Source of the DNA: Akkermansia sp.
GTDB taxonomy: Bacteria; Verrucomicrobiota; Verrucomicrobiia; Verrucomicrobiales; Akkermansiaceae
Assembly (NCBI GenBank): GCA_017558555.1
Contig: JAFYUJ010000069.1
Location: 1 to 64,000 of the forward strand
Direction of reading: 5' to 3'
DNA length: 64,000 nt
The notes below the pieces were generated by a model, which was not told where the DNA came from, ran no database searches, and saw only the letters and a program-made list of their open reading frames with translations. Shown piece by piece: positions 1-64,000 of this stretch (position 1 is its first letter; each line of letters opens with the position of its first letter). Both the position numbers and the translations under genes were made by a program.

Positions 1-888
1 CTCATGCTTGTGCCCGGGGGCGGCAGGCCCTTCGCAATCTGCCATGCGTACGTCAAAGGTATCGCTTATTTTTGCGATAAACTCAGCCGGAGTAAGCCCG
101 TTCAAATCGCTCACCACGCGATTGTAGTCCATGATGAAAAGGTCCTCATCACAGAAGGTGACCGCCATGAGGTAATTGAACTCTTCCTCGCCGGTATAGT
201 CCGGCTTTTCGGCGCGGCGCTTGGCTGATACGGCTGCACTGGATGCCGTACGATGATGCCCATCTGCAATGTAAAGGGCCGGAACTTCTTCAAAGCCCTT
301 GCGGATGGTTTCAATGACCTCAGCATCGGTGACGGGCCAGAGCAGGTGGGTGACACCATCATCGCTTGTAAAGTCGTATTCCGGTTTGTGGAACTTAATC
401 CACTCGCGGATTGCAGCGGAGATACCCTCATGCTTGCGATAGGCCAGGAATACGGGTTCTGTCTGGGTGGAGCAGGCATCAAAATGGTTAATGCGATCCA
501 GCTCTTTTTCCTTGCGGGTCAGTTCGTGTTTGAGAATGGTATTGTTGAGGTATTCATCCACGCTGGCGCAGCCTACAATACCGGTCTGCACGCGGCCCCA
601 CATGATTTGGCGGTAGATGTAGTAGCAGGGGGTGGCATCTTTGCGTAAGAAGCCTTTGCGGATGAACTCCTGCAAGTTGTGGTTGCTCATTTCATAGGTG
701 CAAGCATCGTGAATGCGGGCTTCATCCGTATCAATGTCGGCGCGGCAGATGTGCAGGAACGAGGAGGGGTTGCCTTCTGCCATGCGGCAGGCTTCCTCAT
801 GGCTCATGACATCGTAGGGCAGGCTGGATACTTGCTCCACATATTCTTTGGGCGGGCGCAGGGCTGCAAAAGGACGAATGGTGGACAT
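1..888 (-). CDS. DUF1015 family protein (C-terminus cut by window edge)
   Basis: The frame opens with ATG at 888 and stays open to the window edge, giving 296 visible residues of a family usually a little over 400 long. The opening MSTIRPFAALRPPKEYVEQVSSLPYDV and the motif ALYIADGHHRTASSAAV near residue 200 match DUF1015 (PF06245). That family is related to the ParB/SerK-like fold and is often described as a putative small-molecule kinase. The function is not established. The start lies 24 bases after the stop of the GH110 gene on the same strand, so the two may be co-transcribed. The family call is firm and the role unknown. Confidence 0.82.
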   Translation of the reverse strand, partial: MSTIRPFAALRPPKEYVEQVSSLPYDVMSHEEACRMAEGNPSSFLHICRADIDTDEARIHDACTYEMSNHNLQEFIRKGFLRKDATPCYYIYRQIMWGRVQTGIVGCASVDEYLNNTILKHELTRKEKELDRINHFDACSTQTEPVFLAYRKHEGISAAIREWIKFHKPEYDFTSDDGVTHLLWPVTDAEVIETIRKGFEEVPALYIADGHHRTASSAAVSAKRRAEKPDYTGEEEFNYLMAVTFCDEDLFIMDYNRVVSDLNGLTPAEFIAKISDTFDVRMADCEGPAAPGHKHE

Positions 889-912
889 GGTGTGAGTAGA
901 TTTAAGGGTCAA

Positions 913-2658
913 TTATTTTGCAGGTTGTTGAACAGGCTGCAAGTTCATCTGTTCACAGTACTCTGTGATATAAGGTTGCTTTTTACCAACGGCCGGGTAG
1001 GTGTCGGTATAGGTAATGTTGTTGTTGCGGAAATGCACATTGGATGCCGAGATGGCATAGAGCAGGGGGGTGCGATGCGTGATAAAGGTGTTGTGTTCGA
1101 TGCGCACATTATCGTGGTAGCGCAATGTTTGCTTTTCAGGCTCGCGCACCTCCGGGCAAATGGAAATGATGGCGTGGGTGAATTGATAGAGCGCTGTCAG
1201 GTTATGTTCAAATGTATTGTTGCGGATGCATACATCCAGGCAGCGACCGCTTTCATACCATCCCTGGGCATCGCCGGCCAGCAGGATGGCAGAGCCGGAT
1301 GAGTGATCAAAGTGATTGTTTTCCACCAGTACCGGTCGGGGGGTGGTGAACAGGGCCCCACGTGCACGGTTGTGGCGCACCGTATTGTTGCGGAAGACAA
1401 CTTCCGGGTGCCAATCGTCATTTTCCACGGCATCACCCACGCCTACACCGGCAGGCAGCGGGGTTTCCAAGGTGATGCGAACATGCATCGGGTCGATGAC
1501 TTCCACTGATTGAACTTTGGCTGTTTCTTGTGTGTTTTCCAGAGTCTTGCCTCGGATGAAGCGCAGGTTCTCTCCCGGTGCTGCGATATCAAATCCGTAT
1601 GCCTGGCTGTGCATGAATCGAGCCACGAAGCTGGTGGGTGACTGCACCTCCGTGATAGCCGGGCAGGTGGCATGCACGTTGATGGCGTCATCCATCATCC
1701 CTTCATAGGTGGCGCCTTCTACATGAATCAGCCCCTTGCAGTTGGAGAAATGGGTGGCATCCGCTGCCGTGGTATGAATGCGCCCGGGTGCTCGCAGACA
1801 CCCACCACCGGAGATGCGGATGTTCTCGCTGCGCTGGGCAATAAGGGCCATGCCCATGCTATCGTGGAATACCACATCGTTGAGCACGGTGTCTTTGGCT
1901 CGATACAGCAACATGCCAGGATGCGGGCGCCATGCGTTGCGCAATACCAGTATGTTGCCTTTCTTTAAGCCATATTTTTGCACTGCTGTGCCGGTATGGA
2001 ACTTCACGCAGTCTTTGCCCACTTTTTCAGCCGGGAATCGCCATCCCATGTCGCCCCATAAACCATGAGATAACATGGGGCCTGCTGCTTCAAATCCCAA
2101 TGCGTGGTTAGGATGCAGTTTCCAGCCTTTTCCGCAGATGTAGAACTTCCCATCTTCCACCCCCCAGGCAGGTGTGGTGGAAAATTGAAGAGTTACGCTG
2201 TCCGGTGTTGCCTCCACAACGGTTCCTTCGTGGGCCAGGGGGGCATCTACTGCAATGTTGATGCCGGAGATGGTGATTCTTTCGCTGTCCATCACAACGA
2301 CGGGAAGCATTTTGCCATGGAAGATGAACGTGCTGCCGTTTCCCTGAATGTTTACGTCCTTAAGGCCTTGCAGAGGGATGCCGATGCGGTGACCAGACTG
2401 CTGGTCATGGTTTGAGATGAATATGGCCTGTTCCGGAGCAGACTCAGGGTAGAAATGGTATGTACCCTTGGGGATGCTGATAACCGTTGGCTGCTGTGCA
2501 GCAGCTGCTTGTTGTATGAGAGTGCGGAGCGCGATGCCCGCATCTTCCTGATTGTCGACGTTTGTCAGGTGAAGAGTTTGTGTGGCTTCAGGCATTGTGG
2601 CAAAAAGAGGTGCGAAGGCAAGTACCAGCAGGATGCTCAGGAGGGGAAGGACTTTCAT
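913..2658 (-). CDS. Secreted GH110 alpha-1,3-galactosidase
   Basis: A 581-residue protein with an N-terminal signal peptide (MKVLPLLSILLVLAFAPLFA). The body has the repeated 'I-x-N-N-x-F' pattern of a right-handed parallel beta-helix (VVFRNNTVRHN, VCIRNNTFEHN, VRIEHNTFITH, VHFRNNNITYT). The segment MMDDAINVHATC near residue 323 matches the conserved acidic region of glycoside hydrolase family 110. Known members remove terminal alpha-1,3-linked galactose, including from blood-group-B glycans, and occur in Bacteroides and Akkermansia. The length is normal. The likely role is trimming of host mucin glycans outside the cytoplasm. Blood-group B specificity cannot be told from a branched or linear alpha-galactoside preference by sequence alone. 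Confidence 0.86.
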   Translation of the reverse strand: MKVLPLLSILLVLAFAPLFATMPEATQTLHLTNVDNQEDAGIALRTLIQQAAAAQQPTVISIPKGTYHFYPESAPEQAIFISNHDQQSGHRIGIPLQGLKDVNIQGNGSTFIFHGKMLPVVVMDSERITISGINIAVDAPLAHEGTVVEATPDSVTLQFSTTPAWGVEDGKFYICGKGWKLHPNHALGFEAAGPMLSHGLWGDMGWRFPAEKVGKDCVKFHTGTAVQKYGLKKGNILVLRNAWRPHPGMLLYRAKDTVLNDVVFHDSMGMALIAQRSENIRISGGGCLRAPGRIHTTAADATHFSNCKGLIHVEGATYEGMMDDAINVHATCPAITEVQSPTSFVARFMHSQAYGFDIAAPGENLRFIRGKTLENTQETAKVQSVEVIDPMHVRITLETPLPAGVGVGDAVENDDWHPEVVFRNNTVRHNRARGALFTTPRPVLVENNHFDHSSGSAILLAGDAQGWYESGRCLDVCIRNNTFEHNLTALYQFTHAIISICPEVREPEKQTLRYHDNVRIEHNTFITHRTPLLYAISASNVHFRNNNITYTDTYPAVGKKQPYITEYCEQMNLQPVQQPAK

Positions 2659-2680
2659 GGTATGCGGTATAGAACGATGG

Positions 2681-3163
2681 TTATCGGAATGTGCGAACCA
2701 GTTTCAGAAGTTCAGTCGGCAATGTCTGAGAATTGTAATATTCTGCGGAGGCAATACGCTCGCCCTGTGTTTTAATGCGGGCATTCATCAGCCGAATGGC
2801 CGGCAAATATTTTTCTTCATAATGATTGCGTGTGTCTTCGTCCAGAGGTGGAAGAGCCGCAAATCCTTGCGCCCATTGTTGCATCTCATCCGTCAAGCGA
2901 CGAATGATGGCTGCCGCGGCATCTGCACTGTCTTTATCCTTTACTGAGCCAAGCGTATCGTGTAACAATGCTTGCAGCCGAAGACCCTCGATAATGCGTT
3001 GCTCTGCCGGAGAAAGTGCGGCATCTGGTTCCTCTGCCACGCTGGATGCGTCCTGTACGGGCATTTTTACACCGATATCAGGCATTCTCTCGACTGAGGG
3101 TGCATTCCCCCATGCAACGGAGCCTGTAAACGTGCAGGTAATGAAGAAAAGACGCGTCATCAT
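2681..3163 (-). CDS. Small secreted protein with VKDK-type motif
   Basis: About 160 residues from an ATG at 3163 that overlaps the TGA of the upstream gene (ATGA, translational coupling). This start places a signal-peptide-like stretch (MMTRLFFITCTFTGSVAWG) at the N-terminus, whereas the earlier ATG at 3181 lies inside the upstream gene. The mature part is helical and contains GSVKDKDSADAAAAIIRRL. Closely similar motifs occur in the upstream neighbour and in the secreted protein at 13949-14419. No known enzyme family is recognised. It is the last gene of a three-gene minus-strand cluster of secreted proteins. Confidence 0.6.
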   Translation of the reverse strand: MMTRLFFITCTFTGSVAWGNAPSVERMPDIGVKMPVQDASSVAEEPDAALSPAEQRIIEGLRLQALLHDTLGSVKDKDSADAAAAIIRRLTDEMQQWAQGFAALPPLDEDTRNHYEEKYLPAIRLMNARIKTQGERIASAEYYNSQTLPTELLKLVRTFR

Positions 3164-3588
3164 TGCTCGAGCATCATGCAAAGTGTATGAAATTGTTTGA
3201 AAAAAGGTATAGATTCATAACATCTTACCTTTTGCAAACGAAAAATGTGCTTATATACTTCCCCCCAGCGCGTTCGCATGTCGCTTGCATATTTATGCTT
3301 AAGTTGCTCTGCTACTTCCGGGGGCAGCTTCGCAATTTTCTGAAGCTCGCTTCTCGTGTCATAGACTTTCGTTAATTCTTTGTACAGGTTGTTCGCTTCT
3401 GCATCAGCCGTACTTTTATCTTTAACTCGCTCAAGGATGGGCACGATGGAATCGGGCAGCGCCACGTAATTTGCAAAAGCTGTGTCAACATCTGCAGGAA
3501 TGGAAACGCTCGCCGCGCTTACGATTGAGACAGCTACTGAGAGAATGTATACGGCAAAGCCGTGCTGTGTTGCCATGGTGAAACTCAT
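3160..3588 (-). CDS. Small secreted protein with VKDK-type motif (paralogue)
   Basis: 142 residues starting at ATG 3588, one base after the stop of the 517-nt-upstream coiled-coil gene's reading frame. The longer frame back to 3624 would overlap that gene and bury the hydrophobic segment (FAVYILSVAVSIVSAA), which looks like a signal peptide. The core contains ERVKDKSTADAEANNLYKEL, the same motif as in the neighbour it overlaps by 4 bases. The rest is predicted helical and charged. The function is unknown. The tandem arrangement suggests gene duplication and coordinated expression at the envelope. Confidence 0.6.
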   Translation of the reverse strand: MSFTMATQHGFAVYILSVAVSIVSAASVSIPADVDTAFANYVALPDSIVPILERVKDKSTADAEANNLYKELTKVYDTRSELQKIAKLPPEVAEQLKHKYASDMRTRWGEVYKHIFRLQKVRCYESIPFFKQFHTLCMMLEQ

Positions 3589-3589
3589 G

Positions 3590-5116
3590 TTATTGCTTTT
3601 CCTCGGTTGCAGCAGCACCGTCATCCTTCTTTTTCAGGTCAACGGTATTTTCGCCGGCATCCAATTCTTTTTCTCTCTCAATCTGTTCGAGAAGTGCATT
3701 CAGCTGCGAATCTGCTGAGTCTGTAGAACGCTCAAGTTCACCAATCTTGCGTTCAAGTTGAGTTTTGAGCATATTGTGTGCACGGCTGCGCTTGCGAATC
3801 TCCTGTTCCAGTGCACGGTGTTCCTCCACCAGCGGTTTCCGGAATTCATCCGGCAACATTTGGCGATTCAGCTGGTTAATTGTTTTGAATGCATGGTTGT
3901 CATCCATTGCCTTTTCTGCTCCTGCAAAATCGCCGGACACCATCAGACGACGCGCTTCATCCATGGAAGTCCAGAATTGTTCAATCAGTGAGGGGACTGT
4001 CCCAACTTTGTCGGAAAGTTTGATTCCTTCAGAACGACGCTTGGCATCTTTTACTTTGTTGAGGCAGTTACGCAGCATCTGCAGATTGCGCGTGCTGGGA
4101 TTGTACCATACGCGGGAAATATCCTCGCCGTTTTTCTCCAGCTGAGCAGCCAGTTTCTGGTATTCTTCCTCATCATTTTCCTGCATGTCTGCTTTTTTTG
4201 CGGGCTGAAGAGATTTGCGTTTCTTTTCTTCATTGGCAAACATTTTTGTCCACTTTTTCTCCAAGTCGTTGAGCGTCTTGATATACCATTCGTGAGCCTG
4301 CTTGTATTCCGGAATGCCTTGGTAGCGTTCGCGCATCACTTCGTATTTGTCCAAACCGCCGATTTTTCGGGAGCCCTTGCGTTGATTCATGTCAACAAGC
4401 ATGGCCTTGTGGGCAGCCTGACCATTCTGGACATAGGCCGTGCGTTGATCGGGGGACACCTTAGTGAAGGTGTAGTCGGCTATGTTATTGTTGTATTGTT
4501 CCTGTAAATCTGCAACTTCAAGCGCCAATTTGTCCATTTTACCCAAATCTCGCTCAACGCGACTCTTGCCGCTGGTGCATGCGGATTTGAGACGGGTTGT
4601 CGGCTTGGTAAGGGAGTTGAACTCGGTATCGACTTTAGCAAGTTTATCTCTCAGTCTCAAAGTGGCATCTTTGGCCTTGGCCGTTCTTTCTGTTGTTTCT
4701 GTAGCATAGGCATCCAGCACCGGCTCACTTGTCGTTGTTTCAGTAGTTTGTGCTGCGGCCTCAGCAGATTCGGGAGCAGTACTGCCGGCTTCTGTTGTTG
4801 CTGTGGTTTCTGCGGCTGCTGGTGTTTCAGTCGGTGTGGTATTTTCTGCAACGGGCTCTTCTACCTGTTCCGGAGCAGGTGCTACGTCTGCTGCTACCGG
4901 CTTCTTAAGGAGGATGGTAGAGGTCTTTACTTCTTTAGTCACAACATTGCCGCTGCGGTCTTTGCCCGTGAATCTGGTCATGGTGCTACCACCATAAAGG
5001 ATTGTGCACTGGGAGTACTTCTGGGCGTTGGAAAGTGTAATATCATAAAGCTGAGCCGCGTTCAGCATAGAACTGGCACAGACAGCAAGGGCGAGAGAAA
5101 AAAAAGGACGCTTCAT
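3590..5116 (-). CDS. Secreted coiled-coil protein with Thr/Glu/Ala-rich linker
   Basis: The chosen ATG at 5116 gives 508 residues beginning MKRPFFSLALAVCASSMLNA, a clear signal peptide. An in-frame ATG 30 bases upstream is less likely. A short N-terminal region is followed by a low-complexity linker rich in E, T, A and P at about residues 80-140. The rest is a long charged helical region with heptad-like patterning and many Glu, Lys, Arg and Leu, typical of a coiled coil. The C-terminus is acidic and lysine-rich (LKKKDDGAAATEEKQ). No catalytic motif is visible. The two small VKDK-motif proteins follow directly, so the three may form an envelope complex, which is inference. Confidence 0.62.
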   Translation of the reverse strand: MKRPFFSLALAVCASSMLNAAQLYDITLSNAQKYSQCTILYGGSTMTRFTGKDRSGNVVTKEVKTSTILLKKPVAADVAPAPEQVEEPVAENTTPTETPAAAETTATTEAGSTAPESAEAAAQTTETTTSEPVLDAYATETTERTAKAKDATLRLRDKLAKVDTEFNSLTKPTTRLKSACTSGKSRVERDLGKMDKLALEVADLQEQYNNNIADYTFTKVSPDQRTAYVQNGQAAHKAMLVDMNQRKGSRKIGGLDKYEVMRERYQGIPEYKQAHEWYIKTLNDLEKKWTKMFANEEKKRKSLQPAKKADMQENDEEEYQKLAAQLEKNGEDISRVWYNPSTRNLQMLRNCLNKVKDAKRRSEGIKLSDKVGTVPSLIEQFWTSMDEARRLMVSGDFAGAEKAMDDNHAFKTINQLNRQMLPDEFRKPLVEEHRALEQEIRKRSRAHNMLKTQLERKIGELERSTDSADSQLNALLEQIEREKELDAGENTVDLKKKDDGAAATEEKQ

Positions 5117-5193
5117 GTTGCTGATAGATTTCTGAATTAAAGACATTCTAGCATAGTTCGCTCCTCAATGCAAACATCAAATGTGCCATTTCT

Positions 5194-6381
5194 TTAGTTT
5201 GTTGAAACCTGTCCTTTTCGCTCACAGCGTGCGCCAAAGTATAAGCCGGATAGAGCAAAAACAGTGTAGAATAATCCAATCCATAAATCGGCTCGTGGGC
5301 TATTCATGCCAAAGCTTGCACCCCATGCAAGTAGACCACCTGCAATAAATCCGAGTCCTTGAGCCATCCCGGAAAGAGCTACCGTGCTGGCTTCATCAGC
5401 AGAGTTGACAACAATAAGTGTCATCCCGATAGAAAAGATGCAGCCGATACTCAAGCCAAAACCAGCTGAGAAGAGCGGCCAAAGGGAGAGAGCCCCTTCA
5501 AGTAAAGCCCAGCAACATGCCACCGAAAGAGGTATAACCACAATGAGTAGTTTGAGACGATTGCCTATCCACTTGCTTAATGCGTTTGTCATTAAAGCAC
5601 TTGGAATTTGGCAAGCTGTGGCAACTGCCAGAACCAGACCTGCTTCCACAAGAGGGAGGCCTCGCCGCCTCATCAAGGTTGCCAACCAGACGGTCAGCAG
5701 CCATGCTCCGGCAACTCGAAATAAATAGAACAGAGAAACATCCCATGCTTTGCGTTGCTTCAGTAGTGGGGCAATGCGGGCGTTTAGTGTGTTTTGCTTT
5801 ACATCCGGTGGATGCTTGCTGCATATCAACCACCCCCATAAAATGACTGAAAGGAGCAGGGGAAGAGCCCAGAATAGCAGGCCGTTTTTCCATCCCCCCA
5901 TCAACAGGGCTATTGGGTCTGCCGCTCCGGAGCCTACGGAAGTCCCTAAACTGACGCAGGCTGTGTAGGCTCCCATGAGCGTGGGGAGCTCATGAGGGAA
6001 AACCTGCTTGACGATGCCGAGAATGACGGAACCAGTGATGCCCAAACCCAGGCCGATAGCCATAGTGCCACTGTACAACCCCGTGATGCCTCCGTAGCTA
6101 CGCCAAATCACACCAATGATGGCAAACAGAAGCGCATACACGATCAACAAACGTGGACGTATTGTATGTACTAGTCGGGCTCCCAGCGGTGCTGCTATGC
6201 CGAGGCTCATGATGGGAAGCAGCCCAAAGAGGCTGCTATCTCCTACGCTCAGATTTAAATCCCTCATCAAAAATACCAACAGCGGGTCTGCAGCGGCAAA
6301 ACTCATGCGCAGGTTGAAACTCACCAGCAAGAAGATGATGATGAACTTCAATTTGTAACTTCGCCCGATGTTGGCTTTCAT
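5194..6381 (-). CDS. MFS transporter, CynX/NimT-like
   Basis: 395 residues with about 12 hydrophobic segments. The N-terminal pattern (FNLRMSFAAADPLLVFLMRDLNLS), a first-half loop, and the central loop before LLKQRKAWDVSLFYL resemble the CynX/NimT (cyanate or 2-nitroimidazole) branch of the major facilitator superfamily. It would sit in the cytoplasmic membrane and exchange a small anion or drug-like solute. There is no cyanase gene nearby to support cyanate as the substrate. The family call is reasonable and the substrate unknown. It appears to be a single-gene unit. Confidence 0.72.
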   Translation of the reverse strand: MKANIGRSYKLKFIIIFLLVSFNLRMSFAAADPLLVFLMRDLNLSVGDSSLFGLLPIMSLGIAAPLGARLVHTIRPRLLIVYALLFAIIGVIWRSYGGITGLYSGTMAIGLGLGITGSVILGIVKQVFPHELPTLMGAYTACVSLGTSVGSGAADPIALLMGGWKNGLLFWALPLLLSVILWGWLICSKHPPDVKQNTLNARIAPLLKQRKAWDVSLFYLFRVAGAWLLTVWLATLMRRRGLPLVEAGLVLAVATACQIPSALMTNALSKWIGNRLKLLIVVIPLSVACCWALLEGALSLWPLFSAGFGLSIGCIFSIGMTLIVVNSADEASTVALSGMAQGLGFIAGGLLAWGASFGMNSPRADLWIGLFYTVFALSGLYFGARCERKGQVSTN

Positions 6382-6492
6382 GATGTACTTATTTTAAAAA
6401 GAACACCATGATGCAGCAATCTATCTCTCCATCTGTTCAAGACTCCCTGTTCTGACGTTGACAATGCCAGGTAATGGAATGGGACGGGGGCG

Positions 6493-7092
6493 TCAGTCCC
6501 TTTTATCTCTTCTTTGTCCGGAAAATGTTTGGCGGATATAGTGAATGAGACTCTCGGTTTCTGCGCCCGGGGCTACGCCGGGGGGGAGCATAATAGCGTT
6601 CCACTGTTGGCCGTTTACCGTTATGGGTCCTTGTATGCCGTCTCGAAGGATTTCCGGGAGCCGAGAGGGTGAATCCGTGAGCCATTCGGAGCCCCGGAGC
6701 GGAGGATATCGGAGACCATCTCCTTGTCCATCTGCGCCGTGGCACGCAGCGCATTTTGCCTGGTAAAGATTGGCTGCGGCATTGCTGTTGCGAGATGCTC
6801 CAAGCAGATGTTGTTGGCCGGGAAGTACGTATTCTGCAATTTGCTGCGCTGATGTATCAGAGACCCAGGGGTGTGCTTCTTGTATAGCTTGGGTGATTTG
6901 TTCGCGAATCGGGAATTGTTGTTCTTGGGGCACGAGCCAGGGTCTCGTGCTCCAATCGCGGTGGCACAGCAGACAGCCATGCGCTCTCGCCATCAGTTCT
7001 CCCGGTGTTGTGGCTGTTTCAAGATAAAGACTTATCGCCAGCATGCCGCATAACACGGCAATACTGGCGATAGTGATGAATGTTCGCCTCAT
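6493..7092 (-). CDS. Membrane-anchored dihaem cytochrome c
   Basis: 199 residues with an N-terminal hydrophobic helix (residues 4-23) that is either a signal peptide or an anchor. Two CxxCH haem-attachment motifs are visible: CLLCH at about 40-44 and CAACH at about 114-118. The second domain carries a likely distal Met ligand in AIMLPPG near residue 168, as in class I cytochromes c. The domain separated by about 70 residues resembles small periplasmic electron carriers of the cytochrome c/cbb3 type. No oxidase or reductase gene flanks it, so its partner is unknown. The stop codon is followed by about 110 bases without a gene. Confidence 0.8.
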   Translation of the reverse strand: MRRTFITIASIAVLCGMLAISLYLETATTPGELMARAHGCLLCHRDWSTRPWLVPQEQQFPIREQITQAIQEAHPWVSDTSAQQIAEYVLPGQQHLLGASRNSNAAANLYQAKCAACHGADGQGDGLRYPPLRGSEWLTDSPSRLPEILRDGIQGPITVNGQQWNAIMLPPGVAPGAETESLIHYIRQTFSGQRRDKRD

Positions 7093-7122
7093 GACAAGGC
7101 TGAGCGTTGCGGAATCCTGGAC

Positions 7123-8418
7123 TCAGGGTTCGATAATGCCGCCTTCCAAGTCGCGCACGCGTTGTACCTTGGCACCCAGGCAAAGGAGTTTTTCATCCAG
7201 CATTTCGTAGCCACGGTCGATGTGGTAGAGTCTGTGAATCTCCGTTGTGCCTTCGGCCGCCAGAGCTGCCAGTACCAATGCGGCAGAAGCGCGGAGGTCG
7301 CTGGCCATCACGGGAGCGCCGGAAAGACCGGACACGCCGGTGATGATGGCAGTGCCTGCATCCACCTTGATGTTGGCGCCCATGCGCTTGAGCTCAGAGC
7401 AGTGCATGAAACGCTGGGGGAAAATGGTATCGCGCACCACGCTGATGCCGGGGGTGACGGCAAAGAGAGCCGTCATCTGAGCCTGCATGTCTGTGGGATA
7501 GCCGGGGTAGGGGTTGGTGAGAATCTTGCCACTGCGGGGATTTTTGCCCGGTGCCACGTAAACGCTGGTGCCATCCTCGTTGAAATCAACGGTGTGGCCA
7601 CATTCCACAAGCAAATCAGCCATGGATTTGATGTGTTCGCGGCAGACGCGGTTGATGGTCAGGCCATCGCTCACCATGGCTGCGGCCACCATGAATGTGC
7701 CGGCCTCAATACGGTCGGGGATGACGGTGTGGTCACAGCCGTGCAGTTTTTCCACGCCGTGAATGGTGATGGTACGGGAGCCGGCGCCTTCGATTCGGGC
7801 GCCCATCTTGTTAAGGAAGTTTGCAAGATCTACCACCTCGGGTTCGCGGGCTGCGGATTCGATGATGGTGGTGCCCTTGGCCAGTACGGCTGCCATCATC
7901 AGGTTGTCTGTCCCCAGCACGGTGGGACCATTGTCGCCTCGCATATCCACCGTGGTGCCGATGAGCCCGTTGGGAGCTTCAATGACCATGTTGCCGCCTT
8001 TTACGCGAACCTGTGCACCCAATGCTTCGATAGCGCGCAGGTGCAGGTCTACCGGACGGTCGCCAATGACGCAGCCGCCGGGCAGGGGGAGTGTGCAGCG
8101 GTGCATGCGAGCCATCATGGGACCGAGCAAGCAGATGGAAGCACGCATCTTGCGCACCTGTTCGTATGAGGCGCTGGAGCTGATACCTTCAGGAGATTCG
8201 ATGCGTACGGTGCCGCTGGAACGCTCTACAGATGCGCCCAACTGGCTGAGAATCTGGAGCATGTAGTTCGTGTCGGATACGTCCGGTACGCGGGAAATTC
8301 TGACGGGCTCGTCTGTAAGCAAAGCTGCGGCCAGAATGGGAAGTGATGCATTTTTGGAACCACTGATATTGACGGAACCAGAGAGTTTGTAGCCGCCTTC
8401 AACGATGAGTTTGTCCAT
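7123..8418 (-). CDS. murA: UDP-N-acetylglucosamine 1-carboxyvinyltransferase
   Basis: 431 residues, the usual length. MurA transfers enolpyruvate from PEP to UDP-GlcNAc, the first committed step of peptidoglycan synthesis, in the cytoplasm. The substrate-binding Lys22-Asn23 pair (SGSKNASLP) is present, as is the active-site loop [16 protein letters not shown] with the catalytic Cys at residue 116. The presence of Cys rather than Asp predicts fosfomycin sensitivity at the target. The gene has its own promoter, whose -10 box overlaps an inverted repeat (8444-8468). Confidence 0.96.
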
Positions 8419-8443
8419 GGTCTGATTGAGAAAAATGGATGTT

Positions 8444-8491
8444 TGGTAGAACTAGCGTCATTCTACCATAGTCTCGGTTAAATGCAAGATA
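8444..8491 (-). promoter_or_regulatory. murA promoter with overlapping inverted repeat
   Basis: Reading the minus strand, TTGCAT, 16 bases, then TAGAAT (8460-8465 on the plus strand as attcta) forms a good promoter about 40 bases upstream of the murA ATG. A perfect 8-bp inverted repeat, TGGTAGAA/TTCTACCA with a 9-base spacer (8444-8451 and 8461-8468), covers the -10 box. That is the position expected of a repressor operator or a short 5' hairpin. Confidence 0.5.
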
Positions 8492-8525
8492 AAATGAAAA
8501 AATCTTGCTTGCTTTGGCCCTTACA

Positions 8526-9263
8526 TCAACGCAGGGAGAAGAAGTCTCGGATGCGGGGATTTTCGTTGGTTGTCATAGCCGCCGGCGGTGCATCGGCCAC
8601 GAGTTTACCGTCTGCCAGGAAGATGATGCGGTTGGCCAATTCCAGCGCAAAATCAATATCGTGCGAGACGACAAGCATCGTCATGCCATCTTGCGCCAGT
8701 TCGCGTATGAGGTTTTCTACCTCGCCGACCATTTCCGGGTCCAGGGCGGAGGTGGGTTCATCAAACAGCAGTACTTCGGGGTTCATAGCCAGAGCTCGCA
8801 CAATGGCAACGCGTTGCTTTTGACCGCCAGAGAGCTGCGACGGATAGGCCTTGGCTTTGTCCTCCAACCCGATGCGGCGCAGCAGCTGCATGGCAAGCTG
8901 TTCAGCTTCATCGCGTTTCATGATGCCACAACTCGTGGGGGCCAAAGTGATGTTATCCAGAATTGTCAGGTTGGCGAAAAGGTTGAAATGCTGGAACACC
9001 ATCCCCACACGGCGGCGGTACAAGTTGAGACCATGTTCGGAGCAGTCTACCGGTTGACCATGGAAAAGAACTTTCCCGGCCGTGGGTGTTTCCAGAAAGT
9101 TCATGCAGCGCATGACGGTGCTTTTACCCGCGCCGGAGGGCCCCAACAGGAAGACAACTTCCCCTTTTTTGACGCCGAAGGACACATCATCGATGACGCG
9201 GTGCCCGGCAAAGTCTTTGACCAGGTTCTGAATCTCTAAAATGGTGTTTGTATCAGCGTTCAT
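8526..9263 (-). CDS. Polar amino acid ABC transporter, ATP-binding subunit
   Basis: 245 residues of the GlnQ/ArtP type. The Walker A motif GPSGAGKST is at 41-49, the signature LSGGQKQR at about 144-151, and the Walker B LLFDEP at about 165-170, followed by the switch His in VVSHD. The protein powers import through the membrane subunit encoded immediately upstream: the upstream stop overlaps this start by 11 bases, showing translational coupling. The family handles glutamine, arginine or other polar amino acids, and the exact substrate cannot be assigned. Confidence 0.92.
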   Translation of the reverse strand: MNADTNTILEIQNLVKDFAGHRVIDDVSFGVKKGEVVFLLGPSGAGKSTVMRCMNFLETPTAGKVLFHGQPVDCSEHGLNLYRRRVGMVFQHFNLFANLTILDNITLAPTSCGIMKRDEAEQLAMQLLRRIGLEDKAKAYPSQLSGGQKQRVAIVRALAMNPEVLLFDEPTSALDPEMVGEVENLIRELAQDGMTMLVVSHDIDFALELANRIIFLADGKLVADAPPAAMTTNENPRIRDFFSLR

Positions 9264-10722
9264 TTTTCTTCAGTCGGGTTTCAAGTTTTTTCAAAAGCTG
9301 GCTGAGGCACACCACCACAATCAGGTAGATGAGTGCCACGGCAATCAGTGGCAGGAAAGCATCGTATGTTTGGCTGCGGATAATATCACCGCCTTTGGTC
9401 AAATCCTGCAGGGCAATGTAACCGCAAACACTCGTCTCCTTGAGCAGGACGATAAACTCATTGCCCAAGGCGGGCAATACATTTTTGAAGGCCTGCGGCA
9501 GGATAACGGAACGCATGGTGGCGCCATAGCTGAGCCCCAGGCTTCGGCCTGCTTCCATCTGCCCTCGGTCTACCGCCATGATACCGGAGCGGATGATTTC
9601 TGCCACATACGCACCGCTGTTGATACCAAAGGCCACGATGGCAACCAGCACTTTGCTGATATCCACAGCCGCGAAGATGACAAAGTAAATGATGAGCAAT
9701 TGCACCACCACGGGTGTGCCGCGCACGACAGTAAGGTAGATATGGCACAGGAAATTGAGAATCTTGTGGCGGCCTGTCTGGTCATGTGTGCTGCGGATGA
9801 CGGCTACCAGGAAGCCGATGATAAGCCCCATGAGCACGGCGCAGAAAGAAATCTCAATCGTGACCCAGAAACCATTCATCAGGTATTTCCAGCGGTCATC
9901 TTTCAGGAAGTTCACTTCAAAGGAATGTGAAAGCCACTCACCGAATCCCTTGGATTTTGCTTTGTCGGCTTCCTTTGCTTCTTTGCTCTGATACTTGGCT
10001 GTGATGGCATCCATGGTGCCATCGGCCTGCATGGCCGTCAGCGTGTCATTAATCATCTTGAGCAGCTCCGGGCGATTCTTGCGAATGGCCATGGCGTATT
10101 CTTCCGAAGCGAGCGAGACCGGCAGAATTTTCAGCCCAACATTGCGCTCTACGTGCTTCTTGGCCGGTGCGCTGTCCAGCACCACAGCATCTATCTTACC
10201 CGTGGCAAGAGAGGCCACGGCCAAGGCTCCATCCTGGAAACGCTCCGGTTCGCAAATGTTGGTGGTGACATAGGTGTCGCCCGTTGTGCCGTGTTGCACA
10301 CCGATGCGCTTGCCTTTCATGGCATCTGCGCCATCGATGGTGGAATCCTCACGAACGATGATGACCTGATCGGCTTTGACGTAGCTGGTGGTGAAATCAA
10401 TTTGCTTTTTGCGGTCTTCCGTGACGGTGATACCGGAAGCCGCCACATCAGCTTTACCGGTTTGAATGGCCGCAATGATGGAATCGAACGCCATGTCTTC
10501 GATAATCAAATCGATGTTGTTGCGGCGTGCAATCTCTCGCACCATGTCTGCATCGATACCCACGATGTGTTCCCCCTGGTAAAATTCGTATGGAGGGAAG
10601 GTGGCACTGGTGACCATTATCAGCTTTTCACGCTGTTCGGTCTTATCGTCGCAGGAGGAGAAAAGGAAAGCAAAGCTTGCCAGCAGCAGTACCAGCCATC
10701 TGTGTTGAACGAATCGAGACAT
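9253..10722 (-). CDS. Fused substrate-binding lipoprotein and permease of amino acid ABC transporter
   Basis: 489 residues from ATG 10722. The frame extends further upstream, but that extension overlaps the ftsK end and lacks a signal sequence. The N-terminus has a lipobox (FAFLFSSC), so the binding domain is anchored in the membrane. Residues about 30-260 form a type-3 solute-binding domain (TSATFPPYEF, GIDADMVREIA, GVQHGTTGD). From about 290 on comes a permease of the HisM/GlnP type with the EAA-loop motif EAGRSLGLSYGATMRSVILPQA. Such fusions are known in Gram-positives (GlnP) and some Gram-negatives. Its ATPase partner follows with an 11-base overlap. Confidence 0.88.
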   Translation of the reverse strand: MSRFVQHRWLVLLLASFAFLFSSCDDKTEQREKLIMVTSATFPPYEFYQGEHIVGIDADMVREIARRNNIDLIIEDMAFDSIIAAIQTGKADVAASGITVTEDRKKQIDFTTSYVKADQVIIVREDSTIDGADAMKGKRIGVQHGTTGDTYVTTNICEPERFQDGALAVASLATGKIDAVVLDSAPAKKHVERNVGLKILPVSLASEEYAMAIRKNRPELLKMINDTLTAMQADGTMDAITAKYQSKEAKEADKAKSKGFGEWLSHSFEVNFLKDDRWKYLMNGFWVTIEISFCAVLMGLIIGFLVAVIRSTHDQTGRHKILNFLCHIYLTVVRGTPVVVQLLIIYFVIFAAVDISKVLVAIVAFGINSGAYVAEIIRSGIMAVDRGQMEAGRSLGLSYGATMRSVILPQAFKNVLPALGNEFIVLLKETSVCGYIALQDLTKGGDIIRSQTYDAFLPLIAVALIYLIVVVCLSQLLKKLETRLKKNER

Positions 10723-10772
10723 AAGTGTGTGCTTTGTGTGATAGAATGGAGAGAGTGTCTGTGATAGAGAGG

Positions 10773-13769
10773 TTATGGCGCGTCTACTAGAACTTCGCGG
10801 GCTCGTGTGGCTCCTTGCGGCGGCGAGATGACGCCCCGTTCTTCCATCATGTCCATGATTTTTGCCGCGCGGCCATAGCCAATACTGAATCGGCGCTGGA
10901 GCAGGGAAGTGCTGGCCTTGCGCTCGGTCACGACCAGATTGACGCATCTTGTGTACAGCTCGGCATCCTCATCGCTTACTCCCTTGCCGCCAATGCGTCC
11001 GCCGTTATCGCCACTTCCGCCGACAGCGCCGCCACTATCGCAGTTGTTCATTTCTGCTGTGACGCCCTGTTCGAAGTTTTGCTTGGCATGGCTGGCACAG
11101 AACTTGATGATGGAAGCAATTTCAGCATCCGACACGAAGGCACCCTGGGCTCGTGTCAGTTTGGTGATACCGGCAGGGGGCAGGAAGAGGAAGTCGCCCT
11201 TACCCAGCAGGTTCTCTGCGCCTGTCATGTCGAGGATGATGCGGCTGTCCAGCGGGCTGGATACTTTCAGGGCAATGCGGCTGGGAATGTTGGCCTTAAT
11301 CATACCCGTTACCACGTTGGCACGCGGAGTCTGGGTAGCCACAACCAGATGAATACCGGCGGCGCGAGCTTTCTGCGTCAGGCGGGCAATGTAATTTTCC
11401 AGGTCTTCTTTCACCACCATCATCAAGTCTGCCAACTCATCGATGAAGATGACGATGTAGGGCAACTTGCTGGGAATGCGTTCTTCCTCTTCGAAGTCGA
11501 ATTCATCCTGCTCTTCTTCGCCAAGGGGGATTTCCTCCTCTGCCTGGCGTTCAATTTCACTGGCCAGCGCTTCAATGGCGGCATAATCAATGGGCGGATC
11601 ATCATCGTAATCCTCCTCTTCAGGCTCTGCGACCATGTCAGGCGGGCGGTTATTGAAGTCTTCGAAATTGCGCACGCCAATCTTGCTGAAAAGCTTGTAT
11701 CGATGCTCCATTTCGTTGACAGCCCATCGCAATGCTCCGATGACGCGTGCCGGATTGGTCACAACAGGACAGGCCAGATGCGGTAGCTTTTTGTAGGGCT
11801 GCATTTCCACGACTTTGGGGTCCACAAGAATGAGTCGCAGTTCATCCGGGCGGAACTTGTAGAGCATGGAAAGAATCATACTGTTGATACACACGGATTT
11901 ACCGGAACCCGTGGTACCTGCTACCAAAGTGTGAGGCATGGCTGCAAGGTCGCCGATGACGGCATTGCCGTATACGTCCTTGCCCAGTGCCACGGGAATG
12001 CGCAGCTTGGGGTTGTGGAATGCATCTGATTGCAGCAACTCTCGCAGATATACCGGGGATTTGGTGGCGTTCTCCAGTTCTACGCCCACCGTTTTTTTGC
12101 CCGGAATCGGTGCAAGAATGTTGACGGATTTGGATTCCGTGGCGAGCATCAAATCCTTTTGCAGGTTTTCAATGCGCTTGACGCTCAGACCACGGGGTGG
12201 GTAGAACTCGTAGCGCGTGATGCTGGGACCACGCGTGATATCACCTGGCTCTACGGTGATTTTAAAGTTTTCCAGCGTTTCGACGATACGCTGCTGCATA
12301 TCGTACATTTCTTCCTGTGCGGCGATACCCACCTCCGGCGGTTCTGGGCGGTATGCCAACAAATCATACGGGGGCAGAGGGTAGTCTTCTTGTTGCTCGC
12401 GGCGGTCTGTCTGCACCAATGCTGATGCTGCACCCTTGTTGTCGGCCTTTGATTCAGTGCGGGCCGGGGGTGTCTCTCTGCGGGGCATAGGCTTGGGCTG
12501 CTCGGCCGGGGCGGGGTCGGAGCCTCTGCGAGGGGCCGCAGCAGGAGCTTTCTGGCGGACGTTTCGCTCAATTTCCTGCATCAGTCGCTCATTGTGCGGC
12601 ATTTGTGTACGGCTGGGGCCTTCCACGGGCAAAGAGCGGTTGGTTTCGATGGCATCTTCAATCGGGCGCATCAAATCCAGCAAATTATCACGTTTTGCCG
12701 AGATGGTGGGGAGACTACGGTTGCGAGAGGATGGCGGAAGTTGGGTTGATACGCGATTGCGATCATTCTGGCGTGCTGCTTCCAATTGTTCTGCAAAGGG
12801 ACGTGGTAACTCCTGTTCCTCTTCGCGGGGAGCTTGGGGCATCTGCTGCGGTTGGGCGGGCTGGGCTTGGCGCGGAGGCAAGGGGGAGCGCATAGGTTCC
12901 TCCACAACTCTTCGGCGTGTGGGCGGGGGAAAAGGCTGCTGTTGTACTGCCGGCTGCTGGACGGGCTGAGATTGTGGCATGACCGGCTGCTGGCGCCTGG
13001 GCATGGGAGCTGGCTCTTCCATTTCCAGAGGGAGGGTGCGTTGCGTACGAGGTGTTTCTTGTTCCGGTGTGCCAAGTTGAGCCAGGGCTTGGCCTTTTTG
13101 TTGCCACTCTCGGTCGGCGGCATCCAAGGCTTCCTTGCGCAGGCGCTTGCGCTCTTTCCAGTTGGCATACAGCGTGCGGAGGTCCTTTTGCGTGGCTTTG
13201 CATACGTCCTGTGGTGTCAGGCGTGCAAAGTAAATGATGGCCAGGGCATGAATCAGCAACAGCAGGGTTATGCCATAGTATTTGCCCGCCAGTTCTTCTA
13301 CCACGCAAGTGCCGTCAAGATAGCCTAATTTGCCACCAGGCCCCCCACTGATGCACAGCTTGCCAGCCCATTCCACCAGAATCCATGGCTGGATGGACAA
13401 TACAGCACAGGCGCTGATGACCATAACCGCGAGCGCAATCCATTGCTTCACACGCCTTTGCTGCGGATACATCATCATGGCAACACCCATGATGGGCAAC
13501 AACAAAAGAAGATAAACGGCGGTAGCCCCCAACAAGGCATACATGATGCCGGCCAGATACAGACCGAGGATGCCCAGCGCGTTTGTGCAGGGGACTTTGG
13601 CGGCCTCTGCCGCACCGTCGGGGTTGAGCAGTTTCCACCCCATTTCGTTGATGTTGTATGTGTAAAGAGCTAACAGTAAAGTAAGGCTGACCACAATAAC
13701 TCCAGCCCCGGCCACTCGTGTCGGCCAAGTTTTGGGAGGCGGTTGGTTATATATGGTGTTTTGGTACAT
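10773..13769 (-). CDS. ftsK: DNA translocase FtsK/SpoIIIE
   Basis: 998 residues. The N-terminal part has four or five membrane helices (residues about 20-190) that anchor the protein at the septum. A linker rich in Pro, Gln and Arg spans about 190-480. The motor follows with Walker A GTTGSGKS at about 618-625 and Walker B IVIFIDELADLM at about 768-779. The C-terminal winged-helix gamma domain (STSLLQRRFSIGYGRAAKIMDMMEERG) reads DNA polarity sequences. An acidic insert of about 55 residues, dense in Asp and Glu, sits just before Walker B at about 709-765. The protein segregates chromosome termini during division. A promoter lies at 13782-13810. Confidence 0.95.
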   Translation of the reverse strand: MYQNTIYNQPPPKTWPTRVAGAGVIVVSLTLLLALYTYNINEMGWKLLNPDGAAEAAKVPCTNALGILGLYLAGIMYALLGATAVYLLLLLPIMGVAMMMYPQQRRVKQWIALAVMVISACAVLSIQPWILVEWAGKLCISGGPGGKLGYLDGTCVVEELAGKYYGITLLLLIHALAIIYFARLTPQDVCKATQKDLRTLYANWKERKRLRKEALDAADREWQQKGQALAQLGTPEQETPRTQRTLPLEMEEPAPMPRRQQPVMPQSQPVQQPAVQQQPFPPPTRRRVVEEPMRSPLPPRQAQPAQPQQMPQAPREEEQELPRPFAEQLEAARQNDRNRVSTQLPPSSRNRSLPTISAKRDNLLDLMRPIEDAIETNRSLPVEGPSRTQMPHNERLMQEIERNVRQKAPAAAPRRGSDPAPAEQPKPMPRRETPPARTESKADNKGAASALVQTDRREQQEDYPLPPYDLLAYRPEPPEVGIAAQEEMYDMQQRIVETLENFKITVEPGDITRGPSITRYEFYPPRGLSVKRIENLQKDLMLATESKSVNILAPIPGKKTVGVELENATKSPVYLRELLQSDAFHNPKLRIPVALGKDVYGNAVIGDLAAMPHTLVAGTTGSGKSVCINSMILSMLYKFRPDELRLILVDPKVVEMQPYKKLPHLACPVVTNPARVIGALRWAVNEMEHRYKLFSKIGVRNFEDFNNRPPDMVAEPEEEDYDDDPPIDYAAIEALASEIERQAEEEIPLGEEEQDEFDFEEEERIPSKLPYIVIFIDELADLMMVVKEDLENYIARLTQKARAAGIHLVVATQTPRANVVTGMIKANIPSRIALKVSSPLDSRIILDMTGAENLLGKGDFLFLPPAGITKLTRAQGAFVSDAEIASIIKFCASHAKQNFEQGVTAEMNNCDSGGAVGGSGDNGGRIGGKGVSDEDAELYTRCVNLVVTERKASTSLLQRRFSIGYGRAAKIMDMMEERGVISPPQGATRAREVLVDAP

Positions 13770-13781
13770 AGCTTCGCTGTC

Positions 13782-13810
13782 ATCATATCGTTCTCGCTAT
13801 CATTCTTCAA
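13782..13810 (-). promoter_or_regulatory. ftsK promoter
   Basis: On the minus strand TTGAAG (13805-13810), a 17-base spacer, and TATGAT (13782-13787) match sigma-70 boxes. The -10 box ends 12 bases before the ftsK ATG, so the leader would be about 6 bases. Confidence 0.55.
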
Positions 13811-13948
13811 GTGCAAAGTATGTCAGAAATGGATTACCATTTGAAAAACAGGGAAGATGTCTGTTTGTAAATGAGCGTGTTCTACTCTTTCTGCTTGCAG
13901 TATCATTGGAGCTGTGTTAGAAAAGAAACGAAACAACGCTTTGCTGCT

Positions 13949-14419
13949 ATGAAACTTGCTTTGCCTGTGCTGACTGTTCTTTCTGCCGCATCTTTTCTGT
14001 GCGCGCAAGACACTGTCCCCGTTCAAGAACCTGAAGATGCTTCTTCCGTGCAAGAATGGACGAGTGAGAATGTGTTGAACGTGATGTCTGTACAACTGAG
14101 TGATTTGGTCTCACTCTTATCTTCTGTCCGAGATGAGACCACAGCCAATGATGCTGCCGCCAAGGTTGAAAGCTTGATTTCTTCCCTCTATGCCGTGGAC
14201 TATGCCCAGTTTGAGGGGGTGGATGAAGAAGAAGTGGCTGCCGGTTTGACAGATTTGTTTAATGATTTGGAATTGCAGGTCTCACGTCTGATGGAGGAGG
14301 ATTTTTATGGCAATGCTGTTTTGAAGAAGACTTTTGGTGTGGAAGAGGAAATGCTCACTCCGCCCCCCGGCCAAGATGAATTGGAACCCGGTGAAGATGA
14401 GGAGGAACCTCAAGAGTAA
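13949..14419 (+). CDS. Small secreted acidic protein with VRDE/VKDK-type motif
   Basis: 156 residues from ATG 13949, which gives a clean signal peptide (MKLALPVLTVLSAASFLCAQ). The longer frame from 13871 adds 26 residues without signal character. The mature protein is acidic and ends in a Pro/Glu/Asp-rich tail (PPPGQDELEPGEDEEEPQE). The segment SSVRDETTANDAAAKVESLI matches the motif of the two secreted proteins at 2681-3588, so the family is dispersed in the genome. The function is unknown. The gene is convergent with the atp operon and separated from it by a strong hairpin terminator. Confidence 0.6.
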   Translation: MKLALPVLTVLSAASFLCAQDTVPVQEPEDASSVQEWTSENVLNVMSVQLSDLVSLLSSVRDETTANDAAAKVESLISSLYAVDYAQFEGVDEEEVAAGLTDLFNDLELQVSRLMEEDFYGNAVLKKTFGVEEEMLTPPPGQDELEPGEDEEEPQE

Positions 14420-14442
14420 GCTTCCTTTGCGTTGATATTACA

Positions 14443-14481
14443 CAAAACAGGCACGCTCTGAAGTAGAGCGTGCCTGTTTTG
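14443..14481. terminator. Bidirectional rho-independent terminator
   Basis: A perfect 17-bp stem (CAAAACAGGCACGCTCT and its complement) with a 5-base loop lies between the convergent secreted-protein gene and atpC. TTTT runs at each end of the stem allow termination in both directions. Confidence 0.88.
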
Positions 14482-14507
14482 CAATAATGATGAAGCAGGT
14501 GGCCTTG

Positions 14508-14927
14508 TCAGCGTCTGCGGCGCACCTTGTTGTAATCCAGAATGGCAAGTTGCTTGGCAATGACTGCTTCCAGATAGGTCTGTTCTTCGCGAGAAAGAAC
14601 GGATGCTCGGTTGCGGAGGGCCTCCTGAGCCTTTTCGATGGCAGCCTCGATGCTGGTTGTATCGATGTCTGCGTCTTCCAGAGCGGTATCAGTCACCAGC
14701 ATAGCTTGTTCTCCTTCAACTTGAAGGAAACCGCCACCAATGAAGAGACTGATGCTTTTGCCTTCGGCCGTCCGACATGTCAGCTCACCATTGCCAACAG
14801 AAGCGATGATATCTGTGTGCCCGGGCAGAATTTCCATCTCGCCCTCTGTCCCAAGCAGATGGATGCTGGTCACATCTGCCTGGAGAGCGGTGCGAAGAGG
14901 TGTGATGATTTTGAAATGAAGGGCCAT
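14508..14927 (-). CDS. atpC: ATP synthase F1 epsilon subunit
   Basis: 139 residues, the normal length. The N-terminal beta-sandwich has the family pattern MALHFKIITPLRTALQADVTSI, LLGTEGEMEILPGHTDIIA, and IGGGFLQVEG. It is followed by the helical hairpin EAAIEKAQEAL..REEQTYLEAVIAKQLA. Epsilon couples gamma rotation to catalysis and can inhibit hydrolysis. It is the last gene of the atp operon, 12 bases after atpD, and ends before the bidirectional terminator. Confidence 0.93.
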   Translation of the reverse strand: MALHFKIITPLRTALQADVTSIHLLGTEGEMEILPGHTDIIASVGNGELTCRTAEGKSISLFIGGGFLQVEGEQAMLVTDTALEDADIDTTSIEAAIEKAQEALRNRASVLSREEQTYLEAVIAKQLAILDYNKVRRRR

Positions 14928-14939
14928 GATGGTGAATTA

Positions 14940-16385
<1,446 letters not shown>

Positions 16386-17252
16386 TTATTCCATCGCCTT
16401 GGTAGCGGTGGTAATTTCAAGAAGTTCGTTGGTGATTTGCGTTTGACGGGCCTTGTTGTATTCCAGCGTAAGTTCGCCGATGAGTGTCTTGGCGTTTTCT
16501 GTTGCGGATTTCATGGCCACCATACGTGCCGATTGCTCGGAGGCTTTACCCTCCAGAACCATTTGTGTGATGAGGTTGCTGAAATACAGCGGCAGCAGGG
16601 CGTTGAGTAGCGCCTTGGGACCGGGCTCAAGCAAGAAATTGGTGTTCTCCGTATCGGCAACGTCATCCTGCTCAGCCACGGCCAGCAGTTCCTCACGCGT
16701 GATAGGAAGCACCTCTGTCAGCACAGGGCGCTGCACCATGACGTTGATGAACTTCTGGTATGCCACGCGGACGCTGTTGTAGGTGCCGTCCGTGAAGCCC
16801 TTGCGGATGAAATCAAACACAGGCTTCAAATCTGCTTCGCCAAAGGAATCCCCCAGCGAGAAGGATGCGATGAGATTGCGGCCACAGCGAGCGAGCTGCG
16901 GATTGAGCTTGGCGCCAATCGTCACATAATCTGCATCTGCAGGGCAGCTGGCAATGACTTCCTTGAGCAGGTTGGCATTCAACCCGCCACAGAGACCTCG
17001 ATCTGTGTTGATGACAATGACCAGCGTTTTGCCCGTGGTGCGTCGCTCCATGAGAGAGGCCGCACCCTCGGTGATGGTGTCTTGCAGGTGCTTGAAGACG
17101 TTGGCCAGGGCGCTGATGTAGCTACGCCCTTTCAACGCAAGCTCTTGGGCGCGGCGCATCTTGGCAGACGCAACCATTTGCATCGCTTTGGTAATCTGCG
17201 ATGTGTTGCGTACCGACTTGATGCGGCGCTTGATGTCTCTCAGGTTTGCCAT
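16386..17252 (-). CDS. atpG: ATP synthase F1 gamma subunit
   Basis: 288 residues, the normal length. The N-terminal helix signature (MANLRDIKRRIKSVRNTSQITKAMQMVASAKMRRAQ) and the C-terminal helix RMVAMKSATENAKTLIGELTLEYNKARQTQITNELLEI are the hallmarks of the rotating central stalk. TLVIVINTDRGLCGGLNAN is also typical. The gene follows atpA by 3 bases, fitting coupled translation and 1:3 stoichiometry control within the operon. Confidence 0.97.
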   Translation of the reverse strand: MANLRDIKRRIKSVRNTSQITKAMQMVASAKMRRAQELALKGRSYISALANVFKHLQDTITEGAASLMERRTTGKTLVIVINTDRGLCGGLNANLLKEVIASCPADADYVTIGAKLNPQLARCGRNLIASFSLGDSFGEADLKPVFDFIRKGFTDGTYNSVRVAYQKFINVMVQRPVLTEVLPITREELLAVAEQDDVADTENTNFLLEPGPKALLNALLPLYFSNLITQMVLEGKASEQSARMVAMKSATENAKTLIGELTLEYNKARQTQITNELLEITTATKAME

Positions 17253-17255
17253 GGT

Positions 17256-18797
17256 TTACTTCTTGAGGCGGGATTTGAAGTCGGTCATGAATTGGTTGAG
17301 TTGCTCATCAATAGCCGGGGTGAGTGCCTTTTCTGCATCAATGGCAGCCAGCAGCCCGGGCTTATTGGTGGTAGCATCTTCTTCCAGAGCCTTGCGCACC
17401 TCCTGAATCTTTTCCACGGGTACGTCATCAAGGAAGCCCTTCTGGATGGCGTAGAGGTCTACCACTTCCAGGGAAAGGCTCTTGGGCTCGTACTGGCCCT
17501 GCTTGAAGAGTTCCACAATGCGGCGGCCGCGTTCCAGCTTGGCGCGGGTGGCGGCATCCAGGTCGGAACCGAACTGTGCGAAAGCCTGCAATTCTTCGAA
17601 CTGGGCCAGGTCCAGCTTCACGGAACCGGCCAGCTTCTTCACAATCTTGGTCTGGGCGCTGGAGCCTACACGGCTCACAGAGATACCCACGTTGATGGCG
17701 GGGCGCACACCCTGGTAGAACAGGTCCGTATCAAGGAAAATCTGACCGTCGGTGATGGAAATCACATTGGTGGGAATGTAGGCGGATACGTCACCGGCCT
17801 GCGTTTCAATGATGGGCAGAGCCGTGAGCGAACCACCCTTACGGCCACCTTCTGTGTTGATACGGGCTGCGCGTTCCAGCAAGCGGCTGTGCAGATAGAA
17901 TACGTCGCCGGGGTAGGCTTCGCGGCCGGAGGGGCGGCGCAGAATCAGGGATACCTGGCGGTAAGCCACAGCGTGCTTGGAGAGATCATCATACACGATG
18001 AGGGCATCCTTACCCTGGTCCATGAAGTATTCGCCCATGGCGCAACCGGCATAGGGTGCGAGGTACTGCATGGCGGCGCTGTCGCTGGCAGAGGCTACCA
18101 CCACGATGCTGTAGGGCATGGCACCGGTCTCTTCCAGTTTGGCCACCAGTCGGGAAACGGTAGCGCGCTTCTGGCCGATGGCTACATAAATGCTGTAGAG
18201 CGGGCGGTGACCGGGCAGCTTGCCTTCCTCTGCCATCTTGTTCTGGCGGGCCTGGGAGATAATGGTATCGGTGGCAATAGCGGTCTTGCCGGTGGAGCGG
18301 TCACCGATGATGAGTTCGCGCTGGCCTCGGCCGATGGGAATCATCGCATCGATGGGGAGAATGCCGGTCTGCACAGGCTGGTTCACGCCCTGGCGGGAAA
18401 TAATGCCCGATGCAATCTTTTCCACAGGATAGTACGCAGCAGCCTGAATGGGGCCTTTGCCGTCCAGGGGGTTGCCCAGCGTATCCACCACGCGGCCAAG
18501 AAGCGCCTCACCCACGGGCACCTGCAGCAGCTTGCCCGTCGTCTTGCAGGTGTCGCCCTCTTTCAGGTGCGCACCGCTGCCAATCAACACGGCACCAACC
18601 TCGTTTTCTTCCAGGTTCATGGCCAGCCCCATCACGCCGCCGGGGAATTCAATCATTTCGCTGAGCATGGCGTTGCTCAGCCCCTCAATACGTGCGACAC
18701 CATCACCAATGGATTTGATGATGCCTACGTTATCCTGGGTTGCAGCGGTGGTGATATTGCGAATCTGCGCTTCAAGTTCTTGTACGATGTTGCTCAT
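17256..18797 (-). CDS. atpA: ATP synthase F1 alpha subunit
   Basis: 513 residues, the normal length. The Walker A motif GDRSTGKTA, the [29 protein letters not shown] segment and the arginine-finger context [15 protein letters not shown] are all present. This is the non-catalytic nucleotide-binding subunit that alternates with beta in the F1 hexamer. It lies in the operon between the short delta gene and gamma. A 577-codon open frame antisense to it is a shadow of its strong codon bias. Confidence 0.98.
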
Positions 18798-18832
18798 ACT
18801 TTATCAGTGGTTTAAAATGGATTGGGAAAAAA

Positions 18833-19222
18833 TCAGATGTGAGAAAGACGTTCAATACGGGTGCGTACGGATGCATCCGTGATATTGTCACCAACTTTGA
18901 CGGTGATGCCGGCAATCAGCGCGGCATCTACGAGCCATTCATAATGGAGCCCCTTGTGGCGGGCATCCAATCGGCTGCGTATTTCGGCCTGTTCTTCATC
19001 CGTCAGCGGAATGGCGCTGGTGATGGTGGCCGTGTTTTTTGCTTGTACCAAACGCACCAGCTCAACAAAGGCGGAGAGCAGGGGTGCATAGTTGCGGGGC
19101 TTGCGCTCTGCGATGGTGTCGGCAATCAGGCGTACCTTGTCTTCTTGTAAGATGCCTTCTGCATCTACACATAAACGCATCAGTCGGCGTGCCTGTGCTT
19201 GTACTTCCTTTGTGATTTTCAT
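18833..19222 (-). CDS. atpH: ATP synthase F1 delta subunit, short form
   Basis: 129 residues, whereas the family is usually about 175-180. It is identified by position between b and alpha and by the C-terminal pattern AIPLTDEEQAEIRSRLDAR..LIAGITVKVGDNITDASVRTRIERL. The N-terminal six-helix domain that binds the top of alpha seems shortened by about 50 residues. The ATG at 19222 lies 22 bases after the atpF stop, so the gap leaves no room for a longer coding region. This is therefore a true short form rather than a mis-called start. Delta holds the peripheral stalk to F1. Confidence 0.85.
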   Translation of the reverse strand: MKITKEVQAQARRLMRLCVDAEGILQEDKVRLIADTIAERKPRNYAPLLSAFVELVRLVQAKNTATITSAIPLTDEEQAEIRSRLDARHKGLHYEWLVDAALIAGITVKVGDNITDASVRTRIERLSHI

Positions 19223-19244
19223 GAGCGTCTGGTCGGGAATAGTA

Positions 19245-19766
19245 TCAGAGGGAGCGGATGGCCTCGGCGTTGATGGTGCGGTGATCGGCCTCCGTAAGTA
19301 CCTTGCCGGTTACTTGTGCTGTAGCCTGGGCTACCAGTGCTGCAAACTCATCCTTGAGTGCAGCTTTCTGCTTGGCTGTATCCATTTCTGCCTGTTGGCG
19401 GGCATTCTCAATGATGGTGCGGGCTTCTGCAGAGGCTTTGTCGGCCAATTCTGCCTGCAAGCGGGAAGCCGTTTGCTTGGCGTGGTCGATTTCCTGTTTG
19501 CCGGTCTCGCGGGCTTCATCAATGATGCGTTCGCTGGTTTCCTTCACCTCGGCCAGTTCTTTCTGGCTGCGGGCGTGCATGGCTTCGCCCTCTTCAATGC
19601 GCTGGTGGCGTTCCTCCAGCTGCTTCATGATGGGCTTGATACCGAAAATGGAGATGATGGACACCAATACCAGGAATGCAATGAGGTGCGCAATGAAAAC
19701 GTCTGTATGCAGACCGAACTTGCTGACCAATTCCTGTAGGTCGGCTGCTATGATGGGGGAAAACAT
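19245..19766 (-). CDS. atpF: ATP synthase Fo b subunit
   Basis: 173 residues. One N-terminal membrane helix (HLIAFLVLVSIISIFGIKPI) is followed by a long charged, Ala/Glu/Gln-rich helix (about residues 50-170) typical of the peripheral stalk. There is a single b gene, so a homodimer is expected. The gene sits between atpE and atpH. Confidence 0.94.
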   Translation of the reverse strand: MFSPIIAADLQELVSKFGLHTDVFIAHLIAFLVLVSIISIFGIKPIMKQLEERHQRIEEGEAMHARSQKELAEVKETSERIIDEARETGKQEIDHAKQTASRLQAELADKASAEARTIIENARQQAEMDTAKQKAALKDEFAALVAQATAQVTGKVLTEADHRTINAEAIRSL

Positions 19767-19850
19767 AGTGTTGATAGGTGGACTGATGCGTTTTTGTTGT
19801 GAGGAAAGGGAGCGTCCCGGGCACCTTGTGCGATGCCCGGGAAAAGGGGC

Positions 19851-20066
19851 TTAGCCCATGAAGATGGCAACGAATGCCACACCTTCCACAAGTGCTGCGA
19901 GAAGGATGGAAATGGTAAGAACCTTACCGAAGGAGGCAGGATTGCGGCCGATGGATTCAGCGGCCTTCATACCAATGATGCCGATGCCGATACCGGCACC
20001 GAGAACGGCCAAACCGGACTTGGCGATAGCACCCATTGCGGCGGCGTCTGCGAGCATGTCGATCAT
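19851..20066 (-). CDS. atpE: ATP synthase Fo c subunit
   Basis: 71 residues from ATG 20066. The frame continues upstream through GTG 20108, which would add a polar Gln/Thr-rich leader not seen in the family. Two membrane helices surround a polar loop (ESIGRNPASFGK). The ion-binding Glu lies in AALVEGVAF. The residues around it lack the Gln and the Glu-Ser/Thr pair of sodium-type rings, so proton coupling is inferred. It forms the rotor ring of Fo. Confidence 0.93.
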   Translation of the reverse strand: MIDMLADAAAMGAIAKSGLAVLGAGIGIGIIGMKAAESIGRNPASFGKVLTISILLAALVEGVAFVAIFMG

Positions 20067-20151
20067 AATGTTTAGTGTGTTAGTTGTTTGTTGTTGTATG
20101 TGCATCACTGCGGCCTCACGTTTGCTTCATGATCAGCCACAGAGAAGGGGG

Positions 20152-21003
20152 TTAGTGTGCCTCTGCTTCATCTTCTTCCCCACCCACCTGGGTCTTGAGG
20201 AAGATGGCTGTCAGCATCAGGAACACAAGAGATTGTACGAAACCTACGATGATTTCCAGAGCCATGAAGGGGAACATGGCCAGCCAACCATAGGCGCCCA
20301 TCTGCTCCAGAATGGCTTCGCCGGCGTAGATGTTACCGAAAAGACGTGCTGCCAGTGCCACGGGGCGTACGCAGATGGAAAGAAGTTCAATGAGGCCCAC
20401 AAAGAAGAAAATGGGCAGCAAGGCGTATTTAAGGAAACCGGTCAGGCCTCCCTTGGGGCCGAACGTGTGGGTGATGAAGTGCCAGGGACCCTGTTCGCGC
20501 ATAACCCAGATGAACCAGAGGATAGCATAGAAGAAGCCCAGGAAAATCGTGGTGTTCAAGTCCGCATTGGCACCGCGGAAAATCGGTTTGCCCTCGTAGG
20601 TGATTTCGCCCACACCGGGGATGAGCCCCATGTAGTTGCTCACCAGAATCAGCAGGAATACGGAAGCAAAATACCAGAAATACTTGCGGGCAAGGTACTT
20701 GCCGGTGAGCCCTTCCACAAAGTTGTAGAGCAATTCAAAGACCCACTCCACAAAGTTTTGCAGACCGCTGGGGATGCGTTCCATCTTGCGCGTGGCCAGT
20801 CGCAGGATGATGGTGATGACAACCACCGCCAATGCAAACATGAGCAAGGAGTTGCTCACCGGTATGGAAAAATCTGACCACAGCGGAATCTCCCACAATA
20901 CGGGGGCATCTATTGACAGCCCGCTGTGTCCGTGCTCCGAGGCGGTTGCCACTCCACCCATCATCATTGCCATTGCGGCACATTTGTGAACAAAAGATTT
21001 CAT
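20152..21003 (-). CDS. atpB: ATP synthase Fo a subunit
   Basis: 283 residues from ATG 21003. A TTG three codons further upstream is possible but less likely. The stator arginine is visible in VRPVALAARLFGNIYAGE, and the C-terminal helices (FMALEIIVGFVQSLVFLMLTAIFL) match the family. The N-terminus is hydrophobic and signal-like. First gene of the operon. No atpI gene precedes it. A promoter with a perfect TTGACA -35 lies directly upstream. Confidence 0.95.
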   Translation of the reverse strand: MKSFVHKCAAMAMMMGGVATASEHGHSGLSIDAPVLWEIPLWSDFSIPVSNSLLMFALAVVVITIILRLATRKMERIPSGLQNFVEWVFELLYNFVEGLTGKYLARKYFWYFASVFLLILVSNYMGLIPGVGEITYEGKPIFRGANADLNTTIFLGFFYAILWFIWVMREQGPWHFITHTFGPKGGLTGFLKYALLPIFFFVGLIELLSICVRPVALAARLFGNIYAGEAILEQMGAYGWLAMFPFMALEIIVGFVQSLVFLMLTAIFLKTQVGGEEDEAEAH

Positions 21004-21017
21004 CGTACGCAATTAGC

Positions 21018-21047
21018 AAAATAGCACCCCCAATCCGCCCCTGTCAA
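21018..21047 (-). promoter_or_regulatory. atp operon promoter
   Basis: On the minus strand a consensus TTGACA (21042-21047), an 18-base spacer, and TATTTT (21018-21023) lie just before atpB. The -10 box ends 14 bases before the ATG, giving a very short leader. Confidence 0.55.
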
Positions 21048-21219
21048 GCAGGAAATGATGTTAAAACAGGATTTTTTCTTTCGTCTGACGATAGCTGTGC
21101 GTACTTGTCTTTCGGCGTGATTTTTTATCAAAAGGTGTTACTTTTTTTCTGACATGTTGGGGCGGATGATGCGATGGGGGCTTGCCATGGAACGGCGGAG
21201 GACCTTAGAATATCCGCCA

Positions 21220-21918
21220 ATGATACGCTTCTCATTATTCGGAGTCTCCGTAAACGTGCAGCCGGCCGTGTTGCTGATGTTGGCTGTGTTGGGAAGCTTT
21301 TTGGGAGTAGATGCCGCGCCGCAATGGCTGAGTGTCTCCATGTTTGTGGTGGTGGGGTTCTTTTGCCTGCTGTCGCATGAGATGGGGCATGCACTGGTGG
21401 GGCGTTGTCTGGGAGGCGGCTCGCCCAAGGTGGTGGTATCATGGCTGGGTGGGGATTGCTGCAATCCGGATGGCGTATTGACCCGGGGGCAGGGGCTGTT
21501 CATGACCGCAGCCGGGCCTCTTTTCACCCTGATGGAAGCTGCGATAGCAGCGCTGCTGCTGTGCTGGCAGTGCGGGGATTGGCAGGCCGGCCTGAGCTTT
21601 GCCGCCAACGCTGTTTTTGGTCGGTTTGCACCAGATGCTTATGGTGGGTGCTCTTCGGCTGTTGTTTTATTTCTGGCCTATACGGTGCAAGTTGGTACTT
21701 GGTGGGCGGTCTTGAATTTGCTGCCTATTTTTCCGTTGGATGGTGGGCAAATCATGCATGGGCTTATGGTATCACCGCGCCGTATGCACATCATCAGCCT
21801 GTCTACAGCGCTTTGTTGTATGCTCTTATGTGCAGCCCTGGGATTTTGGCTGATGATTTTATTCCTGGGCTTTTTGGCATACTTTAATTACCGTTGTTTG
21901 TGGTATACATCACATTAA
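21220..21918 (+). CDS. M50-family (site-2 protease-like) membrane metalloprotease
   Basis: The open frame begins at 21154. Homology suggests the ATG at 21220 (MIRFSLFGVSVNVQPAVLL), giving 232 residues, although 21187 is also possible. The zinc-binding HEMGH (HExxH) lies in membrane helix 2, and the third ligand lies in NLLPIFPLDGGQIMHG (LDG motif). Several further membrane helices are present. Such enzymes cut substrates within the membrane, and known relatives process anti-sigma factors. There is no PDZ domain and no obvious partner nearby, so the substrate is unknown. Confidence 0.85.
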   Translation: MIRFSLFGVSVNVQPAVLLMLAVLGSFLGVDAAPQWLSVSMFVVVGFFCLLSHEMGHALVGRCLGGGSPKVVVSWLGGDCCNPDGVLTRGQGLFMTAAGPLFTLMEAAIAALLLCWQCGDWQAGLSFAANAVFGRFAPDAYGGCSSAVVLFLAYTVQVGTWWAVLNLLPIFPLDGGQIMHGLMVSPRRMHIISLSTALCCMLLCAALGFWLMILFLGFLAYFNYRCLWYTSH

Positions 21919-21922
21919 AAGA

Positions 21923-21950
21923 TTGACTTTTTTCACCAAAGACATACTAT
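21923..21950 (+). promoter_or_regulatory. proS promoter
   Basis: TTGACT (21923-21928), 16 bases, TACTAT (21945-21950). The ATG of proS begins 6 bases after the -10 box, so the transcript would start at or next to the initiation codon. Confidence 0.5.
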
Positions 21951-21956
21951 CTCGCT

Positions 21957-23477
21957 ATGGCTCAACAGAACGCAATCTCGCCCACTCGCGCAGAAGATTT
22001 CCCCGAGTGGTACCAGCAAGTCATTAAGGCTGCCGACCTGGCAGAGAATTCCGAAGTACGTGGTTGCATGGTCATCAAACCATGGGGCTATGCCATTTGG
22101 GAGCTGATTCAGCAACAAATGGATGCCGAATTCAAGCGTACCGGACACACCAACGCTTATTTCCCCTTGCTCATCCCCGTTTCCTATCTTGAAAAAGAAG
22201 CCGAACATGCAGAGGGCTTCGCTACGGAATGTGCTGTGGTGACGCATCACCGCCTGGAGGCTGTGAAGGACCCGGAAACCGGCAAAACACGCATGATTCC
22301 CGCCGGTGAGCTGACGGATAAGTATGTGATTCGCCCCACGTCTGAGACGGTGATTGGTGCCGCTTTCTCCCGTTGGTTGGAGTCGTACCGCGATTTGCCC
22401 ATCAAGGTAAACCAGTGGTGCAACGTGATGCGCTGGGAGATGCGTCCGCGTATTTTCCTGCGCACGGCTGAGTTCCTGTGGCAGGAAGGTCACACCGCCC
22501 ACGAAACGCGCGAAGAAGCAGAGGAAGAGACCGCCATCATGCACAAGGTGTACGAGGATTTCCAGCGCGATGTGCTGGCAGTGCCCTCCATCCCCGGTGA
22601 AAAGACGGAACACGAACGCTTCCCCGGCGCAGTGCGCACCTTTACGGTGGAAGCCATGGTGCAGGACCGCAAGGCTATCCAGGCCGGTACCTCTCACTTC
22701 CTGGGTCAGAACTTTGCGAAGGCTCAGAATATCTCCTTCGCCGGCCGCACCAATGAGCGCCAATTTGCCTGGACAACCTCCTGGGGTGTGTCTACCCGCA
22801 TGATTGGCACGCTGATTATGGCTCATTCGGATGACGATGGCCTGGTATGCCCGCCCCGCGTGGCTCCGCGCCAGATTGTCATCATCCCTGTGACACCCAA
22901 GCCTGACACCAAGCAGGCTATCCTGGATCATTGCCAGGCCTTGGCTGATAAGCTTTCTGCCATGAGCTTCCATGGTATGCCGATTCGTGTGCAGGTCGAT
23001 ACCCGCGACCTCAACGGCGGTACCAAGAAGTGGGAGTGGGTCAAGAAGGGGGTGCCCGTGCGCGTGGAAATTGGTCCCCGCGACCTGGAAAAGGGCTCCG
23101 TATGCGTCTGCCGTCGTGATCAGGCCAGCAACGAAAAGAGCTTCATGGATGAAGCCGCCTTTGTGGATGGCGCCGTGCAGCTGTTGGAAGATATTCAGAA
23201 TGCGCTTTTGCAGCGCCAGCTGGACTTCCGCGACAGCCACATCCGCCCCTGTGCCACGCTGGATGAACTCAAGGCAAACTTCTCCGGCGAAGGTGATGCA
23301 GACTGGCTGCTTTGCCCCTGGGATGGCACGCCCGACGAGGAAGAAGAGCTGGCCAAGAGTCTGCGCATTTCCATTCGCTGCATCCCGCACGGAGAGATGG
23401 GAACCGGCCCGGAAGCGCCCTGCATCCTGACCGGGCGCCCCACGACGCGCCGCGTGCTGTGGGCTCGCAGCTACTAA
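21957..23477 (+). CDS. proS: Prolyl-tRNA synthetase, archaeal/eukaryotic type
   Basis: 506 residues. It charges tRNA-Pro. The class II catalytic core is seen in YFPLLIPVSYLEKEAEHAEGFATECAVVTHH, RPTSETVIGAAFSRWLESYRDLP, and QAGTSHFLGQNFAKA. There is no bacterial insertion (editing) domain between motifs 2 and 3, and the C-terminus ends in the short type-3 tail (..RRVLWARSY). This form is found in archaea, eukaryotes and a scattering of bacteria. Its presence as the only proS in view is compatible with the normal enzyme of this lineage. A long open frame on the opposite strand is a shadow. Confidence 0.96.
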   Translation: MAQQNAISPTRAEDFPEWYQQVIKAADLAENSEVRGCMVIKPWGYAIWELIQQQMDAEFKRTGHTNAYFPLLIPVSYLEKEAEHAEGFATECAVVTHHRLEAVKDPETGKTRMIPAGELTDKYVIRPTSETVIGAAFSRWLESYRDLPIKVNQWCNVMRWEMRPRIFLRTAEFLWQEGHTAHETREEAEEETAIMHKVYEDFQRDVLAVPSIPGEKTEHERFPGAVRTFTVEAMVQDRKAIQAGTSHFLGQNFAKAQNISFAGRTNERQFAWTTSWGVSTRMIGTLIMAHSDDDGLVCPPRVAPRQIVIIPVTPKPDTKQAILDHCQALADKLSAMSFHGMPIRVQVDTRDLNGGTKKWEWVKKGVPVRVEIGPRDLEKGSVCVCRRDQASNEKSFMDEAAFVDGAVQLLEDIQNALLQRQLDFRDSHIRPCATLDELKANFSGEGDADWLLCPWDGTPDEEEELAKSLRISIRCIPHGEMGTGPEAPCILTGRPTTRRVLWARSY

Positions 23478-23498
23478 AGAAAGACCGTAATATTCATC

Positions 23499-23539
23499 CA
23501 ACCGGGTCGGGATATTTGTTCCTGACTCGGTTGTTTTTT
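23499..23539 (+). terminator. proS terminator
   Basis: A 14-bp stem (CAACCGGGTCGGGA paired with TTCCTGACTCGGTTG, with G-U wobbles) and a TATTTG loop are followed by TTTTTTA. Confidence 0.75.
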
Positions 23540-23581
23540 ATCAAAATTGGCGGTAGTTGTACAAAGTCGGGTGCTTTTGAC

Positions 23582-23611
23582 TTGTCAAACGGGTAGGGGG
23601 TAGTATATAAT
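23582..23611 (+). promoter_or_regulatory. Promoter of the ROK-type kinase gene
   Basis: TTGTCA (23582-23587), 18 bases, consensus TATAAT (23606-23611). The start codon at 23626 lies 14 bases beyond the -10 box, so the leader is only about 8 bases and has no Shine-Dalgarno sequence. Confidence 0.6.
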
Positions 23612-23625
23612 CTGCCCGTAACGTT

Positions 23626-25023
23626 ATGAATATTCAACCGAAATTCACGCCCGTGCTGGATCCGGCCTTCGTTGCGCCGGTGCTCTGGAATAAAGCATTT
23701 GAAGAAAAAGTTGCAGCTACTCCCGGTTCTCATACTGTGGATTTGGCTCTGACCCGTCTGGATGGCACATGCTTCCGCTGGAGCGGCAAGATTCTGCCCC
23801 AGGAAGGTGAGAACATCGCTCTGAACAATCAGTACATCGAGCGTATCGTTAAGTTCCTGCTTTGGATGAAGGGTGGCTGCACCATTCTCGTGGCAGGTGA
23901 TGACCAGATTGCCGACATGCTGGCTGCAACCTATTGCGCCGGCGGTGCTCGTGAATTCGACTGGGATTTCATTGGTAAGAAGATTTACGACCAGCCCATC
24001 GAGGTGAAGAAGGTAGCTTGTGCTTGCGAGCTTCCCGCAGAAAACTCCACCTCCGTGGCTCTTGGCCGCAACCTGGATGGCTACCGCATTGGTTTCGACC
24101 TGGGTGGCTCCGACCGCAAGTGCGCCGCTGTGGTGAATGGCGAGGTGGTGTACTCCGAAGAAGTGGTGTGGGATCCCTACCACCAGAAGGATCCCAACTA
24201 CCAGCTCGAAGGTGTGGATGACTCCCTGCTGCGCGCTGCCAAGCACCTGCCCCAGGTGGACGCTATCGGTGGTTCCGCTGCCGGTGTGTATGTGAACAGC
24301 GAGCCCCGCGTGGGTTCCCTCTTCCGCGGTATCTCCCCCGAGGATTTCCAGAATGTGATTCGCCGCATGTTCTACACGCTCAAGGACCGCTGGAGCGAAC
24401 GCATGGGCAAGGAAGTTCCCTTCGAAGTGGTGAACGACGGTGAAGTGACCGCTCTTGCCGGTGCTATGGGTATGAATGATGATGCCGTGCTTGGTATCGC
24501 CATGGGTACTTCTCTGGCTGCCGGTTATGTGGATCCCGAGGGTCACATCATGCCCTGGCTCAATGAGTTGGCCTTCGTGCCCGTGGACTACCAGGAAGAT
24601 GGTGGTGTGGACGAATGGTCTCGCGACAAGGGTGTGGGTGCTATGTACTTCTCCCAGCAGGCTGTGGCTCGTCTGGCTCCCCGTGCCGGCTTTGATTTCG
24701 GCGATATGCCTTATCCCGAGCAGCTCAAGAAGGTGCAGGCCGCTATGCTTGAGGGTGATGATCGCGCTCGCAAGATTTACGAAACCATCGGTGTTGAGTT
24801 CGGCTACACCATTGCTTACTTCGCTGATTTCTACGCCGTACGCAACCTCCTGTTCCTTGGCCGCGTAGCCACGGGTGAAGGTGGCCAGATTATCATCGAT
24901 AAGGCCAACGAAGTGCTCAAGGCTGAGTTCCCGCAGCTCAACATCACGCTCTGCGTGCCCGATGAAAAGACCAAGCGCCATGGCCAGGCTGTGGCCGCCG
25001 CTTCTCTGCCCAAGCTGGGCTAA
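23626..25023 (+). CDS. ROK-type sugar kinase-like protein
   Basis: 465 residues. An N-terminal extension of about 150 residues precedes an ASKHA/ROK-like fold with the phosphate-binding motif FDLGGSDRKCAAVVNGEV near 153. Further motifs are AIGGSAAGVYVNSEPRVGSLFRGI, PFEVVNDGEVTALAG, and GIAMGTSLAAGYVDPEG. ROK kinases phosphorylate free sugars such as glucose, N-acetylglucosamine or N-acetylmannosamine. The Cys-rich zinc motif typical of many ROK members is not visible. The codon bias is strong, suggesting high expression. It has its own promoter and terminator. The family call is probable and the substrate unknown. Confidence 0.68.
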   Translation: MNIQPKFTPVLDPAFVAPVLWNKAFEEKVAATPGSHTVDLALTRLDGTCFRWSGKILPQEGENIALNNQYIERIVKFLLWMKGGCTILVAGDDQIADMLAATYCAGGAREFDWDFIGKKIYDQPIEVKKVACACELPAENSTSVALGRNLDGYRIGFDLGGSDRKCAAVVNGEVVYSEEVVWDPYHQKDPNYQLEGVDDSLLRAAKHLPQVDAIGGSAAGVYVNSEPRVGSLFRGISPEDFQNVIRRMFYTLKDRWSERMGKEVPFEVVNDGEVTALAGAMGMNDDAVLGIAMGTSLAAGYVDPEGHIMPWLNELAFVPVDYQEDGGVDEWSRDKGVGAMYFSQQAVARLAPRAGFDFGDMPYPEQLKKVQAAMLEGDDRARKIYETIGVEFGYTIAYFADFYAVRNLLFLGRVATGEGGQIIIDKANEVLKAEFPQLNITLCVPDEKTKRHGQAVAAASLPKLG

Positions 25024-25035
25024 TCTTTAAATATC

Positions 25036-25081
25036 GGAGGGCAGGGGAATAAAGACGATTGTTCCCCCGCCCTCCTTTTTT
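25036..25081 (+). terminator. Terminator after the ROK-type kinase gene
   Basis: A 14-bp stem (GGAGGGCAGGGGAA with TTCCCCCGCCCTCC, one mismatch) and a 12-base loop are followed by TTTTTT. It lies 35 bases before the start codon of the Ser/Thr kinase gene. Confidence 0.85.
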
Positions 25082-25115
25082 ATTTTTACTCAGGACGCCG
25101 CGCTCCGCTTCTCTC

Positions 25116-28100
25116 ATGAGTGAGAATGATATATGGAAATGTCCACAGTGCCAGACGCCTGTGGATATATCAGAACAAGGGTTCATGTCCGAAATCATGT
25201 GCCCGGGTTGTGGTATGGTCAACACCGTGCATACGGTGTTGCTCAATTTCCGTTTGGAGAGAGTGTTGGGCGTGGGTGGCATGAGCATTGTGCTTCAGGC
25301 CAGGGATTTGGTGCTCAATCGCACACTGGCCATCAAGGTGCTGAGGGACAATTACCGCAATAATCCGGAACGCATTGCGCGCTTTGAAAAAGAGTGCTCT
25401 CTCATGGCCAAGGTGCGCCACCCCAACGTAGTCTCTGTGTATTCTGCCGGCCAGGCTAAGGGGCAATTTTATATTGCCATGGAGCTGGTGGAGGGGCAGA
25501 ATCTGGAGTTGATGGTCTCCCCCTATCAACCGATGGCTCCACTCCGGGCTTTGTCTATCATTCGCCAGGTGGCCAATGGCTTGAATGCAGCCAATAAGGC
25601 CGGTTTACTGCACCGAGATATCAAGCCTGGCAACATCCTGGTGACTCGTACCGGGCGTGCCAAGGTGCTGGATTTCGGGTTGTCTCTTGGCAAGGCAGAC
25701 AGCGATACCGAGGAGACGATTTGGGCAACGCCCTTCTATGTGCCGCCTGAGACCTTGTTGCGAGAGGCAGAGGATGTGCGTACGGATATTTACGCACTTG
25801 GCATGACTCTTCGTTACCTGTTGAGTGGGTGCGAAACCTTTCCCTCGGTCCCGCAGACATCTGAGGAGCTGCTCGATTGCAAACGCAATCTCCAGCGACC
25901 GCGCTGCAAAGAACTTGGCATTGATGAGTCCTATGCGGATTTTATCAGCCACATGACGGCGTATGATATTAACGCCCGTCCGTCCGGGTACGCTGATTTA
26001 TTGCAGGAATTGGATGAAGTGCGTGCCGCGCAGAAGTTGTACGAGGCATCGCGCACCCCTGAACAACAACGAAAAAAACGATTAAGAAGAGGTCTCGTCT
26101 CTAGTGTTATAGTGCTGTTTGGCCTCTTGTTGGCATGGCTTTCCTATCTTATTGCTACACCGGCCCCCGTGTATGAAGCCGTTGATTGTTCTGAATCATC
26201 AGCACAGGCCTGTGAATCAGAACGGATGCTTCAAAGCGCCGAAGAAGCATTAAAACAAAGCGAGATTTCCGCGAGTGTGGCAGCATTCATGCTTCTGGCG
26301 CGAGAGTCGGAGGAACCGACCATGGCGGCATGGGGCGCGGTCATGGCCTATTATTTGGCTCATTTCAGTGGAGATAACGCCACCGCAGGGGCAGCTGATG
26401 ATTTGTTGGATGAAGCATTGAGTCGTAAAGATTCGGACGCTGTCCTCGGTGTAGATGTTTTGAGGCAAATAGACTTGGTTAAGCGGGCAAGCAAGGAAGC
26501 AAATGTTGATACATTTGAGAAAGATATCACGCATCCCGTATTGCGTGCCTTGCTGCGTCTGGCTCGTGTGCAGCATTGCTCCGTTAATTTTGATAAAACC
26601 GGTGTTTTGGTGCAACAGGAGCGTGCTGTAGAAGCGTTTGAATGTGCCCCCGCTCCCTATCAGAAAATTGCATCCCTTATCAAATCTTGGGATGGTGCTT
26701 CTTCCATACTCCATAATACCTGGAAACAAGAGCTTGAAAAAGATTTGCGACGTCTGGATTATGTATCCCTTAATCGCTTATGTGATACATACAATAAATT
26801 GAAAGAGAAAGAGCCTAATCTCGTTCAAAAGGTTGCCGTCATTCGAGAAATGTGCAAGTTTAGTCAGGTGGTTGACGAAATGTTGCGCCGTAAATTCCCA
26901 ACGCGTTACAAGGAGGGGCTCAGTATAGAAAATCGGTTGTCTCTTGTGGGAGAGTTGAACAATCCGCTCTTGGAATCAGAGTTGAAAACATTCTATAAAC
27001 TTGCACAATCCAGGGTGGACGAAGCCGCAGCTCTGAATCCTCACCGCCATACACCGGATAGTTCCGCCCCGTTTGCGGCCTTTATCCGCAAGTGGCTTGT
27101 GGCTCTTTCTCCGGAACAACCGCTCGTTTCCTCGCAAAGGTTCATTATCCTTGCTACACCGCATGGCATGACTCGTATGTCCGTTCGGAATGGAATTGAT
27201 GTAACCGGACCGGATTATACCGGAAAAATCGTAGCTTGCTGCGATTATGGTATGGTGATAGAACGTCACGGAAATAATGTGCCTTCTCGCATTGAAAATT
27301 ATATTCGTGTGGGACAGCATACTTATTGTGCTCTCGCCGGCAACGATGAGACCGGTGTGTGGGTAGACATAGCGGATGAGGATTGGAGAGGCCCTTGTTA
27401 TCTGGATGACAAAACGCTCATCCATCCCCGTACTCACAATAAATACAACACGGCAGAGATTTTGCACCGAACAGAAAATGCCTTGCTGGTGCGCTGGGCA
27501 AATTCAACGGAAAAATCTTATTATGTGAAGACAGATAAGGGCTTGTATCTCCGTGAGAATTCTAAAAATGCACGCTTTTATCACATTGTGTATGCAGATG
27601 GTGTCCCAGGGGCGTTGTGTATTTCCTCGGCCAGGACGGTCATTCGTAATTATGCTTATCATGCGATGCAGGCCTCTATTCAGAATGAGTCTCAGGATCT
27701 GCTGGAAATCCGATATGGAAATGGGCGCATTGAGCGTTTCGTCAATGATGGGAGCGGAGTGTACTTCGAAAATAAGGAGGTGCAGACAACAGGTAAACTA
27801 ACTTCTCTTAAATGGCTGATTACTCCTGCCGGGCTTTTGCCCCGGCGTAACATGGTGTTGGAAAACTCCGGAACAACAGTGCAGCTGAAAATGAATAACA
27901 CCATTCGTACAGCTGATGTTGTGGCTGCCCAGGAAGATAGATTTCAATTAAAATGGCACGATACCAAGTTGATTGAAGAATTCCGTCTCCTGTCGTGTGG
28001 TTGCTATATTTCTGATACTTTCCCCAAGACGTGCAAAGTTTATTCGTTTATAGGATATAGCGCCCGTGGCGTGTTAGTTGTCGGAACGAATGGAAAAGCT

Positions 28101-29225
28101 TCAGAATATACGGAATCCGGGACACGACGAGATGTGCCGGTCCTGGAGCATAATGAAAACCGTTTGCGTGTACAGTCCTCTTCCGGGCAGGTGCTATCCT
28201 ATCTTAACGATGGACGGAACTTGTATGTTTGTGAGGATTCAGCCGATGGACAGAGCTTTGTCCGTATGTGTGAAGTCCCGGGTAAGTGGCAAGGATATAT
28301 TGGCGTTGGAGACAAAAGAGCAATTCATTATTTTCTTCCTGCTAATGGGGCTTGGGCCAACATTGTAAAAAAAGACAAAGATAGTTTTACTGTGCGTTGG
28401 GATACCTATGGCACCACAGAAACATTTAAGCGAGGGAATGATGGTATATACCGCATCCAGAGCGAAGGTGTGTCGGATGCTGATACCACCACCGTATTTT
28501 ATGCTGATGCCTTTACTCAAATTGCAGCGAGTCTGAGCTCGGATCGGAAATCTCTACGGATTTCCCCCAAGTATGGCACTTATGCGGCCGAGGTGCTGCA
28601 TTTTGATGATGAGAAGATGATTTTGAAATGGCCCGCTGCTTTTCTTGGTAATCCCCGCCGTCTGACGTTGCAAGACGGGACTCGCATTGAAACGCAAGAG
28701 GGAACCAATAAGGCAATGGAGTATCGGAAACGGGCAGATGGTGCGTATGTTCCCACGAAAGTGATACTTGGAAATGGCAAAAAGTGTGAAATCCTGACAG
28801 TTCATGATATGGCATATGTGGACTCTGTCACCATATACGGCCCCGGCACAGATAACAAAGCGTGGGTGATGGCACCCAATGGCCAGTGCAGAAGTGCGGA
28901 TGTCTTAAAGTATGACAACAAGGAGCTGGTCTTGGGGTGGCACCACGGTGTAACCTTTACCTACAGATATGATTCGAAGTGGGATATGTATCGGCGCGTA
29001 CCGGATGGCGATGATGGTTTTGTCGCCAATCTTGTTTGGAGCGATACAGAAAAAGCGTTCCTCTTTGTTGAAAATAACAGAGTCAGAGCTTGTTCTCGAA
29101 CGAAATCTTTTTCAGGTCAACTCATAAGCCGCTCCGATTCTGGTTTTACCATCCAGTGGGACGCCAATCAAGTCACGGAATCTTTCTCTAAACAGCCGGA
29201 TGGCACCTACAAGGCCAATCGATAA
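25116..29225 (+). CDS. Transmembrane Ser/Thr protein kinase with zinc-ribbon N-terminus and C-terminal repeat region
   Basis: 1369 residues from ATG 25116. An earlier in-frame ATG at 25059 lies inside the terminator of the previous gene. Residues 1-35 hold a CPQC...CPGC zinc ribbon. A Hanks-type kinase domain spans about 45-315, with Gly loop VLGVGGMSIV, Lys in LAIKVL, catalytic HRDIKPGN near 166 and DFG near 186. A single membrane helix (residues about 326-348) precedes a Cys-containing helical domain. The last ~690 residues are about eight degenerate repeats of ~75 residues with a 'AxVL...D...L.W......E.F....DGxY' pattern. No sensor family is recognised. The repeats lie outside the membrane and probably sense a ligand. 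Confidence 0.82.
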   Translation: MSENDIWKCPQCQTPVDISEQGFMSEIMCPGCGMVNTVHTVLLNFRLERVLGVGGMSIVLQARDLVLNRTLAIKVLRDNYRNNPERIARFEKECSLMAKVRHPNVVSVYSAGQAKGQFYIAMELVEGQNLELMVSPYQPMAPLRALSIIRQVANGLNAANKAGLLHRDIKPGNILVTRTGRAKVLDFGLSLGKADSDTEETIWATPFYVPPETLLREAEDVRTDIYALGMTLRYLLSGCETFPSVPQTSEELLDCKRNLQRPRCKELGIDESYADFISHMTAYDINARPSGYADLLQELDEVRAAQKLYEASRTPEQQRKKRLRRGLVSSVIVLFGLLLAWLSYLIATPAPVYEAVDCSESSAQACESERMLQSAEEALKQSEISASVAAFMLLARESEEPTMAAWGAVMAYYLAHFSGDNATAGAADDLLDEALSRKDSDAVLGVDVLRQIDLVKRASKEANVDTFEKDITHPVLRALLRLARVQHCSVNFDKTGVLVQQERAVEAFECAPAPYQKIASLIKSWDGASSILHNTWKQELEKDLRRLDYVSLNRLCDTYNKLKEKEPNLVQKVAVIREMCKFSQVVDEMLRRKFPTRYKEGLSIENRLSLVGELNNPLLESELKTFYKLAQSRVDEAAALNPHRHTPDSSAPFAAFIRKWLVALSPEQPLVSSQRFIILATPHGMTRMSVRNGIDVTGPDYTGKIVACCDYGMVIERHGNNVPSRIENYIRVGQHTYCALAGNDETGVWVDIADEDWRGPCYLDDKTLIHPRTHNKYNTAEILHRTENALLVRWANSTEKSYYVKTDKGLYLRENSKNARFYHIVYADGVPGALCISSARTVIRNYAYHAMQASIQNESQDLLEIRYGNGRIERFVNDGSGVYFENKEVQTTGKLTSLKWLITPAGLLPRRNMVLENSGTTVQLKMNNTIRTADVVAAQEDRFQLKWHDTKLIEEFRLLSCGCYISDTFPKTCKVYSFIGYSARGVLVVGTNGKASEYTESGTRRDVPVLEHNENRLRVQSSSGQVLSYLNDGRNLYVCEDSADGQSFVRMCEVPGKWQGYIGVGDKRAIHYFLPANGAWANIVKKDKDSFTVRWDTYGTTETFKRGNDGIYRIQSEGVSDADTTTVFYADAFTQIAASLSSDRKSLRISPKYGTYAAEVLHFDDEKMILKWPAAFLGNPRRLTLQDGTRIETQEGTNKAMEYRKRADGAYVPTKVILGNGKKCEILTVHDMAYVDSVTIYGPGTDNKAWVMAPNGQCRSADVLKYDNKELVLGWHHGVTFTYRYDSKWDMYRRVPDGDDGFVANLVWSDTEKAFLFVENNRVRACSRTKSFSGQLISRSDSGFTIQWDANQVTESFSKQPDGTYKANR
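27350..29222 (+). repeat. About eight ~75-residue repeats in the kinase sensor region
   Basis: Protein-level repeats with the core lines YNTAEILHRTENALLVRWA, RTADVVAAQEDRFQLKWHD, WANIVKKDKDSFTVRWDTYG, YAAEVLHFDDEKMILKWPA, RSADVLKYDNKELVLGWHHG and FSGQLISRSDSGFTIQWDAN. Each is followed by a 'dG-Y' turn. Two further copies (around 27600-27790 and 28080-28250) are weaker. The alternating hydrophobic pattern suggests small beta barrels or a propeller-like stack. Confidence 0.6.
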
Positions 29226-29237
29226 ATCATCCAGCCT

Positions 29238-30002
29238 TTATTGTGGCTTCTCAATCTCTTGCTGCCAGGTTGCCACAGCTTCTCGTATGGCATCTGCCAC
29301 GTTGGCCTTCGGGCGTGCAAAGCCCGGCACAAACCAAGGGAAAGCGCCCACGAGGTCATGAATCACGGCAACTTCGCCGTCACATGTGCCGCGCCCTGCG
29401 CCTATGCCAATCGTGACAATGGGGCAGGCCTTGGTGATTTCCGCAGCCACGCTGTGCTTGGTGCATTCAATCACGACAGAGAACGCCCCGGCGCGCACCA
29501 CGGCTTCCATATCGCGCATGATGGCGGCGGCTTCTTCATCCGTCTTGCCTTTCATACGGAATCCTCCTTCTTCTTTCACCTTCTGAGGCAAAAGACCAAT
29601 GTGAGCCTGCACGGGGATGCCTGCCTGAACAATCGTGCGGATGTGTTCTTCCTTATCAACACCGCCTTCCAGTTTCACGGCGTCGGCCCCGATAGCCATG
29701 AGCGCCTGAGCCGTTGCAAGCGCCTGTTCGGGCGTATCATAGGTATGGATGGGCATATCCAGCACAACAACAGCATTCTTCGCAGCGCGTACCACGGCAG
29801 CGCCATGGTGCAGCATGTGTTCCAGTGTTACATGTGTGGTATCGGGATATCCCAGCATGACCATGCCAAGTGAGTCTCCTACGAGAATCATATCCACCCC
29901 CGATTCGTCCAGCAGACGTGCGGTAGGGTAATCGTAGGCAGTCAGCTCGGAAACGGGCATCACGCCTTTCTTAGCAACGATTTTGGCTATCTTCGCGTTC
30001 AT
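29238..30002 (-). CDS. panB: 3-methyl-2-oxobutanoate hydroxymethyltransferase
   Basis: 254 residues, the normal length. PanB makes ketopantoate from 2-oxoisovalerate and methylene-tetrahydrofolate, the first step of pantothenate/CoA synthesis. Recognisable segments are VSELTAYDYPTARLLDESGVDMILVGDSLGMVMLGY, GADAVKLEGG, HIGLLPQ, and GIGAGRGTCDGEVAVIHDLVG. It follows folK on the same strand by 10 bases. Sharing a transcript with a folate-synthesis gene fits its cofactor use. Confidence 0.95.
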   Translation of the reverse strand: MNAKIAKIVAKKGVMPVSELTAYDYPTARLLDESGVDMILVGDSLGMVMLGYPDTTHVTLEHMLHHGAAVVRAAKNAVVVLDMPIHTYDTPEQALATAQALMAIGADAVKLEGGVDKEEHIRTIVQAGIPVQAHIGLLPQKVKEEGGFRMKGKTDEEAAAIMRDMEAVVRAGAFSVVIECTKHSVAAEITKACPIVTIGIGAGRGTCDGEVAVIHDLVGAFPWFVPGFARPKANVADAIREAVATWQQEIEKPQ

Positions 30003-30012
30003 ACCGGTGAAA

Positions 30013-30498
30013 TCAGAGTGGGTAGAGGGTTACACCCCCATCTGCTGGTAGTAGACTGAGCAAATCTTTGATGGGAAGCTGCTGTCCGGGCAACACCAGC
30101 AGGGGATCTATATCGCAAAGGGGACGCAGCACAAACTCGCGCACATGCGCACGAGGGTGAGGAAGCGTCAGCTCCGGCGTGTTGCAGGTCATTTCCCCGT
30201 AATACAGAATATCAATATCGCAGGTGCGGGGCTCGCCGTATTCGCCACTTCGGGTTCGGCCCAAATCCTTTTCGATTTCCATGCAGCAGCGCAGGATAGC
30301 CTCCGGAGCCATGCTGGTCGAGACCTCCACGCATGCATTCAGATAGGCGGGCGAGCCTTCCGGACACCCCACCGGTGCAGTCTCGTAGACCTGAGAGAGC
30401 CTGAGCGCGCCGAAAAGCTCGCTCAGGTAATCACATACACGCTCCAACGTGGCAAGCCTGTCTCCCAGGTTTGCCCCCAATGAAAAGCCGACACGCAC
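30013..30498 (-). CDS. folK: 2-amino-4-hydroxy-6-hydroxymethyldihydropteridine pyrophosphokinase
   Basis: 161 residues if started at GTG 30498, the usual length for HPPK and 28 bases after the dapB stop. The open frame continues to an ATG at 30618, but that would overlap dapB by about 90 bases and add residues unlike the family. Motifs are GFSLGANLGDR, YETAPVG, YLNACVEVST, and the metal-binding GEPRTCDIDILYYG and LPHPRAHVREFVLRPL. It acts in folate synthesis. The GTG start is inferred. Confidence 0.88.
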   Translation of the reverse strand: MRVGFSLGANLGDRLATLERVCDYLSELFGALRLSQVYETAPVGCPEGSPAYLNACVEVSTSMAPEAILRCCMEIEKDLGRTRSGEYGEPRTCDIDILYYGEMTCNTPELTLPHPRAHVREFVLRPLCDIDPLLVLPGQQLPIKDLLSLLPADGGVTLYPL

Positions 30499-30526
30499 CA
30501 GCGTGCTCTCAGCACATTGCTGTGAA

Positions 30527-31258
30527 TCAGTCTGCAAAGCCGAGCACGTCTTGCATGTTGTAGAGACCGGCGGGCTTGTCAGCCAGCCAAAGAGCGGCGC
30601 GTACAGCTCCACCGGCAAAGGTCATACGGCTGGAGGCCTTGTGCGTCAACTCCACACGTTCGCCATCCGTAGCATAGATGACGGTGTGGTCGCCCACAAC
30701 ATCGCCACCACGCATGGAGTGCATGCCAATCTGTCGCTGCGGGCGAGCGCCCACCAGCCCCTCGCGGCCATGCATCACATCCTTGTCATAGTCCATGCCG
30801 GTTTCTTCGCATACCACCTCAGCAAGCGTGCGCGCCGTGCCGCTGGGGGCATCAAGTTTGTGGTGGTGGTGCATTTCCACGATTTCAATATCGTAGTCCT
30901 TCAAAATCTGGGTGGCCTTGCGAGTCAGCCAGAACAAAGTGTTCACGCCCACGGAGTAGTTGGAGGCAAATACAATTGGAATGCGCGTGGCAGCAGCCTT
31001 GATGGCGGCTCGCTCTTCATCGGTGTGGCCGGTGGTACCAATCACCAGCGGCTTGCCCTGAGCCACAGCTGTGTTCAGCAATTCAGGGGTGAAGCCATGA
31101 AATGAGAAGTCGATAGCGCAATCTGCCTGCTGCATGGCGGCAACCACATCCTGGCCCACATCGTGGGTAGAGCCCAGCTCTGTCTCAGGATTCAGCTCCA
31201 CAGCTTGCTTCACAGCCTGGCCCATGCGCCCGGAAATGCCCGTAACAAGAATTTTCAT
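30527..31258 (-). CDS. dapB: 4-hydroxy-tetrahydrodipicolinate reductase
   Basis: 243 residues. The enzyme reduces the dapA product in the lysine/meso-diaminopimelate pathway with NAD(P)H. The N-terminal dinucleotide-binding motif GISGRMGQAV, the central IEIVEMHHHHKLDAPSGTA with catalytic His and Lys, and GATGHTDEE-like VIGTTGHTDEE are present. The gene lies 10 bases downstream of dapA. Confidence 0.95.
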   Translation of the reverse strand: MKILVTGISGRMGQAVKQAVELNPETELGSTHDVGQDVVAAMQQADCAIDFSFHGFTPELLNTAVAQGKPLVIGTTGHTDEERAAIKAAATRIPIVFASNYSVGVNTLFWLTRKATQILKDYDIEIVEMHHHHKLDAPSGTARTLAEVVCEETGMDYDKDVMHGREGLVGARPQRQIGMHSMRGGDVVGDHTVIYATDGERVELTHKASSRMTFAGGAVRAALWLADKPAGLYNMQDVLGFAD

Positions 31259-31268
31259 GGTGCTGGAA

Positions 31269-32150
31269 TCAGATGAGGTTGAAGGACTTGAGAAGAGTAG
31301 TAAGCTGACCGCGCTTTTCCACAGCCAGTTCTACCAGAGGCAGACGGACCTCCCAGCTGATATCGCCGCGCAGAGCAAGTGCGGCCTTGATGGGGACAGG
31401 GTTCGTATCCAGGGACATGAGGCCCTTCATCAGCGGGTAGTACTTCTTCTGCAATTCCAGAGCCTTGGCACCATCACCGGACATGGCGGCATCTACCAAA
31501 GCTTTCATTTCAGCCGGAGCCACGTTGGATGTAACGGATACCAGACCGCGAGCACCACAGGAAATGAAAGGAACAGTCAGGCCATCGTCACCGCTCAGCA
31601 CGGCAAAATCGGCGGGCAGGGCGGACACAAGCTGGTTGACTCGCTCCACGCTGCCACCGGCTTCCTTGATAGCAGTGATGGTGGGGCAATCCTGAGCCAG
31701 GCGCACCACGGTATCCACGGCAATCTCAATCCCGCTGCGGCCGGGGATGCTGTAGAGCATGATGGGCAGGGGGGTGCTGTCGGCAATAGCCTTGAAGTGG
31801 CGGTACACACCTTCCTGGTTGGGCTTGTTGTAGTAAGGGCATACTTGCAGTGTACCATCCACACCCATATCAGCCGCTTCCCTGGTCATTTCCACTGCTT
31901 CGTAGGTGGCGTTGGAGCCTGTGCCGGCAATCACCTGGCAGCGGCCTGCAGCAAACTCAGCTGCGCGGCGGATGACTTCCATGTGTTCCTCATGGGTAAG
32001 GGTGGGGGATTCACCCGTTGTGCCCACGGGCACGATGCCATCGACCCCACCGGCAATCTGAGCCTCAATCAGTGTCTGGAATGCATCATAATCCACCTTA
32101 TCGTTCTTGAACGGCGTGACAATAGCTGTGTAAAGTCCCTGGTATTTCAT
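31269..32150 (-). CDS. dapA: 4-hydroxy-tetrahydrodipicolinate synthase
   Basis: 293 residues from ATG 32150, where the family consensus MKYQGLYTAIVTPFKND begins. The frame extends upstream to 32246 through the promoter. Motifs are GIVPVGTTGESPTL, the Tyr in PYYNKPNQEGVYRHF, and IMLYSIPGRSGIEI. The Schiff-base Lys lies in ITAIKEAGG. It condenses pyruvate with aspartate semialdehyde, the entry to diaminopimelate and lysine. First gene of the dapA-dapB-folK-panB series. Confidence 0.95.
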   Translation of the reverse strand: MKYQGLYTAIVTPFKNDKVDYDAFQTLIEAQIAGGVDGIVPVGTTGESPTLTHEEHMEVIRRAAEFAAGRCQVIAGTGSNATYEAVEMTREAADMGVDGTLQVCPYYNKPNQEGVYRHFKAIADSTPLPIMLYSIPGRSGIEIAVDTVVRLAQDCPTITAIKEAGGSVERVNQLVSALPADFAVLSGDDGLTVPFISCGARGLVSVTSNVAPAEMKALVDAAMSGDGAKALELQKKYYPLMKGLMSLDTNPVPIKAALALRGDISWEVRLPLVELAVEKRGQLTTLLKSFNLI

Positions 32151-32163
32151 AATCTCGCGGGTT

Positions 32164-32192
32164 ATTCTACCAACAAGGGGCGCAGATGTCAC
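32164..32192 (-). promoter_or_regulatory. dapA promoter
   Basis: Minus strand: GTGACA (32187-32192), 17 bases, TAGAAT (32164-32169). The -10 box ends 13 bases before the dapA ATG. Confidence 0.6.
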
Positions 32193-32237
32193 GCCTTTTT
32201 TGCTCGCAAACGCCCTGTAAACTGACAAATTCTGCTG

Positions 32238-32266
32238 TTGCAACATGGGGCAGAATGTGCTAGATT
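32238..32266 (+). promoter_or_regulatory. Promoter of the YlbF-family gene
   Basis: TTGCAA (32238-32243), 17 bases, TAGATT (32261-32266) with an extended TGC before it. The ATG lies 9 bases beyond, implying a leader of about 3 bases. It is divergent from the dapA promoter. Confidence 0.55.
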
Positions 32267-32275
32267 GCCCGCGTT

Positions 32276-32809
32276 ATGTCAAACACTTCCCTCACCCCCG
32301 AATTGGTTAAGCTGACCTCCGAGTTGGCTGCTGCTTTTGCTGAATCTCAGAAGGTTGTTGCTGCTAAGGCAAAAATCGGTCTTTTCTATCAAAATGCAGA
32401 AGCTACCGACCTCTTCCGCAAGGTGAATGAATATGGCGAAGAATTGCGCAACAAGCACATGGCCGGCATGCCCCCCTCGGAGGAGGAAATTGCTAAGTTC
32501 GATGCTCTGCGTCAGGATGTTGTGGAGAATCCTCTTTGCCATGGTTTCCTGGAATCCCGCCAGCTGTTGGACGATATGCTTGCCACGGTGAATCAGTACC
32601 TTTGCCTGGCTATTGAGCGCGGTGCTGCTCCCACCGATGAAGAAGTGGCAGAGTCCATGACCCAGGAAGTGAGCTCCTGCTCCTGTGGCGGCGGCTGCAA
32701 GGGCAATGGCAACTGTGAAAACTGCGATGGCAGCTGCAAGGAAGAAGGCCACGAGTGCAAATGTGGTGGCCATGGTGAAGGCCACGAATGTAAGTGTGGT
32801 GGGCACTGA
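32276..32809 (+). CDS. YlbF/YmcA-family protein with Cys/His-rich metal-binding tail
   Basis: 177 residues. Residues 1-125 form the helical YlbF/YmcA (DUF964) domain (ELAAAFAESQKVVAAKAKIGLFYQNAEATDLFRKVNEYGEEL). In Bacillus its relatives act with RNase Y and affect competence and biofilm pathways. The C-terminal 44 residues carry ten Cys and four His, ending in two copies of EGHECKCGGH, a likely metal-binding tail. The tail could bind zinc, copper or iron. The tail resembles metal-chaperone tails rather than a structured zinc finger. The domain call is good and the tail function is inferred. Confidence 0.8.
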   Translation: MSNTSLTPELVKLTSELAAAFAESQKVVAAKAKIGLFYQNAEATDLFRKVNEYGEELRNKHMAGMPPSEEEIAKFDALRQDVVENPLCHGFLESRQLLDDMLATVNQYLCLAIERGAAPTDEEVAESMTQEVSSCSCGGGCKGNGNCENCDGSCKEEGHECKCGGHGEGHECKCGGH

Positions 32810-32856
32810 AGCCCCCGCCTGTTGAGCGAGCCATCGTCACTTTGCCCATTCTCTCC

Positions 32857-34641
32857 ATGCTCTCGTTCCTGCGCAGCCGCATCTTCTTTTTCATTGCCGT
32901 GCTGGTGTTGCCACTGGTATCGGTGTGGAAATCGCTGGCTGCGTGGGAATCTGCCTTTGTGTTTGATTGGCCCGTGCCCACGGCTCTGTTGCTCTTGCTC
33001 ATCATATCATTGTTGGTGAGCAAGAAGCGGCAAAAAGATTATTTACCCCAGGCATGGGTGCTGTGGTTATTGTTGGTCTTGGCTGCCGCCAGTGATTGCG
33101 CCTGCAATTTGTATGCATTTGTGGCACCTTGGCAGCTGCCCACATCCATTTTCCTGATGATGGGCTGCACCTGTTTGCTCTGGGTGCTGCTCCGTTGGGG
33201 AAGCTTGCTGCTATGGGCCCCATTTCTTTTTCTGCAAGTAGCTCAGCAAGTGAGCTTCTCGCACTACGGTACGCGGCTCAATTCCCTGGTGTTGGCAGAA
33301 ACGATGGAGGCTTCGGCAGAAGAGCTCCTGACGTACCTGACGCCGTTCAACATGACGATGGCCATTCTGGCTTTCATCGGGACTGTTCTTTTCTTTTACC
33401 TGATGGTGCGCGTGCTGCGCTGCGCCAACAGCAAGTGGTCGTTGCTCAATGCCGGGTTGCTCTTTTCTTTGTTGGGTGTATTGTGCGGAATCGTCCTGCC
33501 CCCGCACAAACAAAAAACGGAGTATTTCTGGCCTGCGCGCGAGGGCTATGATCTTTTCATGGCCTGTTCTGAGGCCTTGTTGCACAATCAGGCCACCATC
33601 GAACAGGCTGAGAACTTGCCGCTGCCCACGCAAGAGTCTTCTTCCATTTCCACGCTCAAGGGCAAGGAAGGGGTGGTGCTGGTGCTGCATATCGGCGAAA
33701 GTGTGCGAGCCGACCGCATGAGCCTCAATGGTTATGAAAAGGACACCACGCCCTGGTTGCGCCAACAGCCCAACCTGATTAATTTCCCGAATTGCATTTC
33801 CTCCGCGTGCGATACCTGCCAGGCACAAATTGCCATATTGACCAACGCCCGCCGCGATATTTGGAACAAGCAGCCGGAAATGCAGCCTACCACGGGCTCC
33901 GTGCTGGAGCTGTTCAATGCCCATGGTTTCAAGGTGTATTCTTTCTTTGGGCAGCGTAGCGGTCAGAAGCTGAAGTATGACCGTGTGGTGCGTGTGCTGA
34001 CCAAATGCTCGGAAGACCGCTTCAACGCGCCCGGCAGCCCCTGGACGTCTTTGCCCCAGATTGCCGGGGTGGTGGATGCCAACCGCAGCGAGAACCTGGT
34101 TCTTTTCATCAACAACGAGGGCAGCCACACACCGTTCCATCATTACGACAAAAAAAACGCGCCTTTCCTGCCTTCTGCTACCGATTTCCAAAACCCTGCG
34201 GCTCATGCTCAGGAGGTGAACAACGCCTACGATAACACGGTGCATTATACGGATGAGTTTATTCGCCGCGTTGTTCAGTCTTTGCACGGGCGCCCCTTTG
34301 TGTACGTGTACATCAGCGATCATGGTGAATACCTGGGGCACGATGGCATCTGGGGCCGTGCTGCGCTGGGTGAGAGCAAGTACAATTATCACAGTACCAC
34401 GGGGTGCCGTGTCGGTATGTTTGTGATTAGCTCTCCCGAGTTTGAAGCAAAGCATCCGCATTTTGCTGCCGCCATGCAGCAACTCCGGGTAAATAGCGTC
34501 CGAACCGTTGCTCATGAGCATATTTTCCATTCCTTGCTAGGTTTGTTCGGTATATCCACCCCTCACTACGATAGCCGCCTGGATATTTGCAGCGACAAGA
34601 TGCAGCCATACAACGGCCCCATGCCTGAAACGGAGAATTGA
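32857..34641 (+). CDS. Phosphoethanolamine transferase (EptA/CptA-like, sulfatase fold)
   Basis: 594 residues from ATG 32857. The open frame begins at 32794, inside the previous gene. About five membrane helices fill residues 1-220. The catalytic domain has the family signature HIGESVRADRMSLNGYEKDTTPWL near 274 and a likely Thr nucleophile in SSACDTCQAQ near 320. The metal ligands are in YVYISDHGEYLGHDG and the late VAHEHIFHSLL. These enzymes add phosphoethanolamine to lipid A or core sugars, which often lowers sensitivity to cationic peptides. The acceptor here is unknown. It is followed by rmuC after 3 bases. Confidence 0.85.
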   Translation: MLSFLRSRIFFFIAVLVLPLVSVWKSLAAWESAFVFDWPVPTALLLLLIISLLVSKKRQKDYLPQAWVLWLLLVLAAASDCACNLYAFVAPWQLPTSIFLMMGCTCLLWVLLRWGSLLLWAPFLFLQVAQQVSFSHYGTRLNSLVLAETMEASAEELLTYLTPFNMTMAILAFIGTVLFFYLMVRVLRCANSKWSLLNAGLLFSLLGVLCGIVLPPHKQKTEYFWPAREGYDLFMACSEALLHNQATIEQAENLPLPTQESSSISTLKGKEGVVLVLHIGESVRADRMSLNGYEKDTTPWLRQQPNLINFPNCISSACDTCQAQIAILTNARRDIWNKQPEMQPTTGSVLELFNAHGFKVYSFFGQRSGQKLKYDRVVRVLTKCSEDRFNAPGSPWTSLPQIAGVVDANRSENLVLFINNEGSHTPFHHYDKKNAPFLPSATDFQNPAAHAQEVNNAYDNTVHYTDEFIRRVVQSLHGRPFVYVYISDHGEYLGHDGIWGRAALGESKYNYHSTTGCRVGMFVISSPEFEAKHPHFAAAMQQLRVNSVRTVAHEHIFHSLLGLFGISTPHYDSRLDICSDKMQPYNGPMPETEN

Positions 34642-34644
34642 TTT

Positions 34645-36114
34645 ATGGAAATGAGTGTTGAAGCTTTGTATGCGTCCTGCATTGCAGGTGTTGTATTGTT
34701 ATTCGTCTTGGGCGGCGTGATTGGTTACTTTGTTGCGGCTTATCGTGCGGCCAAGTCGCTGGCAGAACACCAGGCGGAAACGGAGCGTCTGAAAACATCC
34801 TTGGAAACGGAGACCGCCCGCCGCGATGAGTACGCCTCCGGCTTGCAGGAGTTGAAATCCCGCTACGATGCACAGGCCGCGGAACTGGGCTCTGCCCGGG
34901 CTGACGCCGTGCAGTACAAAACATCTCTGGAGAGCGTGACACAGCAGTGCGCGGCCCTCGAAAAAACGATACTGGAGCTGCGAAATGAACTACAATCGCT
35001 CCATGGAGAATTAAGTACATCTCGCACAGAAACGGCTCATTATAAGACGGCGCTCCAAAGCGAGCAACAATACCGCGCCACGGAAGCCGCTCGCATCAAG
35101 GACATGCAGGAGAAGCATTTTGCTCAATTCCGAACCCTTGCCGGAGAAATTCTGGAGCAGAATGCCAACAAACTCAAGGATACCAACAAGGAGAACATGG
35201 ATGGCTTGCTCAAGCCCCTGCGTGAGCAGTTGACCCATCTGGGCAAAGCTGTGCATGATACCAACGTAGCCTCCGCGGAAAACAAAGCATCGCTGGAATC
35301 GGCCATCAAGCACATGATGGAAAAGACCGAGAACCTGAGCAAGGATGCTGAAAATCTGGCTCTTGCGCTCAAGGGGGATAGCAAAAAGCAAGGCGACTGG
35401 GGTGAAATGGTGTTGGAGCGCATGCTGGAAGATTCCGGCTTGCGCAAGGGGGAGGAATACTACGTGCAGTCCAACTTCAAGACAGAGGAGGGGGCCAATG
35501 TGCGCCCCGACGTGGTTATTCGCTTCCCGGATAACCGCTGCATTGTGGTGGACTCCAAGGTTTCTCTCACCGCTTATGCGCAATACATGGCTGCCTCAAA
35601 TGAGGACGAGCGCTTAGCTTGTCTGAATGCTCATGTGGCCTCTGTTCGCAAGCATATCGATGAATTGGCCTCCAAGGATTATGGTGCGGTGGTGGAGGAT
35701 ACCATCAGCTATGTGCTGATGTTCATGCCGAATGAAGCTTCCTATATGGCGGCATTGCAGGCAGCCCCCTCGCTGCCTACGGATGCCTATCGCCGCAAGA
35801 TTATTCTCATCAGCCCCACCAATTTGCTCATGGCCTTGCAGCTTGCCTACAATCTTTGGCAAAAAGAGCGACAAAGCCGCAACGTGGAAGCCATCTTCTC
35901 CCGCGCTACCATGCTGTATGAGAAGCTTGTTTCTGTGCAGGACAGCTTTGAGAATGTGGGCAAGGCGCTCAGCAATGCTCAGCAGAGCTATGACACGGCA
36001 CTGGGGCAGTTCTGCAAGGGCCGTGGGCACTTTGCGGGGCAGGTGCAAAAGCTGCTGGATATGGGGATTACCCCGCGCAAGAAATTGCGTCTGGATGATG
36101 AAGCAGAGGCTTAA
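34645..36114 (+). CDS. rmuC: DNA recombination protein RmuC family
   Basis: 489 residues. One N-terminal membrane helix (CIAGVVLLFVLGGVIGYFVAAY) is followed by a long coiled coil (residues about 35-200). The RmuC nuclease-like domain includes KKQGDWGEMVLERMLEDSGLRKGEEYYVQ, RPDVVIRFPDNRCIVVDSKVSL, and MFMPNEASYMAALQ. The family restrains some recombination events at inverted repeats, and recent work links it to antiphage or transposon limitation. The stop overlaps the convergent RluA-family gene by 4 bases. Confidence 0.9.
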   Translation: MEMSVEALYASCIAGVVLLFVLGGVIGYFVAAYRAAKSLAEHQAETERLKTSLETETARRDEYASGLQELKSRYDAQAAELGSARADAVQYKTSLESVTQQCAALEKTILELRNELQSLHGELSTSRTETAHYKTALQSEQQYRATEAARIKDMQEKHFAQFRTLAGEILEQNANKLKDTNKENMDGLLKPLREQLTHLGKAVHDTNVASAENKASLESAIKHMMEKTENLSKDAENLALALKGDSKKQGDWGEMVLERMLEDSGLRKGEEYYVQSNFKTEEGANVRPDVVIRFPDNRCIVVDSKVSLTAYAQYMAASNEDERLACLNAHVASVRKHIDELASKDYGAVVEDTISYVLMFMPNEASYMAALQAAPSLPTDAYRRKIILISPTNLLMALQLAYNLWQKERQSRNVEAIFSRATMLYEKLVSVQDSFENVGKALSNAQQSYDTALGQFCKGRGHFAGQVQKLLDMGITPRKKLRLDDEAEA

Positions 36115-37055
36115 GCCTGTACGGTGGGTGTCTCATCCCACTCCGGCAACTCTGTGCCGATGAGCCAGGGCGTGTATTCTGCCGGTATGGCTGATTGAAT
36201 GGTCACGCGTCGGCCATCTGCCGGGTGGTTGAAAGCCAATCTCCAGGCGTGCAGCATCAATCTGCCCGGGCGGGCTTTCTGCCGCTGCGGGTGCGCATAA
36301 ATCGGGTCGCCAATGAGCGGATGCCCCAGATGCAGCATGTGCACACGGATTTGATGGGTGCGGCCTGTATGCAGCGTGCACATGACCAGCGAGGAGTCCG
36401 TCGCGGCATCATAGTGCAGTACCTTGTAATCGGTAATGGCAGGCTTGCCGGAGCCCGGGTTCACCACAGCCATTTTCAGGCGGTTGACCGGGTGGCGGCC
36501 AATGTTGGTAAATACCGTTCCTTCCGGCTCTTTGGGGCAGCCTTGCACAGCGGCCAGGTAGATTTTAGCCGTGTCTCGGTTGGCAAATTGTGTGGTGAGG
36601 GATAAGTGCGCGGCATCATTCTTGGCCACAACGATACAGCCGCTGGTGTCCTTGTCCAATCGGTGGACAATGCCGGGGCGCTCCACACCGCCAATACCCG
36701 ATAAATCTCCGCAATGGAACAACACCGCATTCACCAGCGTGCCATCCGGGTTCCCTGCGGCGGGGTGTACCACCATGCCGCTCTCCTTGTCGATGACGAT
36801 GACATCCTTGTCCTCATACAACACGGAGATGGGGATATCTTGCGGCTGGGCTTCGGCCGGTTCCGGCTCGGGGATATTGACCTCAATGCGCATGCCGAAC
36901 TCAATAGGCGTTTTCGCCTTGGTTGCTTTGCCATTTACCAGAATATCACCCGCTTTGATGAGCGCCTGAATGCGCGCACGGGACAAATCCGGCAACTGCC
37001 CGGCCAGAAATTGGTCGAGACGGGCTCCAATGCTGTCTTCTGCGATGATGAGCAT
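36111..37055 (-). CDS. RluA/RluD-family pseudouridine synthase
   Basis: 314 residues. An N-terminal S4 RNA-binding domain (RLDQFLAGQLPDLSRARIQALIKAGDILVNG) is followed by the catalytic domain with HRLDKDTSGCIVVAKN, holding the catalytic Asp, and HTGRTHQIRVHMLHLGHPLIGD. It isomerises uridines in 23S rRNA, probably in the RluD position set. The gene follows the Nif3-family gene by 3 bases on the same strand and its stop overlaps that of rmuC. Confidence 0.92.
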   Translation of the reverse strand: MLIIAEDSIGARLDQFLAGQLPDLSRARIQALIKAGDILVNGKATKAKTPIEFGMRIEVNIPEPEPAEAQPQDIPISVLYEDKDVIVIDKESGMVVHPAAGNPDGTLVNAVLFHCGDLSGIGGVERPGIVHRLDKDTSGCIVVAKNDAAHLSLTTQFANRDTAKIYLAAVQGCPKEPEGTVFTNIGRHPVNRLKMAVVNPGSGKPAITDYKVLHYDAATDSSLVMCTLHTGRTHQIRVHMLHLGHPLIGDPIYAHPQRQKARPGRLMLHAWRLAFNHPADGRRVTIQSAIPAEYTPWLIGTELPEWDETPTVQA

Positions 37056-37058
37056 GTT

Positions 37059-37817
37059 TTACATGCCGGTGGGGTTATCGATGAACACAATCGGCAGACC
37101 AAACTCCTTTGCCAGCAGCTCACCAAGAGCTTTTACGCCAAAGGTTTCCGTGGCGTAGTGTCCGGCAAAAAGAATGTTGATACCCATATCCTCTGCTGCG
37201 TTGCGCACCCAGTGGTTTTCCTCACCTGTCAGGTAGGTGCCATAGCCCTTGGCCTGCATCTGGTAGATTTCCTCACCAGCGCCACCGGAGCAGATGGCTA
37301 TGCGTCCGGCAGGGGCTGTGTCATCGTGTACGATGCCGGTCACTTCGCTTTGGCACACACGGGCGTATGCTGCACGCAGTTCTCCCACGGTGCCGGGGAA
37401 GAAACCGCTCACACCAATCATGGTGCCGTGGTAATCCACCTCGGGGCGGCAGTCCTGCAAGCCCAGTGCCTTAGCCAGCCCGGCGTTGTTGCCCAGTTCC
37501 GGGTGCAAATCCAGCGGCAGATGCGCGCTGTAGATGGCCAGATTGTGCTGCAAACAACTCTCAATCTTTTTCTTGAACCACCCCGTCATCGGGCGCAGAC
37601 CACACCAGTAGATACCATGGTGCAGCACCAGCAAATCTGCCCCGGCGGCAATAGCATCATCAATACTCTTCTGCGAGCCATCCACCGCAAGCGCCACTTT
37701 GGTCACTTGCCCATTATTTTCTACCTGCAAGCCGTTCACCGCCACCGAAGCATCGCGAATCTCTCCAATGCGCAGGGTGCTATCCAGTAGGGTTACAATA
37801 TCGTTGAGTGCTGTCAT
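37059..37817 (-). CDS. Nif3-like dinuclear metal centre protein (GTP cyclohydrolase I type 2 family)
   Basis: 252 residues. The metal-binding HH pair is visible in DLLVLHHGIYWCG near 65, and further ligands lie in HLPLDLHPELGNN and the C-terminal ILFAGHYATETFGVKAL. Family members (YbgI, YqfO) form hexameric rings with two metal ions, and the physiological reaction is not settled. The gene lies between hprK and the pseudouridine synthase with gaps of 5 and 3 bases, so it is likely co-transcribed with both. Confidence 0.92.
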   Translation of the reverse strand: MTALNDIVTLLDSTLRIGEIRDASVAVNGLQVENNGQVTKVALAVDGSQKSIDDAIAAGADLLVLHHGIYWCGLRPMTGWFKKKIESCLQHNLAIYSAHLPLDLHPELGNNAGLAKALGLQDCRPEVDYHGTMIGVSGFFPGTVGELRAAYARVCQSEVTGIVHDDTAPAGRIAICSGGAGEEIYQMQAKGYGTYLTGEENHWVRNAAEDMGINILFAGHYATETFGVKALGELLAKEFGLPIVFIDNPTGM

Positions 37818-37822
37818 GCTTG

Positions 37823-38797
37823 TTAAGAGTCAGTTGATTGTCTGGGGGTGCGGTTCTGAATTTCCTGGTGCAGTCGTTTGTTGAATTCACCGGCCATGTC
37901 ATAGCCGCTCTCTCGCAGATATTGCCCCAGCGCCGCCACTTCCACAAGACGCGTCATATCGCGGCCGGGTGCCACGGGCAGGCTCAGTCGCTCCACCTCC
38001 ACGCCCAGGATGGTTGTGGTCTTGCGTTCCAGCCCCAGTCGCTCCATTTCTGTCATTTCACCGCTGGTCAGGTTGATGATGAGGCTGATTTTCTTCTGGC
38101 GACGGTAGGCTTTGAGCCCGAAAAGGTTGGTCACATTGATGATGCCAATACCGCGAATTTCAATGAAACCGCGGCTCAGCGAGGGCGAGGTGGCAATCAA
38201 TTCGCCGCTGATGTTGCGGATGCGCACCATGTCATCGGCCACCAGGGAGGAGCCACGCTCTACCAGACCCAGCGAGATTTCACTCTTTCCGATGCCTCCT
38301 TTGCCCGTGATAAGCACACCCACGCCGTGAACGTCCACCATACAGGCATGCAGCGTGGTGCTGTCGGCAAACTCATGCTCCAGAATCAGCGTGGCGCGGT
38401 TCACCAGCTTCATCGTGGGCAGGGTAGAGCAGAAAACTGACACGGAATGCGCATCTGCAATGCGAATAATATCCTCCGGTACATCCACACCATGCGCAAA
38501 CACCAGACACGGTATCTCGCGGTTCATCAGCGTCTCCAGTCGCTCTATGCGTTCCGGACCGTGCAGCGTACTCAAATAAGCCATTTCGGCAGCCCCGAAA
38601 ACCTGAATGCGTTCGTGTGCAAAATACCCGAAGTACCCCGTCAGCGCCATACCCGGTCGGTTCAAGGCGGGCTGTGTAATCTTGCGGCTCATCCCCAGCG
38701 GGCTGTTCATCAGCTGCAACTCCAGCGTGCGCCGATGATGCTCATAAAAATGCGCCACGGAGATATGATCTACTTTGCGGACGATGGGGTTCTTCAT
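37823..38797 (-). CDS. hprK: HPr kinase/phosphorylase
   Basis: 324 residues. The P-loop GKGGIGKSE near 165, the signature SLVADDMVRIRNISGELIATSP, and IEIRGIGIINVTNLFGLKA identify the HprK catalytic domain. The N-terminal domain is present as well. It phosphorylates a seryl residue of HPr in response to carbon status. In Gram-negatives with partial phosphotransferase systems it often serves regulation rather than sugar uptake. No HPr gene is in this window. The gene is divergent from the pilU-like gene. Confidence 0.93.
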   Translation of the reverse strand: MKNPIVRKVDHISVAHFYEHHRRTLELQLMNSPLGMSRKITQPALNRPGMALTGYFGYFAHERIQVFGAAEMAYLSTLHGPERIERLETLMNREIPCLVFAHGVDVPEDIIRIADAHSVSVFCSTLPTMKLVNRATLILEHEFADSTTLHACMVDVHGVGVLITGKGGIGKSEISLGLVERGSSLVADDMVRIRNISGELIATSPSLSRGFIEIRGIGIINVTNLFGLKAYRRQKKISLIINLTSGEMTEMERLGLERKTTTILGVEVERLSLPVAPGRDMTRLVEVAALGQYLRESGYDMAGEFNKRLHQEIQNRTPRQSTDS

Positions 38798-38937
38798 GCG
38801 CGTTTATTCTACACAGTCTCTGCGTTCCGGTCAAGAAAATGAACAGGAAAGCAGGAAATATACCATTTCTCGCTCAAATCTGTATTTTAAGCTCGCCAGA
38901 GCAGGGTGGAACATGATACATTGCCGTAGAAATACTC

Positions 38938-40347
38938 ATGAGCGATTCTAACTATATTTATGACAATGTGAACCAGTATCTGGAACTGGGCGCAAGCATC
39001 TACAGCCCGGCCATGTACCTGGGCGTGGGCTTGCCTCCGTACTGGATGCAGGCTGCTGCCTATACTCCGGTGTCCGAGACCGCCGGCATCCTGAGCGCAG
39101 AAGATACTGAAGCCCTGGTGCGCAGCTGCACCACAGAGGAACAGCGCGCTACGCTCGAAGAACAGGGTGTTGTGGATTTCATCGCCACCGCTCCGGTGGG
39201 CAAGTATCATGCCTATATCTACAAGCAGGAGAGCGGCTATCTGCTGATTCTCATGTGGCTGCATGTGGCTCCTTTCCTGAAGCAGGGTATTGATTGCGGC
39301 TGCTCCGATGTTCACCTGCCGTCTGCTTGCCCTCCCTCCTGGCGCCGATATGGTTCGCTGCTCCCCATCTGGGAGGGCGCACCCGTGCTGACCAAGTATG
39401 ATACCGAAGCCCTGGCCGATTCCTTCCTCAACGAAAAAGAATGGGAACGCCTGCGCGAGAAGGGCGACGTTGACTTCGCTTATCAGAATGACCTGGGCCG
39501 CTACCGTTCCTCTGTTGTCTCCCAGCGCCTTGGCTATGATTTGTGCTTCCGCATCATCAATAGCCGTATCCTGAGCATGAAGGATATCAACCTGCCGGAA
39601 GAATACGTGGTGCCGCTCACCCGCTTTACCAACGGCCTGATTCTGGTGACGGGTTCCGTGGGCTCCGGTAAGTCCACCACGCTCGCCTCCATCATTGATT
39701 TCATCAACGAGGACCGTCGCGACCACATCATTACGATGGAAGACCCCATCGAAGCCATTTTTGAAACCAAGGGTTGCCAGATTAACCAGCGTGAGGTGCA
39801 CAAGCACACCGAATCCTTCGGCCGTGCGCTCCGCGCCGCCCTGCGTGAAGACCCGGACGTCATCATGGTAGGTGAAATGCGCAACCTGGAGACGATTTCT
39901 CTGGCGCTCACCGCCGCAGAAACCGGTCACTTGGTGTTGGGTACCCTGCACACCGGCTCCGCCGCTCGTACCATTGACCGTATTCTTGATGCTTTCCCCG
40001 TAGAAGAACGCGAACACATCCGCATCATGGTGTCCGAATCCCTGCGTGGTGTGCTTTCCCAGCAGCTCGTGCCCAAGAAGGACGGTACCGGCCGAGTGAT
40101 GGCACTGGAAATGCTCGTGAACACCGCTGCTGTGGCCAACTGCATCCGCGAAGGTAAGACTTTCATGATTCCCGGTCTCATTCAGACCGGCAAGGCCCAG
40201 GGTATGCGCCTGATGGATGACTCCCTCCAGGAGCTGTATCTGAACGGTGTCATCAGCGCAGAAGAGTGCAACACCCGCGCTACGGATAAGATGATGATGG
40301 AGAAATTCCTGGCAGATCACCCCGAGCCCGCTCCCGCACAAGCCTGA
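38938..40347 (+). CDS. PilT/PilU-type retraction ATPase with duplicated N-terminal domain
   Basis: 469 residues. The motor half has Walker A GSVGSGKST near 237, the Asp box IITMEDPIEAIF, Walker B LREDPDVIMVGEMRNLETISLALTAAETGHLVLGTLHTGSAART, and AIRE-like ANCIREGKT. Before it stand two tandem copies of the PilT N-terminal domain: residues about 12-105 (..PPYWMQAAAYTPVSE..GVVDFIATAPVGKYH) and about 120-215 (CSDVHLPSACPPSWRRYGSLLPIWE..GDVDFAYQNDLGRYR). A normal PilT has only one. It likely cooperates with the adjacent PilT in type IV pilus retraction. The gene could equally be called pilU-like. Confidence 0.85.
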   Translation: MSDSNYIYDNVNQYLELGASIYSPAMYLGVGLPPYWMQAAAYTPVSETAGILSAEDTEALVRSCTTEEQRATLEEQGVVDFIATAPVGKYHAYIYKQESGYLLILMWLHVAPFLKQGIDCGCSDVHLPSACPPSWRRYGSLLPIWEGAPVLTKYDTEALADSFLNEKEWERLREKGDVDFAYQNDLGRYRSSVVSQRLGYDLCFRIINSRILSMKDINLPEEYVVPLTRFTNGLILVTGSVGSGKSTTLASIIDFINEDRRDHIITMEDPIEAIFETKGCQINQREVHKHTESFGRALRAALREDPDVIMVGEMRNLETISLALTAAETGHLVLGTLHTGSAARTIDRILDAFPVEEREHIRIMVSESLRGVLSQQLVPKKDGTGRVMALEMLVNTAAVANCIREGKTFMIPGLIQTGKAQGMRLMDDSLQELYLNGVISAEECNTRATDKMMMEKFLADHPEPAPAQA

Positions 40348-40376
40348 TTCTACAACCTTTAACGATTTTTGACACA

Positions 40377-41471
40377 ATGGAAAACCGAATTGACAGATAT
40401 TTCCGCGCTTTGGTGGAGAACGGCGGTTCCGACTTGCACTTGTCGGAAGGTATGCCCCCCAAGATGCGCGTTCATGGCGATATTGAGCCCATCGAAGATA
40501 TCATCCTTACCCGCGAGGATATGGTGGAGCTCATGGAGCCCATCTGCCCGCCTAAGCTCTGGAAGGAGTTTGTGGAAGGTGGCGATGCGGACTTTGCCTA
40601 TGAAATGGACGAATCTTCCCGCTTCCGCTGCAACTACATGAAGCAGCAGCGCGGCTATTGCTGCGTGTTCCGTTTGATTCCCACCAAGATTCTCACGATG
40701 GAACAGCTCAATGTGCCCGAGCAGATTAAGCGCTTTGGCGAAATGCGCTCCGGCCTCGTCCTGGTGACCGGCCCCACCGGCTCCGGTAAGTCGACAACGC
40801 TCGCTGCTCTCATCGATTATATCAATACCAACTTCTCCCGCCACATCATCACGGTGGAAGAACCCATCGAATTCGTACACCCCTCCAAGAAGAGCATCAT
40901 CACCCAGCGCGAGGTGCCCTCCAATTGCCCCACCTTCGCCGATGGCCTCCGCGCGTCCCTTCGTGAGGATACCGACATCGTGCTCGTGGGCGAAATGCGA
41001 GACCTGGAAACCATCTCTCTGGCGCTCACCGCCGCTGAGACAGGCTTGCTCGTCTTTGGTACCCTGCACACCAACAACGCCCGCAAGACCGTCGACCGTA
41101 TCATCGACGTATTCCCCGCAGAGCAGCAGGCTCAGGCTCGCACCATGCTCGCAGGTTCCTTGCGCGGTGTGGTGGCTCAGTTGCTCATGAAGCGCTGCGA
41201 TAAGCCCGGCCGCGTCGCTGTGAACGAAATCCTCTTCGCCACGCCTGCCGTTGCGTCCATCATCCGCGAAGGCGCTACCCAGAAGCTCGCCGACGTCATC
41301 ATCGGCGGCAAGGGCATGGGCATGCAGTTCATGGACGATGCCATCTGGCAGAAGCTCCAGCAGGGCCTCGTCTCCCCGCAGGAAGCCTACATGAAGGCCA
41401 TTGATAAGGCTCGCTTCAAGAACTTCCTGCCCCCCGATCAGGCCGCCCTCGCCAACGCCGGTGGCGCTTGA
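40377..41471 (+). CDS. pilT: Type IV pilus retraction ATPase PilT
   Basis: 364 residues, the normal length. The N-terminal domain GGSDLHLSEGMPPKMRVHGDIEPIE is followed by Walker A GPTGSGKST near 132, ITVEEPIEFVHPS, ITQREVPS, and the HIS-box region GTLHTNNARKTVDRIIDVFPAEQQ. It drives pilus disassembly and twitching. It lies 29 bases after the pilU-like gene and ends in a hairpin terminator. Confidence 0.95.
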   Translation: MENRIDRYFRALVENGGSDLHLSEGMPPKMRVHGDIEPIEDIILTREDMVELMEPICPPKLWKEFVEGGDADFAYEMDESSRFRCNYMKQQRGYCCVFRLIPTKILTMEQLNVPEQIKRFGEMRSGLVLVTGPTGSGKSTTLAALIDYINTNFSRHIITVEEPIEFVHPSKKSIITQREVPSNCPTFADGLRASLREDTDIVLVGEMRDLETISLALTAAETGLLVFGTLHTNNARKTVDRIIDVFPAEQQAQARTMLAGSLRGVVAQLLMKRCDKPGRVAVNEILFATPAVASIIREGATQKLADVIIGGKGMGMQFMDDAIWQKLQQGLVSPQEAYMKAIDKARFKNFLPPDQAALANAGGA

Positions 41472-41491
41472 TGCTCCCCCTTCATTTGAAT

Positions 41492-41531
41492 AAAAAGCCG
41501 CTTCTGAGTTTACCCTCGGAAGCGGCTTTTC
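41492..41531 (+). terminator. pilT terminator
   Basis: A long stem with arms AAAAGCCGCTTCTGAG and CTCGGAAGCGGCTTTT (one G-T wobble) and a TTTACC loop ends in TTTTCT. It forms the left flank of the inserted polyvalent-protein segment. Confidence 0.85.
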
Positions 41532-41553
41532 TCATTGTAGCCCATGCAGCGCG

Positions 41554-44500
41554 ATGTATGTGCGGGAGACTGGGTACAGCGATGCAGAGCTTTTGAAGCG
41601 CGGGTTGCTGCGCAATGCGAGCCGAAGCAAGCGCGGGGCGTTGATTGGGCGTCATGCGCGCGAGGAGCTGTGGACGCGCTTTACGAATGGTGCCATCAAG
41701 CCGATGGATGCGGAGATTATTTGCAATCTGACGAAGAATATCAAGGACCAGAGCCGCGTGGAGGAGATACAGCGACGCTGCTGCATGTTGCTGGCGGAGG
41801 GCAAGAGCTGGGATTTTATTGGCGGCATGGTGCAGCTGATGGCCAATAAGGAGAGTATCACGCTCAAGCAGGGGCTGCTGGACCTGGGCGCGGATTTTGA
41901 GGCTGATTTGGCGCGGGCTGCTGCGTGGATTGAGAAGAGCCTGGGTAAGATTAAGGAGAGTATTTCGCTGTTGAAGCAGGGCCGGAAGTTGAGCGGCAAG
42001 AAGCGCGAGGAGGCGGAGAGATTGGGGATTGTGACGGCGACGCAGGAGGGTGCCGAGGAGATGCTGCGCGATTTGGAGATGCTGCGCGGTAAGTATGAGA
42101 TGATTGGCAGTTACCCGGATTTGGTGGCGCAAGCGCAGATGTGGGATGGCAAGACGGAGGTGGACCCGGTGGGCTTGTATTTGGAGAGGGTGCAGGCGGA
42201 GCGCGAGCAGGCAAAGGCCGAGGGCGAGCTGGATGCGGATGCTTATTTGGCGGAGCAGGCGCGCAAGGCTGCGGCGGAGGCGGTGCCGGAGCTGAGTTTC
42301 AGTATGGGAGAGGCGCTGGACGTATTTTTTGAGGGTGTTCCGGGAGAAAATGGGGTGCAAGATGTACCGGTGGAGCTGCTGATGATGCAGAAGGTAGAGC
42401 CGGCAAAGAGCGTGCGGAATGCTTGGAGGTATATGAATGAAGCCGCAAAGGGGGAGAGGGCAAAGAGAAAGCCAGTGGCTGTGGTGGATAATGGGGATGG
42501 TACTTACTCGATTGTAGATGGAAATGCTACTTCATTGTCTTTGGCTGCGCATGGTGCGCAGAAGGTGAGGGTGCAGGTGGTAGGAGAGAATGCCGGCACT
42601 CGCTTAAATAATAGTGCGTATTTGGTGCAGGATGAGACGCCGGGAGCGGATGCGGATAAGCGTTTGCGCACACATGGGCTGGACGGGTTGCATGGGGATG
42701 TAGCGATGCAACGTGCTTTTGAACAAGCAGAGGAGAATATACCGCTGCTGGAGGGACTGGTACAAGCTGCCGCTGATAATGTTGGCGGCGAGGTGATGAT
42801 ACGCCCAGCTAATGATGAGAACGGGCTGGCAACAAAGAAGCCAAGCACGGCAAGAGATAAAGCAAACCGTGATTACCAGGGTGATATTTCACGCGTGGTA
42901 GATTTGATAGGTGGAACGTGTATAATGACGGCTGATGGTGATTTTGCCGATGCAATAAAGGCGATACGAAAGGCTCTGGCTACGCCGAAGTATACGGGAG
43001 CAAGTATTGCCAAGGTGAAAAAGCTTGGATTTAACACGATGGAGCCGCAGTATCGTGATGTGAAGGTGTCTGTGCGCTTTGCAAACGGAGGTATTGGGGA
43101 AATTATCCTGGTGCAGGATGTGATTAATGATGCCAAGTTTAACCGCGGCGGGCACTTGTTGTATGATGTGACGCGAGAGCTACAGCCTTATACAGGCTCA
43201 ATCAAGACAGCAGAAAATGCTTTTAATGCACTTAAAGACTTGAGTGCATTGGTGTATCAGACAGATGCTGTAGTAGACTCGGAGGCTTTTGCGCGGGCAA
43301 AATCAGTAGCTTCATCGGCATTGGAAGCTCTGAAGCCGGATTTGAAGAAATTGAGTGTTTCTTCTTTTGTGGCAACTGCCGTGAAGTCATCAGACTCTTT
43401 GCTGAAGAAAGCCAAGCCTGCTTCAGTATCTTCTGCTGCGATGCCGAGACGTTCGTTAATCCAAAACATATCCAAGGATATGATAGGGGATAAGGAGCTG
43501 GGTGTCAACAATAATTTTTCGTTCAGCATGGGTGAGGAGCGCAATCTGGCGGCGGTGCATAGTATTCCGTTGGATACAATGTTGGAAGTAGAGAAAAAGT
43601 TAGGGGGATTGCCTAAGCCGTCCATTGCTGTTACACGCTTGGATAAGCCTTATTCCTGGGGGTATTCTGAGAGAGTGTATTTGATTGGGAAGCCTGAATT
43701 AGCCGACCCTGAGCAAGGAAACTTGGTGTACGATCGTGATGCGTGGACAGGCAAGGGGCCTTTCTTGCTGGAAGGTGGAGATGCGTACGATTACCGGAAG
43801 AGTGAGTATTTCAATCCTACTCTGGAGGAGTTTGTGGCACGCACGATAAAGAAGAAGGGTATGGAGGAAGGTGGCAGTTTCAGAGGGCAGAGCGCAGTAG
43901 CTATTGGAACGATGGACGCGGTGAAAGCTCACCGCGAAAAGCTCTCCGACACTGATACATCTAACGCACAAAAGGAAGAGACAGATAAAGAGTTGGACGA
44001 GCTGATAGAGGATGTGGTAAGCCTGAACAAGAAGGGGCTGAATTATGAAGAGATATCATATCTTTTAGCAAGGGTGTGCTGGCGTTCGTCGCCTATGGCG
44101 GATGGAGCACCGTCTGAAAGGGAGGTGAGCCGTGAGCAGGCTAAAAGGATTTTGAATGAGATGGGTATCCGGGTTAAGGACATCAAAAAGCCGCTGGTGG
44201 ATAAATTTGTGAAGGCGGTAACTGGGCTTAAAAATGAGATGGAAGATTATCTGGAGTCCGTGCCGCAGCGTGCTGTAATGTTCAATGAGTTTGAATATGC
44301 CGTGATGCCGGAGTCTATGAAAGGTGCTCCCGGATTGGATGAAATGCTGGACAGAAATAACATTACGCCAATATACCACGATGGTACGGAGAAAGGCCGA
44401 CGCGCGGCGCTGGCAGGGCTTGTGAATGACAGCCGGGTGAGTTTCAGCGTGGTGGGTGAGAATGCTGCCAACTGGGAGGAGATAAAGCACCTGGCGTTCC

Positions 44501-46860
44501 GCGGGCGCGATGATGGGAAGCTGCGCGTGGAGCTGGATGCGAGCGGGGCGAAGCTGAAGGAGGGCGAGCATGGGCAAGATGCTAAGGTGCTGGCGCCGCG
44601 ATTCCGTGCGCTTGTAGGTTTTATCCACAAGGTTATCAATGATAATGGGCGCTGGAATGCGGTGGTGGCAGATTGGAAGGATAATGTGCCGAGTGTGGAT
44701 AGTTGGGAGGAGGTGAAGCTTGTGCGCAGGCTTTTAGAGAAAGCCGGCATTAAGTACAAGAGCTTGGGGGCTTTGGTAGATAGTGGGATTCTTTTGGCGG
44801 TGTTGGAGCCGACGGATGAGAGGATGGGGGCTTTCTTGGAGAAGGTGGAGGGACTGGATTCTGTGAGTGGTTTTGATAGGCTGGGGGATGTGCTGGATTT
44901 TCCGGAGTTGTACAAGGCGTATCCGCAGTTGCGCAATGTGCCAGTGTTGTGGGAAAAGGAGGCGAAGAATAGGGGGCTTACGGGGATTTCGCAGGCTACG
45001 GGCGATGTGTGGATAACGGTACGAGATGGTGAGGATGCGGAGCATACGCTTTCTACGTTGTTGCACGAGACGCAGCATGTGATACAGTTTATTGAGGGGT
45101 TTGCGATTGGCGGTGCTTCTCAGTTTGCGGATATGCGTAGATGGATGGCAGACAATGGGTATTTGGATGAGGCGTTGAGACTGACGAATGCGGAACTGTA
45201 CCATCGATTGGCGGGTGAGATTGAGGCACGGAATGTGCAGAAGCGAGCCGGATGGGATGCGAAGACGCGGCAGTATTATATACCGTTTAATGATACGTTG
45301 GAGTACCCGGGGCTGGCGATTGTGGTGCGAGCGGAGGATTTGGGGTATCCGGAGGTGACGTTTAGCATGGAGCGCAAGCGCGATTTGACGCTGGATGGTG
45401 CGAGCGCGAGCAAGGAGGAGGCGTGGGCGTATTTGGAGCAGCTGGAGTGGAAGCCGCTGGAGAATATGCGAAGTGGGTTTGTGGCGCTGGTGAATAAGCC
45501 GCAAAGGAAGGAGCTGACGGATTTGGATAAGGCGTTTAAGTCTGCCAGCAATGGGTTTTCAAGTGTGGTTCATTATGCAGCGGTATGCCGCTTGGATAAG
45601 TTGTTCCGATATGCTGTGCCGTGTGGGGAGTACGAGGATAAGAAGCATGGGGACAAGCAGGTGGTAATACACCGCTTTGCCTGCCCGCTCATGATTGATG
45701 GGGAGAGGGCTGTGGCGTGGTTGACGGCAAAGGAGACAAAGAATGTGCCAGGGAATGAGAGACTCTACAATTTGGAGCTTGTGGATATAGAAAAGCTCGC
45801 TGGTAACTTAGAGAACCTTGCGAGCCATAGGCTACAAGACGATCTCCCCGCAGCGAGCAAGGATATTGTAGCGCAGGTGGAGGAGGCTTTCAAGACTTAT
45901 TTTGAAAGTGTACCACAAAATGTGAGCATGAGTATGAGTGAGGTGGCGCAGAATGCGCTTTTGCTGCTGGAGAGCCGCCGGGATGAGCTGGAGGCGCAGG
46001 TGATTTTGGAAGATATGCAGAAAGCTTGCGAGCGGTTGAGCATTGTGCTGGCCGGAGATGATGACCCGAAGGTGGGGAACGGCTTGCAGGTGTATGCCGA
46101 GATGCAGGCGCTTATCAGCGCGACGCGCCGGTCGCTGCCGGAGAAGTATCTGCGCCAGGGGAATCTGAATGGGTTGCTGGCGTGGGCCGGAGTGTATGCA
46201 CGCATGGCGCAGACGGGGCAGATGCCGAAGCGGGGTGCCATCAAGGGAGAGATTTATGACCGCTTTGTGCGCGAGCTGAGCAAGAAAAACGAGCTGATGC
46301 AGTTGCAAGGCATGAGCGAGGCAGAGGCGCGCGAGGTGCTGATGGACCTTGGCAGCGGGAAGCTGGAGACGGCTTTCCTGAAGGTGGGGCGCGATTGTGC
46401 GCAGCGCCTGGATGCTTTCCTGAAAGACCGTGCGCTGGAGCGTATTAACTGGCTGTACAAGATGGCATACCCGAAGAGGGAGGAAGGGCAGGCCTGGACG
46501 CGAGGCAAGATGGCGAGCGATGCCTACAGGCTGGTGGAGAAGGTGATGGCCATCATTGGCCGGAGCCACGAGCAGCGCGCCAAGGTGGACGAAGAGATAC
46601 GAGAGGTGCGCCGGGAGGATGGCAAAATAAAACCCCGTAAGTGTTTAACTTACGGGGTTTTAGCGCGGACAGGGAGGGATTCGAACCCTCGGTACGCTTT
46701 TGACGTACACACGATTTCCAATCGTGCTCTTTCGACCACTCAGACACCTGCCCAGGTGCTGTTCCTTTCTTCCGTGCGGAAGGGGTGCGGACGAAGTATA
46801 CGCCAGATTGACGGGTTTTGCAAGCTAATTTTTCGAATTTATGTAATTTTTCCGAAATAA
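41554..46860 (+). CDS. Large 'polyvalent'-type multidomain protein segment from a mobile element
   Basis: Open for 1768 codons, but the last ~77 codons read through a terminator, a tRNA gene and its promoter. The meaningful part ends near 46625. Segments are separated by FSM/FSV motifs (near residues 249, 655, 962, 1270, 1457). They are (1) a helical N-terminal region; (2) a KPVAVVDNGDGTYSIVDGNAT ParB-like stretch followed by a RelA/SpoT-like region (VVDLIGGTCI, ..GEIILVQDV); (3) a LGGLPKPSIAVTRLDKPYSWG region typical of polyvalent proteins; (4) a zincin-like HETQH near 1171; (5) an LPD3-like region; (6) a helical region that stops abruptly. Such proteins occur in phages and conjugative elements. 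Codon use (GAG, GCG, TTG rich) differs from pilT. No promoter or ribosome site is seen, so it may be a fragment. Confidence 0.6.
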   Translation: MYVRETGYSDAELLKRGLLRNASRSKRGALIGRHAREELWTRFTNGAIKPMDAEIICNLTKNIKDQSRVEEIQRRCCMLLAEGKSWDFIGGMVQLMANKESITLKQGLLDLGADFEADLARAAAWIEKSLGKIKESISLLKQGRKLSGKKREEAERLGIVTATQEGAEEMLRDLEMLRGKYEMIGSYPDLVAQAQMWDGKTEVDPVGLYLERVQAEREQAKAEGELDADAYLAEQARKAAAEAVPELSFSMGEALDVFFEGVPGENGVQDVPVELLMMQKVEPAKSVRNAWRYMNEAAKGERAKRKPVAVVDNGDGTYSIVDGNATSLSLAAHGAQKVRVQVVGENAGTRLNNSAYLVQDETPGADADKRLRTHGLDGLHGDVAMQRAFEQAEENIPLLEGLVQAAADNVGGEVMIRPANDENGLATKKPSTARDKANRDYQGDISRVVDLIGGTCIMTADGDFADAIKAIRKALATPKYTGASIAKVKKLGFNTMEPQYRDVKVSVRFANGGIGEIILVQDVINDAKFNRGGHLLYDVTRELQPYTGSIKTAENAFNALKDLSALVYQTDAVVDSEAFARAKSVASSALEALKPDLKKLSVSSFVATAVKSSDSLLKKAKPASVSSAAMPRRSLIQNISKDMIGDKELGVNNNFSFSMGEERNLAAVHSIPLDTMLEVEKKLGGLPKPSIAVTRLDKPYSWGYSERVYLIGKPELADPEQGNLVYDRDAWTGKGPFLLEGGDAYDYRKSEYFNPTLEEFVARTIKKKGMEEGGSFRGQSAVAIGTMDAVKAHREKLSDTDTSNAQKEETDKELDELIEDVVSLNKKGLNYEEISYLLARVCWRSSPMADGAPSEREVSREQAKRILNEMGIRVKDIKKPLVDKFVKAVTGLKNEMEDYLESVPQRAVMFNEFEYAVMPESMKGAPGLDEMLDRNNITPIYHDGTEKGRRAALAGLVNDSRVSFSVVGENAANWEEIKHLAFRGRDDGKLRVELDASGAKLKEGEHGQDAKVLAPRFRALVGFIHKVINDNGRWNAVVADWKDNVPSVDSWEEVKLVRRLLEKAGIKYKSLGALVDSGILLAVLEPTDERMGAFLEKVEGLDSVSGFDRLGDVLDFPELYKAYPQLRNVPVLWEKEAKNRGLTGISQATGDVWITVRDGEDAEHTLSTLLHETQHVIQFIEGFAIGGASQFADMRRWMADNGYLDEALRLTNAELYHRLAGEIEARNVQKRAGWDAKTRQYYIPFNDTLEYPGLAIVVRAEDLGYPEVTFSMERKRDLTLDGASASKEEAWAYLEQLEWKPLENMRSGFVALVNKPQRKELTDLDKAFKSASNGFSSVVHYAAVCRLDKLFRYAVPCGEYEDKKHGDKQVVIHRFACPLMIDGERAVAWLTAKETKNVPGNERLYNLELVDIEKLAGNLENLASHRLQDDLPAASKDIVAQVEEAFKTYFESVPQNVSMSMSEVAQNALLLLESRRDELEAQVILEDMQKACERLSIVLAGDDDPKVGNGLQVYAEMQALISATRRSLPEKYLRQGNLNGLLAWAGVYARMAQTGQMPKRGAIKGEIYDRFVRELSKKNELMQLQGMSEAEAREVLMDLGSGKLETAFLKVGRDCAQRLDAFLKDRALERINWLYKMAYPKREEGQAWTRGKMASDAYRLVEKVMAIIGRSHEQRAKVDEEIREVRREDGKIKPRKCLTYGVLARTGRDSNPRYAFDVHTISNRALSTTQTPAQVLFLSSVRKGCGRSIRQIDGFCKLIFRIYVIFPK
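46629..46661 (-). terminator. tRNA-Ser terminator
   Basis: A perfect 14-bp stem (AAAACCCCGTAAGT and its complement) with loop GTTTA. On the minus strand it is followed by ATTTT. It lies just 3' of tRNA-Ser and marks the right boundary of the inserted segment. Confidence 0.85.
46666..46753 (-). tRNA. tRNA-Ser (GGA)
   Basis: 88 bases read on the minus strand. The acceptor arm GGGCAGG/CCTGTCC (one G-U), the anticodon stem-loop CACGA-TTGGAAA-TCGTG with anticodon GGA, a long variable arm typical of serine (GTACGtcaaaaGCGTAC), and the T-loop GGGTTCGAATCCC are all present. The CCA is not encoded. It reads TCC codons, and TCT by wobble. Confidence 0.95.
46795..46823 (-). promoter_or_regulatory. tRNA-Ser promoter
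   Basis: Minus strand TTGCAA (46818-46823), 17 bases, TATACT (46795-46800), about 41 bases before the tRNA 5' end. Confidence 0.65.
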
Positions 46861-46879
46861 AAGAGCAAAAGAGGGAAAA

Positions 46880-48364
46880 TCAGGGGGCGTAAGGAGCCGC
46901 GGGAAGCTTATGTTCGTTCACCAAGTTTGGTTCGAGGTAGGTAGCCCAAGCGTAGCGAACTCCGGCAGCTTGCTTCACCTCGGGGGCGGTGAGCTTGAGC
47001 TTATTGCCATGAATGGTCACAGAAGCCGGGTAGAATTTGCCATCTTTGCCGGCCAGCTCGAAGTGGCGGGCGGGTTTGCCGTCGGTGGTGGAGAGTTCTT
47101 TGGCGTTGGCGAAGCGTACAAAGGCCGTCTTGCCGTGGTAGCGCACCTCCGAGATGACGGGGCTGAGGGCAGGGGAGTTCTTTTGATCATACACCGTAGC
47201 GGCAGCCAGATGAGCGAGGCGCTCACCGACTTCCAGCTTGCGGGGAGGATGCACATCGCTGTTGGTGGAGCCCAAATCTGTGGTTACGATGTAGTCCACA
47301 CCGGGCAAAGCCTTGGCAACGTTGTGCTGCACCTGGCGGAACTCCGGCCAATAAGCCCGCAGAGGTGAATTGTCCTTGATGCGGGGGAGCTGCACCATCA
47401 GGAAAGGCAGCGCCGGATTGGCGAACTCGGTGCGCCAGCCCTGAATCAAATCCGTGAGGAGCTTGGTATTCTGCTCTTGATTCTGGATTTCAGCATCGGA
47501 CTCACCCTGGTACCAGATGACACCGGCGATGGGGAATTTCACCCACGGCTCGATACCCGTTTTGTACAGGTACGTGGGCTGGTAGGGGTGGGGAGCAGTG
47601 ATATCGCCCTTGTTGTTGAACTTGGCGCGGCCACGCACCCATGCAGACATGTACTTACTTTCCAGCCACTGCGGGGTGAGGCAATCGCTGTATTTCTCCT
47701 GCGTCATGCTGGTGGGCATCCAGGCCATCATCTCAGAGCCACCCAAGGAAGAGTGGATGATACCGACGGGGACGCCGAGTGTTTCCTGCAATTTGCGGCC
47801 AAAGTAGAAGCCAACAGCTGACATGCGGGGGCAGGTCTGCGGTGTGCTGGCAGCCCAGGATCCTACAAACATCTTACCATCCATCAACTTCTGCTTTTCT
47901 GCATCGGTATAATGGCGGGGAGATGTGTGAATCTGCGGCTCGTTGTGGAAGTAACGCAGATTCGGGATGTCGGCTTCGGCCATGGCTTTGCGGTCCCCCG
48001 TCTGGTTGAGGCGCCAGAGCATATTGGACTGGCCGGAAGCCAGCCACACCTCGCCTACAAGGATGTTGTTCAGCTCAATGGCCTGTTCCCCTTGTGTTAC
48101 CGTCAGAGTGCGGCCTTCTGCCGAAGCGGCGAGCGGCTGGAGCTCAGCTCTCCAGCTATCGCCCGTGATGCTTGCCGTCACGTGTTGCCCGGCAAAGCTC
48201 ACGCTGATGGAATCTGTGGAGTTTCCTGTGACTTTACCTGTCACGGGAATGATTTTTCCCTGCTGCAAGACCATGTCGGACGCAAAAATCGGGTCGACAG
48301 TCACTTCTGCGGCAAGAGGGCCGGCGCTGAGAAGGAGGAGTGAAAGAAAATGCTTGATTTTCAT
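46880..48364 (-). CDS. Secreted sialate O-acetylesterase
   Basis: 494 residues with a signal peptide (MKIKHFLSLLLLSAGPLAA). The SGNH-type nucleophile lies in WLASGQSNMLWRL near 113, the conserved VIWYQGESDA near 288, and the Asp/His pair in STNSDVHPPRKLEVGERL near 373. An N-terminal Ig-like region (SDMVLQQGKIIPVTGK) and a C-terminal beta region follow the family layout. It removes O-acetyl groups from sialic acids, exposing mucin glycans to sialidases. It lies 26 bases after fabI on the same strand, and tRNA-Ser follows. Confidence 0.88.
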   Translation of the reverse strand: MKIKHFLSLLLLSAGPLAAEVTVDPIFASDMVLQQGKIIPVTGKVTGNSTDSISVSFAGQHVTASITGDSWRAELQPLAASAEGRTLTVTQGEQAIELNNILVGEVWLASGQSNMLWRLNQTGDRKAMAEADIPNLRYFHNEPQIHTSPRHYTDAEKQKLMDGKMFVGSWAASTPQTCPRMSAVGFYFGRKLQETLGVPVGIIHSSLGGSEMMAWMPTSMTQEKYSDCLTPQWLESKYMSAWVRGRAKFNNKGDITAPHPYQPTYLYKTGIEPWVKFPIAGVIWYQGESDAEIQNQEQNTKLLTDLIQGWRTEFANPALPFLMVQLPRIKDNSPLRAYWPEFRQVQHNVAKALPGVDYIVTTDLGSTNSDVHPPRKLEVGERLAHLAAATVYDQKNSPALSPVISEVRYHGKTAFVRFANAKELSTTDGKPARHFELAGKDGKFYPASVTIHGNKLKLTAPEVKQAAGVRYAWATYLEPNLVNEHKLPAAPYAP

Positions 48365-48390
48365 GGTTGGAGAGGGAGCTGGCGTTGGGG

Positions 48391-49185
48391 TTACATACCT
48401 ACGATTTCATAGCCACCGTCCACATAGAGAATCTGGCCGGTCATGCTGGCTGCGCCATCGCTGGCAAGGTAGGTGGCGGTGGCGCCCAATTCTTCCAGCG
48501 TGCAAGAGCGCTGCAGCGGGCTCTTTTCTTCGTACACCTTGAACATGCCGGTGAAACCGGATACACCACGGGCGGCCAGCGTCTGCACGGGGCCGGCAGA
48601 GATGCAGTTCACGCGGATGGGTGCTTCGCGGCGGCCCAGGTCAAAGGCGAGATACTTGCAGCAGGTTTCCAGCGCAGCCTTGGAGACAGCCATGAGGTTG
48701 TAGTTGGGGACGACCTTCTGGCTGGCATAATAGGTCAGGGCAGTAATGGAACCACCATTGGTCATGAGCGGAGCCACGGCGCGGGAAAGAGCGATGAGGG
48801 AGTAGGCAGAAACCTGCAGGGAAATGTTCCATGCATCGCGGGGAATGTCGGAGAAGTGGCCCTCCAGTGTGCCGGGAGCCTTGGGAGCAAAGGCGATGGA
48901 GTGCAGCAACATATCCACACGGTCTGTGTGCTGGGATACAAACGTGAAGAAGTCCTCGATGGACTGGTCATCCGTCACATCCAGATTGCATACAGGGGTA
49001 TCTTCGCCGAAGCTTTCTTTCACCAGCTTGATGACGCCGTCTTTCATGCGCTCGCCCTGATAGTTGAAGATGAGCTTGGCACCGGCTTCGTGCCAGGCCT
49101 TGGCGATGCCGTATGCGATACTGCGCTTGTTTGCAACGCCGGTGACGATGCCAACCTTGCCTTCTAAGGGTCGTGTAATGGACAT
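48391..49185 (-). CDS. fabI: Enoyl-[acyl-carrier-protein] reductase (NADH)
   Basis: 264 residues from ATG 49185. The frame runs upstream into the neighbouring gene, so the later start fits both. The dinucleotide-binding GKVGIVTGVANKRSIAYGIAK and the active-site pair in YYASQ...NYNLMAVSKAAL (Tyr and Lys spaced as in FabI) are present. LAARGVSGFTGM is the substrate-binding loop. It reduces trans-2-enoyl-ACP in the last step of fatty-acid elongation and is the triclosan target. The gene follows the YbjN-like gene by 37 bases. Confidence 0.95.
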   Translation of the reverse strand: MSITRPLEGKVGIVTGVANKRSIAYGIAKAWHEAGAKLIFNYQGERMKDGVIKLVKESFGEDTPVCNLDVTDDQSIEDFFTFVSQHTDRVDMLLHSIAFAPKAPGTLEGHFSDIPRDAWNISLQVSAYSLIALSRAVAPLMTNGGSITALTYYASQKVVPNYNLMAVSKAALETCCKYLAFDLGRREAPIRVNCISAGPVQTLAARGVSGFTGMFKVYEEKSPLQRSCTLEELGATATYLASDGAASMTGQILYVDGGYEIVGM

Positions 49186-49222
49186 AATGTTAGTAGTTTG
49201 GGTGTTGTGAAAGGTGAAAAAA

Positions 49223-49678
49223 TCAGATGGAGGGAAACTCCTGAGCAATGATACGGGCGTAGGTCATTGACATACGCACCCCCATGTTTTCCATGTATTC
49301 AATGCGCTTGCGGATGTCTTCGGTCGTCATATTGGGGTTATCTACCACAAATTTAAGGCGGTAGTATACCAAACCTCCTTCCATATCCAGCAGCAGCTGT
49401 CCTTCAGGAAGATTGGCGTTGAGGGTGAGTAGCAGCATGCTCAATTCCTGGCGGTCCTCTTTGGCAATGCGGGAGCCAAAGTGAACATCAAATACCAGAC
49501 TGCAAGGCTCATGCAGTTCGGTGAACATAAACGTGCAGGGCATGCCTGTCGTGTCGATGGGCAGGTAGGCAAGCCCGATTTTTTCGCTATCTTGCCCCAT
49601 AGTAACCCACTGGTAATCTTCTCCGCGGGAAATGAGATGCTGGCGAACTTGTGCCAATAAATTAGGTTGGTTTGACAT
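49223..49678 (-). CDS. YbjN-like domain protein
   Basis: 151 residues from ATG 49678. The pattern of a hydrophobic core with VFDVHFGSRI, LSMLLLTLNANLPEGQLLLDMEGGLVYYRLKFV and a C-terminal helix matches YbjN (type III secretion chaperone-like) proteins. Their role is sensory or unknown. The gene is small, cytosolic and probably co-transcribed with fabI. Confidence 0.65.
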   Translation of the reverse strand: MSNQPNLLAQVRQHLISRGEDYQWVTMGQDSEKIGLAYLPIDTTGMPCTFMFTELHEPCSLVFDVHFGSRIAKEDRQELSMLLLTLNANLPEGQLLLDMEGGLVYYRLKFVVDNPNMTTEDIRKRIEYMENMGVRMSMTYARIIAQEFPSI

Positions 49679-49796
49679 GTCAGAAGGGGGATGTTTGATA
49701 TTTGCCTGAGGGGTAGCTAAGCCCACGGGCTTGACTGCATACTAGCATGATAGCTGGAGTTAAGTCAAGCTTTAGTTTTCGCGTACTATTGGGGCT

Positions 49797-50282
49797 TTAT
49801 GCTGTCTTTTGAGAGTAATGTGCGTTAATTAATTTATCAACAATGGTTTCCAATGTCGCTAAATCCGCAGGGGTGAGAACGGAGAGGCTCTTTTCCAGCT
49901 CCTTAGCCACGTGGGAGCGTGTGGCTTGGATGAAATCGGCCCCGTCCTCCGACAGACGGATGCATACGGCGCGCCTGTCGTAAGGGTTGGGTGTACGCTC
50001 CAGAAAACCTTTATTCACCATATTTTCCACCAGGAGCGAAGTGGCCGGCACCGTCATCTGCAATGTTTGAGCGAGCGTTTTGAGTGCGATGCCTTGCGGT
50101 TCGTTGCGTGTGAGCATTTCCACGTTCACCAATGCGGATGTCTGGCGCACGGTCAGCCCCATTACGCGTTTTTGCTGGTTGGGCGGCGTTTTGGCAAAAC
50201 TTTCCCGGCGCACCTCATCCATATACTGGAACAGATTGAAGAGCGTAGAAATACCCGTATTCGCTGTAGATTCTATAGTCAT
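49797..50282 (-). CDS. MarR-family transcription regulator
   Basis: 161 residues from ATG 50282. The longer frame overlaps alr on the other strand. The winged helix is visible in GIALKTLAQTLQMTVPATSLLVENMVNKGFLERTPNPYDRRAVCIRLSEDG, with the DxRxxx wing (DRRAVCIRL). MarR proteins act as dimers that respond to phenolics, oxidants or metabolites. It is divergent from alr, with a 112-base shared region that could hold operators for both. The target is unknown. Confidence 0.9.
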   Translation of the reverse strand: MTIESTANTGISTLFNLFQYMDEVRRESFAKTPPNQQKRVMGLTVRQTSALVNVEMLTRNEPQGIALKTLAQTLQMTVPATSLLVENMVNKGFLERTPNPYDRRAVCIRLSEDGADFIQATRSHVAKELEKSLSVLTPADLATLETIVDKLINAHYSQKTA

Positions 50283-50359
50283 CTTGATTGTATGATAAGC
50301 TAAATTGTTGTATTGTCGAGAAAATAATTCAAAAATTGTAATTATTATGGCTTTTCTGC

Positions 50360-50388
50360 TTGCTAGAGAGAAGATGCGGTGGTAGAGT
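50360..50388 (+). promoter_or_regulatory. alr promoter
   Basis: TTGCTA (50360-50365), 17 bases, TAGAGT (50383-50388). The ATG of alr starts 6 bases later, so the mRNA would be leaderless or nearly so. Confidence 0.5.
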
Positions 50389-50394
50389 AGGGGC

Positions 50395-51498
50395 ATGCAG
50401 CACGAAAGCCCACCGCGAGCCTGGGTCGATGTCGATTTGGAAGCCATAGCGCATAATCTGGACATCGCCCGGCAAGCATTGCCTGATACGCAGTTGATGC
50501 CGGTTGTGAAAGCCGGAGCTTACGGGCATGGTTTGGAACAAGTGGCGCGACGTTTGGATAAAGATGGTATCACTTTTTTCGGCGTAGCCAATGCGGGTGA
50601 GGCTCGGCGCCTCAGCCAAGCTGGTATCCGTACTAAACCATTCATTCTCGGCCCCACCTTCCCGGAGGAACGGGAGGAAATTGTGCTCAATAACTGGTGT
50701 GCCACCGTTTCAACAGTGGAAGAAGCGCAGCATTTCCAATCCCTGGCAGCGCTGTATGATAAAACTTTTCTTGTACACCTGGCGCTGGATACCGGTATGG
50801 GGCGAGAAGGGGTGCTGCCCTCGGAGATGAGCGGCATGATTGCGGCGCTTAAGCAGATGCCCAATGTGGTGGTTGATGGCGCTATGTCTCACTTTCCTTG
50901 CGCGGATGAGGATGTTCCCTACACGCAGGATGAAATCACCCTGTTCTCGGATTGCGTGGCAGAGCTCAAGCAACACTTCCGCCTGCGTTTCTGCCACATC
51001 GCTGCCAGTGCAGGCGAGTTGGGATACGAAATTCCCGCTGCCAATCTGGCGCGCCCGGGTTTGCTCCTGTATGGCGTGGCTCCCATGGCCTCCATTTATG
51101 ATGGGGTGCTGCGTCCCACGCTCAAACTCAGCTCCCGAGTCTCTCTGGTGCGTACGCTGCCGGCCGGCCACGGTGTATCCTATGGCCGCACCTATTGCAC
51201 CACAGAGCCCACTCGCGTAGCCACCATCGGCATCGGGTATGCTGACGGCTGGAACCGCCACCTCTCGGGCAAGGGTGCGCGCGTCTACATTAACGGCCAC
51301 TATTGCCCCATGCTGGGGCGCGTTACCATGGATCAAATCATGGCAGATGTGAGCCATGTCCCATTCATTGCCCCGGGGGATGAAGTGGAACTCATTGGCC
51401 CGAACATTCCAGTCACAGAAATTGCCCGGCTAGCCGAAACCATCGTCTGGGAAATTTTCACGGGATTGGGCCCGCGGCTGCCTCGCCTTTATCATTGA
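50395..51498 (+). CDS. alr: Alanine racemase
   Basis: 367 residues. The PLP lysine lies in MPVVKAGAYGHGLEQVAR near 40, followed by HLALDTGMGREG and the C-terminal catalytic Tyr region TIGIGYADGWNRHLSGKGARVYINGHYCPMLGRVTMDQIMADVS. It makes D-alanine for peptidoglycan. Wild-type enzymes often have KANAYGHG; here the Asn is Gly, a small departure in the motif. Confidence 0.94.
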   Translation: MQHESPPRAWVDVDLEAIAHNLDIARQALPDTQLMPVVKAGAYGHGLEQVARRLDKDGITFFGVANAGEARRLSQAGIRTKPFILGPTFPEEREEIVLNNWCATVSTVEEAQHFQSLAALYDKTFLVHLALDTGMGREGVLPSEMSGMIAALKQMPNVVVDGAMSHFPCADEDVPYTQDEITLFSDCVAELKQHFRLRFCHIAASAGELGYEIPAANLARPGLLLYGVAPMASIYDGVLRPTLKLSSRVSLVRTLPAGHGVSYGRTYCTTEPTRVATIGIGYADGWNRHLSGKGARVYINGHYCPMLGRVTMDQIMADVSHVPFIAPGDEVELIGPNIPVTEIARLAETIVWEIFTGLGPRLPRLYH

Positions 51499-51591
51499 TG
51501 CCGGGTGGGGGCAGACAAAATAGCGGTTCTTGTACGCCGCAGGAAGCTTCTTTCTTGCCAAAAACGCTGCAAGATGGTAGGTTTTCGATGT

Positions 51592-53865
51592 ATGAAAAAG
51601 CTTACCGTTTTCTCTCTGCTGGCAGCGTTGGCAACAGCCCCGCTGATGGCACAAAGCTTGCAGCAGATTGCTGACCAGTTATCTGTGCCGACAAGAGTGG
51701 AGGGCTCTACCTTGCAGATTCCCAGCGTACCCGGCGCGGAGGTGCGCTTTCTGGGGGCTGATTATGAACAAATTATTTTGCCAGATGGCCACATTTTGAA
51801 GCCGCTGACGGATACGCGCGTAAAAGTCAGTTTTGTGGTGAACCGGGATGGAGAACAAGCCATTTCCAGGGATTACGATGTGGTGGTGCCCGGCATGGTG
51901 ACGCCTGCAGCCGGTGCGAATGCCCGCCCCCTCGTCTTCCCGGAATTACTCAACTGGGTTGGGGGTGAGGGAGTGTACCAGCTGGGAGAAACTATTCGCA
52001 TAGCCTGTGATATTAAAGAGCTATCTTCTATTCTGGAGACTGAGCTGACGGAGCTCCTTGGCCGGCGGGTGGAAATCGTACCGACCGATGCTCCGGCAGA
52101 TCTTCGCCTCGTCATTAGTAGCAATGTGCAGCTGGGTGATGAGGGCTATACGCTTGATATTTGCAGCAAAAACGGCATCACCATCTCGGCAAATACGCAG
52201 ACAGGTTTGTTCTGGGGCTCCCGTTCAGTGTGGCAGATGCTCAGCCAGGGCAAGGGGGGCATCCCCTGTGGGCACGCGCTTGATATTCCCCGCTACAAAG
52301 TGCGCGGGTTCTTGTTGGATGTGGGGCGCCTGCCTATCCCTCTCAGTTACCTGAAAGATGTGGTGAAGTATATGGCCTGGTACAAGATGAATGATTTGCA
52401 CATTCACCTGAATGACAACTTCATCTTCCTGGAGGATTATGTCAAAGCCAAGAAAGATCCCCTCACCGAAGCATATTCCGCATTCCGTCTGGAATCGGAT
52501 GTTGTTGGAGCCAATGGCCAACCGCTGACGGCGACGGATTTGCACTACACTAAGAAAGAATTCAGCGATTTCATTGCTTATGCCCGTTCGTACGGAGTCA
52601 ACATTATCCCTGAATTTGACACTCCCGCGCACGCCTTGGCTTTCACCAAGGTGCGCCCCGACCTCATCTACAAGAGCCACAACCTGCGCGGAGCTGAAAT
52701 GCTGGATGCAACCAACCCCGAAACACGTAAGTTCGTAGAAAGCGTGTTTGATGAGTACCTGTTGCCCCGAAACGGCGAGAAGCCTGTATTCGATGGCTGC
52801 TCTGTCATGCATGTCGGCGCCGATGAATTCCATGGAGACGCCGAGCATTATCGTTCATACGCAGCCTGGATTCTGGGCATGGTGCAAAGCAAGGGCTACA
52901 CGCCGCGTATTTGGGGAAGCTTGAATGAGAAGAAAGGCAAGACTCCTGTTCCCGGGAAAGGCGCTCAGATGAACTTGTGGAATGGCACCTGGGCCAAAGC
53001 CTGGGATTCCATTGAGCAAGGTTTCGACGTTATCAACACCACTGACGGAGCCCTTTACATTGTACCCTTTGCCCCCTATTATCGCATGGATTTCCGCCAG
53101 GGTGGCATCTATGCGCATTGGCGTGTGAACGAGATTGCCGGCACGGTGGTGCCCTCCGGTCATCCTCAGATGCTGGGAGCAGCCTTTGGTATTTGGAATG
53201 ATATGATAGACCTGCGCTACGTAGGCTACGGTTCATACGATATCTGGCACATGTTCAGCAGCTCTGTCGATGTTCTTGCAGGCAAATTGTGGGGATGCGA
53301 TGTACCCGATGTCGGGTACGATGCCCATGTGAAACGCTTGCCGCAGATAGGAACGGTGCCGGGTATTAACCCGCAGTTCCTCTGGAAGGATGGTGCAGTT
53401 TATGTATGCACGCCGTCGGCTCTGCCTTGTAAAATTGCCCAGCCGTCCATGGGCCCGAACTACACTCTCACGATGGAACTGATGCTCAAGAATGCTCCCA
53501 CCGACGGGGAAGAGCAAGTCTTGCTGAAATCTCCCGAAGGGGTCCTTTGCGCTGTCTTGAAAGACGGAACCATCGGTTTCAGACGCAGTGACAGCATGGA
53601 GTTTTCCTTTAATTGCAAGCTCCCTGTAGGTGAAAAAGTCACCCTGCAACTGATTGGTAAGCCCGGCAACACTCAGTTGCTCTTGAATGGCAAGCCTGCG
53701 GGACAGTGCACACTCACCCGCTTCCATCGCAATCCCGAGGGCATCATCAACACCTTTGTGCTTCCTTTGGATGAATTGGGCTCCTCCTTCAAAGGTACCA
53801 TTTACCGCCTTGAAGTGAAGCATACAGCCCCAGCCGGTCCTACCCCCGACCCCAACCGCAAGTAA
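51592..53865 (+). CDS. Secreted GH20 beta-N-acetylhexosaminidase with C-terminal LamG-like domain
   Basis: 757 residues from ATG 51592, which gives the signal peptide MKKLTVFSLLAALATAPLMA. A GH20b-type N-terminal alpha/beta domain precedes the (beta/alpha)8 catalytic domain. The latter includes RGFLLDVGRLPIPLSYLKDVVKYMAWYKMNDLHIHLND and the paired acid residues in HVGADEFHGDAEHY near 407. The C-terminal ~150 residues (YTLTMELMLKNAPTDGEEQVLLKS.., KPGNTQLLLNGKPAG) look like a concanavalin/LamG carbohydrate-binding domain. It cleaves terminal GlcNAc or GalNAc from glycans such as mucin. A terminator follows. Confidence 0.9.
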   Translation: MKKLTVFSLLAALATAPLMAQSLQQIADQLSVPTRVEGSTLQIPSVPGAEVRFLGADYEQIILPDGHILKPLTDTRVKVSFVVNRDGEQAISRDYDVVVPGMVTPAAGANARPLVFPELLNWVGGEGVYQLGETIRIACDIKELSSILETELTELLGRRVEIVPTDAPADLRLVISSNVQLGDEGYTLDICSKNGITISANTQTGLFWGSRSVWQMLSQGKGGIPCGHALDIPRYKVRGFLLDVGRLPIPLSYLKDVVKYMAWYKMNDLHIHLNDNFIFLEDYVKAKKDPLTEAYSAFRLESDVVGANGQPLTATDLHYTKKEFSDFIAYARSYGVNIIPEFDTPAHALAFTKVRPDLIYKSHNLRGAEMLDATNPETRKFVESVFDEYLLPRNGEKPVFDGCSVMHVGADEFHGDAEHYRSYAAWILGMVQSKGYTPRIWGSLNEKKGKTPVPGKGAQMNLWNGTWAKAWDSIEQGFDVINTTDGALYIVPFAPYYRMDFRQGGIYAHWRVNEIAGTVVPSGHPQMLGAAFGIWNDMIDLRYVGYGSYDIWHMFSSSVDVLAGKLWGCDVPDVGYDAHVKRLPQIGTVPGINPQFLWKDGAVYVCTPSALPCKIAQPSMGPNYTLTMELMLKNAPTDGEEQVLLKSPEGVLCAVLKDGTIGFRRSDSMEFSFNCKLPVGEKVTLQLIGKPGNTQLLLNGKPAGQCTLTRFHRNPEGIINTFVLPLDELGSSFKGTIYRLEVKHTAPAGPTPDPNRK

Positions 53866-53891
53866 TCTGCACCCGCATTCATCGAATACTT

Positions 53892-53928
53892 AAGGCTGCA
53901 CGGTTGTTCAACTGTGCAGCCTTTTTTT
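53892..53928 (+). terminator. GH20 gene terminator
   Basis: Stem AAGGCTGCAC with GTGCAGCCTT, extended by GTTG/CAAC after one mismatch, followed by TTTTTTT. It could also serve the convergent ROK-like regulator gene. Confidence 0.88.
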
Positions 53929-53935
53929 GATGTTT

Positions 53936-54802
53936 TTACGCTTTGCAGGCGAAATCGCGGAGTTTGGCGGCAGCATGAGCCGGGGAGATGTGGTGAAAAT
54001 GAAGGCGCAGGGAGTCTTGCTGCAACTTGGATGAGACATTGAAATGGACGCGTTTGATAAGGCGAGGTGTCCAGAAATCGGCGAAGAGGACAAATCGGGA
54101 TGGCGCGAGGGTACAGGCGAGCATGGTGATGAGGCGCGCGAGCATTTCTTCTACAAGCGTGTGGTCGCTGTAATCCAGCGTGAGCCAGCTGGCGGGCAGG
54201 GGGAGGAGCCCCAGGGGGCCGCTGTGGATGTGAGACCCACCACGGCGCAACGTGCAGACCGGGTTCTGCCCCTGTTGGATGTAGAGCGTCAGCGTGTCTT
54301 CCTCATGATCTGCCAGGGCATCCGCCGTGTTGAGAATGCGCGCGGGACAATGATAGCGCGATTCAAGGTGCGTTTCCAACCCTGCCGGGAGAATATCCGG
54401 CGGTATTTCCAGAGAGATGCGGTGCAGCTTGTGGGAAATGCGGCAAGAATCCAACCAAGCGTCCAGGCTTTCCTTACCCAGGTATGCAAACTCTGCCTGG
54501 TAGGCGTGAAGACAAGTGCCATTTAAATCGCAAACTTCCAGCGATACACTGATAAGGGCGGCCCTGCGCTCTGCTTTGAAATAAGCGGTGTATGCGTGGC
54601 GGGCGTTCAGTCGATACTGCAACACGGGTCTTCCGCCTCCGGAAGGGACGATACCCATTTCCTGCGCCTCTCCCAGTCGACACAGTTCGGCCATGGCCTG
54701 ATTGCAACTGACCAGACTCAACCCTGTGGCTGCAGCCAGTTGGGGGCGCGTGGCTTCTCCCAATTCCCGCAGAGCGGCGCGTACTTTGTCGATGGCTTTC
54801 AT
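53936..54802 (-). CDS. ROK-like (NagC-type) transcription regulator, divergent sensor domain
   Basis: 288 residues. The N-terminal winged helix-turn-helix (MKAIDKVRAALRELGEATRPQLAAATGLSLVSCNQAMAELCRLG) and the wing MGIVPSGGGRPVLQYRLN match ROK-family repressors such as NagC/XylR. The following domain is similar in plan to ROK but shorter. It lacks the usual Cys zinc motif and the GxGxG sugar-binding loop, so it may be degenerate or bind another ligand. The gene is convergent with the GH20 gene and may control amino-sugar or mucin genes. A 17-bp palindrome lies 19 bases upstream of its start. Confidence 0.7.
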   Translation of the reverse strand: MKAIDKVRAALRELGEATRPQLAAATGLSLVSCNQAMAELCRLGEAQEMGIVPSGGGRPVLQYRLNARHAYTAYFKAERRAALISVSLEVCDLNGTCLHAYQAEFAYLGKESLDAWLDSCRISHKLHRISLEIPPDILPAGLETHLESRYHCPARILNTADALADHEEDTLTLYIQQGQNPVCTLRRGGSHIHSGPLGLLPLPASWLTLDYSDHTLVEEMLARLITMLACTLAPSRFVLFADFWTPRLIKRVHFNVSSKLQQDSLRLHFHHISPAHAAAKLRDFACKA

Positions 54803-54821
54803 GGGTGACTTTATAAATAAG

Positions 54822-54838
54822 CTTTAGAAAGTCTAAAG
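54822..54838. promoter_or_regulatory. Palindrome upstream of the ROK-like regulator
   Basis: CTTTAGA, 3 bases, TCTAAAG: a perfect 7-bp inverted repeat 19 bases before the regulator start codon. The position fits an autoregulatory operator. Confidence 0.45.
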
Positions 54839-54950
54839 GATTTTTTAAGAAAAAGCAAGCACAATTTTAAGTTGTTGACGTACAGATAGTTAATCTGCGG
54901 CTATGTGGTGAATTTACGGGGTGAAGAAAAATCGCTCTGACGCAAAAAAC

Positions 54951-54979
54951 TCGACAACAGGGTGGAAAACTGCTAGACT
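54951..54979 (+). promoter_or_regulatory. pyrG promoter
   Basis: TCGACA (54951-54956), 17 bases, TAGACT (54974-54979) with an extended TGC. A ribosome site AAGGAA lies before ATG 55008, unlike many other genes in this window. Confidence 0.55.
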
Positions 54980-55007
54980 AACGGCAACAACCAAGGAAAG
55001 CACACCT

Positions 55008-56621
55008 ATGAAGTACATTTTTGTGACAGGCGGCGTTGTATCCTCCCTCGGCAAAGGTTTGGCTGCGGCCTCTATCGGCACCTTGCTGGAGCACTGTGGG
55101 TTGGATGTGACCATGCAGAAGTTTGACCCCTATCTGAACATTGATCCCGGCACGATGAGCCCTTACCAGCATGGTGAGGTGTATGTGCTGAATGACGGCG
55201 CAGAGACCGACCTGGACCTGGGCCACTATGAACGCTTTATTCACTGCGAGCTCTCCCGCTTGAACAACCTGACGAGCGGTAAGGTGTTTGAGCGCGTGCT
55301 GGAAAAGGAACGCCGTGGCGATTATCTGGGTAAGACGGTGCAGTACATCCCCCATGTGACGGATGAAATCAAGCAACGCCTTTATGACCTGACGGAGAAG
55401 AACAAGAACTGCGATGTGATTATCACGGAAATTGGTGGCACGGTAGGTGACATCGAAGGTTACTTGTTCCTGGAAGCCCTGCGCCAGTTTGCACTGGAGG
55501 TGGGCCGCCAGAATTGCTGCTTTATCCACGTGACGCTGCTGCCGTACATCAAGGCCGCAGGCGAAACCAAGACCAAGCCCACGCAGCAGAGTGTAGCCAA
55601 GCTGCGCGAGATCGGTATCCAGCCCGACATCATCGTCTGCCGTACGGAAATGGACAACCTGACGGATGAAGAAAAACGCAAGATTGGTATGTTCTGTAAT
55701 GTGCCCCCGCGCAACGTGGTGGCCTTCTGCGACGTGAAACACTCCATCTATGAATGCCCGATTGACCTGGGCCGTGACCGAGTGGACCGTATTGTGACCG
55801 AGGTGCTTGGCATTACCGTGCCCAAGCCCAAAATGGATGATTGGCAGAAGTTTGTGGGTCGTGTGATTCATCCCGCACACAGCGTGCGCATTGCCGTGGT
55901 GGGTAAGTACATCTCCCTGCAGGACGCTTACAAGTCCATCTACGAAAGCTTCACCCACGCCGGTGCCGCCAATGACTGCCGCGTGGAAATCGTGCGCGTT
56001 GATGCAGAGGCGCTGGAGAGCAGCACCTGCGAGGCCATGATTGGCGATGTGGATGGCATTCTCGTTCCCGGTGGTTTCGGTGAGCGTGGTGTGGAAGGCA
56101 AGGTGATGGCCGTGCAGTACGCTCGCGAGAAGGGGATTCCGTTCTTCGGTATCTGCCTTGGCATGCAGGTGGCTGTCATCGAGTTCGCCCGCAACGTGCT
56201 CGGCCTGAAGGATGCCAACTCCACCGAGTTTGATAAGGACACGAAGGCTCCCGTTATCTGCCTGCAGGAGGAACAGAAGCATATCGAAAATATGGGTGCT
56301 ACCATGCGTTTGGGTGCTTATCCTGCACACATCTCTGCTGGTACACTGTGCAGCAAGCTGTACGGCGGTCAGGAGGTTATCTCTGAACGCCACCGCCACC
56401 GCTATGAGTTCAACGCCGATTTCCGCGAAGCTTGCGAGAAGGCCGGCATGGTCATCTCCGCTGTGAATGATGAACATGGTCTGGTGGAAGTGGTGGAATT
56501 GCCCGGCCATCCCTACTTCATTGCTTGCCAGTATCATCCTGAGTTCCAGAGCCGCCCGACAGCGCCCCACCCGCTGTTCTCCGGCTTGGTGGCTGCCGCG
56601 CTGGAATACAAGCAGGCCTGA
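55008..56621 (+). CDS. pyrG: CTP synthase
   Basis: 537 residues from ATG 55008, where the family consensus [28 protein letters not shown] begins. The frame extends upstream over the promoter. The ammonia-ligase domain is followed by a glutaminase domain with [10 protein letters not shown] and the nucleophile Cys in FFGICLGMQ near 385; the His and Glu are in YHPEFQS. It converts UTP to CTP with glutamine. The start is supported by an AAGGAA ribosome site. Confidence 0.97.
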
Positions 56622-56674
56622 TTTGCATACCATTTAACCGCATCGGCGGCAGGACGTTCCAACACCTGCCGCCG

Positions 56675-58270
56675 ATGTCCTTTTATGCTGATATGATAGA
56701 TATTATCGTCATTGCCGCGTATTTCTTTGCCATCTTCGGCATCGGTCTCTATGTGGGCCGCAAGCAGGAGAGCTTGGAAAGCTACGCCCTGGGCAACCGC
56801 AATTTGCCTTGGTGGGCCATTCTGGCATCCATTCTGGCGGCAGAAATCAGTGCGGCTACCTTCCTGGGGGCTCCCGGTGAGGGCTTCGCGCTACGCAATT
56901 TCACCTACGTCCAGTTGGCTATTGGTACCATTCTAGGGCGCATTATTGTGGGTAGGCTCTTCCTGAAGCCTTATTATCAATACAATGTTGTTTCCATTTA
57001 CGAATATCTGGAGAAGAGATTCGGGTTAACAACCCGCCGCTGGGCAAGTGCCACATTCCTTCTCAGCCGTGTGTTGGCAAGCGGTACTCGCCTGTTCTTT
57101 GCCGGCATTCTACTGGTGATAGCATACATGATGCTCACCGGACAGGATAGTGCAGGGCAGATGGAAACGGTGGTGATTTACATAGCTGCGCTCACCTTTA
57201 TCACCATAGCCACAGCCATTTATACCACATTGGGTGGGCTCAAAGCCGTGGTGTGGACGGATGTGTTGCAGGCGTCCATTCTGGCTATTTCGCTCATGAC
57301 GACCATTGGCGTGTTGTTGTTCAGCATCAAAGCAGGTGGCAGCTGGGCAGCAGCGTGGGACAACATCTGTTTCCACCTTGGCAACAAAGATTATAATCCC
57401 TGTAAGATAGAGAACCTGAAACCCTGGGCGCTGTTTGATGGCGGGTTCACAGGGCAGGGGCTTATGGCCGATATCAAGAACATCCTGGGCAGCGAATACA
57501 CGCTCTGGAGCGCTGTGCTGGGGTCCACATTCATCACTATGGCCACACATGGTACCGACCAGGATATGGTACAGCGCATGCTTGCCGCACCTGACAGCAA
57601 GAAGGGCGCCCGCGCCGTGATTCTTTCCGGTCTCATGGATATGCCCATCGTGCTGGTGTTTGTTTCCTGTGGTATGCTGCTGTTCGTGTACTTTGCACAG
57701 CAAGGCATTACTCCTCCTGAGAAACAGATTGAAATATTCCCTTGGTTCATTATTCATTGCTTGCCTGCGGGTGTGCGCGGGTTGCTGGTCGCCGCATTGC
57801 TGGCCACGGCCATGGGCTCGCTTTCAACGGCTCTTAATGCTTTGGCCACCACCGCCACCAAAGACTGGTACGTGGATGTATTCCGCCCCAACGCTTCTGC
57901 CAACGAACAACTCAGCGCCGTTCGTTGGCTCACGGTATTCTTTGCAGCTCTGTTGATTGTGGTGGGTGCCGGTACGGCATGGCTCACGGTGATGGATCCC
58001 ACCGTGCGCATCTTGCCGATTGCCTTGGGCATTTTCGGCTACACCTATGGCTCTCTGCTCGGTGTCTTCCTGCTGGGGATGTTGACTAAGGGCAGGGGCA
58101 ATGACATGGGCAATGTCATCGCCATGCTTGCAGGGTTTGCTGTGGTTATTTCGCTGGAACTGGCCGGCCGCAATGAGTTAATTCCTCATATTGCGTTTCC
58201 ATGGCGTGTCACCATCGGCACAGTTGCTACCTTCTTGGTGGGCGCTTGTTTCTCCACTAAACGCTCCTGA
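56675..58270 (+). CDS. Sodium:solute symporter family transporter
   Basis: 531 residues with about 13 membrane helices. The signature GNRNLPWWAILASILAAEISAATFLGAPGEGF and the later YTTLGGLKAVVWTDVLQA mark the SSS/SGLT (LeuT-fold) family, close to the sialic-acid/sugar/multivitamin branch. A sodium gradient would drive solute uptake. Neighbours do not define a substrate. Given the mucin-degrading enzymes in the window, a sugar or sialic acid is plausible but inferred. Alternative ATG 56693. Confidence 0.86.
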   Translation: MSFYADMIDIIVIAAYFFAIFGIGLYVGRKQESLESYALGNRNLPWWAILASILAAEISAATFLGAPGEGFALRNFTYVQLAIGTILGRIIVGRLFLKPYYQYNVVSIYEYLEKRFGLTTRRWASATFLLSRVLASGTRLFFAGILLVIAYMMLTGQDSAGQMETVVIYIAALTFITIATAIYTTLGGLKAVVWTDVLQASILAISLMTTIGVLLFSIKAGGSWAAAWDNICFHLGNKDYNPCKIENLKPWALFDGGFTGQGLMADIKNILGSEYTLWSAVLGSTFITMATHGTDQDMVQRMLAAPDSKKGARAVILSGLMDMPIVLVFVSCGMLLFVYFAQQGITPPEKQIEIFPWFIIHCLPAGVRGLLVAALLATAMGSLSTALNALATTATKDWYVDVFRPNASANEQLSAVRWLTVFFAALLIVVGAGTAWLTVMDPTVRILPIALGIFGYTYGSLLGVFLLGMLTKGRGNDMGNVIAMLAGFAVVISLELAGRNELIPHIAFPWRVTIGTVATFLVGACFSTKRS

Positions 58271-58290
58271 CGCTCCATTTGAAGCTTTTT

Positions 58291-58334
58291 ATCGGGGTTT
58301 TGTGGCATAATTGCTGCGAAACCCCGATTTTTTC
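58291..58334 (+). terminator. Symporter gene terminator
   Basis: Ten-bp stem ATCGGGGTTT/AAACCCCGAT with an 18-base loop, followed by TTTTTTC. Confidence 0.8.
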
Positions 58335-58363
58335 TTGACTTGAACTTTGTTTTGCTGTTTAAT
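58335..58363 (+). promoter_or_regulatory. tRNA-Leu promoter
   Basis: TTGACT (58335-58340), 17 bases, TTTAAT (58358-58363). The tRNA begins 22 bases beyond the -10 box. Confidence 0.6.
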
Positions 58364-58385
58364 CCTCCCGAGCACTCGTGTTCAT

Positions 58386-58465
58386 GCCAGCTTGGCGGAA
58401 TTGGTAGACGCGCTCGACTCAAAATCGAGTTCGAAAGAGTGTGGGTTCGAGTCCCACAGCTGGTA
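58386..58465 (+). tRNA. tRNA-Leu (CAA)
   Basis: 80 bases. Acceptor arm GCCAGCT/AGCTGGT (one G-U at the end), D-arm GGCGGAATTGGTAGACGC, anticodon stem CTCGA with loop CTCAAAA (anticodon CAA), a medium variable arm, and T-loop GGGTTCGAGTCCC. No encoded CCA. It reads TTG. Confidence 0.95.
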
Positions 58466-58471
58466 GCTCAG

Positions 58472-58508
58472 AAGAGCGGTAGTTCCAAAACTACCGCTCT
58501 TTCTTTTT
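58472..58508 (+). terminator. tRNA-Leu terminator
   Basis: Stem AAGAGCGGTAGTT/AACTACCGCTCTTT with loop CCAA, followed by CTTTTTT. Confidence 0.88.
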
Positions 58509-58639
58509 TAAGCAGCTCAAGCAATAGGTTCAACAACCCATCTACGCCTGATTAATTTAGCAAGAACCCGCCAGTCTGCTGAGGAGAGCTTGGCGGGGTC
58601 TTTTTTGCCAGGTTTTCAGATGAACAGTAGAAAGACTTT

Positions 58640-59647
58640 TTATCTGCGGGTAGATGGCTTTAAGTTATTGAAATAGCTATGTATGCGTTTCTTTGCATTC
58701 TCGCGGATATTGTAATAATACAGGCGGAAATCACAGCTGTGTAGGGCAAGTTCTCCGATTCCTTTGTCACATGCCGGCTGGTCTGAAGTGCCGACCACCA
58801 GCACTTCGTATTGGCGAGCCGGGTCGTACTTAACCTGTGCAGAGAAGCGTTCACGCGTATCTAAAGCTCCCAGATTGCGGGGGTCTCCGGCCTCTGTCTT
58901 TTCGTTGTTGCGGCTCCATGACACGGGGTTGATGGATAATGCTCCCTTGTGACACACCAGATTGCGGGAGCCAAACTTGCCGTCCTTCATGAACTCGCAG
59001 TTCCATGATATGATGACTCGGGTATCGGTCTCTCCTTCAGCGAATTTCAGATGAGGATTTACCTGGAAGTATTGATGAGAGTATGAGTAACCCAGTGCGT
59101 AGGCTGCCACCATGCGGCTATAAACTTCTGGGTGTTTCGCCATGTACTCTGACAAGAGGAACTTAAGTACATTGGAGCCTTGGGAATGACCGGCCAGAAT
59201 GAACGGGCGACCGTTGTTGAAATGGGTCAGGTAGTATTCAAACGCCGCCAGGGCATCGTGATACGGTACACCAGCCACCAGCTTTTCTTGCTCATCAAGT
59301 GAGCAGCTGAGCGATTTCATGGCATTAAGTTGTCGGTAGTAAGGGACATAGATATTCGCCACACCCTCAAAGCATGATGCCTGCTCGGCATACACTCCGG
59401 AGGCTTGCTCTCGCATGGACTTGTTCTTTATCGTGTTCACCATCCCATCCGCTTCTGTCGGTATCCAGCAGGTGGGGTAAAGGTAAAACACATCCACTTT
59501 CTTGCCAGTATCAGAAACCTTCAGCCAGTTGTCAGCGTCAGCATAGTCGATTGCGTACGAATGAAACGCCGATGCTTCATTATCTGCAAGTCCCATGCCG
59601 CCCATACCCATCACCGCAATGATAAGCAACTTTGCGAATATTTTCAT
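58640..59647 (-). CDS. Secreted DUF3089 alpha/beta-hydrolase-like protein
   Basis: 335 residues from ATG 59647 (ATG 59656 is an alternative), with signal peptide MKIFAKLLIIAVMGMGGMGLA. The nucleophile elbow GHSQGSNVLKFLL and the KVDVFYLYPTCWI segment match DUF3089 (PF11288), a lipase-like branch of the alpha/beta-hydrolase fold. The substrate is unknown. It appears as a single gene, and the intergenic region beyond it to 60017 carries no other gene. Confidence 0.82.
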   Translation of the reverse strand: MKIFAKLLIIAVMGMGGMGLADNEASAFHSYAIDYADADNWLKVSDTGKKVDVFYLYPTCWIPTEADGMVNTIKNKSMREQASGVYAEQASCFEGVANIYVPYYRQLNAMKSLSCSLDEQEKLVAGVPYHDALAAFEYYLTHFNNGRPFILAGHSQGSNVLKFLLSEYMAKHPEVYSRMVAAYALGYSYSHQYFQVNPHLKFAEGETDTRVIISWNCEFMKDGKFGSRNLVCHKGALSINPVSWSRNNEKTEAGDPRNLGALDTRERFSAQVKYDPARQYEVLVVGTSDQPACDKGIGELALHSCDFRLYYYNIRENAKKRIHSYFNNLKPSTRR

Positions 59648-59671
59648 TGTCTTCATTTTGACGCTTAACAT

Positions 59672-59978
59672 CCTGGTGTATCTCTTTACGCAACTTATCC
59701 TATCATCTTAATTCTGCTAATTCAAGTAACAAGAAGAATACGCGTGATTTTTATTTCATGTGTGACACTCGCGCGCGTGTGTGCATTTATATCGTCTACA
59801 ATGTGTGCTGCTGGTTGGGGTTCTACATCCTGCAAGAATCTCAAATTTGCGCGCGTGTGTATTTCTGTATGGCTGGAAAGCATTCTCGGCTCCTTTTATG
59901 TATAGTTTTAATTTTGCATTACATGTATTATGCGAAGTTGTAAATTTATCTTTTCTGGCGTAGCCTGCACTTTCTCGC
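59672..59978. other. Gene-free AT-rich stretch with two alternating-GC/GT tracts
   Basis: No convincing gene is seen on either strand. GCGCGCGTGTGT occurs at about 59771 and again at about 59851, each followed by AT-rich sequence. Small open frames here have no homologous features. Confidence 0.4.
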
Positions 59979-60007
59979 TTGACGGGTGAAGCATGATAGC
60001 GTAATAT
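59979..60007 (+). promoter_or_regulatory. osmC-like gene promoter
   Basis: TTGACG (59979-59984), 17 bases, TAATAT (60002-60007). The ATG lies 9 bases after the -10 box. Confidence 0.5.
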
Positions 60008-60016
60008 GCTGCTGAT

Positions 60017-60424
60017 ATGGTGAAATGTACAGTGAAATATCTGGGTGGATTGCATTGTGAATTGGCTCATGGTCCTTCCGGCGCGAAGGTGTGTAGTGAT
60101 GCTCCCGTAGACAATCGCGGCAAAGGAGAATCCTTTTCACCGACTGATTTAATGTGTTCTGCTATGGCGGCTTGTATGGCCACGATTATGGGCATCTACG
60201 CCGAAGATAATGGCCTTGATTTGAATGGAGCTGAAATCAGCGTAGAAAAAGAGATGAGTGCCAATCCCCGCCGTATTGCCCGCATTACTACTGTGATTAC
60301 ATTGCCCCTGCCCGCCGATACTCCGCACAAGGCCGCTTTGGCAGACTGCGTGTTGGGTAGCCCAGCTATGCGAAGTCTGCATCCCGATATCGAGGTGCCT
60401 ATTACTTGGAATTGGGTGGGCTAA
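60017..60424 (+). CDS. OsmC-family peroxide-handling protein
   Basis: 135 residues, the normal length. The motif FSPTDLMCSAMAACMATIMGIYAE holds the peroxidatic Cys of the OsmC/YhfA group, and a second Cys follows in ADCVLG. These proteins reduce organic hydroperoxides, or have a related thiol role in the YhfA branch. The N-terminus starts directly with a beta strand (MVKCTVKYLGGLHCELAHG). The gene precedes a small membrane protein gene by 18 bases. Confidence 0.82.
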   Translation: MVKCTVKYLGGLHCELAHGPSGAKVCSDAPVDNRGKGESFSPTDLMCSAMAACMATIMGIYAEDNGLDLNGAEISVEKEMSANPRRIARITTVITLPLPADTPHKAALADCVLGSPAMRSLHPDIEVPITWNWVG

Positions 60425-60442
60425 GTTCTAAAAAACACTCAC

Positions 60443-60901
60443 ATGCAACGTGTTGCTTACATATATCGCATCGTGCCACTGATGGTGGCATTAAGTTGCG
60501 GTAAGCTGTTGGAAGGCTTGCTGGGCGGCACGGGTGCGTTAATTGTCGGCATGGCCATCGTGTTGGCAGCATGGGGGGTCGTATGGTTCCGCCTGTATGG
60601 AATGCGTCGTTTGCGCCCTGAGTTTGCCGTATTAACTATACTGCCGCATGCTGTGTATTTTATACTGAAAGCATGTAGTGCAGATGTGTTGGCCGCTTTT
60701 TCAACGCCTGCTTGGCAAAACATGTACTTTGTGGCTTGGTTGGTTGCCATGGGTACTCTTATTTTTTCCCTTCGCCCCGGATATCATGATGACCGCCGCC
60801 GCGTCAAACAAGATTCGATGTTCATTATGATGACCATCCTTACAATTGTCTATGGCGTAACAACTTGGGCAAACTATGCCGGAGATCTCTTCAGGATATA
60901 A
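60443..60901 (+). CDS. Small membrane protein, four predicted helices
   Basis: 152 residues with four hydrophobic segments (residues about 8-25, 30-50, 68-88 and 125-148). No recognised family. It follows the OsmC gene by 18 bases, so co-transcription is possible, but the function is unknown. Confidence 0.6.
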   Translation: MQRVAYIYRIVPLMVALSCGKLLEGLLGGTGALIVGMAIVLAAWGVVWFRLYGMRRLRPEFAVLTILPHAVYFILKACSADVLAAFSTPAWQNMYFVAWLVAMGTLIFSLRPGYHDDRRRVKQDSMFIMMTILTIVYGVTTWANYAGDLFRI

Positions 60902-60935
60902 TTTCTTTAATCATTAACCCTCAATACTCTACAAT

Positions 60936-61481
60936 ATGAAAGCAAATCGTTTCGCCCTCCTCCTTCTGGGTGCTGTTGTGATGAGCTCCTGCTCTGAACC
61001 TACCGATGTGGTCACCGGTCGTGCCATGGTCATGAGCAAGACGCCGACTCCGGTAACGAGCGCCACGCCAGCTTCCACCGTTGCACCTGTATCCACCCCC
61101 ACCCCGGCGCCCCAACCCAAGGCCACTCCTGTAGCCCAGCAACAGCCCCAGTTCCTGGAACCTCCCACCCCCGCTTCTGAGCCGGTGGTAGCAGCACCTG
61201 CGCCCGCTCCTGTTGTGGTGGCTCCCCCCCCTGCACCGGCTCCCGCACCTCAACCGAAGGCCACACCGGTAGCCCAACAGCAACCGCAGTTTACAGCTCC
61301 TCCTGCCCCCGCGCCGGCACCTCAGCCCAAAGCAACGCCCGTGGCTCAGCAGCAACCTCAGTTTACGGCCCCTCCTGCAGCACGTCCCGTGCAGCAGGTA
61401 CAGCAGCCCACCTGCCCCACCACCGGTCGACGAGTATTCCCCGTCATGCCCGGTCAGAACCGCGGGCTGCGCGTGCGCTAA
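60936..61481 (+). CDS. Pro/Gln-rich repeat lipoprotein
   Basis: 181 residues with signal peptide and lipobox (FALLLLGAVVMSSC). Most of the protein is low-complexity: three copies of a ~22-residue unit with core APAPQPKATPVAQQQPQF, each followed by a short TAPP or LEPP spacer, and a Pro/Ala/Val stretch between. The C-terminus is basic and ends PGQNRGLRVR. Such tails may span or bind peptidoglycan. The function is unknown. Confidence 0.65.
   Translation: MKANRFALLLLGAVVMSSCSEPTDVVTGRAMVMSKTPTPVTSATPASTVAPVSTPTPAPQPKATPVAQQQPQFLEPPTPASEPVVAAPAPAPVVVAPPPAPAPAPQPKATPVAQQQPQFTAPPAPAPAPQPKATPVAQQQPQFTAPPAARPVQQVQQPTCPTTGRRVFPVMPGQNRGLRVR
61090..61386 (+). repeat. Tandem coding repeats in the Pro/Gln-rich lipoprotein
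   Basis: Three near-identical units PAPQPKATPVAQQQPQF, the second and third adjacent, the first separated by a Pro/Val-rich insert. The nucleotide copies differ at several third positions, so the repeat is not brand new. Confidence 0.7.
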
Positions 61482-61507
61482 AGCATCTTCATTCTGCTTG
61501 TAGCTCC

Positions 61508-62236
61508 ATGCCTAAGCAGCGTTTAGACGTACTGGTAACGACGCTGGGTCTGTGCGATTCTCGCGAACAGGCCCAGCGCCTTATTTTAGCTGGTGAAGTA
61601 TCGGTTAAGGGTCAGGTGATTACGAAACCCGGCACCAAAGTGGATGATGCTCTGCCTGTTACTGTCAAAAATAAGCCTAAATATGTGAGTCGAGGCGGGT
61701 TGAAGCTTGAAGGCGCTCTGAAGGCATTCCCCGTGCCGGCCACAGACAAGATTTGCCTGGATATCGGCTCCTCAACCGGCGGGTTTACGGATTGCTTGTT
61801 GCAGAATGGTGCCAAGCGTGTACATGCGGTAGATGTGGGCACGAACCAGCTCGTCTGGAAGCTGCGAAATGACCCCCGTGTGATTGTGAAGGAGCAATTC
61901 AATGCCCGCTACATGACCCCGGAGGATTTAGGTGAAAAAGTGCAGCTTATTGTCAGCGATGTATCCTTTATTTCCCTGACCAAGATTTTGCCTGCTGCCT
62001 ATGATTGTCTGGAAGACGGCGGCGACATGCTGGTGCTCATCAAGCCTCAGTTTGAATTGCAGCCGGAAGATATAGGTCCCGGTGGCATCGTGCGCGATTC
62101 TCAGTTGCATCAACGTGCAGTAGATAAGATTCGTGACTTCGTCACGCAGGAATTGCACCGTGAATGGATGGGCGTGGCAGACTCACCCATCACAGGGATG
62201 GAGGGGAACAAAGAGTTTCTGGCCTGGCTGAGATAA
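61508..62236 (+). CDS. tlyA: TlyA-family rRNA 2'-O-methyltransferase
   Basis: 242 residues. An N-terminal S4 domain (QRLDVLVTTLGLCDSREQAQRLILAGEVSVKGQVITKPGTKV) is followed by an FtsJ-like Rossmann methyltransferase with the SAM-binding CLDIGSSTGGFTDCLLQNGAKRVHAVDVG. TlyA methylates 16S C1409 and, in longer forms, 23S C1920. Loss confers capreomycin resistance where tested. The convergent bioD stop lies 6 bases from its stop. Confidence 0.9.
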   Translation: MPKQRLDVLVTTLGLCDSREQAQRLILAGEVSVKGQVITKPGTKVDDALPVTVKNKPKYVSRGGLKLEGALKAFPVPATDKICLDIGSSTGGFTDCLLQNGAKRVHAVDVGTNQLVWKLRNDPRVIVKEQFNARYMTPEDLGEKVQLIVSDVSFISLTKILPAAYDCLEDGGDMLVLIKPQFELQPEDIGPGGIVRDSQLHQRAVDKIRDFVTQELHREWMGVADSPITGMEGNKEFLAWLR

Positions 62237-62242
62237 AGCTGA

Positions 62243-62878
62243 TTAATAACCCAGGATAGCTTCTGCATCCAAATCCTCTTGCCCGTGGATGAGCGTAGCC
62301 ACCACGGGCACGCCTGTGCAGTCTTCAATCACTTGGCTGTTGGTCACTGCCGCCGTATCCCATTCTTCGCCAATGTGATTAAGCACAATGGCGCGGCATT
62401 CTAACCCTCGGGCCTGAATGGCGCGTACGGTCATGAGGGCCAGACTGGCGGCACCGCGCTGATTCTTTACCACAAGAATGACCGGCAGCCTGAGCTGCTC
62501 CGCCAAATCTGCCATGGTTTTGTCTTGAGACAAAGGCGTTTCCCACCCGCTGATAGAATCCACCAGCACCGGTGAATACTGAGCATTAATTTCGCGATAT
62601 GCTGCAACAAGCTGGGAAAGGTCTATGCTTTTATGCTCCAACGAAGCTGCCATGCAGGGCTCTGCAAAAGCACGGAGATAAACCGGGTTTATTTGCTCCA
62701 GTGAGTTGGATACCTGCGCAGCCTCTCTCAGTTTGCGGGCATCTGCCCTGTCGCCGCAGCATACCGGTTTGAATACGCCGGCGTTGATACCGCGGCGCTT
62801 CATATCGCGCAACAATGCGCACGCCACATAGGTTTTGCCACAGCCTGAGTCTGTGCCGACAATAAGAAAATTTGACAT
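62243..62878 (-). CDS. bioD: Dethiobiotin synthetase
   Basis: 211 residues, the normal length. The P-loop GTDSGCGKTYVACALLRDM and FKPVCCGDRADARKL match BioD. It closes the ureido ring in biotin synthesis with ATP and CO2. The other bio genes are not in this window. It lies downstream of the CdaR-like and CdaA genes on the same strand. Confidence 0.9.
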   Translation of the reverse strand: MSNFLIVGTDSGCGKTYVACALLRDMKRRGINAGVFKPVCCGDRADARKLREAAQVSNSLEQINPVYLRAFAEPCMAASLEHKSIDLSQLVAAYREINAQYSPVLVDSISGWETPLSQDKTMADLAEQLRLPVILVVKNQRGAASLALMTVRAIQARGLECRAIVLNHIGEEWDTAAVTNSQVIEDCTGVPVVATLIHGQEDLDAEAILGY

Positions 62879-62899
62879 AAGAATTTTGAAGTTAAAAGA

Positions 62900-63067
62900 T
62901 TATTCCGGGATTGAGAGCCGGATTTCATCCATATCCCACTCTGTATTCTCATCCCGCACGTAGAAGCACTCCACCCAAATCCATACAATGATGGCCAGGA
63001 GAAGGCAAATCAGCTTTGGCCCGCGGTTAAGCGTTATCAGTTCCTTGATGCGTTCCTGCATTTTCAT
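62900..63067 (-). CDS. Minimal YbbR/CdaR-like membrane protein
   Basis: 55 residues from ATG 63067 (ATG 63061 is an alternative), overlapping the end of cdaA by 41 bases. One membrane helix with the CdaR-like start LNRGPKLICLLLAIIVWIWV is followed by only about 20 residues (SIPE end), in place of the usual several YbbR domains. CdaR regulates CdaA in Gram-positives. The position directly after cdaA supports the assignment as a truncated partner, either a remnant or a reduced form. Confidence 0.6.
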   Translation of the reverse strand: MKMQERIKELITLNRGPKLICLLLAIIVWIWVECFYVRDENTEWDMDEIRLSIPE

Positions 63068-63824
63068 GAGTGTACAAAAGTTGGGTGAGACGGTCTTTGA
63101 GAAGGTCGAGGTTGATATCACGCTGAATCATATTGCCAACAACCAGAGACACGGTACCGGTTTCCTCGGAAACGATGATGATAATGGCATCAGAGTTTTC
63201 AGCCAGTCCGATACCGGCGCGGTGGCGAAGTCCCATGGACAAATCTTTCAGCTCCCTGTTGGACACGGGGAGAATAGATGCAGCGGTGATGATGCGTTCA
63301 TTATCCACGATAACAGCGCCATCGTGCAGCAGCGTCTTGGGCATGAAAATCGTACCTATCAGTTCACGGGAATAGGTGGCATCCAGCTGTGTGCCGGTTT
63401 TCGTGTATTCGGAAAGCTTATCCTTGCGACAAATAGCGATGAGGGCTCCGTAACGCTTGCTCACAAGGTAGGAGACAGAATCTCGCACCTCGCTGATGAA
63501 GTCACGGTTTTCGGCACTGTTAAGAAAGCGGCCCATAATGCGACCAATAAGTGGATGCGAACCCAGCTTGGCCAGAGCACTGCGAAGCTCCGGCTGGAAA
63601 AGAACAATCAGAATCGTACCGGGTCCCACGATGGCACCGGCTATCTCTTTGAGCACGACTGCGTGAACCATCTCCAACAGGAACCCACCCAAGACAACCA
63701 CGGCCAACAGGCCACCAAGAATAGCAGCACCGCGGGAATCTTTGAAAGCGCGGTACAACTGGTAAAAGAGCACCCAGAGAACGATAATCTCAAACGTCGC
63801 TCTGATGTAGTAAACCAACTGCAT
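63027..63824 (-). CDS. cdaA: Diadenylate cyclase CdaA
   Basis: 265 residues. Three N-terminal membrane helices (residues about 5-75) precede the DAC domain with the metal/ATP motifs LLHDGAVIVDNERIITAASILPVSN and GLRHRAGIGLAENSDAIIIIVSEETG. It makes the second messenger c-di-AMP from two ATP. The next gene overlaps its end by 41 bases. c-di-AMP controls potassium and cell-wall homeostasis where studied. Confidence 0.94.
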   Translation of the reverse strand: MQLVYYIRATFEIIVLWVLFYQLYRAFKDSRGAAILGGLLAVVVLGGFLLEMVHAVVLKEIAGAIVGPGTILIVLFQPELRSALAKLGSHPLIGRIMGRFLNSAENRDFISEVRDSVSYLVSKRYGALIAICRKDKLSEYTKTGTQLDATYSRELIGTIFMPKTLLHDGAVIVDNERIITAASILPVSNRELKDLSMGLRHRAGIGLAENSDAIIIIVSEETGTVSLVVGNMIQRDINLDLLKDRLTQLLYTHENAGTHQGTDNA

Positions 63825-63923
63825 GCGTGCATGTTACCCTTTCCTGCTCATCTTGGCAAGCTGAAAGATAGACTGAAAGAGATGAATCAGGCTCCTATGA
63901 CGCAGCCGGATGTTTTCCTTGCC

Positions 63924-63941
63924 TATATATATATATATAAT
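63924..63941 (+). promoter_or_regulatory. Alternating TA tract containing a TATAAT -10 box
   Basis: A run of about eight TA units (63924-63939) ends in TATAAT (63936-63941), 6 bases before the ATG at 63948. Length change in the tract could alter promoter spacing. Confidence 0.4.
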
Positions 63942-63947
63942 GGGGGC

Positions 63948-64000
63948 ATGAGTGAAAATCCTGCTATCTCATTTCAAATTGACCGAGATGAACTCACGGC
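63948..64000 (+). CDS. Partial gene cut by the right window edge
   Basis: Seventeen codons (MSENPAISFQIDRDEL..) are visible from ATG 63948, divergent from cdaA. Too short to name. The start is supported by the adjacent -10 box only. Confidence 0.4.
   Translation, partial: MSENPAISFQIDRDELT

What the first reader, a model, noticed from the sequence alone, without database searches (positions are those of the whole stretch)
41532..46628. Slice of a mobile-element polyvalent protein held between two native terminators
A 5.1-kb segment with one uninterrupted frame of about 1690 codons sits exactly between the pilT terminator and the tRNA-Ser terminator. Its content (ParB-like, RelA/SpoT-like, zincin-like and LPD3-like regions, FSM linkers) is that of polyvalent proteins of phages and conjugative elements. 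Both ends look cut: no promoter, ribosome site or initiating domain at the left, and a helical domain that stops mid-course at the right. No frameshift is present, so it is either young or still selected. Codon use differs from pilT.
Basis: partly seen in the sequence, partly recalled or inferred. Interest (0 to 1): 0.8.

Follow-up and report, generated by a model that had tools for sequence, protein, structure and literature searches.

The report
Stranded cargo slice of phage protein
In an Akkermansia gut bacterium, a 5-kb gap between two host genes holds the weapon-bearing middle part of a giant protein that Akkermansia viruses appear to inject into cells; similar slices, cut at nearly the same places, recur at other chromosomal spots in related species and swap versions with the viruses' own genes.

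Summary
An open frame of about 1,690 homologous codons (41554-46628) lies between the pilT terminator and the tRNA-Ser terminator. It carries PBECR5, LPD3, a RelA/SpoT-type domain (profile match to the toxin Tas1), a zincin motif and a weak ParB-like region. It is the interior of a 3,400-5,000-residue polyvalent protein of temperate Akkermansia phages, encoded among terminase, tail, virion-lysozyme and integrase genes. A related species has the tRNA-Ser site empty, with the same terminator. The rest of the phage gene is absent from this genome. The slice has no promoter-like site upstream, no ribosome site and no stop codon of its own, so it is probably silent. It is not a lone relic. Comparable slices occur in related Akkermansia genomes: at five independent sites they start within 32 nt of one domain junction, and five slices stop at the end of one helical domain (this one is cut earlier on the right). 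Two sister genomes carry different alleles at one site with the same left junction, and one allele is 97% identical to a full-length phage gene. I read these slices as cargo cassettes exchanged with phages by recombination, an idea raised by Iyer et al. (2017). How slices enter the chromosome is unresolved.

The parts
40377..41471 (+). pilT-like ATPase gene, left neighbour
   Evidence: orthologues in 43 of 45 genus members tested
41493..41530 (+). pilT terminator hairpin, left limit of the insert
   Evidence: 16-nt arms, 94% complementary
41554..42321 (+). N-boundary module (residues 1-256); homology to phage genes starts at 41556, two nt into this module
42409..42591 (+). weak ParB-like region
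   Evidence: PF08857 E 0.008, below cut-off
42685..43503 (+). RelA/SpoT-type domain (residues 378-650)
   Evidence: profile match to Tas1 6ox6, E 3e-6; alignment
43522..43752 (+). PBECR5 predicted RNase-fold domain (residues 657-733)
   Evidence: PF18814 above cut-off
43849..44568 (+). conserved interior segment shared with phage genes (residues 766-1005)
44821..45333 (+). zincin-like segment (residues 1090-1260), HETQH at 45064-45078
   Evidence: motif in sequence
45412..45744 (+). LPD3 domain (residues 1287-1397)
   Evidence: PF18798 E 4e-12
45883..46626 (+). C-boundary helical module (residues 1444-1691), cut short compared with other slices
46630..46660 (-). native tRNA-Ser terminator hairpin, right limit of the insert
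   Evidence: same hairpin after tRNA-Ser at the empty site in G179
46665..46753 (-). tRNA-Ser(GGA), right neighbour; attachment site of related prophages in other species

Best explanation
The segment is the cargo module of a giant polyvalent protein of temperate Akkermansia phages: N-boundary domain, variable effector domains, C-boundary domain. It sits in the host chromosome without the phage's N-terminal ~1,200-residue part, its C-terminal ~870-residue part, or any other phage gene. Shown: the phage origin; the missing outer parts; the empty site in a relative; the recurrence of slices with clustered ends at other sites; and different alleles, one of them phage-like, at one fixed chromosomal junction in sister genomes. 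Inferred: slices work as a chromosomal stock of effector modules that trade sequence with incoming or resident phages by recombination, refreshing the set of effectors the phage delivers. Also inferred: this copy is silent where it sits, because it has no promoter-like site upstream, no ribosome site and no stop codon, and its right end has been trimmed. How a slice first enters the chromosome is not explained.
For: Full-length relatives (3,429 and 3,612 aa) lie among terminase, tail, glucosaminidase and integrase genes next to tRNA-Ser. IMG/VR contigs carry forms of at least 3,800-4,900 aa. G000 has no match to the phage N-terminal or C-terminal part. In relatives the pilT and tRNA-Ser flanks lead to other genes: pilT-coaD, tRNA-Ser-miaB. 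Left ends of slices at five independent sites fall between -23 and +9 nt of one junction. Five right ends stop at the end of the same helical domain. G213 and G228 share a 96%-identical flank and the same left junction but hold different alleles; the G228 allele is 97% identical to the full-length gene in G213. The G229 slice is 94% identical over 1.6 kb to the full-length phage gene on L279, starting at its cut. G181 holds two slices with a 97.7%-identical 1-kb stretch. Phage pairs differ by swapped or inserted interiors between conserved ends.
Against: For this copy no donor phage at high identity was found (best about 75% nt), so exchange is shown only for relatives. Its right end is not at the common junction. 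No transfer from slice to phage was caught, only alleles shared with phage genes. Pieces of the C-terminal part and a few N-terminal bits also exist elsewhere, so ordinary decay also happens. Several slices are decayed (G156, G171, G193, G132). Only one genome per species was available.
Confidence: 0.6

Rival explanations
1. Ordinary prophage relic: a polyvalent-protein phage integrated at tRNA-Ser, and deletions removed everything but this part of one gene; deletion ends lie near terminators because host genes and their terminators are kept by selection.
For: Integrases of this phage type sit at the same tRNA-Ser in G206, G124, G217, G221 and G214. In G206 the gene points toward the tRNA as here. 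Seven of about 16 slices lie within 300 bp of a tRNA gene. Decayed pieces are common.
Against: The junction lies beyond the native terminator, not inside the tRNA, and no displaced tRNA copy is seen at the pilT side. Slices at unrelated sites share left and right ends at module junctions. Two slices lie on the 5' side of a tRNA and one site next to pnp has no tRNA. Alleles were replaced at a fixed junction.
Confidence: 0.25
2. Host-kept expressed gene: the slice is translated as a stand-alone effector, for example against superinfecting phages, and is maintained by selection.
For: The frame is intact over 1,690 codons. Pairwise dN/dS of this slice against relatives is 0.2-0.6. Some slices in other genomes have a purine-rich Shine-Dalgarno-like stretch before an in-frame start at the junction (G229, G181 C43, G213/G228; by eye).
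Against: In this copy no promoter-like site lies before the frame, no Shine-Dalgarno stretch precedes ATG 41554, the pilT terminator ends about 20 nt upstream, and there is no stop codon. The dN/dS values mostly reflect evolution inside phages. No PADLOC match.
Confidence: 0.12
3. Assembly or binning artefact: a phage fragment joined wrongly between pilT and tRNA-Ser in a metagenome-assembled genome.
For: The genome is a fragmented assembly of 110 contigs. In the closest genome, G171, contigs end inside a repeat after both of these terminators.
Against: The contig is 99 kb. The G171 repeat is absent from G000. The same kind of slice with the same left end is assembled independently in other genomes.
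Confidence: 0.03

Closest known systems
Phage polyvalent proteins (Iyer et al. 2017, PMC5512222)
   Same: Multidomain protein with PBECR, LPD3 and RelA/SpoT-type domains; full-length relatives are linked to virion genes and carry MuF-C.
   Different: Here only the interior module is present, alone in the chromosome, without the end parts or other phage genes.
Small open reading frames beside the large polyvalent gene of Verrucomicrobium spinosum, suggested as cassettes by Iyer et al. 2017
   Same: Separate pieces of polyvalent genes that could recombine into the main gene.
   Different: There the pieces sit next to the main gene and recombination was only a suggestion. Here the slices are scattered, span the cargo region, and a natural allele replacement is seen.
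Orphan toxin cassettes of CDI and Rhs systems (PMC3150448, PMC3967940)
   Same: Delivery part missing; toxin-bearing part kept elsewhere as a possible stock for recombination.
   Different: From general knowledge, CDI/Rhs orphans lie downstream of their main gene with immunity genes; these slices lie at unrelated sites and come from a phage protein.
jhp1044-type polyvalent proteins of Helicobacter prophages (PMC5512222)
   Same: Extreme shuffling of interior effector domains.
   Different: Shuffling described inside phage genes; no solo chromosomal slices with fixed ends are described in the passages read.

Membership tests
Polyvalent protein | several conflict-type domains in one polypeptide | tested here: met
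   LPD3 and PBECR5 above cut-off, Tas1-like domain by profile
Polyvalent protein | encoded beside virion or conjugation genes | tested here: not met
   neighbours here are pilT and tRNA-Ser; full-length relatives do meet it. So this is a piece of a polyvalent gene, not a complete member
Polyvalent protein | delivered into the cell with the DNA | not testable with these tools
   inferred only from relatives next to tail and virion-lysozyme genes
Integrated prophage | integrase and structural genes at the locus | tested here: not met
   none between pilT and tRNA-Ser
Integrated prophage | direct repeat of the tRNA 3' end at the far side | tested here: not met
   no second tRNA-Ser match on this contig among the G000 matches listed (the list was cut at weak matches)
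Recombining cargo cassette | same ends at independent sites | tested here: met
   left ends -23 to +9 nt at five sites; five right ends at one domain end; this copy meets the left end only
Recombining cargo cassette | allele exchange with the full-length gene | tested here: met
   met for the class: G213/G228 and the G213 phage gene; not seen for this copy
Recombining cargo cassette | transfer from slice into a phage | not tested
   needs strain series or experiment
Host-expressed gene | promoter, ribosome site and stop codon | tested here: not met

The most novel reading that the evidence does not exclude
Akkermansia chromosomes keep a dispersed library of phage effector modules with defined ends, moved and swapped as units between phage giant genes and chromosomal sites: a cassette system for proteins that phages inject.
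Probability: 0.25. Interest if true: 0.8.

Novelty: new variant of a known kind. Interest (0 to 1): 0.52.

Why it matters
Large injected phage proteins are known to be mosaic, but where new modules come from is unclear. Scattered chromosomal slices with shared ends, and a natural allele swap with a phage gene, would make the suggested cassette route testable in a common gut genus. They also show that a long intact frame between host genes need not be a host gene.

Tried and rejected
Single-protein pattern scans of genome contigs and viral contigs found nothing; alignment queries worked. A structure prediction of the RelA/SpoT region from one sequence was unusable (pLDDT 38), so no fold search was run; loci from the genome search were not handed to the predictor because its rule does not list them. 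Insertion by a terminator-seeking group II intron was considered, since such a repeat occupies both of these terminators in G171, but no match to it occurs in G000. Integrase-mediated insertion into tRNA-Ser was considered and judged unlikely as the direct cause, because the junction lies past the native terminator. A strict site-specific cut was considered: left ends differ by up to 32 nt, so no exact site is shown. Phage GenBank records gave mainly matches to the zincin segment. No PADLOC match.

Full report
What is there. The frame is real: 1,768 codons from ATG 41554 with no stop until 46860, while the other two + frames carry about 100 stops each. Homology covers residues 1-1691 only; the rest is read-through of the tRNA-Ser terminator and tRNA antisense. 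The insert lies between the pilT terminator hairpin (41493-41530) and the tRNA-Ser terminator (46630-46660). Its GC skew (+0.35) resembles the phage gene of G206 (+0.22 to +0.27), not the neighbours (-0.05 to -0.10). Related contigs are mostly titled Akkermansia genomes assembled from metagenomes, including sheep, water buffalo and cattle samples.

What it is. Pfam finds LPD3 and PBECR5 above cut-off. A profile of residues 378-650 matches Tas1, a toxin of the RelA/SpoT type (E 3e-6). An HETQH zincin motif is present with sub-threshold DUF6782, and a ParB-like region is sub-threshold. Full-length relatives of 3,429-3,612 aa (G215, G206) also carry MuF_C and lie among genes for terminase large subunit, tail protein, glucosaminidase and phage integrase, beside a tRNA-Ser gene. 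IMG/VR contigs carry versions of at least 3,800-4,900 aa. In these the window segment corresponds to the interior, starting near residue 1,200-1,400. G000 holds no match to the N-terminal 1,205 residues or the C-terminal 852 residues of the G206 protein.

The site. In G179 the order is esterase gene, tRNA-Ser, the same terminator hairpin, miaB: an empty site (gene names by eye from the translations). In several relatives pilT is followed by coaD. In G000 miaB and coaD lie on other contigs, so the pilT/tRNA-Ser neighbourhood has been rearranged. In the closest genome, G171, a repeat sits directly after both of these terminators; copies elsewhere also follow hairpins, and one copy is followed by an open frame that resembles a group II intron reverse transcriptase (the RT reading is by eye, and Rfam did not call the truncated ends).

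The class. Solo slices occur next to tRNA-Cys (G071), tRNA-Gln (G229), tRNA-Val (G203), fused to the tRNA-Thr 3' end (G181), next to tRNA-Arg (G084) and upstream of pnp (G213, G228), among others. Homology to phage genes starts at +2 nt (G000), -9 to -23 (G181 C43), +9 (G229), -23 (G203), -13 (G213) and -10 (G228, same site as G213) of one domain junction; G071 starts at +58 and others further in. Twelve of 15 left ends fall in a 190-residue stretch; a rough uniform model over the available span gives about 6e-9, which assumes independent slices. Right ends of G213, G084, G181 C1, G153 and G132 stop at the end of the same helical domain, while phage proteins run on. The window copy stops earlier, mid-domain.

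Exchange. G213 and G228 share a 96%-identical flank of 2.6 kb and the same left junction, then carry different alleles; the G228 allele is 97% identical to the full-length phage gene on another contig of G213. G229's slice is 94% identical over 1.6 kb to the full-length gene on L279, from its cut onward. G181 holds two slices sharing 97.7% over 1 kb. Phage pairs are near-identical at the ends and differ by swapped or inserted interiors.

Function. Selection is compatible with pairwise dN/dS of 0.2-0.6 for this slice, but those values include evolution inside phages and mosaic alignments. This copy has no promoter-like site upstream, no ribosome site and no stop. I therefore favour a silent module that can take part in recombination. 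Iyer et al. (2017) suggested such cassettes for Verrucomicrobium spinosum; the shared ends and the allele swap are further support. How slices enter the chromosome, and whether sequence flows back into phages, is not shown.

Noticed in passing
L081 (end), L149 (end), L255: In G171 a high-copy repeat follows the terminators of both pilT and tRNA-Ser; 10 copies in G171 and 9 in G167, the copies checked follow hairpins, and one copy is followed by an RT-like frame: a terminator-seeking group II intron by eye.
   Followed up: partly
L179:7515-7609: In G167 the 3' part of tRNA-Ser with its terminator lies about 160 nt after a 2,450-aa polyvalent frame, as a displaced attachment site would.
   Followed up: no
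L182 (G220:C27:21425-24891): Two tRNA-Ser copies (one partial) 3.2 kb apart with an integrase remnant beside the full copy: possibly a very small element.
   Followed up: no
L132:6235-6328 and L133:6733-6828: A 97-bp stretch 74% alike lies upstream of slices at two different sites (tRNA-Val and pnp).
   Followed up: no
L252, L253: Two IMG/VR phages share 96% of a protein of at least 4,900 aa but differ by a block of about 660 residues.
   Followed up: partly
L279: A contig titled Oscillospiraceae MAG carries the same Akkermansia-type phage gene; probably misbinned.
   Followed up: no
window 38938-41471: Two pilT-like ATPase genes in tandem, about 45% identical.
   Followed up: no
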